A stretch of 64,000 nucleotides of DNA from Centroberyx gerrardi. Its lineage: Eukaryota; Chordata; Actinopteri; Beryciformes; Berycidae. Below are positions 1-64,000 of the stretch, one piece after another. The notes beneath the pieces were generated by a model. That model saw nothing but the letters and a program-made list of their open reading frames with translations. It ran no database searches and had not been told where the DNA came from. Made by a program: the position numbers and the translations under genes. The DNA is taken from contig NC_135998.1 of the NCBI RefSeq assembly GCF_048128805.1, positions 14,855,656 through 14,919,655 of the forward strand, in the 5' to 3' direction. Every line of letters begins with the position of its first letter. The stretch's first letter is position 1.

Positions 1-1403
1 CAGGTGTCCAGAGAAGAAGCTGCTGGTGCTCAGGCCGTTGGTCCCTTCGCTGGCCTCCAGCCACACCCTGTCCCCCTGCTCCAGCTGCAGCACTGTGTCT
101 CCCGTTGACGTTTGGCGACCGCCCTGGAAAACCCTGTAGCTGTGCAGCACCAGCTCGCCGTTGCGCCACAGGTCCACGCTTCCCACGGTGATGAAGGACG
201 TGCAGACGAAGCTGAACTGATAGACGCCGGGGATGGCGCAGGTGAACTGCCCCGACCTTGTGCTGTAGTGGTTCTGTCCGTTGTAGATGATCTGACGGAA
301 ATGTATGATTTTATCTGAAGAGGGATTGTAATCGCCCAGTCGGACAGAAAAGGCAGAGTGTAGCTGCGTTGCATTGACGGTGGCGGATGCTGGTCCAGGG
401 GGGCCTCTCATTCCTGTGGCACCTGGGGAGAAACACACAGGCAACGTCACATTCAGACTGAAGGATGGATTATGATTTTGTCGTATACTGTTGAATTTGA
501 ATCTTTTGGGGGTTTTTTTGGGTGCTTTATATGTTGCGTCTGGTCTGGTTTTTGAAAAATTGAAAAGAAAAAGAAAAAATTGATATAAAAATAAAAAAAA
601 TGATGACACAAAGTATAAAAAAAGAAAGATAGATTACAAAAGACTGTTAGAAGTAAGATGCCGTTGTTATGTAAGCTGATGTCATCCCGCCTTTATTACT
701 GTAATGCCCTGTTCTCCTGTCCCAATCAGAAAGCCATAGTACTGACCCAGATTCTACAGTACTCAGATGAAAACTAAAATATAAATCTCTGGACCATATT
801 GCCCCAATTTGTTAGTTTTAGAATTGACTTCACCCCTCGGTCTGGATCCGAGCTATACTGCAGGTCTTTTAACCCCTTCTGAGCTGGAGTGAGCTGATCA
901 GGCCTTTGCTCTCCAGCCCCTCTTTAGCAAAGTGTCATATTTTCACAAATCACCTCTTTTACAGACAGGCTTTTATAGTTTGTTTTTAATCATTTTTCAA
1001 CTTAGATTCTTTTTGTTGTTTTATTTTTCTTCAACCCTGTGTGATTAATTAACATCTGGCAAATTTCACGTTTCTAAACTTTTGTTTATTATTGTTGTGT
1101 TGTCTGTAAAGCACTTCATAGCTCTGTTCTGAAAAATGCTAACAAAATAAAGTTTATTATTATTATTATTCAATATCATCATTCATTCATGTTCAATCTC
1201 TGTGACTTCATATCATTTGTATTATTTGGAAGTTTGGAGCCATTTAAAAGACATTCAGTATATGTACAGTGCATATACATCTTTTAAATAGATAAATAAA
1301 TACTAACATAAATAAAACATAACATATTTGAATTGACTACCTCGTTCTCCTGGGGGTCCTGGTGGTCCTGAGGGTCCTGCTGGTCCAGGAATGAGTTCAC
1401 AAT
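1..1403 (-). CDS. Collagen-like exon plus C1q-domain exon, apparently the 3' part of the peroxidase gene
   Basis: Exon 1403-1341 (63 nt) encodes CELIP followed by Gly-X-Y repeats. Exon 422-1 adds more repeats, for nine triplets in all ([15 protein letters not shown], then GATGMRGPP), then a C1q domain with the typical [13 protein letters not shown] core and SSFFSGHL near its end. Only the last few residues and the stop are missing at the left edge. The last peroxidase exon (donor after 1879) ends one base into a codon. The collagen exon begins with the two bases that complete Asp and ends in phase 1, as the C1q exon requires. No start codon or signal peptide for an independent C1q gene is seen between 1404 and 1878. 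The alternative is a separate C1q gene whose first exon I failed to find. C1q trimers bind pathogen surfaces or other ligands (family knowledge). Confidence 0.8.
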
Positions 1404-2617
1404 CTGCATAGCAAGAGGATGCAGAAGTTTAGGTTATTTAACGTCATACTTAAAAGGAATTATATTTAAAAAATAAAAAATGTGCTGGAATGAATGAACC
1501 AGTTCTTATTTGGAGCAAAGACACCTTCCACCAAGATGACAGAATTTGAGGAAAACAGAGACTGTATGATTTGAGTGTGTAAATTTGGTCCATTACATGA
1601 CAATTACCAGTAGGTGTGATTTCATTATTAAATTATTATTAAAAGTTGATCATAGCATTGTACCAATTAGGACCATATAACGTAGAAAAAGCAGCACTGA
1701 ATCTGACCTCATTTCCACTGACTTCATCACAGTTAGAACCTGGGCCTGCAAGACCAAACACCACATATGAAGCATGATTTTCATACAAGTGATTGGTAAA
1801 GAAATCAATTGACCAATTTAGTGAAACATATACTGTGTGAATGTAAAATCAAAATAGTTTCATGCAGTGCTGTTTCACCTGAGTTCTCTGTGCAGGGTCT
1901 CTCTCTCCAGGCCGACAGGTCCAGGCGCCGGATGTCGGTGCAGCGGACGCGCCTGTTCCTTCTTGACAAGGCATTGAAGGGGTTTTGGGGGACGTTGTTG
2001 ATGCCAGTGTTGTCACAGATGATCTTGGACAGGCTGGCGGAGGACAGTGCGGACCTCTGTCTGGGGGTGAAGATGCCTCGGTTCTCATACCACATCCTGC
2101 AAAGTGCAAAGAAGAGTAGAGCGGAAAGAGATTAGTGCCAGCAGAGATTGCATGAATGAATTACATACATTTAATTTAGTGATATTGTCACAATTAGAAA
2201 TTGAATGCGACTTTTAGTGAATTTAACTTTCTAAACTGAATAAAAATTAATTTCAAATTCAGATTTCTCAATTCAGTTTCAGTTTTCTCAATTCAGATTC
2301 TGCTTCCGGAGACACACGGCCAACAGCACACACTGCTCACTTAGCCAACCACAAGCCATGTGGCACTGTGGCTTGTTCATCTCCTCAGCCAATGAGTGAG
2401 TCTTATTCTCCTCACTTGGTGAAAAACGCTACAAATTGTGTCCTAGCTAATGTACTGGGCAGCAGAGAAGAGTGAGTCAAAACCCAAGGAATAAAGTCCC
2501 ATGTGTCCGGATGTGTGTCTAATGAGACACAAAAATGAATATTATTCCATAGAGTAGGACTGATAAAATGCATATATTATGTCTGCATGTATGTATTCTC
2601 TTTCCCTCTCACACACA

Positions 2618-2678
<61 letters not shown>

Positions 2679-5600
2679 TTAATCACCTGTCACCCTGGCG
2701 GATCTTCTGGAACTGGGTTCCGATGAGGCAGGCGAACAGAGGCCCGACGCGGCCACCGCGGACGAAAGGCTCCGCTACACCTCCCAGCCAGACGTCGATG
2801 TTGGCAGGCGTGCCATAGAGCTGCAGCAGCCTACGGGCCAGGAGTGTGTTGTTCAGGACCCGGCCCAGCTCCGCCTCATTCCTAGGCTCAGACAGCCTGC
2901 AGAACTTGCGCCATGCATTGTAGCCTAGTGGAGTAAACAACAAACATTACATAAATATACAACGAAGAAAAGAGATGAAACATCTGGCAGGATTAACAGA
3001 TGTTTATGCACTGTTAAATGTCTGAGTGAGGCATGTACCAAGCAGGCCATGGTCACGTCCCCTCTGCATGTTGAGAGAGCCCAGGTCCAAAGCCAGGTGC
3101 TGGACGAACTCAAAGAGCCGCTCCCTCAGAGCATCGACCATCATGTGATCCTGAGTGTTCAGTTTAGCTGGTCGACCAATCAAACCACGGAGCAGAGGGT
3201 CAATGCCACCTACACATGGAGAGACAGAAGAGCATGTTAGGTGACAGTTTTATACTGAGTAACAGAAAGACGTGCAGTTATCACTTTACCACTCACCCTC
3301 AAAGACAATTCTCCAGGGGGCGAAGAAGGCCTTGAACAAGGGGACACTGGGAAACTGAGTATTCTCTCTGTAGTTTGCATCCAGACGGGACAACATAGGC
3401 TGGATGGCCAAGTGGGCGAAGCGGTATGCTGCTGTTGCAAACACATTGGAAATGCTGGGGTCAACGTTGGGATTATAGCCGGGGTAGCGGCCGAGCTGTG
3501 TGCGTATCACTTCGTCGCCCACAATATGCGGCAGATAGTCCCGGAACACAAACACCTAGGGGAAGAGATGTTTTTGGTGTTAAGTCATTAAGGTGCAGTA
3601 GTACAGCATCAGACACACATTGGAGATTTAGATGTAAATATGAGTGCTGATAGAGCTGGTTCTGTTACCTGTGTGTAAGCACCCATGATCTTGCGAGCCT
3701 CCTGGTAGAGTGTCTCACTGTCCCACTGTGGGTTGAGTCTCCGCAGTTCACGGGCCAAGCGGTTGTGCTCACGCATAAACAGTGTGTGAATAGACGTCAG
3801 GGCGATGTTCTCATCCACGCGGACATCACCTGAAAGACGGAAACACACATAAAGCAAACAATGGCAAACAGCTGTTTTCACAAGAAAGCTGCCATCAATC
3901 ATTACAACCCATTTGCATCCTGCCAACAAGTCAACAATAGTATACTTTATTTGTGGTGTTAATTTCTTCTTCAGATTAAAAGGTTTTATTTTCAATCTCA
4001 GGCACAAGCAGAGCTCACACTAACCTGCAATGAAACAGGGCACTTCTTGCGCATTTGAGTTGTTGGTGACTCTTGCGCGTGTGGCGCACATGTTCGCCTG
4101 GAGAGTGCTGAAGGGCAGCAGCTCTCGTCCAGAGTCTCTGAACTTCTCGTTGACACGCAGCAGGCCTTCATCGCTGGTGAGATTGCGAAGGTTAAGCGCT
4201 AGCTGTTCCTCGGAGCCATACACCTGGCCAAGATCCAGGAAGGCTGTCAGAGCGTTGATCTGCTCCCTCTTGTTGGCCTCTCCACCAAAATTAAAGGCTG
4301 AGAATCCGGTTCCACAAACGGGTGCTGATCTGAATGTGGGGATGCAGCTGTCCGGGCCAGTGGGCAAGCGGGGGTCGCCGGGAGGAATCTGTTTGTATAA
4401 AAAACAAAAGCCAGAGGTTAGGGACAGGATCTTTTACTGAAAACACAGTGGGGGAACGTAATGGAAAGTGTCTGAGCTTGGCTGTGAGCCGTGTCACCAA
4501 CCGGAATGGGGAAGCAAGGCTCAGTGCGCTCGCAGCTCTCGTCACAGTTCACACCGTTGCTGAAGGAGCGGATGCTGGGTGAGAAGGGTGTGAAGGTGAG
4601 ATCGTGGTCGTTCCACTGGCCGAACAGGGTCACCATGTGAGTGAACTCTCCGTCGCTGACCACGCCCGTATCCGTTGTGCTTAGGATGTTGTTGGAGACC
4701 TGTCTGACCTGGAGGAGAATTGGTTGGTTATATTCTCGATAGTCAAAATGTATTTTACTCAAGGCGATAGTCAGGTATTTCAAGCGTACCAGGGGGAGCA
4801 TGAAGTTGTTGAACGTCCGGTTCCTGTCCCACCCTATTGGTTCGGAGATTCCATCATCATACTTTGCAGGCAGCCAGCGGGTGAAAGGGGTGTTGGAGGC
4901 TCCAAGACGAGGTTTCTTTCTAAAAGCAAACATGAAAGATCGACATTTGGAAACTTCACTTGAGAAACCTGAGGGAAATGTACACATCTTCTGCGGTGTG
5001 TGGCCCAAGATGTTTAGATCTATTGCACAAACATTTCCTCTGATTGTAAGCACCACTCAGCCTCCCTGACTCTCAGTCATGAACAGTGTTGGGGGTAGCG
5101 GGTTACATTTCATACGGTACTCAGATTACATTTTTGTGGTAACAGGTAACTTGATGCGTTCATTTTTCAATTTATGCAATCAGTTATGAGTTACCTTCTA
5201 AAACTTGCATTTCATTACTTTTATTATCCTTTAAAATGGTTACATTTTCAGGTCAAATCAAAAAGAAAAAAAAATTTAAGTATTGCACTACATGACCAGC
5301 AACACAACAATAAACTTCATAACTTGAAATATTTGCATTACTTTGAACTGATCGAAGAAAAGGAACATTAGGAACATTATTGCTAACTGTAAGCTGTGCA
5401 TTGGAGAATTGAAGTGTGTTGTGTTGTGAGCGCTATCTGCTGTTTAGTTTGAGACCAGGCAAGATCAAGGCTCTGCTTCACTAGTTCATCGTATATCAGT
5501 GGTGCCCAAATAAATGAAAGCTCCCTTGCCTTTCAGAGGTTGATGTTTTCTTTAGATAACAATAGATTGTGTACTCAGTTCTGCACAATAAGAGTGAGGT

Positions 5601-7397
5601 CATCAGCAGAAGGTATTTTAAAGTCACATTTTTAAGTGAGTAACTTGAAAGTACTCCAATAAGTTAGTTTTAATAAAGACTAACTTAGTAAAGTAACTAG
5701 TTACTATTTAGGACAAGTAACAAAGTAAAGTAACTAGTTAGTTAGTTTCAAAAGTAACTTTCCCCAACACTAGTCATGAAATAAACAGATTCTAGCCAAG
5801 TTTCCATTAATCCAACATGAATTATAATAAAAACACTGCATGCATGTTTAAAAATGTGCTTTTTTTGTTTCCTTTTTTTTTTTTAAATGTGTGCTTGCTT
5901 TTTAAAAAAAACTGAAAGTGAGCAAAAGATATTAAAGAAATATTAAGTAAATTCAAATGTAATATACCGCCCAAGAAAGTTAGAATAACGTGCTTGGTCA
6001 AAAGGGAGTGTTTTGAGAAAAGGACCACTTTAGATTTCATATTATATAAAAATGCCATAAAAAGTTTTGCTCATTCATCTAAATAAAAGCTATACAGGTT
6101 TTCATTGATCAATATGTTGTCCATATAATGAAGCTACTGACGTTATAGGAACAAAATATCAAAAACTGATACTTGGATTAAAAAATCTTAAAAATGTAAG
6201 CCTGTCTCATGTCATAATAACATTGTTGCTCTTACAGGTTGTTGCAGACGCTGGTGGCTGTGCGATACTTGTCAAGGTTTTGGGTTGTGCGGCAGGATGG
6301 GATCCTGATCCGACCTGCACATCCGGTGATGGTGGTAAGGCTCTTCAGCTGCTCAGCCGTGAGTAAATCTGAACGTGAGAGACAGATTTAGAGGATTCAG
6401 TTTGTGCGTGTCTGTTTTCATTTTTATGTCAAGTCAAGTCAGTTTTTATTTGGCTCACACATTACGAAACCGACACCTCCAACCTTTGACCCTCAATGAG
6501 AACAAGGAAAAATTCCCACAAAAACAATGTGTGTGTGTCTGCCCCTGAGTGTGTATGTATTATGCTGGTGTGCGCATGCTTGTACTAAATTCACTCCTGA
6601 CCTGTCGCATTGAGGGAGCGTTTGTGCACGCGGTGGACCTTGTCGTGCAGCAGTCGGAGGGTTTGTGCCATGTAGTCTGCAGACCTCACTGCTGAGCGCG
6701 TGTCTCCACGGGGCTGCTTCATGAGACGGAGGATGTCGTGAGGCTTCACCACCTCCCTGCGCACTCTGCTGAGACTCCTGACAGAGGAAGAGTTACATAC
6801 GTGGACACATGGTTAAGGTCCCAGAAATAGTGGGGGGATTCTTTCTTTTGTTTTTCTGAGAAACTGACACCAGCCTTTTGTGAGCATTTGTTACCAATGC
6901 TGGCACAAATCAATTGGCTATGAATGGGTCAAAATTGCATACAAGACCTTTCAAACAGTTCTATTATTCTTGCAATTACTAAAGCTAAGGAATTATACTG
7001 ATACTATATATACTATGTGGGATGAAGTAAGCTATAAGGTTGACTCACTCTTCTCTGGAGTACTTGTACGCATCATCGACAATTCTCTTTGCTTCCTCAA
7101 AACAACTTTTGAGGTAAGGACTGCCGAGAGTTTCCCCTGCAAATGAAAAGAAACAGAGATATGAAGTTGATCATCATATGACAAAAGGATTTGAAACTTT
7201 AAAGTTGGGTATGTCATGGTTAAGGTCAAGACCAGAGCAGGTTGATATGCAGTGATATAACTTTACAAATTCAGGCATGATTGGGAATAACAATTTTAGA
7301 AACCTGTCAATTGCATAAAGGATGTACCTGATGGTTTGGAGTGACTGGGCACCAGGCAGAGGCCCAGAGTGAGAAGGACACAGAGCAGAAGCTTCAT
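1..7397 (-). CDS. mpx: Myeloperoxidase/eosinophil-peroxidase-type heme peroxidase with C-terminal collagen-C1q tail (3' end off window)
   Basis: Secreted or granule heme peroxidase that oxidises halides with H2O2 in granulocytes (family knowledge). Coding exons, minus strand: 7397-7328, 7136-7049, 6777-6602, 6368-6236, 4919-4790, 4708-4502, 4388-4025, 3829-3669, 3555-3297, 3209-3039, 2924-2687, 2096-1879, 1403-1341, 422-1. All have GT/AG sites and compatible phases, giving 900 codons to the window edge. Residues 1-20 form a signal peptide. The distal heme motif GQWNDHD holds Gln230, Asp233 and His234; Arg393 and Glu396 lie in DVRVDEN; the proximal ligand is His491 in FAHLAIQP. The position of the MPO-specific heme-linking Met is Asn397, so the protein is EPX/LPO-like there. 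The peroxidase part is about 738 aa, close to human MPO (745). A non-coding first exon is inferred at about 7640-7587. Family assignment is firm; the choice between the symbols mpx and epx is less so. Confidence 0.93.
645..1170 (+). mobile_element. 3' end of an L2-type LINE
   Basis: The left part still encodes a decayed RT C-terminal motif (SRLYYCNAL). The right part is an AT-rich 3'UTR with the aaagcactt...aaataaagtt tail ending in (TTA)n. It lies in the intron between the collagen and C1q exons, antisense to the host gene. LINE class from recalled fish consensus features. Confidence 0.6.
1404..1878. other. Intron between last peroxidase exon and collagen exon
   Basis: It contains no recognised gene. 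A 38-nt exon-like cassette lies on the minus strand at 1745-1708 with AG and GT borders; including it would break the collagen frame (see findings). Confidence 0.5.
2613..2675. repeat. (CA)n microsatellite
   Basis: A nearly pure CA tract in a peroxidase intron, ending 12 bp before the donor of exon 2924-2687. Confidence 0.95.
5084..5772. mobile_element. Non-autonomous hAT-type DNA transposon with 8-bp target duplication
   Basis: The 689-bp element has imperfect terminal inverted repeats (left cagtgttgggg; right end reverse-complements to tagtgttgggg). It is flanked on both sides by GTCATGAA (5076-5083 and 5773-5780), the 8-bp duplication expected of hAT transposases. No transposase ORF. It sits in the large peroxidase intron between exons 6368-6236 and 4919-4790. 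Confidence 0.85.
6421..6530. repeat. Short interspersed-repeat tail in a peroxidase intron
   Basis: The gtcaagtcagtttttattt segment resembles the 3' tails of fish SINE/LINE repeats. It lies between exons 6777-6602 and 6368-6236. Family not determined. Confidence 0.35.
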
Positions 7398-7661
7398 CTC
7401 TGAAACATATAATGAAAGATTATTCAGCATCAAAAATCAATTCACTGCATTTGTTGTCAAGAGTTATACAAAAATAACAATTTATCCTAAGTACTATCTA
7501 AATGTGCAGCATAACATTTAAAAACCAGAGACTGAAATTAAAAAAAAGAGACAAAGAGAAAGAGAGAAATATAAAAATCTTCTTACCAGTGCCTTTGAAG
7601 ATTCTCTATGAACTTCAAAATCTGAAGTAGTTGGTGTTGTGCCTGCTGTAAGTGATGCAGG

Positions 7662-7671
7662 TTATTTATAG
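7662..7671 (-). promoter_or_regulatory. TATA box of the peroxidase gene
   Basis: On the minus strand this reads CTATAAATAA. It lies about 30 bp upstream of a plausible start of transcription near 7640. A short non-coding exon follows, ending at a GTAAG donor (last exon base 7587). The coding exon begins two bases after its acceptor, at ATG 7397-7395. Confidence 0.6.
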
Positions 7672-7805
7672 ACAGCCTGAGGCCTCGCCCCCCAGTGCTG
7701 TTGTTCAGGTGAGGCTAATATCAGTAAATAACAGTTCCTACTTCCTTCTCACTGTCCTAAAGGAAATTGGTTGAACTTATCATCTTATCTTTGGTCTACT
7801 GATAG

Positions 7806-7860
7806 GTTTTTTTTTTGGGAGTTTTTTTTTTTTTTTTTTTTTGGGGGGGGGGGGGGGGGT
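7806..7860. repeat. Poly-T / poly-G homopolymer block
   Basis: Two T tracts, the second about 22 long, are followed by about 18 consecutive G. The block is about 140-190 bp upstream of the peroxidase TATA box. Length may be unreliable in the assembly. Confidence 0.9.
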
Positions 7861-8485
7861 TATTTGGATGACTAATAATAATAATAAATAGTGGTAGTGA
7901 TAGCAACAGTAGTAATAGTAGCAGCATTAGTGGTATTACTATTATTATTTGAATGAAGAATTTTCTTCAACTTTGGCAGCGATATTGATAAAGTTCATTT
8001 GTCTACTCAAAAAATAAACTGTAGAACTAATTTTGTCTCCTGTTTTTTGACATTCATCTTTTATATTTGACAGAAATTGTTTTTTTTTGTCTTTTCTAAC
8101 TAATTATTGGTGGTGCTTACTGATGTTGCCATGCTCTGGCTGATGGCCTACAGTGTTGCCACACTTAAACTGATGAACTTGAGAAAGCAGCTGTAAAGAG
8201 GAAGTGATTTAAACTTATACTGATAAGGAACACTTCAAATTCATTTTGAAAACCAATACTGTTTGATATTGATCAAATAAAAAGTTTGCCTATGTCAGAG
8301 AATTCTACATTGTATTTATATAGGAGGGTTTTGGGTAATTCTTGTACTTCCAGGTGACAGGCCATCCCCATATTAACTTAGGGAGTTAGCCACCAATCAA
8401 TTCATAGTTTGTCTGCAGAGAGGTTTGTACAATAGGGAAAAGAAAGACAAAGTGAAATCCAACATATTTTTTGTCTTGAAACTGA

Positions 8486-8549
8486 CTGTGTGTGTATTTG
8501 TGTGTGCATGCATGTGCATGTGTGCACGTGTGTGTGTGTGTGTGTGTGT
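8486..8549. repeat. (TG)n microsatellite, interrupted
   Basis: TG repeats broken by TGCA units. Confidence 0.9.
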
Positions 8550-9919
8550 ACAGGTGGTTGGAGGGGGGTTGTCTTTTTTTTTTAGTTACTGCATCATCAA
8601 AGAAATGATGTGAAACAATGCAAAACATATACAATGGCTGTTTTGGTGACTTATGGTGGTTCAATGCTCTCAGACATTTCATACTATTGTTCCTTTTATT
8701 TTAGGCATCACCTGTGGTTTAGGGCTTTTAGCCAAATGTTTGTCTTTTTTTACGTTTCCAGGAGTAATGTAATATTCCCTGTACGTAATACAAGGAGCAG
8801 AAGTGTAAGAAAAGTACATAGGCCTAGTCAATGCGGCTTGCCTTACAGTGGCCAAGTGGCCTTGACTGCCGTGTATATAGTGAATAGCATACTGTATGTT
8901 TGTGAAGTTTTACATAAACAGGCTACTTAAATAAAATGAACTTGTATTGTCCAGACATGCAGTTCACTGGGTGTCTGTCAGGTTTTGATCAACTCTCAGT
9001 AGACCTAAACCTCAGCTTTCCTCCAGTTATCTTTTTGACCAAGCTGACAACAAGGAAAGTTGAGAGCAGCAAATTATTTAAGTGTTTGAGAAAGTCTGTT
9101 TAATTGATTGATTGATTGTTGCTCATCATTTCAAAGCGAGAGTTCAATTTGCCTGCTACTTGCTGAACTTTTGTGACACGTTTCCACCAACACAAAATCT
9201 GAGCGGTATATGTTTGCAACACGCACAGGAAAGTTGCATGTCTAGTTCCCCTTAAAGAAAGTCAAAATGCAGAAATTAACAGCATTTGTTGAAACACAGT
9301 TAGTCAACACCTTGACACAGCAAGAAAGTGGCATTTCACCAGCGTGATAGTCAGTGGGGATCTCAACTCTGCTTGGGTGCATTGTGGGCTGGCAGCAGAA
9401 CAGGGTTCAGTTAGGTATTTCCACTTTTACAATCAAGCTAAGATTCTGCATGCGAGTGAGGAGCACAAATATTTAATGATTAAAAACAGACTGAAACTGA
9501 AAACCCCATATTGAATTTAGGATCACCCAGTGAACCTGACACCAGCCTCAACAATGCCACATAGTTATTTTAATGATCATTGTAATTCCCCTGCACTCCA
9601 GGAAATAGAGCTGTATAGTACAATGCATGACTCATTTATCACATTTGCAGGCAAACCCATATTTATCTCCTCTGGGTGTGAACAATAAGTTACTATACAA
9701 GGCAGATTACTGCAGACCTCACCTTTTACCTGCATATAATAAGGAAACACTGTAGTTGGTAATATAGACAATACATTCAAAGAACGGTATATTTTATCGC
9801 CTCTTCCCAAACAGCTTACATAAAAGGAATTTGGAACATGCAAACAGTGTCACACACATTTTTATTCACCTTTAAACCCACTTTTATAAATGGGGCACAT
9901 GCAGATGGCTCAACAGCTT

Positions 9920-9974
<55 letters not shown>

Positions 9975-9986
9975 CACACACACACG
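9920..9986. repeat. Compound (CACG)n(CA)n microsatellite
   Basis: About ten CACG tetramers run directly into a CA tract, as if CpG-bearing units were derived from or eroding into CA. Confidence 0.95.
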
Positions 9987-10804
9987 CGGGTTGGTGAGAC
10001 CTCAGATCTGAAGTTACTACCTTTATTGTTTTTTTTTTTACTGCATTAGTATGAAAGTAATAGCTTCCAGGAAGATTTTAACCTTTGCCAGCAGAAGCAC
10101 AAAAGTTCATCCAGAGTTTTTGGATGTTTTGCTTCTGGCTGAGCAATTGCCAGACATTGAAGGAATCATTATATAGTTACACTACTTACTCAAGTTATTT
10201 ACTGAAATGTAAAGTGACTTTTCCAAAGATATCTCACTTATCAGGTTGAAAACTTTACAGTACTCAGGTATAGACACATGGCACTTCTTTGCATCTGAAT
10301 GAAATTCTATGATAGCTCTATGAATGTATATTTAAGGTAGCATGTTCATAGTCTCTGCACCACCTCAATATAGGCATCTTTATTTTACTTTGAATGAAAA
10401 AACGATTTGTATCCGTTTGCTTCTGTGTTTTTGCATGTGTCTAAATGAATGCCACGAGGTCACGTGAAACAAAACCTCAAGCTGAGAATGTTCCTTTCCC
10501 ATTAATCATAATGATTGTGATAACATTGACACTGAAATACGACAGTAATATGCTACATACATTCTGATCACTGAAAATTATTGGATTTTCCCTGATACTT
10601 CAACTTGATATGGCCTTGTTTTTGCAATATAGAAATGATTTGAACTCCTTATGTGCCTATTCAATCTACCATAATTTTACAAAATTGCTAGCACATTGAT
10701 AAAAGCTTTCTCCTTAGCATGATTAAACATCAAATGATAAATACTTAATACATGTTTAATTGAATTTCATCATAAGTTATATCTTATGAGGTCAAATGAC
10801 CCGG

Positions 10805-11480
10805 AGGAGATAAGATAAGATGAAGTGAATAATCCCTGGGGTGAAATTGGGTCACCGCAACAACAAAGAGTAGGACAGTAGATAAGAATACAACCAATAG
10901 AACTGAAGATTAAAGATGCAGTGTGTGTCATACTAACACTGAGCTCCTATTGGCTTGGAAGAATTCTCACTACGTTGACTGTTGTCGCCGGACTTCCAGG
11001 TTAACAGATGTTTGAAGTTCAGAAAATCAGAATCAGTTTTATTGGCCAGTTAAGTTTGCACATACAAGGAATTCATCTTGGTGGATTGCTCCTGTGGTCA
11101 CATTAGACAAAGACAACACAAACCTTTAAGTTGAAACAAGTAGTATAAAAAAGCTACATAAAGTATAGAAAACTAAAAATTACTAAACATGCACATGGTT
11201 CTGTGTAGGAACCTGACTAATTGCACTGGTGGGATGCTATTGAAGTCGGTGGTAGAGAATAATAATAATAATAGCAAGCAGGAGTGGTCTAGGGAATATT
11301 GGGATATACTAGGATATACTGAGTATATATTTATACCTATATATAACTATACAGCCAGAGCAGAACTGAGTAGTAGAGTGCTATTGTCCCTTTGGTGTTG
11401 TTGGTCCATTTCGGTGCCATTATCCAGAGTGGCTGTGCAGTGAGTGCAGTTCAGTTGTTGATGAGGGCCACAGAGCAGAT
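10805..11480. repeat. Fragments of fish interspersed repeats
   Basis: At 10808-10860 there is a degenerate gataagataaga...aatccctgggg segment, like the repeat tail at 21147-21220. At 11022-11480 there is the frequent fish repeat starting aatcagaatcagttttattggcc, followed by AT-rich sequence. No coding capacity. Family names not assigned. Confidence 0.5.
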
Positions 11481-12259
11481 GTGCAAATGTTCATCATTAG
11501 CCATTCATACTACCAGATTTGATTACTAGATGGTAGTAACATATGTACAGAAATGTGTGCAGAATATCCGCCAGCTTATGTACAATGATCAGATTGTGCC
11601 CAGCATGGCAGATGTACAGTGTTGTCCAGAGGTTAAGAACAGAGCAGTAGCCAACAACAATGCATAGGGACATAGAGACAGTGGATGGCAGTCGGCACAA
11701 CTGGACACTGAGGGCTCATTGGTACACCTCGAAGGGGTCCGGATCCTAAAGATGTTTTGTAGCTGTATGGTATAGTGTAGCAAAGTCATCAACAGGAGGA
11801 AGCACATTATATACCAAAGCAATTTCTCAAGCTAAGGAAAGCGAAGAGGAAGAAGTTTAGTTGGAATGTACTAATATGTTGTCACCAAACTCCACCTACT
11901 CCCTCACAGCTATGGTAACGGCAGGTACTTGGATCCCTCAACCACACACACACGCACAGATGGTTGCATAAACAGTCCCAACTTTATCAGTTGTCTGTGT
12001 CTACTCAGCCCACCCAACTAGGTCTGTGTTTCTTCCCGTAAAAGACTATTACTGCTCCCGACGCCATGCCCAACAGGAAGTACAATTTACTGTTATAAAA
12101 GTGCTTGAACAACCCCATAAAAGTAGCAATACAAATCATCCTTGTTCACTCGAAGCTGGTTCATATAATGCAATAATTCAGATACACACACCAGTCTGAA
12201 ACCTGCTATAGACTTTTGAATTACTAGAATTACTTCATTACTTCTGAATTAAAATCAGC

Positions 12260-12550
12260 TTATTCTGTGATATTTTCAAGTCAAGAATCAAGTCTCAATG
12301 ATACAAATGCATTTAAGGTTTCCATTAATATGGGTCAAATTTTAGTAATATTGCAAATATGGTATAATGCAGTTTTTGTAATGTCCTTGATGATCAAATG
12401 TAATGCCAAGATTTTTGATAGCAGCACTCAAAATCACACAATTATTCAAAATTAGAGTCGTGTCCTCAAACAGATATTTGTGTCTAGCTGTTCTAGTAAC
12501 CAACATCTCTGTTTTGTTGGCATTTAGGAGCAGGAAGTTCAGGAAAGTTC
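12260..12550 (-). mobile_element. L2/Rex-like LINE reverse-transcriptase C-terminal remnant
   Basis: The minus-strand translation gives LLNANKTEML, then IKNLGITFD, then, after shifts, TALYHICNIT. This is the order of motifs at the C-terminus of L2-clade RT (LLLN.DKTE...KNLGV.FD...TAF.HLRNI). It has frameshifts and stops, so it is dead. Confidence 0.6.
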
Positions 12551-12900
12551 AGCTAATGTTTGACTCAGATAAGTACTAGTGAGTTGAGTTGAGTGTCGTG
12601 AGAGTAGCAAGGAAAGTTAATGCCAAATTTATGGATAATTTTGTGTGTGGTTTCAGTAAAATGATAAGATCTAAAACCTTAAAGAAATGGTTCAGTGAAA
12701 TTGTTGTCAGACAGGTAATTGATGAGTTGGTTGACTACAATCCTTTTGAATATTTTGGAAAAAAAGGAGAGGTTTGAAATCCGTCCATAGTTCTTAAGGA
12801 TAAGCATCACATGCTCTTTAAGGTTCCCCAATGGAAGTTTGCCAAGCAATATTCTTTGTTTTCTTGGCTATAGACTTTATGCATCTAACATGTACACACA

Positions 12901-12992
12901 CACCTATCACACACATGCTCTCCCTCTCTCACACAAAGACACACACACACACACACACCTCTCTCTCTCTCTCTCTCACTCACACACACACG
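12901..12992. repeat. CA/CT microsatellite cluster
   Basis: Alternating CA and CT dinucleotide tracts. Confidence 0.85.
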
Positions 12993-14630
12993 CTTTGATT
13001 CCATAATTAAAATACACTTCTGCACAGTTTCCCCCTTCACACACTGATCACAATGCTGATTGAAGAGTGCTTTGTTAGCTTTGTGTGTTATATTGAGTTA
13101 ATCTCTCTTCTTTCAAGGGGAGAGGCAAAAGGGAAGGAGGTTTAGTTCCAGGCCTGGTGTGGTTTGGTGGGGATCTATGCTACACATTAAGATGATCTCT
13201 GAGATTGGCACTTCAAGAGCCTGGCGATGTAAAATTGTGTGAGGTTCCACCCCTTGCAAAATCCTTCAACAGCCCCTCGCCGGCATTTTTCATCCCAGGA
13301 CTCACTCATTTTATTGAGTTTGTCAATAGTGTGCTGTGTTGAGATGCAGATTCTGAGCCTGGAAAGGCGATAAAACAACCCACTTTATTTTTGCTCCACA
13401 GTGATACATAATGAATGCATTGTGGACCAATGGTGCACATATCCTAATTGATCATGCTATGAACAGGATAACACCTGCCATTGCCATTGAGCATTTTGTG
13501 GTGATGTTGGAGGGTTTATTGGAGGAGTATGTGCTGACACGTTCCAACAATTTAAGTAATATAGGAGCCCTCTTCTTCCAGTAGACATTGTCCCAGTTAA
13601 ACACCTGAACAGATACATGTGAAGTATGCTGCAGGACAGAAGACCCTTTTTTTTGTTAACAAGACAGACATTCCTCATCCAGTTCAACACCTAGTTAACT
13701 AACAGCTGCTTCAATCATGGCACTTTCATGAGTAACTTTGGCAAGAGGTGTGCCCTGCCGTCCTGTAGGCAAAGTCCAATTTTTTCAAAAGGTCCCTTCA
13801 GTATCCTGGTCCTTACATACATTGCAGTGCTGACACTACCCTAAAGGCAAATGCAATATTAGTATACGCCTGTTTGAACAGTTTACACACAACAATACTT
13901 AGACACTTACAGATATGAACTTGAATTCTATCATTCACCTACTGTTCAAGTTGTCCTAATCATCATCTGTGCTACACCAGTGCCTTATATTGGTCACTAG
14001 GCCAAAGAAAGGATGATGTGTGACTCATGAACTCGTGAACAACATGCCTGCATTATTAAGGACTTTACATGTTATAATAATACCTTGACCAACCTTGACT
14101 ACCTTGGAAATTGGTTAAGGGATTATTGATCTTATGCTGTCCTGCTGTTGAGAGACAAGACTTGTAGAACTGGTCATCCTGTCTGCCGCTTTAGATGGAT
14201 ACAATTGCAAAAGGCATTTTTGCAAAGAAAATACGTCTTCATCTTGGGGTTTGCCTTCTGATTTCCTTTTTGTCTGCTTTTAAGTAGTTGACAGGGCACA
14301 TCAAAGATGGGACTTGCCTAATAAGATGCCTTTTTGAACACCCTCTCCACTCATTTTATATCACAAGTTTGCAACAGCAGATACTGATAGCTACCACACA
14401 TTCCTTGGGTAAGCCGTCGTCATAAGAGACGGGTCCTGTCAGCTCCTCCAAAGCTAAAGCATAGTCTGGCCTCAAACATGCCCTACCAATAAGGTTACGT
14501 TTGTTTTTCTTAGAAGAGTATCGCTCCTGGCAGCATCGACAAACATCTCCAACTGAACTCCCTCATTCAGGTCTACGCTCCCTCCCGCTCATGCTCTGCC
14601 AAGGAGCGGCGCCTGGTGCTGCCACCACAA
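12993..14630. other. Intergenic, presumed decayed LINE body
   Basis: It lies between RT-like (12.3-12.5 kb) and endonuclease-like (14.65-15.1 kb) remnants on the same strand. No motif could be read with confidence. 14510-14640 is more GC-rich and looks like a separate repeat insertion. Confidence 0.35.
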
Positions 14631-14639
14631 CAAGGCCCT

Positions 14640-15115
14640 AAGTCTCTATCCAGACTCTTCTCTTCTGTGGTTCCTTGGTGAGGTTTTGGTAGTTCTTGGT
14701 GGTAAGGTGAGAGAAATAATTTTGTCTAGCTAAATTGAATTCTATCATTAATTCCTTCAAATTGGAGCGAAAAGGTGTTTTCTGCACAACAAACATGAAT
14801 ATTGAAATCTCCAAGGATAATACACCTGTCAAATTTGACTGTGATCAATGATAACAATTCTGAGAAATCTGTAATAAAGCTCTTATCAAATTAGGGGGGG
14901 TAGTAAAGCACTACACATAAAATGGGATTTTTCCTATCAAAAGAAAAAGACAATGATTCACAAGAATTAAAATCCCCCATTTTGGGGTACTAGTATGAAT
15001 GACGGCTACAGCACCACCATGCCCACTTACTCTGGCATATGTAGATAGGAGACGCCAGGTGTTGTTGCCTCATTTAGTGCGAAATGGCATTTAAGAGCAT
15101 TTAGGAACAATCTGT
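14640..15115 (-). mobile_element. LINE endonuclease-domain remnant
   Basis: The minus-strand translation contains CIILGDFNIHV, the apurinic-endonuclease motif LxGDFN(I/A)H. It is preceded in shifted frames by pieces resembling HGGGVAVIH and a tyrosine/proline-rich YYPP segment. It has multiple stops. It may belong to the same L2-like copy as the RT piece at 12.3-12.5 kb, which would put an interrupted copy across about 15.1-12.2 kb. Confidence 0.6.
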
Positions 15116-15399
15116 AATATGGACTCTTAGGTAACATCTAATAGCAGCTATAGGAACTACAACAACATCGGCAAACGTGTCCTCCTCCGCAAGTCTTGTT
15201 TTGTTATGATTTGGTTCCTCCATGCCCAGAAGAAGATTGGCAGTATCACCCAGGGGTGCCTTCCAGTCTTCTGAGGCACATGTAGGGTTGCTATTGCTAG
15301 CTAACGTAAACAGTACTTCTCACTGTGTCTCACTGTCCATTTTCACCACTGTGGTCCTCTGGGGGTTGACCCTGCGTTTTGTTGTACTATAGTAATGTA

Positions 15400-16140
15400 A
15401 TCGGTATGGAGTTGTATTAAATGTGGCGATTACGGCCGATCAAGCTGGCAGAAGGCAGGACACATGAACCGGAACCAGAAAGGAAAATGCGGACTAAAGG
15501 ACGCGATTACAATCTGCACACAGAAGGATTATCTGCTGACAAATGTAAGTGGCTATGATAGTTTCTTTCCCTTCTGTACCCCCACTCTCTGTCGGCAGCC
15601 GGCTATGTACCGACTGCAGTGAAGCTAATTTGCTAGGCTAGTTTACATAGCTTAGTAGCTGTACAGACATAACCGCATATATAAACTACACGGGTCCTAA
15701 AAAATAGTTAAAAGCTTCGGTAACACAATTTGAGACCCTTATTGATATTTCACTTACATGTGTAGGAGAAAGAAAGCCAGCTGTGTCGGTCTTAAACCTG
15801 GAGCTCCGGGTCTCGCGCTGCCCTCCCTCTCCCTATTAGCTCTTTTAGCCTCTTCTGTTATAGGCTTCTTGTTTTGTTTTGTTGCAGAGGGTCCAGCAGT
15901 TACAGTCCTGTCTTCCATGTTACCACTATCTGCCATATTGATTAGCTTCACGCTGTTCAATCTAAGGAACTAGTCTGCATTCAAACTGCGTCCGTTTTCT
16001 TCCTGGTTTGGTTTGACTTTCTGCCGTAAGTCAGTACGGCACTTCGCGCCAGTTCGTACCCCCGGACACAGAGAATGGACAGACTGAAAGCGACACAACC
16101 AATTTTCTCCGCGATGGTCTAATTTTTCTACTGACAAACT
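15400..16140 (-). repeat. Relatively CpG-rich segment with a transposon-derived ORF remnant
   Basis: The minus-strand frame 15960-15754 reads KKPITEEAKRANRERE, then after an apparent deletion TQLAFFLL. I recall these two blocks from a widespread fish transposon-associated protein, where they flank a longer conserved segment. A related cggccgatc sequence recurs at 15434 and 25721. Probably a dead repeat copy. Confidence 0.4.
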
Positions 16141-16204
16141 TTTATGGTATCAAAATGAATTGGAGGATGATATAATCAGATACAAATTCTACACATAGGG
16201 GCTG

Positions 16205-16350
16205 TAACCATGACCAAAGCCTTTCCCCAACCTTAACCAAGTTGTTTTAGTTGCCTAAACCTTAACCTTAACCCAAACCTTAACCAAAGTTGTTTTAGTT
16301 GCCTAAACGTAACTATAACCTTAACCACAGTTGTTTTAGTTGCCTAAACT
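16205..16350 (+). repeat. Degenerate minisatellite
   Basis: Three copies of gttgttttagttgcctaaa are separated by variable CCTTAACC-like spacers. Confidence 0.8.
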
Positions 16351-16851
16351 GTCTGATTACCATTCAGTGGTGCATCAGAAGCTCTGGCAGGGAACTCTAA
16401 GGTCTAATTTATTAAAGACGAGATGAAATGAAAAATGCCTTTTTAACCCTTTTAGATCACATCCCCGGTCATACTGTGCACCTATTTAACAATATATGCC
16501 AAAAAAAATACAAAAAATCAATTTCATATTCATATTCGTATTCTTATATCAAAATTCAATCATGTTTTCTTCCTGTAAAACAAAATATGCCGTGTGCTTA
16601 TGTAAGCATGCCCGTAACTAATTTCAACCAATAATATCATGACATCCACCCATCAATCAATCTTCAACTTTTAGCGCACAGAGCTAAGAGGCTAAGATTC
16701 ATTAGTTAGCTAGCTAGCAACAGCACGGTGCTTCGGTGTGTCTTCGGGTGTTATGACACACCCACTTTTCAACGTTCAAATCAAATTCCTCCCAACGTTA
16801 TGTCCCGCCTGTCTTTCCTGTTTCACTCGGAAATACGTCACGATACGGAAA

Positions 16852-17094
16852 TTAGATACTCTCGAAATGCCGTTTCATCTCGACTTTAAGGTTCTTTTCT
16901 AGACCGGACCTCGCGGACCCGGAATCGCGACCCGTCCACTCTTCAGATTTAGTAGATTCAGAGTCTGGTGTTGCTCTATTCAAAGGCGATTTCTCGATCG
17001 GAAAAACGATCGGGCCAATCAGTGCCTTTGTGTTGACTCTAGACTTCATTGGAATGCCCGGAGTTTTGGTTATACAGTCTTGGCAACCACACAA
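16852..17094 (-). other. Unexplained CpG-containing open segment
   Basis: An 80-codon minus-strand frame without similarity that I recognise, in a locally CpG-rich stretch (ccggacctcgcggacccg and similar). It is the only such composition in this gene-poor block. It could be a CpG-rich repeat or an orphan first exon; no function is proposed. Confidence 0.25.
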
Positions 17095-17212
17095 TGGTCA
17101 CACTCCTGATAATTTTGACTTTCTATATTGCCTCTCATGAATGGACCTCCTCTGCCTCACTAGACTAGTAGTACGTTTGATGCCTTGATCACCATGGTCA
17201 TCAAGGTTTTTA

Positions 17213-17292
17213 AGGACTGTCCTCTAGACGCTGGATTTGGTGACACCGTCCTAGGACTGTCCTCTAGACACTGGATTTGGTGACACTGTCCT
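17213..17292 (+). repeat. Tandem duplication, 40 bp x 2
   Basis: Unit 17213-17252 is repeated at 17253-17292 with two substitutions. It begins aggactgtcctctagac. Confidence 0.9.
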
Positions 17293-17593
17293 TTAGTCTA
17301 ATCTTGGCCCACTTCTGCACCACCTTCTTTAATCCTTTACACTCATGTGCTGCCATTTCATGTTTAGATGGAGGTTTTACTCTCAGATCGGCTTTATGCC
17401 ATAATAGCATTGTGGGCTAGTGGGCATGTGTTTCCTGTTTGCTCTTGAATTTTTAGAAGGGAATTTCCTCGCAGTTCCCGTTCAGATAAAAGATTAGGCC
17501 AAGATTGACTGGAAATATATATGGGAGTATCACTGCACGCTGTCACCTCTTGTATCTGATGTTGCTGAAGGCAGTGGTTCTATCACATACAGT

Positions 17594-17965
17594 TCACTTC
17601 GGCTTCAGCCACACATCGTCAGAGCCTACATTTTCCACAGGGATTTCAACAATACCCTGGTGAACAGAAAGCAGAGCCTTAGACACAAAAACACCTACGG
17701 GAAGAGGACTCCCAGTTGCACGGGGTTCAAGTAGTACTGAGGGGAGAGTGGCTCTGGCGGTGCAGGGACAGGAAGTGCGAATCCACTTCAAGGAACCGGC
17801 ACGGACACTGAGCCATGCTGTACACTCCAGAGGGGGCATGCCATAAAACTGTTGGGTGCAGCATGCACCGCAATATAGCACTTTGCTACGGAATGCCTGT
17901 GTTGGAGTGTGAGGATGAGGACGATGGAGGCCGACCTCTCCAGACCGGGTGTGGATGGCGTACAA
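17594..17965 (-). pseudogene. Possible retroelement pol (protease-region) remnant
   Basis: A 123-codon minus-strand frame ends in IVEIPVENVGSDDVWLKP. This recalls the linker after the aspartic protease in fish LTR retrotransposons, where a bulky-V-x-V-x-N-V-G...DVW(I/L)KP pattern is common. No protease active site or neighbouring RT is visible. The assignment is from memory and weak. Confidence 0.3.
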
Positions 17966-18861
17966 GGGAATGAGTAATTAGTGATTTCTGTCTATATGAG
18001 CCTATATGATTTGAAATAAAACTGATCATTGAAATAGTCTGTCTAGTTATCTTTGAGCACAAGGTACTAAAATAGGCTGCAAAAAGGGACTTGGAAGGTA
18101 AAATGTGATTGTTCAACATTTAGCTTACACAGAATTCATTAGTGGCTTTTAGTAATTGGTTTTAGCATTTTTTTTTTTTTTTATCGCAAAAGAGGTGAAA
18201 TTTTCCCCTCTGGCTAACAAATCTTATTTTAGATGTTTTATGCAGGCTACATCTCAAGTTCAATCACAAGTTCAATGAAACAGTTGTTGATCTTCCAATG
18301 CACAGTCTTTATTTTTGCATAATTAATTAGCCTATACTGGGCACTGTCATCATTTTCAGCGATTCAGCGATTGTTGAGGGACACACAGAACAGAGATGCA
18401 AGATAATTTGTCCCATACCCTGCATCAGAGTATGGTTAGCCTCCCTCTGTGAGGGAGAGCAGGAAAGGACCTAGTCATGGTGGCGAGGTCTCCTGCAAGT
18501 TTGTTTTGCATCTCCTCCAGGACCAAAACTTCAATATTTGTGGCTTCATTTACAGGCCTTGCTTTTGGAGGTGAAGAGATAGGTCTGTTTGGAGATGAAG
18601 GTGATGATCTCTGTTGTTGAGGACTGGAATCTTGAGCTGAGTCAAGAATCAATGTAAAGATAACGAAGACAAAGATAGATAGAGTATGCTGACACCATGC
18701 CCAAAATTAGGTTGGCAGTGAGGTCAGCACAGACTTTTCAAAATGCATGAAGAAGCATTGAGAAGACACTGAGAAGCGTTGTGTGTGTTCATGTATACAC
18801 AATGCATTAGGCCAAATTGAGAGGAATGTGGCGTTGAGTGTGGCTGGTCTATTAGCTGAAA

Positions 18862-18865
<4 letters not shown>

Positions 18866-18916
<51 letters not shown>
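18866..18916. repeat. (CA)n microsatellite
   Basis: About 25 uninterrupted CA units. Confidence 0.95.
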
Positions 18917-19358
18917 ATTGTTGATTGTGAATGACCAGTGTTTAGTGACAGACAGTTGATAGTTATGTGGGCTTAAATGGTGTTGACTGCACAGCTAGGT
19001 CTCTGACGTTTGGTGTTACTATTTGAACACATTGCAGGGAGTTAATTAGCCGTAGAGGGTTGCTCCACCTCCATTTGGTAATAATTGACTTGCTCAGCAT
19101 CTGTTGAGAGAAGGAACAGATAAGCCTGTCAAGAGCAGCCTGATGTTGTAACACACAATCTAAACCACCTGAAGCTCATACCTTTAGAAGACTCATCCAA
19201 AATGTTAAGTGTGTTGATCTCCTTCACTGAGTCTGGGGAGCCACCACCAGGAATTGGTGATAGCTTGTTATTAAAAGCCACTTTGTGTTTTCCTTGTTTT
19301 AAATCTTGCCATCTCTGTTTTACCTATGCTTTTGTTGCCTTTCATTGCATTTATTTTT

Positions 19359-19618
19359 GTAAATGGACTGCATTTATATAGCGCTTCTCTAGTCTACCGA
19401 CCACTCAAAGTGCTTTACAACAATGCCTACATTCACCCATTCATACACCGATGGCATCAAGCTACCACACAGGGTGCTGGCGCAACCATCGGGAGCAATT
19501 TGGGGTTCAGTATCTTGCCCAAGGACACTTCGACATGCGGACTGGAGGAGCCGGGATCGAACCACCGACCTTCTGATTAGTGGACGACCCGCTCTAGCTC
19601 CTGAGCCACAGCCGCCCC
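19359..19618 (-). mobile_element. tRNA-derived SINE
   Basis: Reverse-oriented copy of the element at 37308-37556. Its tRNA-like head (ggcggctgtggctcaggag; B box GGTTCGATCCC) lies near 19618. The tail with the tatataaatgcag motif ends near 19359. Confidence 0.85.
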
Positions 19619-19923
19619 AATAGCAATATTAACCTAAAATGAGGAAGGCATTCAAGGAATTTTTTTTTGCACCAATGTCTATATACTGATCTTGCCCAAA
19701 AACATAGCATAGCATGTAATATAGCATGTAAAATTTTTAAGAACAAAATTACAATACAAAAGTTTAAAATGTAGCAAAACAGGACATCAATACTCTACAC
19801 ATCGAAATACAAATGCATCATTCAAAGTTGAATTTGAATGCTTGAACTAATGTTTGAGTAAAATCTAAAAAAGCACTGCACAATAGGCTGGAACTGAAGA
19901 ACTGAAGCGATAAAGGTGAGACT

Positions 19924-20090
19924 GCAGGAGTCAATATGTCCATTACGGACAGACAAAATGAAATGACAAGCTGTACAAACGCCTACAAACAAACAAAACA
20001 TGCAGGAGTCAATATGTCCATTATGGACAGACAAAATATTTAAAATGAAATGACAAGCTGTACAAACGCCTACAAACAAGCACAAAACAT
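19924..20090. repeat. Tandem duplication, about 80 bp x 2
   Basis: The gcaggagtcaatatgtccat...acaagctgtacaaacgcctac unit is repeated with a 78-bp offset. The second copy carries a few extra bases (tttaaa region). Confidence 0.85.
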
Positions 20091-20559
20091 TTATGCCATG
20101 ACAAGGCCTCTCCTGGCCCCCAGCATGTTCTCTTTCTTCTACTTCCTGTCTTCCTTCTGCTTTGTCCTCCTTTCCTCCCTTGTCTGGACTTGGTGCTATT
20201 TGTAATTTTTCTGATGCGAGTGTCAGACCATATCCCTTTATGAAATGGAGACATTGCGAGCTTGTAGGAACTTGTCAACCTTTTTTGCCTCATCCACAAG
20301 CACTTCTAATTCATTTTGGGAGAACTTTCTTCCTCATAGGTGATACCATTTGAGATGTCAAGTGGCTAGGCGCAATCCCAAGACTTAAAGTCACAATGAA
20401 ACTGCATTTTGAGAGCATCTTGCTTCCTTGATGTAGGCCTATTTCCTGTTGAGCGAGGATACTGGGGCAGGACATAACACAGGGAGGGATCATGGTGAAA
20501 TCTGTGATGGTTTTACTGGTTGAAATGTTTATGTACGCCTCCCGGTACACCATTAAGTA

Positions 20560-21140
20560 ACCACTAAAGATTTTCTGTTTTCCAGGGTTAGGCTAAGTAA
20601 AAGTAATAAGATTTTGATATAAAAATACATATAATACAAATTTTTGTCATCCAGTTGATAGTAAATCACTTGCTAAACTGGAAACAGTTGCGCCGGTTAT
20701 TTTTTTCCCAGGCACTACTGATTTGCATGTGTCTGTAAATTTAAGTGTTAGTGTTAATTTATGCTTTTTGCAAAATGTGCAGCATTAGCAGCATCAACAG
20801 CAATATGATGCAATTGCAGCCTCTGCGACCATGTGTGTGGGGTCCATTCAGTGTCTGAGCAGAGTCACACACCTCCAAAATCACATTGTGATGATTGGCT
20901 GGCTAGCACTATCTGGAATTGCATAGTTGTTCATCGCTATGGTTACAGAATACACACTGAGTTCTTTGAGACCATTGGACTGCATTAATTGCCTGAAATA
21001 AAGTATGATCCAGCTATGTAGTGCTCTAGCTGGAATAGCATCCTCTGAAGTATAGGAGGGGTTTTCCCCAAAAGCTTTTGTATGAGTATTTTCCTGCGGT
21101 TTGTGGTCAGACTGAACGCCACACTCTGTATGTTTACATT
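20560..21140. other. Intergenic, nothing recognised
   Basis: AT-rich, without motifs or repeats that I can name. Confidence 0.5.
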
Positions 21141-21146
21141 TTGGTG

Positions 21147-21220
21147 GAGCCTAAGATAAGATAAGATAGCACTTTATTAATCCCCTTGGGGAAATTCAGG
21201 TGCCACAGCAGAAACTGGCA
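21147..21220. repeat. SINE/LINE tail fragment
   Basis: The gataagatagcactttatt...ccccttggggaaattc segment is a typical 3' tail of fish retroposons and matches the degenerate copy near 10810. Confidence 0.5.
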
Positions 21221-21429
21221 GAACAGTGCCTGTTGACAGAAGTAGTAACTGTTCAACAGGATTTGTCTCCAATTCCCATGAATTCTTCCCCATTGCTTTA
21301 TAGTAACGTTGCCAAGCTACAGAAACAGACCGAGAAACAGGGGAATGTCATCAAGACCAGTTAACTTTGTGCTATTTTTTCATTCTCAAATGTCAAAATA
21401 GCTGTCTTATTAAAATTAGAAACGTGGCT

Positions 21430-21725
21430 AGCACTGAAAATGAATGTTGCATGGAACAAAGCAATACCATTAGAAAAGAGGAAGCTAGTGCTGGACCAAA
21501 GACGTCACCAGGAAGCCAAAAGCAGTCTCTCAAGCTGGGCAGGGACAATGAACGAACTGGTAGATGAGTCATATGAGAGGAAGAAGCTTAGATACACTGA
21601 GCTGGCAGCCGAGGCTGGAAAGTCAGGGTTTGCTCTGTGGAAGTTTGGTGCCACAAATGTTTAGCCACATCCACTACTGATTTACTCAGGGAAGTAACGA
21701 TTCGTGATCAGGAAATACCAGGCAC
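21430..21725 (+). mobile_element. Retroelement ORF remnant
   Basis: The plus-strand frame reads YERKKLRYTELAAEA, and after a frameshift near 21660 continues ATSTTDLLREVTIRD. I recall this pair of blocks from the C-terminal region of fish non-LTR or related retroelement proteins. The frameshift shows it is dead. Family uncertain. Confidence 0.4.
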
Positions 21726-21750
21726 AACTCAAAAAGGTTCAAATGTCAAA

Positions 21751-22096
21751 TTAAAGGAACACTTTGCCAATTCTCTATCTATCCGAAATCGGGATATAGT
21801 GTGAAAAACAACAACAGGTTTTTTTAATGTTCTCTGTGTCTCTGGGGCGCAGCTTCAAAATCTGTTGTACTTCTGCGAACCAGTGACGTCATTGGTTCTC
21901 GGAAGAACAACAGATTTTGAAGCTGCGCCAGCTCACATGGCTGTTATTCGAACTCATTTTTGTGTGCCCGCATCCACGGACAGTCGGATCGAGAGCCATA
22001 CGAGCCGGCAAAACTCTTCTGCTGGCAAATGAACGGGGAGCTCTCGGTGCAGGCAACATGGAGGGAAGGTTGAAAATCGGCAAAGTGTTCCTTTAA
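21751..22096. mobile_element. 346-bp MITE with TTAA ends and a large internal palindrome
   Basis: Both ends match: the left starts TTAAAGGAACACTTTGCC and the right end reverse-complements to the same 18 bases. The outer TTAA may be a piggyBac-like target duplication. Inside, 21846-21929 is an 84-bp near-perfect palindrome centred on TGACGTCA. No coding capacity. It abuts the 3' tail of the L2 element. Confidence 0.85.
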
Positions 22097-24420
22097 TATA
22101 TACAGTATATATAATAATAATGATAATAATAATAATAATAATAATAATAACTTTATTTGTATAGCACTTTTCTAAAAGCAAAGTTTACAAAGTGCTTTAC
22201 ATACAATAAAAACCCCAAAAAACAATGATGCAGAATTTACCACAATCAAATAAATAAAACAGTTGAATAATAAACATAAATAAATAAAAAATACCAAAAA
22301 AAGGAATAAAAGGTAATACAGGGGATAAATGGATACAACTAGAAAACGAACAGACATGCAACTAAACACAGATGCAAACAGATAAAAGTGAACGTGAAGA
22401 AGAAACACAATAACAAAATAAACGATAAAAAGGAGATACACTGCCATTCAAAAGTTCAAAAGTTTAAAAATTCCATACCCCCGAAAGGAACCAATGACTC
22501 CACCCGCCAAGGCAGCACCAAACCAATCAAAAAAGGCACAGCCAAGACACCGACAATGCCACAAACCACTGCCTCCACTCCAAACAACTGCTCCACTCCC
22601 CAAACCCCCCGCCCATCAAGAATACCCCACGCACAGCAATGACAGCCCCGCAGACCCCAGGCACTCCAGCCTCCAAGCCCCCGGGACATCCAGGGGAAGC
22701 CCCACCCCATGTCCCCTGCAGCACCCGACACAGGCACAACCGGCCCGCAGGGCAACCCCCACGGGCCCCACGATCAAGCCGCCCCCACAAAAGCCCGACA
22801 GGACCCAGATCAGGCAACCGCACTGGCCAATCCACCAGAGCAGAGCCATATACAGCTATGTTTCTCTTCGCTGAAGGAAACATGATTGCACAACTCTCGT
22901 CACTTGACCATCAAAGGAAAGGTCAGAATCCAAAAGCACTCCCAAATTACTGGCGGTATGTTTAATGTTGACAGATAAGCTTCCAAGATGACTCTGAGAA
23001 AAACTGATGGAATTTGGGGGGCCGATTAAAATGATCTCAGATTTAGCATCATTTAGCTGGAGGAAATTCTGTGTCATCCAGCATTTAATGTCATTGAGAC
23101 AAGCCATAATTTGGGGTAAGTTACCTGCTTCACCGGGTTTAAGTGGTACATAGAGCTGGGTATCATCTGCATAGCAATGGAACTGGATATTATGATGACG
23201 AATAATTTTACCAAGAGGGAGCATGTACATAGAAAACAATAGAGGACCTAAGATTGACCCTTGAGGAACACCACAAGTGAAAGGGGCAACAGAGGAAGAG
23301 GCCTCTTCAACTACAACCGAGAAAGTTCTGTCAGAAAGGTATGAGCGAAGCCAATCCAGAGTCAAGTCCCTAATGCCAACCCATTTTTCTAAACGGTTGA
23401 GTAAGATGTTATGGTCAACCGTATCAAAAGCCGAGCTCAAATCAAGGAGGATTAAAACTGAACAGGCACCTGAATCAACAGCAAGCAATAGGTCATTAGT
23501 GACCTTTACAAGAGCTGTTTCTGTGCTGTGCAGGGCCCGGAAGCCTGACTGAAATTCCTCAAAAATGTCATTTCTATTCATAAAAGTAATCAATTGTGAG
23601 GAAACAATCTTTTCAATAATTTTTGATAGAAAGGGTTACTTAGAAATTGGTCTAAAATGTTTTAGAACAAGAGGGTCCAAGGATGATTTCTTTAGTAAGG
23701 GTTGAACTATTGCATGTTTCAGGCTGGAGGGGAAAGAACCGGTGGATAGTGAGCTGTTGACAAACGAAAGAATATTAGGGCCGACAGTCTGGAAAACTTC
23801 TTTCAAGAACCTAGTAGGGATAATGTCAAGTGAGCAGGAAGAGGATTTCATGCCCACAATGGTTTCCTCTGAGGTCAGCAGAGAGATTTGATTAAAATGG
23901 GTCAACAAGGCAGAGGGTTCAAAACAGATACAGTGATCTCTAGGAATAGGGGAAATCTTGAGCCGGATTTCCTCTATTTTATTAATAAAATGGAGAAGAA
24001 ACTCTTCACATTTTTCCGGAGTGGCCTCAATCGGTTGAGAAGGAGGGGGGCTGATCACTGAATTAATGGTCTGAAATAGGACCCTGGGATTGTGCCCGTT
24101 GCTCACTATAAGGTTGGAGAAATAAGAAGTTCTTGCTTCCTTTACTGCACTTTGATAAGCGGACAATGCACCTTTAAGAGCGTCAAAAGACACCTTAAGG
24201 TTATCTTTTTTCCATTTGCGTTCTGCTTTCCTGCATTGCCTTTTGATGTATCTGGTATGGTCATTAAGCCAGGGCAAGGCATTGGGTTTGACAAGTTTTT
24301 CTTTAAAAGGGGCAATGTCATCCAGAATATTCAGACAAATTCTGTTAAAATCAGAGACTAAGGCGTCAGCAGTAGACTGATGCTGCTCAGAGGTATGGGG
24401 AGAGGACGCAGTTAAAAATA
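22097..24420 (-). mobile_element. 5'-truncated L2-clade LINE with nearly intact reverse transcriptase
   Basis: Reading leftwards from 24411: the endonuclease-RT linker (ALPWLNDHTRYIKRQCRKAE), then RT from about 23750 to 22870 with STETALVKV, LLDLSSAFDTVDH, GVPQGSILGPLLF and the catalytic YADD (in FHCYADDTQLY). One in-frame stop interrupts RT at 23638-23636 (PISK, stop, PFLSKIIEK), so it is inactive. The endonuclease is missing. The 3' tail 22440-22100 ends with caaataaagtt(att)n. An odd GC-rich segment, 22455-22860, sits between RT and tail. Confidence 0.9.
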
Positions 24421-24454
24421 TAGTAATATACAGTAATAATAATAATATATCTAG

Positions 24455-24720
24455 TCAAATATGACTGCAAGGTCCAACGGATACTGAAAGCATCCTAACC
24501 ATAATTCTTCATTTAAACCCCTAGGGTGTTCAGTTTGCAGGTTGTGTATCTGAAATGCCTCTTTGCAGAAGCACTCTATCTCGACCACCTCCCTGTTTCA
24601 AAGGCTTCATCAATTCTGTACCTTGAAACCTTAAGGAACAAATCACATATCCTCACAGAATTAAAATGTCTTGCGACTGATTTTACATATTTACTTTTAT
24701 CATAGCATTACAATTCATAC
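24455..24720 (-). mobile_element. Penelope-like element, C-terminal (post-GIY-YIG) remnant
   Basis: Minus-strand frames give VARHFNS, then RDRVLLQR, then KEAFQIHNLQTEHPRGLNEEL. This is the ordered C-terminal signature (VA.HF...R..LL.RE.FWI..L....P.GLNE) I recall for Penelope-like retroelements. Frameshifts are present. Confidence 0.55.
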
Positions 24721-25007
24721 AATTATTGCATGGGAGACTAGACAAGAAATATTGATGATCCACTTGACAATCTGTTCTTACCAAACTGTCCCTCAAATTT
24801 CTGGCACATTTATGTGCAAATTGTAAGAAATAAAATGAATACTGTGCCTTTTGTATTAATAATATACTCTGTCCTTTTCTCTTTTGTCCTGCATAGTGGA
24901 GTGCCCTTTGTCCTACATACCATAGTGATGTAATCAGTGCCTGTATGTATGCATGTTTACTATATATGGTTATGTGTGGTTTTGAGTGATCCTATAGGTG
25001 GACACAT

Positions 25008-25190
25008 ATACTGAACAAAAATATAAACGCAACACTTTTGTTTTTGCTCCCATTTTTCATGAGTTGAAATAAAAGATCCAAGACCTTTTCTATGCACACA
25101 AAAGGCTTATTTCTCTCAAATTTTGTTCACAAATTTGTTTAAATCCGTGTTAGTGAGCACTTCTCCTTTGCCAATATCATGTTTCTTTGT
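25008..25190 (+). mobile_element. Terminal fragment of a common fish DNA transposon
   Basis: Begins ctgaacaaaaatataaacgc and continues with the caacacttttgtttttgctcc block, which I recognise from a high-copy fish DNA transposon end. Only one end is present. Superfamily not assigned. Confidence 0.5.
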
Positions 25191-25199
25191 CTATAAAGA

Positions 25200-26070
25200 A
25201 CATGATATTGTACGGCATTGTTCAAACCTTGGAGTGAATCAATACCAATAAACATTCAAATATGATATTTCCCTACCCTAAGAGGAACATAAATGACAGT
25301 GTCAGTTTCTCTTTCCATCATTCTCTGGGACCCAGGATGGAAGATCCCTCTCATTAGAAACTGAAAGACAGCAAGAGGGCCACCAACACCCTGGGGACCT
25401 CCACTTCAAAAACACATCTATCCAATACACTTATTGCAGCACATATAATGTTAGAACGGCAGATGAATCAAGCCAAGCTGCCTGTGTCAAAACATTTTTA
25501 CTACATTCAGCTACTGTATCTCATCCCCAGCCCAATAAGGAGTTTACCACCAGTCAGACAGGGACAGACTTTACTACCAAGCGTCTCTGCTTGCCATGTG
25601 TAACACGTGAACCACTAAGACATTTTCCAAAGTTGATTGCTTTTTCCATAACGTCAGCCCAAGCGTTAACGACGCGGCATACATTGTTTGTAACATAATA
25701 CAATACAATGTGGAGATGACGGCCGATCCACGTGGTTAGTTCAAGCATTTTGCTGTGTTTACCCTCGTGTCAGCTGAGTAAATCGAATGTGTATTTTTAT
25801 CTACAATTGTATGTATCGGCCTGCTTCACTTCCCATGCCTACAAAGTGTTCCTCCGTGAAATTGACACAAGATGTTAATCATTTGCACATTCCACATTTT
25901 TGAACTACTTGCTATCAATTCTCTATCAGGTACAGGAGATGTTGATTGTGGAACACATGCTACAATATTGTTTTAATTCATTCATTCATTCTTCTTCCCT
26001 CAACAACTTCAAATATAGGCTTAGGATCTGTCTGATGAACCATACTGTTACTTGAATTGTGCACTTTTGT
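25200..26070. other. Intergenic, nothing recognised
   Basis: No exons or named repeats apart from the short cggccgatc motif at 25721, shared with 15434. Confidence 0.45.
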
Positions 26071-26076
26071 CTACTA

Positions 26077-26116
26077 TCTCTCTCTCTCTCTCTCTGTTGT
26101 TTCACACTCCTTGCTG

Positions 26117-26183
<67 letters not shown>
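26077..26183. repeat. (CT)n and (CA)n microsatellites
   Basis: A short CT tract (26077-26094) and a 64-bp CA tract (26119-26183). Confidence 0.95.
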
Positions 26184-26424
26184 ACTAATGAGTTATTATG
26201 TAGTCAACACACTGATATTGTTTAGTTTATTTAATTCATTTTATAATTTTATTTTATTTTACTTTGTTTATTTTATTGATGTGAAGTGCTTTATTATTGC
26301 TTTCTTTTGTCTGTCTTGTTTAGGTGAGACGCCCTCACAAGCCACTAGTGTTTTTTTGTTTTATCTCACCTGCACAATTTTTTCACTTGTGTGTTCTGTT
26401 TTGTAGAACGAAAATAAAAATGTT

Positions 26425-26690
26425 TTTGTTGAATAAAGTTCAAAAAATAACACAAAGCCTCTAATCCCTCATGTTGAGGCATGGTAGTGTACAAGCTTGC
26501 AGCATCCAGAGTATATAAGAAGTCTTTATCCTGAATATCTTTGATAGCACTGATTTTAATCAAGGAATCAATGGTGTCTCTTAAATAAGAAGGCAACCCA
26601 AACTCCAGAGATTTAATATGGCTACCAATCTACCGGGAAATTGGCTTCGTAACAGACTGAATACCAGCCACTAGCCTATTTGGCGCCTGG
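26425..26690 (-). mobile_element. Penelope-like reverse-transcriptase remnant
   Basis: The minus strand reads (S)LEFGLPSYLRDTIDSLIKI, then FLYTLDAASLYTTMPQHEGLE. The D-x-x-SLYT-x-(I/M)P block with preceding S(Y/F)(L/V)(R/K)D is typical of Penelope-like RT. It is probably the 5' neighbour of the C-terminal piece at 24.5-24.7 kb, separated by later insertions. Confidence 0.6.
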
Positions 26691-26699
26691 GGACAGGTT

Positions 26700-28130
26700 C
26701 AACGCATCACTTAGGAATTTTTGGCAATTTGTGTGACCTACTAACTTTTAACATGTTTGTGCTTTTGTATCTGTTTATTCAGATTGGAGGTTTAGGTGGA
26801 CCTGTGAATATTGTATGGCAAATATGTATTCTCGGGTTCATATATTGTGTGGTAACAGAGAAGGTTGGATATTCAATGCAAGACAGACAATATGTAGATC
26901 TGGGTAAATTGCCATATTCACATTGCAGAGATGTCTCATATGTCTCATATGTCATATGTCTATAGGCCGAGGGCTGAAATGCTTTCTTCTGTTGCTACTG
27001 CTGTGTTTTAAGAATAAATTAAGAGATATTAGTCCATACACTTGGAGTGCTGGACATTTCTTTTTAAATTCAGGTAGGGATTCATGGCCAGAGAGCTGCA
27101 GGCCACAAAGGCAGTTTCTGAAGCAGCCGAAAAGAGCAGCCAGTGGCTCTGACTGAAAAGGATACCAGTTGAAACCGAAAGTATGTAAATCTATCTCATG
27201 ACTAAGACATAAGTTATATGATGACATGATGACATATCTATGGCAGCAGAGTGATTAGTCATACACCACTCTCAGCTCTTTGTGTAATTGTCTTACATAT
27301 TCAGGCTTACTATTTGCTATACTATACAATTCAGTTTCTGAACTTACAAAGACAGGACAGGACTATGCCCTTTCAAGCCAGACGGGTCACCTGTCCCGTC
27401 AGCCTATTGTTTTTGAGACCAATACAGAGATTAGGAATCATTGTATGTAATGTTGTGAAACAGGTATAAATGCCTCTGTGTAGGTGCATTGTAGGTGAGA
27501 ATAGTTTTAAATAGTGTTGAGAGAGGGTGTGGAGGCGTGTGGTTTCTTCTGGAGGAAACACCAACTCAGTGTCCTGAGATTTAATCCAGTGGATGCTGTT
27601 GGTGGAGAGGGTAATATTATACAGAAAAAAACACTACAGGTATGGATTGAGCTGTGAAGGGAATGAGTCCTTAATGTGGACATCCTGAGCAGCCAAGGCT
27701 CTCAGCGGACAATCCCCGCCATATAAAAAAAACTCAAAATATGACTCATTGTTTTACAGATGTAATCAGACAAACTTCAAAGCCCCCAAAGCTTTTTATA
27801 AAGTGTGTAAAACTATATTTTGTTGACATGAACCATAACATGCACTTATTGCATATTGTATAATATAGAACTACATCTCAACACACAACTGAGTCTAGCA
27901 AATACCCAAAAAGGAATGTGTATTCTTTACACTTTGGAATGAGGAACTAAACACGAAACCTGATAAATGACTAATATTAGCATCCCATTTGATAAAAAAA
28001 AACGGTTCTGCTATGCTGAAAACAAATAGCTTATCATACTAGCCTGTGGTTTTCTCTTAAAATCTGATTGGGGTGGGCTATAGGAGGCAGGTGGCCCCTG
28101 TCAAATGCATGCTGTACTCTTTGCTTGTCC
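26700..28130. other. Upstream flank of the surfactant protein B-like gene
   Basis: No gene recognised. Several short ORFs, none with family features. Confidence 0.5.
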
Positions 28131-28161
28131 CACAGTCCTGAGCAGAGAAGTAAAAAGTCTG

Positions 28162-29573
28162 ATGAAAAGACAGCTGATGATGGACCCACTCAAGTTTGCA
28201 TTGCTTCTCTTCATTGGTCTCCAGAGCTCAGGTAAGACATGGGAAATTGTTTAATGACACATCTTTATGTCGCTTGTTTAGCCTTGCTATTATTCACTTT
28301 GCTGTAATGAGCGGATGAAACTAACTGTGCAGCTATTTTCTCTAGTGCACAGTGACATAATCATGTAATGGGATTACAATGATGATTATCCACGTTAATT
28401 TTCCTCCGCAGCTTCGACAACGGTTTTTAATGTTGAGGGTTTGCAAAAGGTTCCGGATGCTCTGAGTGCAGTAAGTGATTCATTTTTTTTTTTTAAACCA
28501 AACTGTGTTTTCCCTACTAAACATAAACAGAAAACAGGATTACAATGGAGGTTTACAATGCAACATGTTGTATACCCATCAAGAACTCAAGAAGAGCTGT
28601 ATACAGTAAGACAGAAACAATAGTGTTACAGTTATTATTATGATTACCATGAGACAAAACCATATCAAGATAGCCATCATGACAAACCATAACAACAAAT
28701 GTTATTACAAGAAACAAATTCATATAAAGCAACTATAGAAACTGTAAACAATATTAGCACCTGAAAGCAAACTAAAGATGAAGTCTAAGCTATCTGACAA
28801 ATGTAAGGAAAAAAGTGTAAAAAGTGTTAACACATTAATTACAGAGGGAACTGAGAGCTGATTTGAATTCTTCAAAATCAGGAAGAAACACCATCACGCG
28901 TGACACCCTAATAAAGTTTAAAATGAAAACTACCCCAAGATTTCACTTCTGTTTTTCTGATGTTTCAGTTTTGACTCCAGTAGAACTGATACAGTCATAA
29001 ATAAGAGTTTATTCATTATAAAATAAACTCTGGATGTACAATAAACACATTTATTTCAACACAAAAATGATTAACAGGTAACCTACATACATGCACATCA
29101 TGCGTGTATAACATCAGCTTAGAGTAGATATCTGGTATATGTATGTGTTGTTGTTTTTTTTAAGTCAATATATTAATTTTAATTTCAGTATGTTGCTTAA
29201 AGCTTATTCTCTCTTCTATCCAGACTGGGAATAGCTGCCAGGACTGCACCCAAATATTTGAACTCCTCGCTGACCTGCTTTCCAATGCAGACCTCCAGGT
29301 GAGCACAACAGTCAGCTGAGCAGCAAACAAAACATTAATTACTGTTTGCCTGTTGATATTATTTGTGTATAACCACATTCGCTCTTCAAGATTACCATTC
29401 ACACTGCTTTATATGAAGCTCTTTTTAAGATCTGTGCTTCACTTTCAATTCCTGAAAATGACCTGTTATTCTCAGCTGCACTTCTGTCAGTTGAAACACG
29501 TGCTTATAGAGATGCAGATGCATGGGTGTAATCACAGACTTGCATACACCCCGACCCCCCACACCCACACACA

Positions 29574-29618
<45 letters not shown>

Positions 29619-32055
29619 TGAGGGTTATGGCTGTTTTTGGTTGTGTGCTAAACCACTTCCTACTTTCTCTCTTGTACAAAAGCTGAAATGAAATTTCACA
29701 GGCTGTTTCTGACCTCAAAGATCCTCTTTCCTCTGAGCCAGAGTTAACATCTGAGATATTAAAAAAGAACTTGAATTTCTTCATCTCTATCACCTTAATT
29801 GGTTACTTTCAAAAACACATCTTTCATTTCACCACTCAGCTGGAGGACTGTTTCGGTGAAGACTGTGGGTAACTGGGACCAGCGATGTAGCGTTTAATAA
29901 CAAAAGCGGGAAAACTATGACCTCCAGTCAGTGATTATCATAAGGAGAATATCCACCAGTATAAACAAATATCAATTAAACTTTCACAAAAGCATTCATT
30001 TATGCTTTTTTCCTGTTAAAAGACTATGTGTACTATGAATTTGGATCATTAAGATTTATATCAGCCTAAATAAACTCTATTCTGCAAATTAAAAGATGAG
30101 TAATTTGAATTTACCAAACTACATCGCTGGGTGGAACTCCCTGGAATAGCTGTTTGGCCTCAGCATGACAAGAAAACCAGTCTGCTTTAATGAGACTTGG
30201 TCTGAGGTTAATACTAAATATCTAAAATGTATTCCCAAGCTGAAAAGGTTTAAGAACCCCTGCTCTAGATGACAAAACCCAAAACCTGCACCCCTCTATT
30301 CCAGAGAAAGATGATGGATGGCCTTGAGAGTCTGTGCGACCGCCTGCCTGGGCCGAGCGGCAAAATCTGCAAAGACGAGGTGGAGAAGATGTTTCCGCTG
30401 GCCATCACCTTCCTGACTGCAGCTCTTGTAAGTTGGCGGGCTGGAGTGATTTTCCCCTGGGCTGGGATTCCCAGAGCAATATAAGGAGTTAAATAATCAG
30501 TGTTCCTTGTTCTCTGCACTTCCTGCGTGTTTACAACGCTTTTGAGAAGTCTGTCATAAAAAAAGATAAATGGCCCTATTGGTTCAATCTCCTTCTCTAT
30601 AGAAACCAGGCCAGGTCTGCACCATCCTCGGGCTTTGTGGCTCCCACTCATTTGACAAGCAGGAGGAACAGCTGATCCGATACGTCCAGGAGCGACTTAA
30701 GGCCGCTATGGTAGTTCAAGAGGTCAGTTAAGTAGCAGCTGTAAAGAAGAAAAAAAACAGAAAAGGACAATATCGTATATGTGGCATGGCCCCAACTTTC
30801 TCCTGCTTTTTTTTTATCTATGTTTTGAATTCAGATAAAATCTTCTGCTGTTGTCTGTCTCTGATCTGTATTTTGTTTCACGATACGTTTATCTCTTCAC
30901 CTCTGCCCCCGACTCCCACTGCTGCTCGTGCCTGTCAAGCAGGTGCAACCCACATCACAATGTACCTTCTGCATATTTCTCATCAAGACACTGGAGAGCA
31001 TGCTGCCAAAAGAGAGGACAGAGGTGAGTCATACTCGTACAATGAAGACACACGCAAACAAACAGTGTCTCTTTGTCCCGTTGCACACCCACACAGACAC
31101 AAACACATAATTGCCACCAGACAGTATTGCGTGTTTGTCACAGACTTGCACGCTCACTGTCCTCCCTACTTTACATCCTGCTGTTTTGCAGAGTGCTGTG
31201 ATTGAGCTGCTGGAGGAGATCTGTGCCATTTTGCCCTCCTCCTACCGACAGGAGTGTGAGACCGTGATTGACAAGTTTGGTAAGACGCTGCTGGACCAGC
31301 TCCTGAGCTACGCCACCCCCAAGACCATCTGTGCCCTCATCCACATGTGTAAGGGGCAGGAAGCGGCTCTCATTGGTGAGTCAGCTCGGCTGCTTCCCCC
31401 CCGCTTTCAGACTCTGCCAGTCAAAAGTTTAAACACACCACATTTTACGTTATTTTTACTATTTTCCACATTTTAGAATAATAGTAGAGACATCAAAACT
31501 ATGAAATAACACAAATTGAATTATGCAGTGGCCAAAAAAGTGTTAAACAAATCAAAACTATCTTGCCTTGATGGAAAGGCAAAGGCTTTGGAAAGAAATT
31601 CATATATCAACTTTACTATTTATATTATATTATGTCTTAAAAAAACTAATTTCAAGCATTTAAGCATAAGCCTTTAGATCACAATGGCTTTAAGAAAATG
31701 AAAAACAAAGTACATTCAATCAGGTGCATTTAAGAGTCTGTTACAAATAAGCATGAAAAGAACCCCACACATAGTATCGGCACTGTTTCATTCAAACAGC
31801 TTTCTTTTTATTTCTTTCTCAGACAAAGCTCTGCAGGACCCTTGCACTTTGACAAACTACAGGTGCAGAGACTTCAAGACGGCCCTCAGGTGCAGGGTAA
31901 GCAACAGCAATTTGGTTGTGAAATTGCGTTAAGCTTTAAGAAGTAGCTCAGTAGCAATGGATTTTTTTTTTTACCTATGCCAACTATGTTCTATGCAGAC
32001 TGTGTCCTACTGTCAGAGATTTGCCTGGAAGGCGCTCCCTGCTTTGAAACTTTAA
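28162..32055 (+). CDS. sftpb: Surfactant protein B-like saposin-domain protein
   Basis: Secreted lipid-binding saposin-fold precursor. Exons: 28162-28231, 28412-28470, 29224-29298, 30305-30427, 30603-30722, 30943-31023, 31192-31375, 31823-31896, 31999-32055. All phases agree; 280 aa. A further in-frame Met pair (28177, 28180) gives the shorter start MMDPLKFALLLF, a signal peptide; the real start is undecided. Saposin-B domain 1 (residues 44-122) has its six Cys as C..C, C...C, C.....C (NSCQDC, SLC, KIC, QVC, GLC). Domain 2 (150-230) has SQCTFC, EIC, QEC, TIC, HMC. A C-terminal saposin-A-like motif follows (DPC...YRCRDFKTALRC...YCQRFAW). Adjacent mat2a mirrors human chromosome 2, favouring sftpb over prosaposin. 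Human SP-B is longer, with an N-terminal saposin-A and three saposin-B domains. Confidence 0.88.
29555..29615. repeat. (CA)n microsatellite in an sftpb intron
   Basis: CA tract with CCC interruptions at its left end. Confidence 0.95.
31418..31570. mobile_element. Tc1/mariner-type transposon end
   Basis: Starts agtcaaaagtttaaacacac and continues with the ttagaataatagtagagac and aaaaagtgttaaacaaatc blocks of a common fish Tc1-like element. It lies in the intron after exon 31192-31375. No transposase. Confidence 0.6.
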
Positions 32056-32102
32056 GGTAGGTGGAATTTGTATGATAGGATTGTGACAAATTAAATCAAT
32101 GA

Positions 32103-32108
32103 AATAAA
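32103..32108 (+). terminator. Candidate poly(A) signal of sftpb
   Basis: AATAAA 48 bp after the TAA stop, in aaataaataaaaa. An additional spliced 3'UTR exon after 32165 is possible because a GTAGG donor-like site follows the stop. Confidence 0.5.
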
Positions 32109-32219
32109 TAAAAATGTATGCATTACTATATAAAATAATTTGTTTCCTGAAACTCCTCTTTTTAGGGTGGGAATGAAAAGCCTCAGTGCCCCTGTGGATG
32201 ACCCAGGACATTCAACATC

Positions 32220-34900
<2,681 letters not shown>

Positions 34901-34922
34901 TTTAAAACTTTGGGGTAGAATC

Positions 34923-34928
34923 TTTATT
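34923..34928 (-). terminator. Candidate poly(A) signal of mat2a
   Basis: AATAAA on the minus strand, 284 bp after the last 3'UTR hairpin. It would end a 3'UTR of about 3.4 kb. Confidence 0.55.
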
Positions 34929-35211
34929 CAAATACTGACCATGTAGGACAGTAATTCAACTTCTGAGTTGTGGCCGAGGAGTTCAGGAGTTTGAAGGAAG
35001 TCATACAGCTACTGTAGTTCACAGGTGAGGTAAGTAGGGAAGGAGGCAGGTGAAGGCAGGGGATATGGGAAGGGCAGAAAATTAGAAAAGGCACTTTTAC
35101 ACTTTCAGTAACTGGACTGACAGACCCACTTGTCATGTTTTCTAAATTATTGAGCATAGAGATAATAAATTGAACTGCTCCTCAAAAGGCCCACAGGAGA
35201 GCATGTAAACA

Positions 35212-35238
35212 GGCTGGTTTCTCTGTACAACACCAGCC
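35212..35238 (-). promoter_or_regulatory. METTL16-type hairpin 5
   Basis: Perfect 7-bp stem GGCTGGT / ACCAGCC, loop GTTG plus TACAGAGAA. Confidence 0.87.
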
Positions 35239-35383
35239 AAACGTTTGCCCCCATCTGTGGGCAAGCTGGAAGATTCAAACTTATTTTAAAAAATATCTTT
35301 TGGGAGGCCCAGTCATGTCACCAGATCATCACCCAAACATGAATACATCTAGGATGCTCTCAGCACCACTCTGTGGCTGCAAC

Positions 35384-35410
35384 CTGAAGTTTTTCTGTAT
35401 TACACTCTAG
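35384..35410 (-). promoter_or_regulatory. METTL16-type hairpin 4 (variant nonamer)
   Basis: Stem CTAGAGT / ACTTCAG with one A-C mismatch and one G-U, loop GTAA plus TACAGAAAA. This fits the UACAGARAA consensus and the 7-4-9-7 geometry. Confidence 0.65.
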
Positions 35411-36948
35411 GAGCCACAAGGTGATGCCAAGAGAGGCAAACTATAAAAGGAGGGTTATCATTGCTATCCGAGTAAAAAAACATCTCTCTCCATCCAGTTA
35501 AATATTGTATGGGGACTTGGCGCCACCTGGCTACGTGATGTGGACAATTCGTTAAGACACACCAGCTGTGCACAGTCCATATAAGGGACAAACTTGCGTA
35601 GAAAACCTTGACTGTAACGAGTCTCAGAGCGACGTCAAACTGGAGAGATACTCTCTTCTGGCAGCAAGCAATGGCTACTTCTTAATCTTCTCCACCGCAT
35701 CAAGACCATCTCTCCACCCAGTTACATAATCCATGTATGCAGGACTCTTAAGGCACAGAGCAAAGAGACTGTGCAGGTCCAGAAGCAAGACAACCATGCA
35801 TGCCGGTAAATTACAGACAATGACAGCAGGGCACTAGAGCCCATGGCAAATGAGCTGTATAAAATATGCACTGTTTACACACCCTTTGGCTGACAGACAC
35901 CATGTCTCGTTTGCCCAAGCCTGGGGCCGGACGCTTCAGGCCCCGACGGCTCAGCCAGACACTCAGACAAGCTTGGAAGGAGTGGAAAGGTTGCTCAAAT
36001 CAGCCCAAAGATGCTAGGCTGCTAGGCAACATTGTCTAGATGTTCCAACTGAGGCTTCTGCGCGCACAGCTACAGACCCAGGAGACGCCTCTAGGGTTCA
36101 TGTACATGAGGGACAACAGATCTACAGATATTGCTGCCACCATTAGGCTAAGGAGGCAGAGACACAGAGAACTCCTCCTGAGTCCCTCAGATGGCAACGG
36201 GAGAGGGAAGACAGAAGGGATTTCTGACGAGAACTCATGTATTCTGGTGTATATTATTTACGCTGCCACTAATGCTAGACTAAATGGTAAATGTTCTCCT
36301 TCTTTTGGTGAGCAGTTTGTCAGGCTTATTTCTCACCAAAGCAGCCGCCACACACTGGTAGCACATCTCAGCATCACCCTACAGCAAAAAAGATATATTC
36401 CTCTTCTTAAGCTACAAACCCAGCAGTCATAGGAAACTACCTGTAGCACTGCAAGACTAAGAGTCTAACAGCCATCATCCATAGAAAACTACTAACTCCA
36501 CTGAGAAGACAAATGCAACAATCCAGGGAAGTGCAAACCATGATTTACACTCACAAAGTTGACTGTTCCCTGCCCATTCTCTCAATCTGTGTTGCTCCAA
36601 TAGCTCTGCTCTTCATTCTCGGCAGGAACATAAAAATGATCGATAATTCTGTACAAGCCGGCCGCTTATATGGGGTGTATGTGAGTCGGTGCACAGCTGG
36701 TGTATCTTCTGCGAAAGCTATCCATGTCAAATACACAGGAGAGGTCAGGTCCCTATACATGTGCAACTTGAGTGGAAAGACAGATTTTCAGACACAAAAA
36801 GTGACTCATGACTCACATTTTCTCACAGTCGTCCTTCCTTGCTTGTCAAACTTTGTAAGGTCCCAAAAGACAGCCGAACATAACACGTCAATTTCAAGTA
36901 AGGTGTTTTCGTGGGATAAAGGCAGCCCCTGCCCAGGAGCAACAGAGC

Positions 36949-36974
36949 CCGGGTTTCTCTGTAGCTACACCCAG
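36949..36974 (-). promoter_or_regulatory. METTL16-type hairpin 3
   Basis: Stem CTGGGT / ACCCGG (6 bp, one G-U), loop GTAGC plus TACAGAGAA; the loop is one base longer than in the others. Confidence 0.75.
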
Positions 36975-37147
36975 TGTCACCGCCTGAGGAGGGGGAGTGC
37001 CTTGCCTTTATCTTGGTCAGTAGAACAAGACAAACTGAACATCATCTGGAACATTCACATGGTGTTTTAACCAACAAAATAAATACTACAGTAACGGAGG
37101 TGTCACTTCATTGTGCAGCCCAACATAACCACAAGGTCATTAGCAGC

Positions 37148-37174
37148 TTCTGACTTCTCTGTAACACGTCAGAA
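37148..37174 (-). promoter_or_regulatory. METTL16-type hairpin 2
   Basis: Perfect 7-bp stem TTCTGAC / GTCAGAA, loop GTGT plus TACAGAGAA. Same 7-4-9-7 geometry as hp1. Confidence 0.87.
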
Positions 37175-37307
37175 AACCGTGGTCTGGAGGGACGGCACAG
37201 ATAAGAAAACGACTTAAAAGTATCTTACTTGTCAAGTATTTGCCTAGTTGGACAATTGGCATACTGTATATCATACTCTGATATAAATCAAAAAGTTTTA
37301 AGGGGAG

Positions 37308-37556
37308 GGCAGCTGTGGCTCAGGAGGTAGAGCGGGTCGTCCACTAATCAGAAGGTCGGTGGTTCGATCCCGGCTCCTCCAGTCCACATGTCGAAGTGTC
37401 CTTGGGCAAGATACTGAACCCCAAATTGCTCCCGATGGTTGCGCCAGCACCCTGCGCCAGCACCCTGTGTGCTGCCATCGGTGTGTGAATGGGTGAATGT
37501 AGGCATATTGTAAAGCGCTTTAGATAAAAGCGCTATATAAATGCAGTCCATTTACC
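37308..37556 (+). mobile_element. tRNA-derived SINE inside the mat2a 3'UTR
   Basis: tRNA-like head with an A-box-like TGGCTCAGGAGGTAGAGC and B box GGTTCGATCCC (37361-37371), an internal 13-bp duplication (gcgccagcaccct), and tail gctatataaatgcagtcc. Same family as the copy at 19359-19618. It is antisense to mat2a. Confidence 0.88.
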
Positions 37557-38253
37557 AAGGGGAATAGATTTACATCCTGTTATGTGCAGCGGCTTAAAGC
37601 AATCTTCAACCCTATTTGTGCCATTAAATTCTCAAAACAGAGAAAGATAGGGTGAGGTTTGTGGAGAGAATAGAGCTGACATTTCTGTGATGGTAAACCA
37701 TCATTAACACAAGAAAGTCAGGTAGTGAAAGACTGCAGTTTATATTTAAGGAGAGTGCAAGCCATCAAAGAGAAAGCAACAGAAAATACCAACCACTGAA
37801 GACTTCTAAAGCCAATTTCTGTACAGTGATTCTGAATTTAAAAGCTGGAAAGTATTGGAAATATACAGAAATGTCATAAAATGAAGATATAGTCATTTAC
37901 CTCCAATGTCATTTTGGAAATCTGAGTAATAAATATGGTCTGCAAACATATTGCTTATTATCATTAATTTACCATGGTTAATTATTACGGTAAAAGTAAG
38001 TTACCAATGTTGTCAGGAATTTGGAATTACATTAGTGAAAAATGAGACAAGCCGCCTGAATGAAGATCAGTAAAAGCTGGCACGTTCTTTTTGGTTTATG
38101 ATGATGCATTACATAAGAAAGGAACCATTCCTTCATCTCAGTTGTTATCTTGGCATCTAAGTTTCTGTTGTTTTCTCTTTAAGGATGAGTACAGTACAGG
38201 TGGGGAAGGGGCAGGGGAGGACATCTTTCCATTTAGGAGAGGCTGTGGCGGTG

Positions 38254-38285
38254 TGGGGTGGGGTGGGGTGGGGTGGGGTGGGGGG
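38254..38285 (+). repeat. (GGGGT)n tract
   Basis: Six tandem TGGGG units; they read as CCCCA in the mat2a mRNA, between the hp1 hairpin and the distal 3'UTR. Quadruplex potential on the plus DNA strand only. Confidence 0.9.
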
Positions 38286-38287
38286 CA

Positions 38288-38314
38288 CGCAGGTTTCTCT
38301 GTAGTACACCTACG
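38288..38314 (-). promoter_or_regulatory. METTL16-type hairpin 1 (hp1) of mat2a
   Basis: RNA: stem CGTAGGT / ACCTGCG (7 bp, one G-U) enclosing GTAC plus the nonamer TACAGAGAA. It lies about 30 nt after the stop codon, the position of hp1 in mammalian MAT2A. Known role: METTL16 methylates the nonamer A when SAM is available (mRNA decay). When SAM is low it lingers there and promotes splicing of the last intron. Confidence 0.85.
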
Positions 38315-38345
38315 GCCCACTGGGAGATTAGATGGGGGGGGGGGT

Positions 38346-41300
38346 TCAGTATTTGAGCTTCTTGGGCGCCTCCCATGAAAAGACCTCACGGCCGAAGTGG
38401 CCATAAGCTGCTGTGCACTGGTAGATGGGCTTCTTCAGGTCAAGCTCCCTGGGGGAGAGAAACAATGACTCAGTGGTAAAATTGGAAAATTGAAACACAA
38501 GTTTGTTACCAAAACTGTGAAATTTGATACTGCACGATACCTGACGATGACTCCTGGACGGAGGTCGAAGTTCTTCTTCACAATGTCCAGCAGCTCCCTC
38601 TCACTCCTCTGGGACGTCCCATAGTGGAAGATGGAGATAGAGAGGGGATGGGCAACTCCAATGGCATATGACACCTAAAACAATTTTCAAAGTTTATCCA
38701 CAAACATAATAAAATTTAGGGCTGGGTAAGGGGAAAATAAATAAAAATCAATACACCAACAATTATATCTCCCCACCCCGAACAGAGGAAACATAACCAA
38801 GTTGCAAGCCAGCACCATTTGCTTAACACAGTGACATGATCTTTAATCCTCACCTGGACCAGAACCCGCTTGCAGAGCCCAGCTTTCACCAGAGACTTGG
38901 CCACCCAGCGGGCAGCATAGGCAGCGGAGCGGTCTACCTTTGTGTAGTCCTTCCCAGAAAACGCTCCCCCACCATGGGCCCCCCACCCCCCGTAAGTATC
39001 CACAATGATCTTACGACCCGTCAAACCGGCATCACCCTGTGGGAAGGGAGAGACATATTAAGCAAAGGAGCCAAATATATTTTGCATAATTTTGTTCCTT
39101 TTTCATGGTTCAGTGTAAGCATTTTTCCACAGCTCCCTGAACTTTTTTCATGGGAATATAACTTGGTTACAAGAACTCAAAACTCTCAAGTGCTAAGTCC
39201 AGTGGTCTTTAGGTAAGGCCCTTAGCGACATGTGTTCACTGGAATTCCAATCCAAATCCCCAAGACTTGTCCGTTATGAAATGTGACCTGTTGAAACTGT
39301 AAATCCTCTTGTTGCGACTGCATGGTGTGCAGGGCAATTGAAGTGGAACAGATCTTTGGAAGGGGCTCGGGTCTCACCTGCGGTCCTCCAATGACAAAGC
39401 GGCCGCTGGGCTGCAGGTGGTATATGGTGTCATCATCCAGGTAGGCACTGGGAACCACAGCTTTCACCACTTGTTCCTTCAGAGAGTCACGCATCTCGTC
39501 CAAACGAACAACCTCATCATGCTGCACAGAGACCACAATGGTGTGCACACGCAAAGGGAGCATGGCGCCGCGATCCTGTCTGTACTGAACAGTCACCTGA
39601 AAAAAAAAAGAAGAAACGGGGAAGAGGAGGTTTACTATAATGTCACGTTAAGTAATGTAGACAGACTGGGGCGAGGTGCGGGTGCCGTTTCACTGCCTAA
39701 CCTGAGTTTTGGAGTCTGGTCGGAGCCATGGCAGCGTTCCATTACGCCGCAATTCGGCCATCTTGGCATTGAGCTTGTGAGCCAGGACAATGGTGAGTGG
39801 CATACACTCCTCAGTCTCATCAGTGGCATATCCAAACATCAGACCCTGTCACAGAGATGCAAAACGACCAGTCACAAACCATGTCATGAATAAAGCTCAA
39901 ACGAAATCACAAACTACGTTACCACCACATTTCTGGCTCCATCACCCAGCAGTGGACCATACACAAATGCAAAATATTCACGACTAAGAACCCTCCGACC
40001 TGGTCACCAGCCCCAACATCCTCCTCCTTGCGGTCCAGGTGAACGCCCTGAGCAATGTCAGGGGACTGCTGCTCCAAAGCCACCAGCACATTGCAGGTCT
40101 TATAGTCAAAGCCTGTGAATGAGAAGAATTGAGCCTCAGTTAATCTTTTTACAATTACACACCTCACCATGGCATTTTAGCCCCATGCACAGGTAGAACC
40201 AATAAGACTGCCGTGTTAAGTTTCCCAGCAGCACTACCTGTTCATACTCTTTGTAACATTTCTGTGTAGAATGCATTCACACATGACACGACGGTCGCGG
40301 ATAGGTGAGGAGAGGCCGGATGTTGCATTTAAGGTACACCAGGGAAAACATCACTTGTTCATTTTAGAAAAATGGTAAATGAGCAGCTCCTGCGGCCGGG
40401 TGCCAGGTTTCTCCTACTATTATTAATGTGCACAGTAATCTCTTCCTCCACTCAGATGGCTAGTAGTTTCCTTGTCTCTCAGAGACTGTCCAATTTCCAT
40501 ACATTTTGGAGAAAAAAATAAATAAAATAAATATCGCTCACTTTACCAGTTTTGGTTCACTCGCTCTACCTGAAAGCGCATTATGTAAGACTGTGCTTGC
40601 TTAACCCAGGAATCTTGTGGCTTTTGTTCACAAGATTCCTTGGAATTTCCCTAGGTCTTGATGGGGGAAATTGCCAAATCAATGTTTCTGCAATATTGCC
40701 TCGGGCTTCCGTTGACACATCGCCCTGAAACAGACACTTTGCAGAAGATTTCTGGGTGAAGCTGCATTTGTGAAAGGGGATTTAGATGCACATACACTAC
40801 CAGCTTTACTTGACACAGCCATCGCACAAAGCTCGCGCCCACTCACTGTCATTGCCATACCTTTGGAGGAGTCGTCATAGCCGATGTGCTTGATCGTCTC
40901 CCTCACGATCTTCTGGTAGTCAACGTTGGCCCTGGAGGTGACCTCCCCTGCCAGCAGGATCATCCCCGTCTTAGCAACAGTCTCTGAGGACACAGAGACA
41001 TACAGTGTGACAGGAGTTACAGCTACATGAGAGTAAGGCTGGAGTAGAATTAAACTGAGAATTAAGCACAAGTAGGTGAAAGGGGATTGAGCACACTGGG
41101 TGGTACACTGCAAACAACACATTGTAGGTTTTATGTTTTGAATAATAGGATTGAAGACTTTCAAACATTGAAACCGATTAACTGAGCTTTTGTTACAGGG
41201 GTTGACAGCATGTGAATTTAAATGTATTTTGAGGCTGTAAGAGGTTGACATTGATAAAGTTTGCAAACATTTACAGCTACAATATGCAATTTTTCGCCTT

Positions 41301-44300
41301 GAGGCAGGAGTGTATTAGTCCCACCTTCCTCCACCCCAACACCTGTCACTCATCTTGGTAAGCCATCTACTTTGAAACAGCATCTAGCCTGAGGCTGAGG
41401 TAACCATCATCTGTAAAGCCCACAACAGGTATTGAAGAAGCAAAAAGTGAACAGAGGCAATCTGCAATTAAAAACAATGTCCATGTTCACCCGTGTTTTC
41501 GAACAGGTCTTGTCTGCCGCACGTTTACCTTCGCTGTTCTTTAGTTTCTTACTGCTTTCCACCATCGTTGTTGTTGCTATGATTTCCCTGTTCTTCTACT
41601 AACTAACACAACCCAGCTCACCGCTGCCTCATATGACACACACTCACAGAAAATAGTATATGCCAATTTCAGGCAAATGAAATTGGCTCACAAAGGGTCA
41701 CAGACGGACACAGACTGATCATGTATAATATATCCTATTTATTGATTATTTTCATGTGAAAAAAGTTGCATATTGCAGGTTTTACTACATGACCAGCATT
41801 ATAAGTTGGTATGGTATTTTCTTCTTTAAAATCATGCTTACCATCTGCTTGTCAGAATCTATGTTAATCTACCCAAACATATCCGAAAATTACAGATTCT
41901 GAGTCTGAAGGAGGTATTTCGTACTCTTCACTTTTCAGCAAGACTGAAAAAAGTCTATTAAAATAAAAGTACATAGATATCAACACAGAGCATAAAACCC
42001 CTCACTGATTAGTCCACAAAACAGAGTGCACAGTTTATTTAAAGATGGGCCACATCAGCTGCAAAAAATCCTTAGGATAGTTTCTCATCTTAAAAATCCA
42101 CATACGTACCACATGCTACTTTGGCATCAGGGTCCTGCTTGAGGTGGGCATCCAGCACAGCATCACTGATCTGGTCACAAATCTTATCTGTGGAGTGAAA
42201 CAAAAGCAGGTTTAATGCATTTTATTTTTCAGAACTCCTACTGTGTTAGAGGCATCGTTTCCACATTTGTAATAAGTCAGAGGACTTGGAAGATAGTATG
42301 AGCAGCAGCTGCAAAATACTCGACTGGCAAAATTCCATTTTCACTGTAACACTCACAGCCCCGGGAGTAGTGGCACCAGTGGCCTTACTAGACGCCTCAA
42401 ACCATGTTACCTTCTACTGTTGCTAATGGACAAACCACAGACTGTAGAATATAATGGATAAAGTGACTGCGACGTCACCCACTGACTTTCGACTGAACTG
42501 TTTGACACCCAGGAAGTTTGGTTTCTGGGTGCCGTAATGTTTTATTTTTGGAACCAGAGTTTGCGCAGTGGAGTAAAAGGGTCGAACAGGTGAAGCAGAC
42601 AACTGCAGACAAGTCAGCCCAATTGGTCCCACAAGATAGGCCCATATAAGTGCCATCTTCTGTTGAGAGAACATCACACCAAACTTCATTCAAAAATCTG
42701 GCTATTTAATGTGTTGTTGATTATCTGCAAAGGTACATAGCCCTTAGAATATGACTTAAGACCTTTTCTGACGCATAGGGCCCCACTCTTCAATTTGGCA
42801 TATAGACACCATGCAGAACTTTATTTCAATCAAATCTCAACTTTTATAACTGGTTCTCACTGCTTGCTAGTGCCCAAGCTATGATTTATTTTGATGTTAC
42901 CTAACCAGAGTAGCACCAAAATCTGTATTGTACTCTAGTTTACGGCTCTTTATCACAGAGTTGGTTAACGTTAACTTGCTCATGTATTCAATGCCAACAA
43001 TGCGGACATGCCGGCTTGCATGAACTGAAATTCACAATATCTTCCTAATGGCATAATTATTAAAATAAAAAAAACAAAAAAACACACCATATGCAGGGAC
43101 ATTAGAACAAAATGAAATAAGCTATTCCGAGTGTAACTTCTAGTAGAAAAGAAAAATACTGACTGTATTTCTACATAGAAAGTGGGCCTCGGTCCCACTG
43201 ACTTGTATTGAGGTGGGTGGAGTTTCAGTTTGTACTGCAGCCAGCCAGTAGGGGGAAAAGAGGGATTGTCTCTCCCTGGACGCATTGGCTTCAAAAAACA
43301 TAAGAGGGCTTGTTTTGGACCCTTGAGATAAAAATATTCTGAAGTGCCAAGTGTAAATGAACACTTTAAAGCATACCATTAATAGCCTACACTCAGTACT
43401 GTACTGGTTTTTAATTTTAGGGCTTGAGGCTAACCAGAGACCGGAATGATTCAAGTGTCCTGAATGTGACTACCTACACTCACAGTTGAAACGCAGCCCC
43501 TGCTGTACCTATATTTAGGATGGTGGTAAGCCTATAATCTGTTGTATTGGAGCTGTCCCCACTCGCTACGATGAATAAGACTGAAAACTGCATTGTAATG
43601 TACTACAATGTTCCTCAATATTTTCTGTAATCAAATTTGATGCCGTTATCGACCTTTACATGGCAAGGTGCAATTTGTAAGCCCAATTTAACTTTTGTTA
43701 AATAGCTTATTTTGAATTACTACTACTACTTACTTTGGCTCACTGTCACTTATTAGGACAATCAATAAACTGAAATATTAATTGCAACTACATCAACTAG
43801 CAACCAAGCTTACTGGTTAGCACTTAAAATTCCCATAAATTTTCCAAACCGGCAAAAGATTATTTTGAAATTCCATGCCATTTCCATTTTCACCACAACA
43901 ATTTTGCTTCCAATTGTCAAACCACCGAGTAGGCTAATGTAATACAGACGACGTTACATTTTGATGTCTTCCCGGGAAACTGGGTCATTCAATACATTAC
44001 TGGAGATGATGTAACCGAGCGACCAGATAACAACAAACCAAGTCAGACGCTCCTGCACCTGCCGACCACATGTTACAGTAACACGCAAACTGTAATGATG
44101 CAACACCGCTAACGGTTTGCTAGCTCACCAACTTGTCTGTGTTTAGGCAACAAAAACAATCATTGCGTTAGCCGTGTTTGTGACTATCTTGTTAGCTACC
44201 TAGATATGTAATGTTAATCAGATGTATATGGACGAAACATTCCTCAGTTTTAAAATGCAGCTAAGTTAACAGCCTTCCGTTGGGCTACATTATGTGACTG

Positions 44301-44768
44301 ACAACCATGCGTGGCCTGAGCCTGACGCGTTTAGCAAGCCCGTAATACCATACGGCCGCTCAGTTTGACTAGTTTGACTACAAGACCGGCTTTAAGGGTC
44401 TGTTGATGTTAGCATATAAGTTAGTTATGAATCACAAAGGGAAGTGAAGTAGCTATTCTTTAAGCGGAGTTAACAGAGGAACAGGAGGGGAGTGAGGACA
44501 GAGACCAGCTGACGGACAGCGGCACGCCGATGCTCTGGTACTACAGTTAGCTAGCTAGTGAGCTAACCTCGCAGAGTAACAAGCCATGACCTTGTATGAG
44601 AGGCTAACGTGTGCTGTAAAGCTAATTGTTATGGTCGGGGAAAACAATCTGGCCAAACAGGCACAAAATAAACTCACCTGGATGTCCCTCTCCGACAGAT
44701 TCAGAAGTAAAGAGGAAACAGTCTTCATCAATGAGCGAGTTATGGAACCCGTTCAACTGGCCGTTCAT
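38346..44768 (-). CDS. mat2a: S-adenosylmethionine synthase (methionine adenosyltransferase 2A type)
   Basis: Catalytic subunit that makes S-adenosylmethionine from ATP and methionine in the cytosol and nucleus. Coding exons, minus strand: 44768-44678, 42187-42110, 40983-40861, 40112-40000, 39845-39702, 39596-39378, 39036-38854, 38674-38541, 38448-38346. Phases all agree; 395 aa, exactly the human MAT2A length. Signatures: GEGHPDK (27-32, active-site His29), [12 protein letters not shown] (131-142), GGGAFSGKD (278-286), and the C-terminus [15 protein letters not shown] is the typical MAT2A start. Neighbouring sftpb and the 3'UTR METTL16 hairpins distinguish it from liver-type MAT1A. Fish have two mat2a copies, and I cannot say which this is. 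The last intron (38540-38449) is the one whose retention is SAM-controlled in mammals. Confidence 0.97.
41277..41778. mobile_element. Putative MITE in a mat2a intron
   Basis: About 500 bp bounded by short inverted repeats (left ctacaatatgcaa; right end reverse-complements to ctgcaatatgcaa). No clear target duplication, no ORF. Confidence 0.5.
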
Positions 44769-46418
44769 CTTAACGAATAAAACCGCTGGAGAAGACACTA
44801 GCTAGCAAACTAGCCGATTAGTTATGCGATCTCGGTGTGTGCGGCTGATTCAGTTGCCTAACCAGATGTGTGTTTGTGTGTTTGTAAGGCTCCTTTGGAT
44901 CATAAACAAAGTCACCACGCCGGGGTTGGTTTTTAAGTCGCCAGGTAAAATGCGGACTAAGTGGGACGGCCGATGTTTGGCTGAACTTAATTCAGGCCGT
45001 CCAAGTGTTTTCTCTGCAGCCAATGGTCTTGCTGAAGAGAGACCATATGGTGCAGAGGGGAGGGATCTCAAGACACAAGTCCCTGGACCAAATGTATTGT
45101 AAATATGCGACCAATGATTATCATAACGTCAGACTTCATTGATACAAAGAGAGGTGTATATTGTTTTTCTTTGCACTAGGTTTCATTGCAACTTATTTGG
45201 CGAACACAAGCCCACCAGATGTCTTATTTTCTCCTTATGTCAGTCTGATTTTCGAAAACTTGAGCACACCCAGTTTTGTAATATCAGCAGATCTCAGAGT
45301 ATAGTCTAAATAATGTGTTGTTCTAGAGGAGAGCCAAACAGCAGGGAAGGGTAATTAGTGAAATTGCAAAGCCTAATAACACTTGGTAAAAATTTGTATG
45401 GAGGTTGCCTTGTCTGGTTGTTTGGTGAAGGACCGTGATCTTTATAGTGATATTTCACTTTGGCAGAACATCTACATTTGATTTGTTAGTAGACATACAT
45501 CAGATAACATATTGCTCCACACTTACCACCAGTTTTCTTGTACCTTCATTTGAAAACCTCATTGTAAAATCATACAGCTAACATATTTACAAACCAGGAA
45601 AGGCAGGCCCAGGTAATATAAGTGTGTCAGACTTTCTATGAGGTAATTAGGCCTGTTTCCAATTAACATTGATATGAGGAGGAAACAAAATGCTGCATGC
45701 CAGTTGTTACAGTGGATCTGTAATGAAGGAACTGTTGGAGGTCTGCACATGTGCTTTCTGAACAGTGAAGTGGTCTATAAAGCTCTTTAAGGACAGACTG
45801 TTTGGGCAGCCAGGGTAACAGAGGCCCAGTACAACTGTTAACTGTTTACAACTGTTTTAGGATCACTATCAGCACTCCTGAATTAAATCAACCAACACAA
45901 GACATGTTTACAGTGGTAGATTTGACATTAGATGCCTTATTTTTGGCTGTCAATCAGACTGACAAACTATTACTCTGGTGCTTATTCTACAAGAATATCC
46001 TTTCTGTTTGTGCACCTTCTTACGCCTCCACTCGCTTGTGTCTAGCTTTGGTTTTAGAACGGCTTGCTAATCCAAAGAGTAATTATCTTTATTACCAACA
46101 TCAGGACAACTCCCTATAAGCTGTGTGCACCGATCTGTGTCAAGGTAGAAACCTCAACTATCTACTTTGTCAACACACCCACACAACAATTTATGGGTGT
46201 GACATGTAGACTGACTGTTTTTTTTGTTTGTTTGTTTTTTTTATTTGGACTATTGGCAGATTCTATCATGGTATTTGTCTGTATGCAGCACCTCAGCATA
46301 TCAAGGATTTCCCTGCTGGATAAGCTGCTTTCTATCAGCTCCTGTCCTGTCTCAAATCCACTGCTTATAAAGACTTTTTTTTTTCTCTCTGACAACACTT
46401 TCACCCCAGCATGTAGGC

Positions 46419-46433
46419 CACACACACACACAC

Positions 46434-46491
<58 letters not shown>
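46419..46491. repeat. (CA)n microsatellite
   Basis: CA tract with one CG interruption. Confidence 0.95.
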
Positions 46492-46496
<5 letters not shown>

Positions 46497-46941
46497 ATAC
46501 ACTTCTCCCTGCCAGTGTGAGGTGGTGTTCATCCAGTAAACAGGAAATGTTTTTCTGATACTTTGAGGGTTGTTTGTTTTTATTTTGTTCTCACACTCTC
46601 ACACAATTAAAAGAGCAATGACTGCTTTGAGACCAAAGCAAAACCCGAAACAACCACAATAGTCTAGACATCAACTCACTGAGCTCTATAGACCAGGGGC
46701 TGTATTCAAAAAGCTGCTAAGAATAAGAGCACTGATCTAGGATTACTGGTCGAGTCACATGGCCATACACAAACTTTAGGATGACTGCAGTGGTAAAATG
46801 GCCTATCACTATTCTTAGATATATTGTTTATTTTATGAATACAGACCGAGAACTATAGAGTGTAAATTTAAAACTCTCACCTGGTCCAAAATGTATGTTT
46901 CACACATTTAATTTCAAACATGTTTTTTTACACATAGGGCT

Positions 46942-46988
46942 ACACACACACACACACACACACGCACACACACACACACACACACACA
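46942..46988. repeat. (CA)n microsatellite
   Basis: CA tract with one CG interruption. Confidence 0.95.
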
Positions 46989-47436
46989 AAACAATAGGTG
47001 AACTATGATACCATCAATACTTCTGAGGTGTTACACAACATCGCAGTCCAGGGTCCTGATTTTGATACAAGATTATTTACATGGATCCACTTCTGTCAAT
47101 AATAACGATAATGTCCATCACAGATTTACTCTGACTTTGGTTTCACATTCAGTATGTTTGTTTACATATGATATAGATTATGAGTCTATAAAAGCACTTG
47201 TTGGGAGTCTGGACAAATCTCTGTCTCCAAAGTACACATAGTGTATGAGATGGAGTCACTGATGGTAGTAAGTTCAGAAATAGAGAACCGGCGGGCTACA
47301 ATGCGGAATGTTGCGGAACTACATTACAAGTCATAAAATGTGCTGCTTCTATGAGCACAGTGACAGTGTGGGGTCAGATCAGCCTCTGGATGCATGGATA
47401 TTGCCTGAATCATCACCGCCATTGCTGGGAGCGCTC

Positions 47437-50400
47437 TCATAAACTCGTTTCCCCTGCTCTTCCTATCTGTCTGCTCCCTGTGGGGCTAACCTGAGCTGGT
47501 CTGTGTTCACCCAGGATTGCGGCGATCAAGGCCTCGGGGGCCGTCACCCCGCTGCCTGGAGACACGGGGCTGCGGGGACTGAGGGGGCTGATGGAGGGCG
47601 ACGGGATGGTGTCGGGGGAGACCAGCCGCTCCTTCTTAGCGGCGGAGCAGGGTGAGCGGCTACACGTCTGGCCTTCTTTGGGGCGAGGACAGAGGCTGAG
47701 GCCCTGCAGGGAGGGAAGGGGGTTAGAGGAAAGAGCAGGGACGGCGGGGCTGCGGCTGCGCCGGTGGCGGTGGTGCTGTTTTCCGATTTTAGGGCTCGGG
47801 CTGCGGGAGCATGGAGCCAGCAGGACCAGGGTGCTGTCATCTTCTGAGCTGACGTCAGAGCTGTCGGAGCGACACACCGTGGGGCTGTGGACTGGAATCT
47901 GGATCTGTGGAGGATTTGAGAGGACATGGTCATATGAGAGAGGGCAGTGAAGAGGTATATTCATTCATTGAGACTTCAAAAGTGGGAGTAAGAGTCCTAT
48001 TTCTTTGGCAGTTGGCAGTTTTTACCTGGATGGGTAATGACACTCCAACAATAGTGTTCATGTTATTACTGTAGTAACCCAGGATGTATTCCCCATCATC
48101 CCTTGGCAAGTCCTCTTCTGTAAATGTCACCTGAGAGGAGAGAGGAAGAGAAAGAAATGAACTGTGAGTTGTGGCACAAAATAGAGAAAGACCTTCTGAA
48201 TTTGTGAAAGAGTATCCGGCACACCTGTGTCACATGCTCTCCCTTGGCCCACACATATGCTACATAATCCTTGTGATGTCTGAATCCAACCTGCGTAGAC
48301 AGATGACAGATGGCAATAATTATGAATATTGATACTGGCCACCAAATGATAAGAATTCATCAGGAGGGTGTTGAGCTAATCTAAAGCAAATCGCCCTGCA
48401 GATGTGAATTCTGTCTACAACAAAATCAGAATTACCTTGTATATTGCTACCCAGTCCCATGAGCTGCGCTGATAGGTTGATGCCACAGTGAATCTGACTG
48501 TAGCGTCGGAGACTTTAGTCCATTCCTTGGTTATCTGCAGTTCCACCAGGGGCATATCCACCTTGAATGGGAACTAGAGGAAAGAACGGAAAAGATAAGT
48601 AAAACCTAAGAAAACAAACCAAGCAAACAGAGAGGTGTCAACATATAAGACACTGGGTTACAGTGTGATAGACACTGTAAATGAAAATTAATTGATATTA
48701 AACTCACATGCAGTGAAAACAGGGCAGAAACAGGCTTATGGTCACTGATAGTGTAGCCCATGTGACTGCGGTATGCATGCTGTGTCACTTTAGTTGCCCC
48801 ACCCAACCATGAGGTCAGACCACGCTGCAGCGCTGCATTGTGGGTAGGAACCGGGGAGCCGGTGCGACGATGGCGCCAGAGAATGCGATCTGTCCAGGCA
48901 GGCTTCCTCTTCTTAGTGCTAACCGAAAAAGAAGTGAACGGGACAGACAGAAGTCATGGTAAGCAACAGTTCTACAGGTTTAAAGCCTCCTGGAAAAATC
49001 TCTTAAAACAGCGTTGTCATGGAGATAACTGGACAAACCTGGTGTCATATGTGTGAGTGCCCACATCAAACTTATAAGTAGGTGGGAATTTGAGCGGGCC
49101 TTCTATGAAGCCATCCAGGATGGACTCTGTGATTTTAGCCATGTTGAGCTGTTGAGTAGACAAATGATGGGGGGAAAAAAAAGAGGACACATGCCTGGAT
49201 GAGTTTCATACAACCTGACAGAAGGAAGGGTTCATTTTGTGTTAAAGCGCCCTCTGTTGGCACTGATGGTGATCAAGAGGCGAGCAGGTAAAAGACTTCC
49301 ATTAGGCTAATGTGCATAGGTAAATGATGAGATGCAAAAGCTGCCTCACCTGGTCTCGCTCCCACAGCAGAGGCAGCTTATTGCTGTCGATGGCGCATTT
49401 CACCACATGGATGTCGTAGTCTTCGATACGGAAATTTAGATCCCCAAACCAAAACACTACACTGGGGGGACAGAGGAAAGACAGGCGTTTCATTTACTCT
49501 AGGATGACAAAAAGGAGTCAACAACTGCTAATCTAAGTGGATACGATTACGACACTGAAAATCATGTCACCCACTCGTGGTCCAGCACGCCGGTGGCAGT
49601 CCCTCCCTCAAATTGCTGCTGCTGCAGAATGCTCTCAAAGTCCTCCATCCGTTGCTCCAGGTTCCTCATGTGAGCTGGCAGGTGACAGTTGAGAAAGCAC
49701 ACTGGGTGGCCGAACACTGTCATCCTCGCGCTGACACCCCCTTTATTCCCCTTGGAGCGAGCGGAAAAGGAAAGGGCAAGGAGAGAACACAGTGTGAAAT
49801 GGATTCCTGGCGCATAATGTTTGCATGTGACGTTAAAAACCGGCGCGGAGGCACGTATCGGCCGTAACGCCGCGCAGGACAAGAGGACGGTGTTTTGAAG
49901 CCAGTGAGTCACAGAACCAGAAAGCCAGACAGCCCCGCTGCTGCACTGACCTCAAAGAGAAGGAGACTGCACCAGCAGCAGCCAGGGGTGATGCTGACAT
50001 CAACATGCACGGGAAGGTCACACACTCACATATGCACACACACCCACGCACGCACGCGCCTGCTGGCAGGGAGCACACACCACCCCTCACCACCCACACA
50101 GACACAAACACACCCCCGTTTCACAAGGTGTTTAGTCTCTGCGTCTGCACTCTACAATGCGTGGCACATACCCAGTAGCCGCCAAGTCCTGTGCGTGTGC
50201 TTTCTGTCTGCACACCTCTCAGAAATGGAAGGTGGCAGAATTTAGAGAACACCAGCAGTAGCACTCCCTGCATTCGCTGGGACGCCACCTATAGGGATGG
50301 AATGGAAGAAAAACAACATGTAGGTTATTGATTAAACTATAGTCAGTTTATTTGCACATTTGTTATGATAAAAAAAAGGACAATACAACTATAAAATGAA

Positions 50401-51096
50401 TTTAGTCATATAAAACATTCACATAAAATATATATACTGTACATACCAATATTATCAATTATTAACATCCCAACATCAGTCATTAAATGTTATTATGACA
50501 CAATAATAATAAAAGATAGCAGTACCATGCACTGAAAAATCAGCATGAGGGATAAAAGCCTCCACAAATAATTCACAAGAGTCTAACGTGTATCAAGAGA
50601 TTTTTAACTCCTTACTGACCAGTACATATCCAAACGGACTGAGCGTGTCCATGCAAAGCTCACTCCACTGGTCCGTGAACAGAGCATCTTTCAGCCGCTT
50701 GTTTATCATGGAGTTAACTTCCTGCAGACTGGAGGGTGCCAGAAAGTACAAAAATATAATTACCCAGAGAAAAGGGAACAATACGAATAATAGAATAATA
50801 AGGATTGTGTGGAGAGCGGTAGGTAGTAGGAGAGGACAGATCAAAATGGACACAGAGATATGACTCAGTGGACGCAGTGGGCTGATTCTCTGGCACGGAG
50901 TTTGGCGGAAACGCTTGCTTACCCAATGATAAACATGTCAACGCTGCCATCAGAGACATTTGGTCCAAACAGGGAGGTGATGTCATCTGGAGGAACAGCC
51001 GATCCCACGTTCCATGTGACTATGTACACCCTGTCAAAGGATAGCAGAGCCAGGAATGACACATTACATTAAAATATATAGATATAATCCATGGAG

Positions 51097-51128
<32 letters not shown>

Positions 51129-52651
51129 GTGCGTGCGTGCGTGTGTGCGTGTGTGTGTGCGTGTGTGTGTGTGTGTGTGTGTGCGTGTGTGACAGGAGCA
51201 CTGGAAAAAAACAAAAAAAGACAGAAAATTAAGTTCAAACCACGCTTTTGCCCCTGTTAGTCTGCCTGTCTGACTGCCAGCAGGATATCTATCTCATATC
51301 ATATCATATCTCATATAAACTTATGAATGGATTTCCCTGAGCCAAAGAACAATTCATTAGATTTTAGTGGTGGTGATCCAGATCTGTGATTTCAACCTCT
51401 AGACGATTATCATTTTTCAGCCATAACTATGAAACTAACGGAGATAGAGACTTTATTCCAAATCCTAACGGTATGTCTACAGGATCAAGAAATCATTTTA
51501 ACTCAAAACTGAAGTGATAGGAATGATGTCTTTGGGTGTAATAGCAAGTTTGAGAATTGTTCAATGTTGGAGGAGGTTTGCACTATCCGAGTTTAATGCA
51601 GTATTATAATCTGAAGATCATTTGGCGTATCTTATCCATTATAAACACAGTTTTAGAAATTTAAACTGAGTTTTTACGAGCAGCCTTTGTTTATGGGAGA
51701 AGAACACAAAAGGAAATGTTTCTGGGAACTCTGCCAAGAGAATGTGCTTGTGTCTCTCTGTCAGGTTCGTAAAGCTCTCAGTGAAATACACGGCTTCTGA
51801 TTCATGTGACATGCTCTGGCACACGTCAGCTTTCTTACAGCCACCGACTGCAGTCACAGAGGTTTGTTTCTGCAGCTGTATTTAGACATAACAGGGAACA
51901 ATATCCACCAAGGCAAGAACAGAATCTGAACCGGTGTAGAAAAGACAGAGGCCGACTAATCTGAACACAGTGTTCTTCAAAGGCATCATTATTATGTGTC
52001 TCACCTGTAGTCATTGGTCTCTCCCCCTGACTGCATCTGTGTTTGGCTCTCTGCTGTGCTCCCGGGTGAAGGGGTCCTCTGAGGCTGAGGACCCAGGCTG
52101 GATTTGGGGCTGAGGCTGGAAGGCAGGCTGGGGTTGGGCTGAGGCGGGTGCAGGTTGGGATGGGGGCTCAGGTAAGGCTGGCCGGTGTAAGGCTGAGGGC
52201 TGTGAGGAGACTGAGGGCTGTGAAGAGAGAAAGAGGACTCTGTGGGGGACTGCGGCAGGGTGTTGGCACTCTGGGGTCTTGGGATGCAAACTGGAATTGA
52301 ATGCATATCCTTGGAGGGGTCCTCTGAGACTCTGGTTGGCTTCAGAGCAGGTTTGGTTCCCAGAGCAGTTGGCCTGGGCCGGCTAATGCTAGCTAGCGTT
52401 GCCGGACTGGACCCAGACCTGGTGTGGCCTGACTGCATCTGGTCTGTCAGTTTAGTGGGTGCACCAGCAGCCTGCACCGGGCTCAGTCCAGGCGATCTCT
52501 TGTGCGCTCCTGAGGGGCTGATGAGAGGGGATTCCTGCACCGCCAGCTGTGACGGTAATCCTGGACTGGTCTCTGTGAACGCATGGTGTCCGGGTTGCAC
52601 TCTGGGCCGGGCCGGGTCGGTGCCGATTTGTTTCTGCTGCATCCGATCCAT
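47437..52651 (-). CDS. inpp5j: Phosphatidylinositol 4,5-bisphosphate 5-phosphatase (INPP5J/PIPP type)
   Basis: Removes the 5-phosphate from phosphoinositides and soluble inositol phosphates, damping PI3K/Akt signalling at membranes (family knowledge). Coding exons, minus strand: 52651-52005, 51030-50923, 50728-50620, 50288-50172, 49750-49575, 49461-49350, 49148-49039, 48918-48708, 48573-48436, 48290-48225, 48130-48026, 47904-47437. Phases agree; 788 aa from this Met. Order: Ser/Pro-rich N-terminus (1-215); catalytic domain starting at YIVTWNVG, with WFGDLNFR (390-397) and PAWTDRIL (466-473), then SDHKPV; SKICH domain (about 531-633, [11 protein letters not shown] and KDYVAYVWA); Ser/Arg-rich tail with [10 protein letters not shown] and SRSPSP, which match the INPP5J tail. 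The first listed exon begins at acceptor 52655 and may not hold the true start, because an upstream coding exon is possible. Human INPP5J is about 1,000 aa. Confidence 0.94.
51097..51192. repeat. (GT)n/(GC) microsatellite in an inpp5j intron
   Basis: GT tract with repeated GC interruptions, between exons 52651-52005 and 51030-50923. Confidence 0.95.
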
Positions 52652-53849
52652 CAACCTGCAGGGTGCAGCATATGGATAATTATAACAAAAGGGATAATAA
52701 GAGGTTAAACGAGGGGACGATGTTGTGAGATAAAAATAAGACAGCGTAGGTTGCAGGGAGACAACAGACGATCCCAGAGGAGAACGACATGAGGGACCTT
52801 TGTGTTTTTTGCCCTTCACCACCTCTGCACTTGTCTTCTCTTGGGTCACAGATCCTCTACATCAATCAGAAAGTCCTTGGTAGACGGGTGAAAGAGAAAC
52901 AGATTGACCTACAGTGAATGGAAGGAGGACGGATCAAGCTTAAACTGAGCGCCTGTCCACCTCGTGGTCCCCAGGCATCACTGATGATGTCATCGTTGGC
53001 AGGATATTGGGCTGAGGAACTAACTTTGGACCCGCATCCTGGACTACATCCCTGTTGCTTAGCAACATTCATTAGCCCCTGACCCTCTTCCTATGCAAAA
53101 AACAGGATGGGGGTGGTAGGGTGGGAGTTTAAAGTGCTTTGTGGTTCAAAGCCTTCCACTCTTCATCTCTCTCTCTCTCTCGCTCTCTCTCCCTCCCCAC
53201 CTGTTAAGAAACCAGGAACCATAATCTCAGACACAGTGTCTGCATGAGATGGGACACACACCACAGCTGCAGATAATGGAGCACAGCACATCAAACAATG
53301 TCAACAGATAGGTCACAAGATAGATGATGCCTGACAAGAGCTTGCCTCACTCCAGCCTCTAGGAGGACAGTATCAGGCACAGATGGGCCTCATACCATTT
53401 TGTTTATCTCCCCTCCCACACAGAAATTATACACCGCCTTTACTTATTCATGAAATGCAAATCTGTTGGTAACTGAAAATTGCATGTGACCACAGTAGTA
53501 ACCTGCAAAAGACAGCTTTGTGCAGTGGTGACCAGATAGGCTTGCATCAAATCCACTTTAAAAAGTAAAAAGGTAACTTTGAGTGCTGAAATGGCATAAA
53601 TCGGCCTTACTGATAGAGTCTATAAGCCTGTAAGTCTGAACGACCTGAGTGAAAGTATTACCAGCTCAATTATCAATATAGCATCTTCTATTCTATTCTT
53701 CTATTCTACTTCATTTTTGACAGGACTCATGAAAAATGTCTAGACCACAAAACACAATTTTGCATGCAACAACAACAACAACATAAACAACATACATCTG
53801 CAGAGATATCACACAGAGGCTCTGTCTGTGTTACACAGACAAAACATCG

Positions 53850-54600
53850 TTCTGTTACCTTTCATGCGTTTTCCAAGGTGAACCGCAAAGTGAGCTCACA
53901 AATTCAGAGAGGGCAAGGCATCAGTTTCCTTGTCTCGCACGCCAGTCAAGGTACAGGCTACCATACGTGGAGAGCAAGGTCGATTCGTGTGTATACTGAC
54001 TCAATCAGCCCGCAGGAGCGATGCAACCCGACGGTACCGTGGACAGCGAATGTATCCGTCACGTTCCAGACCGCGCGCCGAGCTGTCACGAGAGGAAGTG
54101 GTCACGCTCGATGTGTCTGGATCCATACGCTTGCATGTTGATGTTGGCTACAATATAGCGCGATTATTGATAACGTCATACCCTACTAGCTATTGCGCAG
54201 CTCAGCTGACCGGAGCAGCTGTGCAAATCACAACTGTAACTGTAACTAGCGGCACCTGCTCTGCCCCGGCCGAACCGAGACATCACACACATGCAGCAGC
54301 ACCTTGTTCTGCGCACCCGCCGCGAGAGGTGTGACAGCAGTAGAATCAAAACAAAATCTGCTGCCCGAGTGCAACTCTTTGCCCTAACCCTAATGTATAG
54401 TCTGCTATAAATAACTGAGCATCTGTCCTATCAATGACGCACTAATCCCAGAACTTAGCCGCACCGGCGTGTCGAGAATTAAATGTCAGGCTGGCAGGCT
54501 GTGTACCTATCTGAGCGCACGAGCCCGTTAATGACATCTTTTTCACACGGCGCTGCGCAAGAGCACTCCAGCTGGACCAGCGAGGTTATGTTTGTAAGGC
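53850..54600 (-). promoter_or_regulatory. CpG-rich segment, possible inpp5j promoter
   Basis: Locally enriched in CpG (for example gaccgcgcgccgagctgtcacg near 54070) compared with flanking DNA, 1.2-2 kb upstream of the first confident inpp5j exon. Assignment is by position and composition only. Confidence 0.3.
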
Positions 54601-56320
54601 TGTTCCAATAGGTCATTCACCAAGGAGTACTACTGATTGACCCAGTATAACGACTGGCAAGATGTGAAGCAAAAGAATGGCCCTGTTCAAGATGATGTTT
54701 GATGATGATGATGATGATGATTACTATAAGGCTGACTTTACACAATGCAATTAGTTGCAGGTTTCCATGTCAACAAACGCATCCTCATCCAAATGATGAT
54801 ACAAACCTATTTCATACGTTTTATTTTTATTGGATGGTTCTCCTACTAACTGTAACACAATTAAGTTGCATGGAGCTGAAGTTGCAATCAAGTTGCACCA
54901 TGTAAAGTCAGCTTATATTACTTACACACAGTCACACAAATCATTCAGCAGCTGAACTGTGCATTGTATCAGTGGGCCTGTAAAAAAGTGAATTGGTGCA
55001 ATTAATTCAACCAAACCTCATTATCTACATCCTTAGAACACACAGCACAAATTTAAACCACGGATACCAAAGTAGGCTACTGCTCAAATAGTTTGCAATA
55101 AAACATGTAGAGTGGTTGAATATGGTCTCAGGCCTCTTCTGCTATGCAATTTTCTGTCACTGCTCTCTCCCCAGCATGGTGTGGCCTGTGATGTCCTGAT
55201 TAGACTGAAGTATGAATTGTTAATATCAATAGCCTACTTTGACAGAAAATTATTTGATACCTGGCATTTTAGATGTGGTCAGTTACAGTTATGATTTGCC
55301 AAGAATTCCCTTTATTTCTGAAAATGGCATAGAACCTGAATAATATCTGTTTATCATGCAATATCTGATATTCCAGTACAAAAACGTAGGGAGGCTTTCT
55401 AGTTCCTCAGGCCTCAGTCACTGCAACCACAGATATCTTTAAACACAAGCTCAAGACCTGTCTCTGCACCCTTGATTTTTCATAGGAACTGATATTTTGT
55501 TTTTAATCTTTTATTTTTCCTTTTTATTCTAGCAATTCATTTTCTAGTTTATATTACCTTTTAGATTTTATTATTCCTTTATAATTTTATGGTCTCTCAT
55601 TTTATTGTCAATTTCCATTTTATCTCTTTTTCATGCTTTTCATTTTATTTCTTATGCAATTTATTTTTATTGCTAATGTGAAGCACATTGCATTTGATTG
55701 TACAAAATGTGCAACATAACACTGATTGATTCATTGATTGATGGATTGATTTATTAAATGTGTCTTTAATACTTATACACTGGTTTTTAGCGAGGACAGG
55801 CCCCACACAGCATCACCATAAAAGCCATTCCCAGATTCTCTATGGCTTTGACTGAGATTAATGCAGATGTGTAATCTCAGTGGAATGTACTGATCCTAAG
55901 TGCCAGCTGTCCGCTGAGAACACATAGACACCGATAAACACACAAACCAATACAAATACTACACATAAGGCACTGTGCATTAAAATTCAAACGATGCTCT
56001 AACTACACACATCAAACTGTAAACTACTCAATCTTTTACTACATGGGAGGCATATGATCAGAGACAAAACGTAAATATTATGTTGCAAAAAAGTGCATAA
56101 CACTATGTGTCTGACCTCAGCTTGTGCTAATGTGTGTTCTAGTCTGTGAAGTTTCCTTAGTTTTACTGTGACTTATCAAGTTTCAGTCTGTGAAGCACTT
56201 TGTGTTGCATTTGTTCGTATGAAAAGTGCTATACAAAAATAAAGTCTGATTGATTGATTGATATCATTTGTTAGATTGATATGACAGACAATTACGGAAG
56301 CTTGTTTCTGACATGTCAGA
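54600..56320. other. Intergenic with LINE tails
   Basis: 55390-55760 (tcaagacctgtctctgcac, then AT-rich sequence, ending in gattgattgattga-like repeats) and 56150-56265 (gtgaagcacttt...aaagtgctatacaaaaataaag, then gattgattg) are 3' tails of L2/Rex-like LINEs, plus strand. A short (ATG)n run lies at 54699-54720. No gene recognised. Confidence 0.5.
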
Positions 56321-56322
56321 GT

Positions 56323-59006
<2,684 letters not shown>

Positions 59007-59019
59007 CTCCAGACCGCTG

Positions 59020-60590
59020 GATAGTACAGAAACACAGCTCTAATGACACATACTTTAGATATATGTGACAAAAATGGACACAATTGCATGATTATATAGT
59101 GTATCTTACAGGCCAACGACAAGAACTGAAAAACATTGCAAGTAAACACACAGGCACACTCTCACTCGCTCTCACACAACAGACACACCTGAAACTGAGA
59201 CATCTGAATAAAGTTGGAGTTATAGAAGCTGTCAGATGTTTGAAGAGGTGACCATATAACAACATGCAATCATAATAATCAAAAGTTTATCATTCACATA
59301 GGACTACAAATGTCTGAATTAGTGAGCATGAATAAACAGACCAGATACGGCTCTTACTTTAAGCTAAAAATGTGCAAAAGTCATGAATAAAGGGAAGAGA
59401 CTGTTCCATTTGCAGTCTGTTGAGTAATCTGAATATAAACAGAGTGTGTGAGCCTTAACAGACACAAACCATGCAGCCGTGCAGGAAAGGTATTTGTTTT
59501 TTTCTCAAGGACCCTTCTCTGTGTCTCAGCTACTGGCTCAGCGCAGCCCAGAAATGGCTAAAACGTGGACAAATATAGTAACGTGTACAAATATAGTAAT
59601 GTAGTGGAGCAAGGCCATTACTGAAAGCATCTGATAACAGCCTAAAACTATGTGGTCGGGCTCGGGCAAAGAGGGGTTGTAGTTAAGCTCATACACACCA
59701 ATAACACAAGGTGCACAACATAGAGTAATTAATTCAGAAAAAATAAATTGAGAATGGGGATGGGTGCTGTTCAGGAGAGGTGTCACCTACCTGTTCTCAG
59801 GATGCAATCTCCTGTGTCTTGAGGAACAACAGCTGCTGGCAGTGTGTGCGCCCTTCTTACAAGTGTTCAGTATCCTCCTTTCCCCTCCTCTTCCCTTCTT
59901 TAAAACTTGTAGAGAGAACTGCTTGAGCCCAGCCCCGGCATCACATCACACCCCACACCACAGCGCTTCATAAGGATGCATGTTTGGGGAGTTAGTGGAG
60001 GTTGCTTACATGAACCACCCAAGATGGGAAGGAGGAGGGAGAACGTGTGCTCGGTCTCGGCCTATCTGCCTTCCTGTCCCTCAACACCTTGCTTCAGCAC
60101 TCGTCAACTAAAACCTCGGATGATGTCATGTGAAACTTTATGGGACATTTCCTCGGGGCGCACTCTGTCTTCTTTAATAACTATTTCTACTCGCTGAGGA
60201 TTCATTCAGCGCGGCACACAAATCATTTGGTGGGAAAGCGAAGGGTTAAAAGAAGAAAAAAAATGTGAGCAGCACTGCCTTATTGAGGCAAAAGGCTGAT
60301 GGGTTGCCCAGCAACACCCTGTTTACAGGAAGTAGTGGAATCTCATCTGTAAGGGAGGACAGGACACATATTCCTACGTGCGCACGGATGCAAACACTCA
60401 TGCACACGCACACAGGCATTCGCACACACACACACCGAAATTAGGCAGAAGACAAAGTAAGCAAAATACACTCAACTCTGAATATGAGGTTTTCATGCTT
60501 TTAAGACGGACTGACTGTGGAGTCCTAACTCCACCAAGTGGTCAACACAAGCACATGCTGTATAATCCCTCACAATATAGGATAGCATAA
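59020..60590. other. Upstream region of the smoothelin-like gene
   Basis: The coding exon has an acceptor at 59017-59018, so a non-coding first exon and promoter must lie further right. I could not place them. 59800-60240 is more GC-rich than its surroundings. Confidence 0.4.
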
Positions 60591-60592
60591 GG

Positions 60593-60913
60593 CAGTGGTT
60601 CTCAAACTGGGGGTCGGGACACCACAAGGGGTTGAGAAATAATTTTGGGGGGTCGTGAGATGATTTATGGAATAGGAAAAAAACAGATTTCTACTACACA
60701 AATGTATTATCATGTGTATTTTTTCATCTTTTTCTCAAATTTTTGCTGAATAGTAATACTGAATAGTTCTCAGCCTCCAGGCCTCCAGACCTGAAAGGGA
60801 AAATCATTCTTTGGTTGAACTGTTCACCACTCTGCATAGCAGCCTGTGACTGGGGGCAAGGAGGCGTCACTTTGTTTTAAGGGGTCATGAGCCAGAAAGG
60901 TTGACAACCACTG
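60593..60913. mobile_element. Non-autonomous hAT transposon with 8-bp target duplication
   Basis: 321 bp. Left end cagtggttctcaaactgggg, right end ggttgacaaccactg, giving an imperfect inverted repeat. Flanked by GCATAAGG on both sides (60585-60592 and 60914-60921). Internal ggggtcgtgag and ggggtcatgagcc blocks are typical of this family. No ORF. Confidence 0.9.
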
Positions 60914-60929
60914 GCATAAGGTTCAGTTC

Positions 60930-63900
60930 CTGGTCTTAATCAAACTCCTGCTAGTGGGAAGCCACTTAAATTTATTTGACCATCTAAATTTGTAATATAT
61001 TAACATATGTTACTGAAAAAATTCCCTTGTACTTAGAAAATAAGGTTTTATTTGAACTACTTACCCTTGTGTCTAGAAATTCCAACCTTTTTCAGCCAAA
61101 TTCTAACCTTTTTCAGCTTTTAGTGTGACTTAAGTGTGACATGATAAAATTAGACTTGGATAGTCTCAAAACAAATTTCCCTACAGGACAATTAAGATTT
61201 GAATTGACGTGAATTGAAATGTGTGGGGGCGTCACACTGGATTTCCATGCTTTAATGTGGGTGACAACTCTGACTCAGTAATGAGGTGATTGGGTTTGTT
61301 ATGCTTTATTGGATCAGTCCATTTATTTTTAATCAAGCAGTTGCAGATCACGTTTATATGAATTGCCTATGTCATTGCCCCTAAACAGCAGCACCTACGG
61401 CCACTGTTGGCATTCAAATTATTTACCAAACAATTTGACAAAATGACAAATCAAATCACTCCTTGCTGGACCTTGCTGTTAAAGGCGCATTCAGCAAAAC
61501 ACACAAACTGCAAAAAATTCAGTATTTTTCTAGAAATGTCACTGTCATTTGTCTACAGTATGTCCAAATAAGGCATGAGGCAATCGTTTCATTCTTGAAC
61601 CAGTATATTTTAACCAGCCATTCACGACTGTAAAATACATAAATATAATAAAATAACTATTTACATCCAACTAACTTTGCAAACAATCAAAACCAGTATG
61701 TACACAGGAACCATAGGCTTTGAAGGCAGCATCTTCATACCTCGTCAGTGCAATATGCGCTTCGTCCCTCCATCACAACCTGCCAAACACAACACCATGA
61801 GAACAAGCAGCCATGCCCGTCAAACTGCCATAGACTGGGATAGTTGAACAACCAAACCAAGAGTCTACAACTGGAGAGGCCTACTGTGGCTAGTGATGTA
61901 TCCTTAACATAGGCCTTCATATGCCTATGTATCAAAAGTCTTGTCAAATATGATACATCTTTGCAGTCCTTTTCCACTGATGGATTACTGTCTATCACAC
62001 ATGAGCAGTTGACATATCTTGGAAGTTGAGAGGCTATCAGCTGCTTGATCTCACTCCAACATCTATTTACTTTATCAATTAATAACAGAGCATAACAAGC
62101 CCTATTTAACAATTGAGGTATTCAATAATGTAAAACCAATAACAGGATCCTCTGTACATGACCTTTAAACTTGTAACTGAGGATTGTTGACGATGCCAGT
62201 TATTCGACGTGTTCTAATAACAAAAGCCATTTCACCAACTGCAACATTGTTTTATTACTCCTCAGCACAGTCCATATCTTTCTTGTAGTGATTTCTACTG
62301 ATTGAGGGCTTATGAAAGACATCTTGGGTTAATCCCGGCCATGTATTCACCCTCAGTGTGATATGATGCTCAGGTCACAATGCTGCCATTGTATCTAAAC
62401 TATAGATGGCAGCCTAAAAAGATCAAATAAGACAATTGGCATTTCCTCCGTTTCCTTCCCAATCAAAGACACATCAAGTGAAGTCTTTCAACATTCAATC
62501 CTGCCTACTGCTGTGCTTATGGCAAAATACAGAGAAAATGTGGCAGATGTTAGTAAATAAAATATCTCTAACTCTCTAACTATGGATGGCTTAGTTGTTT
62601 TTTGTCTTGTGAGAAGCTAAACTGAATCTCAGCAATGAGACTGAGACTGAGACTGATCACGTCCGGTCACTGACAGGACCAAACAGCATAACTAAAGATC
62701 AGGCTTTCAGAAGTCAACATTTGGCATACATCAGATGAAGGAGGGAATAACAGAGACATCCTGTATCATTTAAAATCCTTACAGGAGCGCTGGCATGCAA
62801 TCCCATGCCGAAATAAAAGAGTTACACCAGACCTCTCTAAGAGAGAGCAGGCAGCTAAGAAAGGTGCAGGACAGACCGGTGGCTTCTACTGACCTCTAAT
62901 AGATCAGTAATATTATATATTCGCGTGCAAGGCGTTTTGATCCTCAACAGGACTGTTTTAAAACCTGAAAATGTAATTCTAATTCAAGGACCAAAATCTA
63001 CAGCATTACAAAGCCTCTGATTGCTATGGCCATTCAAAAACAAATTAAATATTTTCTTCTTCACAAATATTAAAAGGGGCATAAAATATGTTTTGTGACT
63101 AAATAAAAGGTCATTAAAATGCATTGTAAATACTGAGAGAAAACAAAATAACACTGCCCAGCAGAAGTCAGTTTTCAAGATGTGCTGGTTAACCAATTTT
63201 TTTAAAAGTGGCACCCACCGAAGGGATACATGAAACCTACCAGATGACATTGGTTAGACTCTCGGACGCAACCTGAAAGGAAAGCTCAGTCTTTTTTTTC
63301 TCAGCATTTCCACAGGGAAAAGACTGCTAAAGTTGGGTGACACTCCTTAGAGAGTGTGTGAAGCTAATAATAGAGGTATGCTGCAGTGAGCGCACTATTG
63401 TAAAAGATGGAAGTAATTGGACTAATTCTAGAGAGACCTTTTTTTTTAAGCTGGTATGGGAAAAAATCTAGGCCTTAAGTGGGAAGCCACGCTGAGGTTC
63501 ATAGGGGAGGACAGAAGACGGGGCTCGGGCCTCCTCTTAGATAGACGTGTGCTTCGGTAGATAAAATACATATCTGACTAGAACTGAATTAGTGCCATGC
63601 CATTACACAGAAATGTTGGCTTGTAAAATCCATCTAGACAAAAGCTCTAGCACTACAACAAATGCAGCGTCCTCATTTAATGAGCTTCCCCCTCGCACAC
63701 AAACAAAAAGCTGCCAGAAAACCCAGTCCCCTCCCATGGTAGGACCAGGCGAAAGTCAGGTAACAGTACCATGAATATATATATATATTGTTTTTTTTTA
63801 GTTTTTTTTTTTTTACAAATTGTGCCCATTCATTTGAGGTGGAGTGTTCTCTGCCCCCCCCTCCACCCCCACGCCGTAACATTAGGCTCTCTGCAGCCTA

Positions 63901-64000
63901 CAATATCCACAACAGCCACCCGAAACCTCTATTAGAGCCCTCTGCAAATGAGAACATTTTCACAGTGGAGTAGTATGAGTGACAGTGCGGATACCTCATG
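60930..64000. other. Right-hand region without a recognised coding gene
   Basis: No exon of a known family was found on either strand. Moderately complex sequence at 61.7-63.9 kb, poly-T and (TA)n runs near 63770-63815. It could be non-coding RNA or UTR of a gene beyond the edge (see findings). Confidence 0.4.

What the first reader, a model, noticed from the sequence alone, without database searches (positions are those of the whole stretch)
1..2096. Heme peroxidase spliced to a collagen stalk and a C1q domain
The last canonical peroxidase exon does not end in a stop as in mammalian MPO/EPX. After ...[10 protein letters not shown] it meets a good donor (after 1879) in phase 1. The next exon on the same strand (1403-1341) starts in exactly the complementary phase, encodes Gly-X-Y repeats, and joins in phase 1 to a C1q exon. 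The product would be a 738-residue peroxidase, nine collagen triplets and a C1q head: an oxidant-generating enzyme with its own trimerising, ligand-binding module. I know of no mammalian counterpart. Whether fish gene models already show this I cannot verify.
Basis: partly seen in the sequence, partly recalled or inferred. Interest (0 to 1): 0.78.

Follow-up and report, generated by a model that had tools for sequence, protein, structure and literature searches.

The report
Fish blood-cell peroxidase with C1q tail
This fish gene makes a peroxidase, an enzyme of the germ-killing kind, that carries a short collagen stalk and a C1q head on its end; the same fused protein is predicted in many ray-finned fish under the plain name 'eosinophil peroxidase', so the odd splice looks real and seems little noticed rather than unique.

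Summary
On the minus strand 12 peroxidase exons (738 codons plus one base) end at a donor after 1879; a collagen exon (1403-1341) and a C1q exon (from 422, cut by the window's start) continue in frame. Pfam finds An_peroxidase and C1q, with nine Gly-X-Y triplets between. It is not a one-off: a search with the last 301 residues gave 589 proteins, and the 120 listed all carry both domains. All those with a species name are ray-finned fish. The best, Centroberyx affinis, has the identical junction. Four unnamed entries sit on 2.7-3.1 kb contigs, too short for the introns, so probably spliced RNA. A bowfin model shares the architecture, which would then predate teleosts. The C1q head models confidently as a gC1q jelly roll. 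Trimer formation, ligand and expression in this species are untested. Ten searches of the held library turned up no paper on the fusion.

The parts
7328..7397 (-). coding exon 1: start codon, signal-peptide-like N terminus ([20 protein letters not shown]; judged by eye)
   Evidence: resembles the N terminus of P0001
7049..7136 (-). peroxidase exon 2
6602..6777 (-). peroxidase exon 3 (acceptor at 6777 chosen among three by agreement with P0001)
6236..6368 (-). peroxidase exon 4
4790..4919 (-). peroxidase exon 5
4502..4708 (-). peroxidase exon 6, with the distal GQWNDHD motif (acceptor at 4708 chosen by agreement with P0001)
4025..4388 (-). peroxidase exon 7
3669..3829 (-). peroxidase exon 8, with RVDEN (Arg and Glu of the haem pocket; Asn where MPO has Met)
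3297..3555 (-). peroxidase exon 9, with the proximal His
3039..3209 (-). peroxidase exon 10
2687..2924 (-). peroxidase exon 11
1879..2096 (-). peroxidase exon 12, ending ...[10 protein letters not shown] with one base over; donor GTGAAA
1640..1745 (-). candidate alternative last exon, [35 protein letters not shown] then stop; peroxidase-only product of 773 residues
   Evidence: no AATAAA or ATTAAA between 1639 and 1404
1341..1403 (-). collagen exon, [22 protein letters not shown], phase 1 in and out
1..422 (-). last triplets and C1q exon, cut by the window's start (about four residues and the stop missing)

Best explanation
This is a secreted or granule haem peroxidase of the MPO/EPX/LPO group whose transcript is spliced on to a short collagen stalk and a globular C1q domain. 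The haem domain makes hypohalous or similar oxidants from peroxide. The C1q domain pulls three chains together, as it does in adiponectin, collagen X and C1q, and offers a binding face, so that several active sites are held close to a target surface, matrix or trap DNA. Shown here: the gene structure, both domains, the haem-pocket residues, the gC1q fold of the head (on the ortholog P0001), and the presence of the fused architecture in many ray-finned fish. Inferred: expression of the fused form in this species, trimer formation, ligand, oxidant and cell type. The confidence below is for the fused gene product; for the trimer-and-target mechanism I would say 0.55.
Against: No RNA from this species was examined. 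The cloned flounder MPO is 770 residues, described with a signal peptide and a peroxidase domain only, and its antibody sees a 75 kDa band, so a C1q-free form can be the main product (PMC9908613). Away from the closest relative the C1q domain varies more than the enzyme domain (mean identity 52% against 68% over 150 relatives). The stalk is short or absent in many relatives. The model's peroxidase part is poor (492 of 904 residues under pLDDT 50), so no placement of the domains can be read from it. The two lists were ranked by queries that contain C1q and so favour fusions.
Confidence: 0.9

Rival explanations
1. Two-form gene: alternative last exons give a soluble peroxidase (exon at 1745) and a C1q-tailed peroxidase (exons at 1403 and 422). 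Splicing then chooses between free and anchored enzyme. This adds to the main explanation rather than replacing it.
For: The acceptor at 1745 fits exon 12 in phase 1 and opens 35 codons to a stop. Of 151 relatives' tails compared with it, the six best are P0011 (Liparis; z 6.4) and P0042, P0013, P0017, P0053 and P0016 (icefish group; z 5.1 to 3.9), each with 0 of 300 shuffles as good, over its first 12-13 residues. Flounder MPO was amplified from cDNA with a reverse primer that translates to Gln-Asp-Asn-Glu-Val-Glu stop. Asp-Asn-Glu-Val occurs in 2 of 153 relatives, P0010 and P0011, both in the window's own clade and both in the tail; the exon here reads Gly-Asn-Glu-Val.
Against: A protein search with a 52-residue query that holds the tail found 5 candidates and no relative at E 0.001. 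P0010 itself scored only z 2.1, 12 of 300 shuffles as good. The five icefish-group models are close kin and not independent; P0017 matches in little more than its first six residues. No AATAAA or ATTAAA lies between 1639 and 1404. The flounder protein itself was not available here, and none of its named neighbour genes was identified in the window (10 of 433 open frames scanned).
Confidence: 0.5
2. The C1q tail is a pro-piece: it assembles or sorts the chain during synthesis and is then cut off, so the mature enzyme lacks it.
For: Mammalian MPO is heavily processed (recalled). The endogenous flounder protein runs at 75 kDa, less than the 87 kDa predicted for the form without C1q.
Against: The flounder cDNA reported has no C1q to lose. 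C1q core residues are conserved across the fish listed, which fits a lasting function as well.
Confidence: 0.2
3. Two neighbouring genes, an ordinary peroxidase and a separate C1q gene, wrongly joined by gene prediction.
For: C1q genes often have a signal exon, a collagen exon and a C1q exon with phase-1 joins (recalled). Most listed relatives seem to be gene predictions.
Against: The same join is predicted in bowfin, eels, bonytongues, herrings, carps and spiny-rayed fish, with an identical junction in P0001. Four contigs are too short to hold introns. No convincing own signal exon: of 13 phase-compatible candidates of 10 codons or more between 1878 and 1404, the hydrophobic ones overlap the exon at 1745 and their donors look weak by eye. 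That scan did not look upstream of 1878.
Confidence: 0.03

Closest known systems
Teleost 'eosinophil peroxidase' / 'eosinophil peroxidase-like' gene models with PF03098 + PF00386 (best: Centroberyx affinis, P0001)
   Same: Same two domains, same order, same junction; 93% identity over the part searched
   Different: Nothing basic; the window copy looks like an ortholog from a related, probably beryciform, fish
Human myeloperoxidase / eosinophil peroxidase
   Same: Whole peroxidase part including the region before the mature chains aligns with MPO (6bmt_A, E 1e-224); EPX heavy chain 8ogi_B, E 4.4e-170; haem-pocket residues kept
   Different: Human MPO ends two residues after the Trp-Arg-Glu, so it has no collagen or C1q; the Met of the MPO haem link is Asn here
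Adiponectin, collagen X NC1 and complement C1q heads
   Same: gC1q jelly roll; a Gly-X-Y stalk before it (recalled for those proteins)
   Different: Those are not fused to an enzyme; this stalk has only nine triplets
Flounder MPO, PoMPO (PMC9908613)
   Same: Teleost leukocyte peroxidase; 770 residues against 773 for the short form here; its reverse primer encodes an Asn-Glu-Val motif like the exon at 1745
   Different: Reported as signal peptide plus peroxidase domain only (abstract, outline, part 1 of section 2, sections 3.1 and 3.2 and passages seen)

Membership tests
Mammalian-type haem peroxidase (PF03098) | Pfam An_peroxidase above cut-off over the whole domain | tested here: met
   609 bits against a cut-off of 25, profile 1-530 of 530
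Mammalian-type haem peroxidase (PF03098) | Distal Gln and His, Arg, proximal His and its Asn partner, Asp and Glu haem-link residues (roles and MPO numbering recalled) | tested here: met
   All present in the window protein; kept in 150 to 152 of 154
Myeloperoxidase proper | Met that makes the sulfonium link to haem (recalled as Met243) | tested here: not met
   Asn in the window protein; Asn in 146 of 154
C1q domain family (PF00386) | Pfam C1q above cut-off | tested here: met
   93.6 bits against 23.7, profile 1-126 of 127
C1q domain family (PF00386) | gC1q jelly-roll fold | tested here: met
C1q domain family (PF00386) | Trimer formation | not testable with these tools
   Only a single chain was predicted
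Collagen-stalked C1q proteins | Uninterrupted Gly-X-Y stretch before the head | tested here: met
   Nine triplets, but Pfam Collagen below its cut-off, 20.0 against 27.2; longest run 0 to 18 triplets among 154
Fish peroxidase-C1q fusions | Both domains in one spliced protein with the same junction | tested here: met
   Window model and P0001; spread
Teleost MPO locus (PoMPO) | Neighbours nfkbil1, slc35e4, snx24, ggcx, gmcl1, fam136a, pcyox1 | tested here: inconclusive
   None of the named genes was identified in 10 of 433 open frames scanned; MAT2A-like, saposin-like and inositol phosphatase-like exons were, and MAT2A and a saposin gene lie near GGCX in man (recalled)

The most novel reading that the evidence does not exclude
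Ray-finned fish have a self-aiming oxidant generator: the C1q head trimerises the peroxidase and binds microbes or the DNA of extracellular traps (a C1q head with deoxyribose is in the PDB, 2wnv), and alternative last exons switch the same gene between a free and an anchored enzyme.
Probability: 0.25. Interest if true: 0.78.

Novelty: new variant of a known kind. Interest (0 to 1): 0.58.

Why it matters
Fish peroxidases are used as neutrophil markers and are read as equivalents of human MPO or EPX. If many of them carry a C1q head, their assembly, location and targets need not be like those of the human enzymes, and knockouts in fish may remove a binding activity as well as an oxidant. The fusion also gives a direct test of whether tying a recognition module to an oxidant source helps killing or spares the host.

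Tried and rejected
Rejected: a chance join of two genes (see rivals). Rejected: reading on past 1879 as the normal end; it adds 24 residues that are not in the six relatives printed (no separate search was made).

Considered and not kept: an interchain disulfide from the two Cys just before the stalk. Two Cys occur there in the window protein and in 15 of the 17 other members of its clade (P0008 counted in), but a second Cys is also present in the exon at 1745, so an intrachain bond is as likely.

Led nowhere: the tail search for the exon at 1745 (5 candidates, none at E 0.001). The structure job gave a poor peroxidase part. Four tries to search the window's own genome did not complete, so the missing end of the C1q exon and other copies in the genome were not seen.

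Rows and errors: one search used exon ends off by one or two bases and was replaced. One search failed in its tree part; redid it and left out 1 of 154 sequences (P0134, too gapped). In one search two tails shorter than 10 residues (P0106, P0139) were skipped, leaving 151. The first neighbour scan took 10 of 433 open frames.

Papers: ten searches gave listings. Beyond listings I saw PMC9908613 (abstract, outline, part 1 of section 2, sections 3.1 and 3.2, passages) and passages of PMC8066739 (a salmon gill 'eosinophil peroxidase-like' protein found by proteomics; whether it has C1q is not said). Searches (six phrases that join peroxidase and C1q; 'C1q domain' with 'peroxidase domain' and 'fish') found no paper. 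The library says that most papers of subscription journals are missing.

Full report
What is in the window. The minus strand holds a gene that begins at 7397 and runs off the window's start. Twelve exons with GT-AG borders give 738 codons plus one base without a stop. Two acceptors (6777, 4708) were chosen among alternatives because they reproduce the sequence of the closest relative, P0001. After the donor at 1879 the collagen exon 1403-1341 and the C1q exon from 422 continue in phase 1. The product in the window has 900 residues; An_peroxidase covers 146-706 and C1q 783-900, with nine Gly-X-Y triplets between. Comparison with P0001 says that four residues and the stop lie beyond the window.

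Is it real? A protein search with residues 600-900 gave 589 proteins at E 0.001; the 120 listed all show PF03098 and PF00386 for one protein. A second search from the bowfin member gave 689, again 120 of 120 listed with both. Together 153 different proteins were listed; a rescan of 38 of them found both domains in 38. The rows that bear an organism's name are, by my reading of the names, all ray-finned fish, among them bowfin, eels, bonytongues, herrings, carps, smelt, cods and spiny-rayed fish; only Centroberyx and bowfin were looked up. Both queries contained the C1q part, so the lists favour fusions. The closest, 'eosinophil peroxidase isoform X1' of Centroberyx affinis (Beryciformes), is 93% identical over the searched part and has the same junction. 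Most rows seem to be predicted from genomes, but P0073, P0088, P0149 and P0150 lie on contigs of 2674 to 3133 bases while encoding 859 to 894 residues. A coding region with 13 introns does not fit there, so I read these as spliced RNA; the source tag 'lgn' is not explained by the tool. A separate C1q gene is therefore very unlikely.

The enzyme part. The nearest solved proteins are human myeloperoxidase (6bmt_A, E 1e-224) and, for the heavy chain, eosinophil peroxidase (8ogi_B, E 4.4e-170). Human MPO ends two residues after the Trp-Arg-Glu that corresponds to residues 729-731 here. The residues recalled as catalytic in MPO are present and kept in 150 to 152 of 154 aligned sequences; the Met recalled as specific to MPO is Asn in 146 of 154. 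So the enzyme should work like EPX or LPO in its haem chemistry, and 'myeloperoxidase' is not the right family name. The substrate was not tested.

History. A tree of the peroxidase part (153 of 154 sequences, rooted on bowfin by choice) puts the window with P0001 (support 1.0), inside a clade of 17 with spiny-rayed fish (0.989), of 18 with smelt (1.0) and of 42 with herrings and carps (1.0). Centroberyx has a second fused gene, P0060, outside that clade. Fusion before the split of these copies is the simplest reading. It would fit the one bowfin model, P0102, which is partial and has a doubtful linker. Whether the fusion was gained in ray-finned fish or lost in land vertebrates cannot be told from these searches.

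A second end. Between exon 12 and the collagen exon an acceptor at 1745 opens 35 codons to a stop in the right phase, for a peroxidase-only product of 773 residues. Of 151 relatives' tails, the six that resemble it best are from Liparis and the icefish group (z 3.9 to 6.4, 0 of 300 shuffles each). The cloned flounder MPO is 770 residues, is described with only a signal peptide and peroxidase domain, and was amplified from cDNA with a primer that encodes Gln-Asp-Asn-Glu-Val-Glu stop (PMC9908613); its protein runs at 75 kDa. Asp-Asn-Glu-Val occurs in 2 of 153 relatives, P0010 and P0011, both of the window's clade. Against this: no relative in a protein search, only z 2.1 for P0010, and no usual poly(A) signal between 1639 and 1404. 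I give the two-form model even odds.

How it probably works. A chain enters the secretory path, takes up haem, and is trimerised by its C1q head; the stalk, where present, spaces enzyme from head. The head would then hold oxidant production at a surface: microbe, matrix, or trap DNA. Only the architecture, residues and fold are shown; the rest is inference from the known behaviour of gC1q domains.

Novelty. The architecture sits in public databases under names such as 'eosinophil peroxidase' or 'myeloperoxidase-like'. Ten searches of the held paper library turned up no description of it; the two most direct returned nothing. Most papers of subscription journals are not held, so this is not proof of silence. 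The gene itself looks like an ordinary ortholog; the fused class is a variant of a known kind that seems to have gone unremarked.

Noticed in passing
window 38719-41314, minus strand: Exons of an S-adenosylmethionine synthetase (MAT2A-like): N-terminal, central and C-terminal Pfam domains
   Followed up: partly
window 31111-31473, plus strand: Saposin B-type exon, perhaps a surfactant protein B or prosaposin relative
   Followed up: partly
window 48609-49951, minus strand: Exons of an endonuclease/exonuclease/phosphatase family 2 protein, perhaps an inositol polyphosphate 5-phosphatase
   Followed up: partly
window 22859-23635, minus strand: Reverse transcriptase domain of a retroelement, LINE-like by eye
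   Followed up: no
relatives P0013, P0016, P0042: Icefish-group models have linkers of 162 to 206 residues with Pro/Arg/Leu-rich repeats where the collagen stalk should be; expansion or mis-splicing not resolved
   Followed up: no
relatives P0105, P0119, P0131: Pipefish and seahorse members have Pro-rich or Tyr-Gly-Pro-Pro-Gly-Pro-Pro-Gly repeats in place of a regular stalk
   Followed up: no
relative P0081 (Muraenolepis): Model with PF14484 and PF05729 (NACHT-type, recalled) beside C1q and peroxidase in one protein of 1132 residues; may be a merged gene model
   Followed up: no
window Cys codons at 1894-1892, 1731-1729 and 1401-1399, minus strand: A second Cys shortly after the exon 12 border occurs in both the collagen exon and the exon at 1745, which may mean that the two exons are duplicates in their first part
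   Followed up: partly
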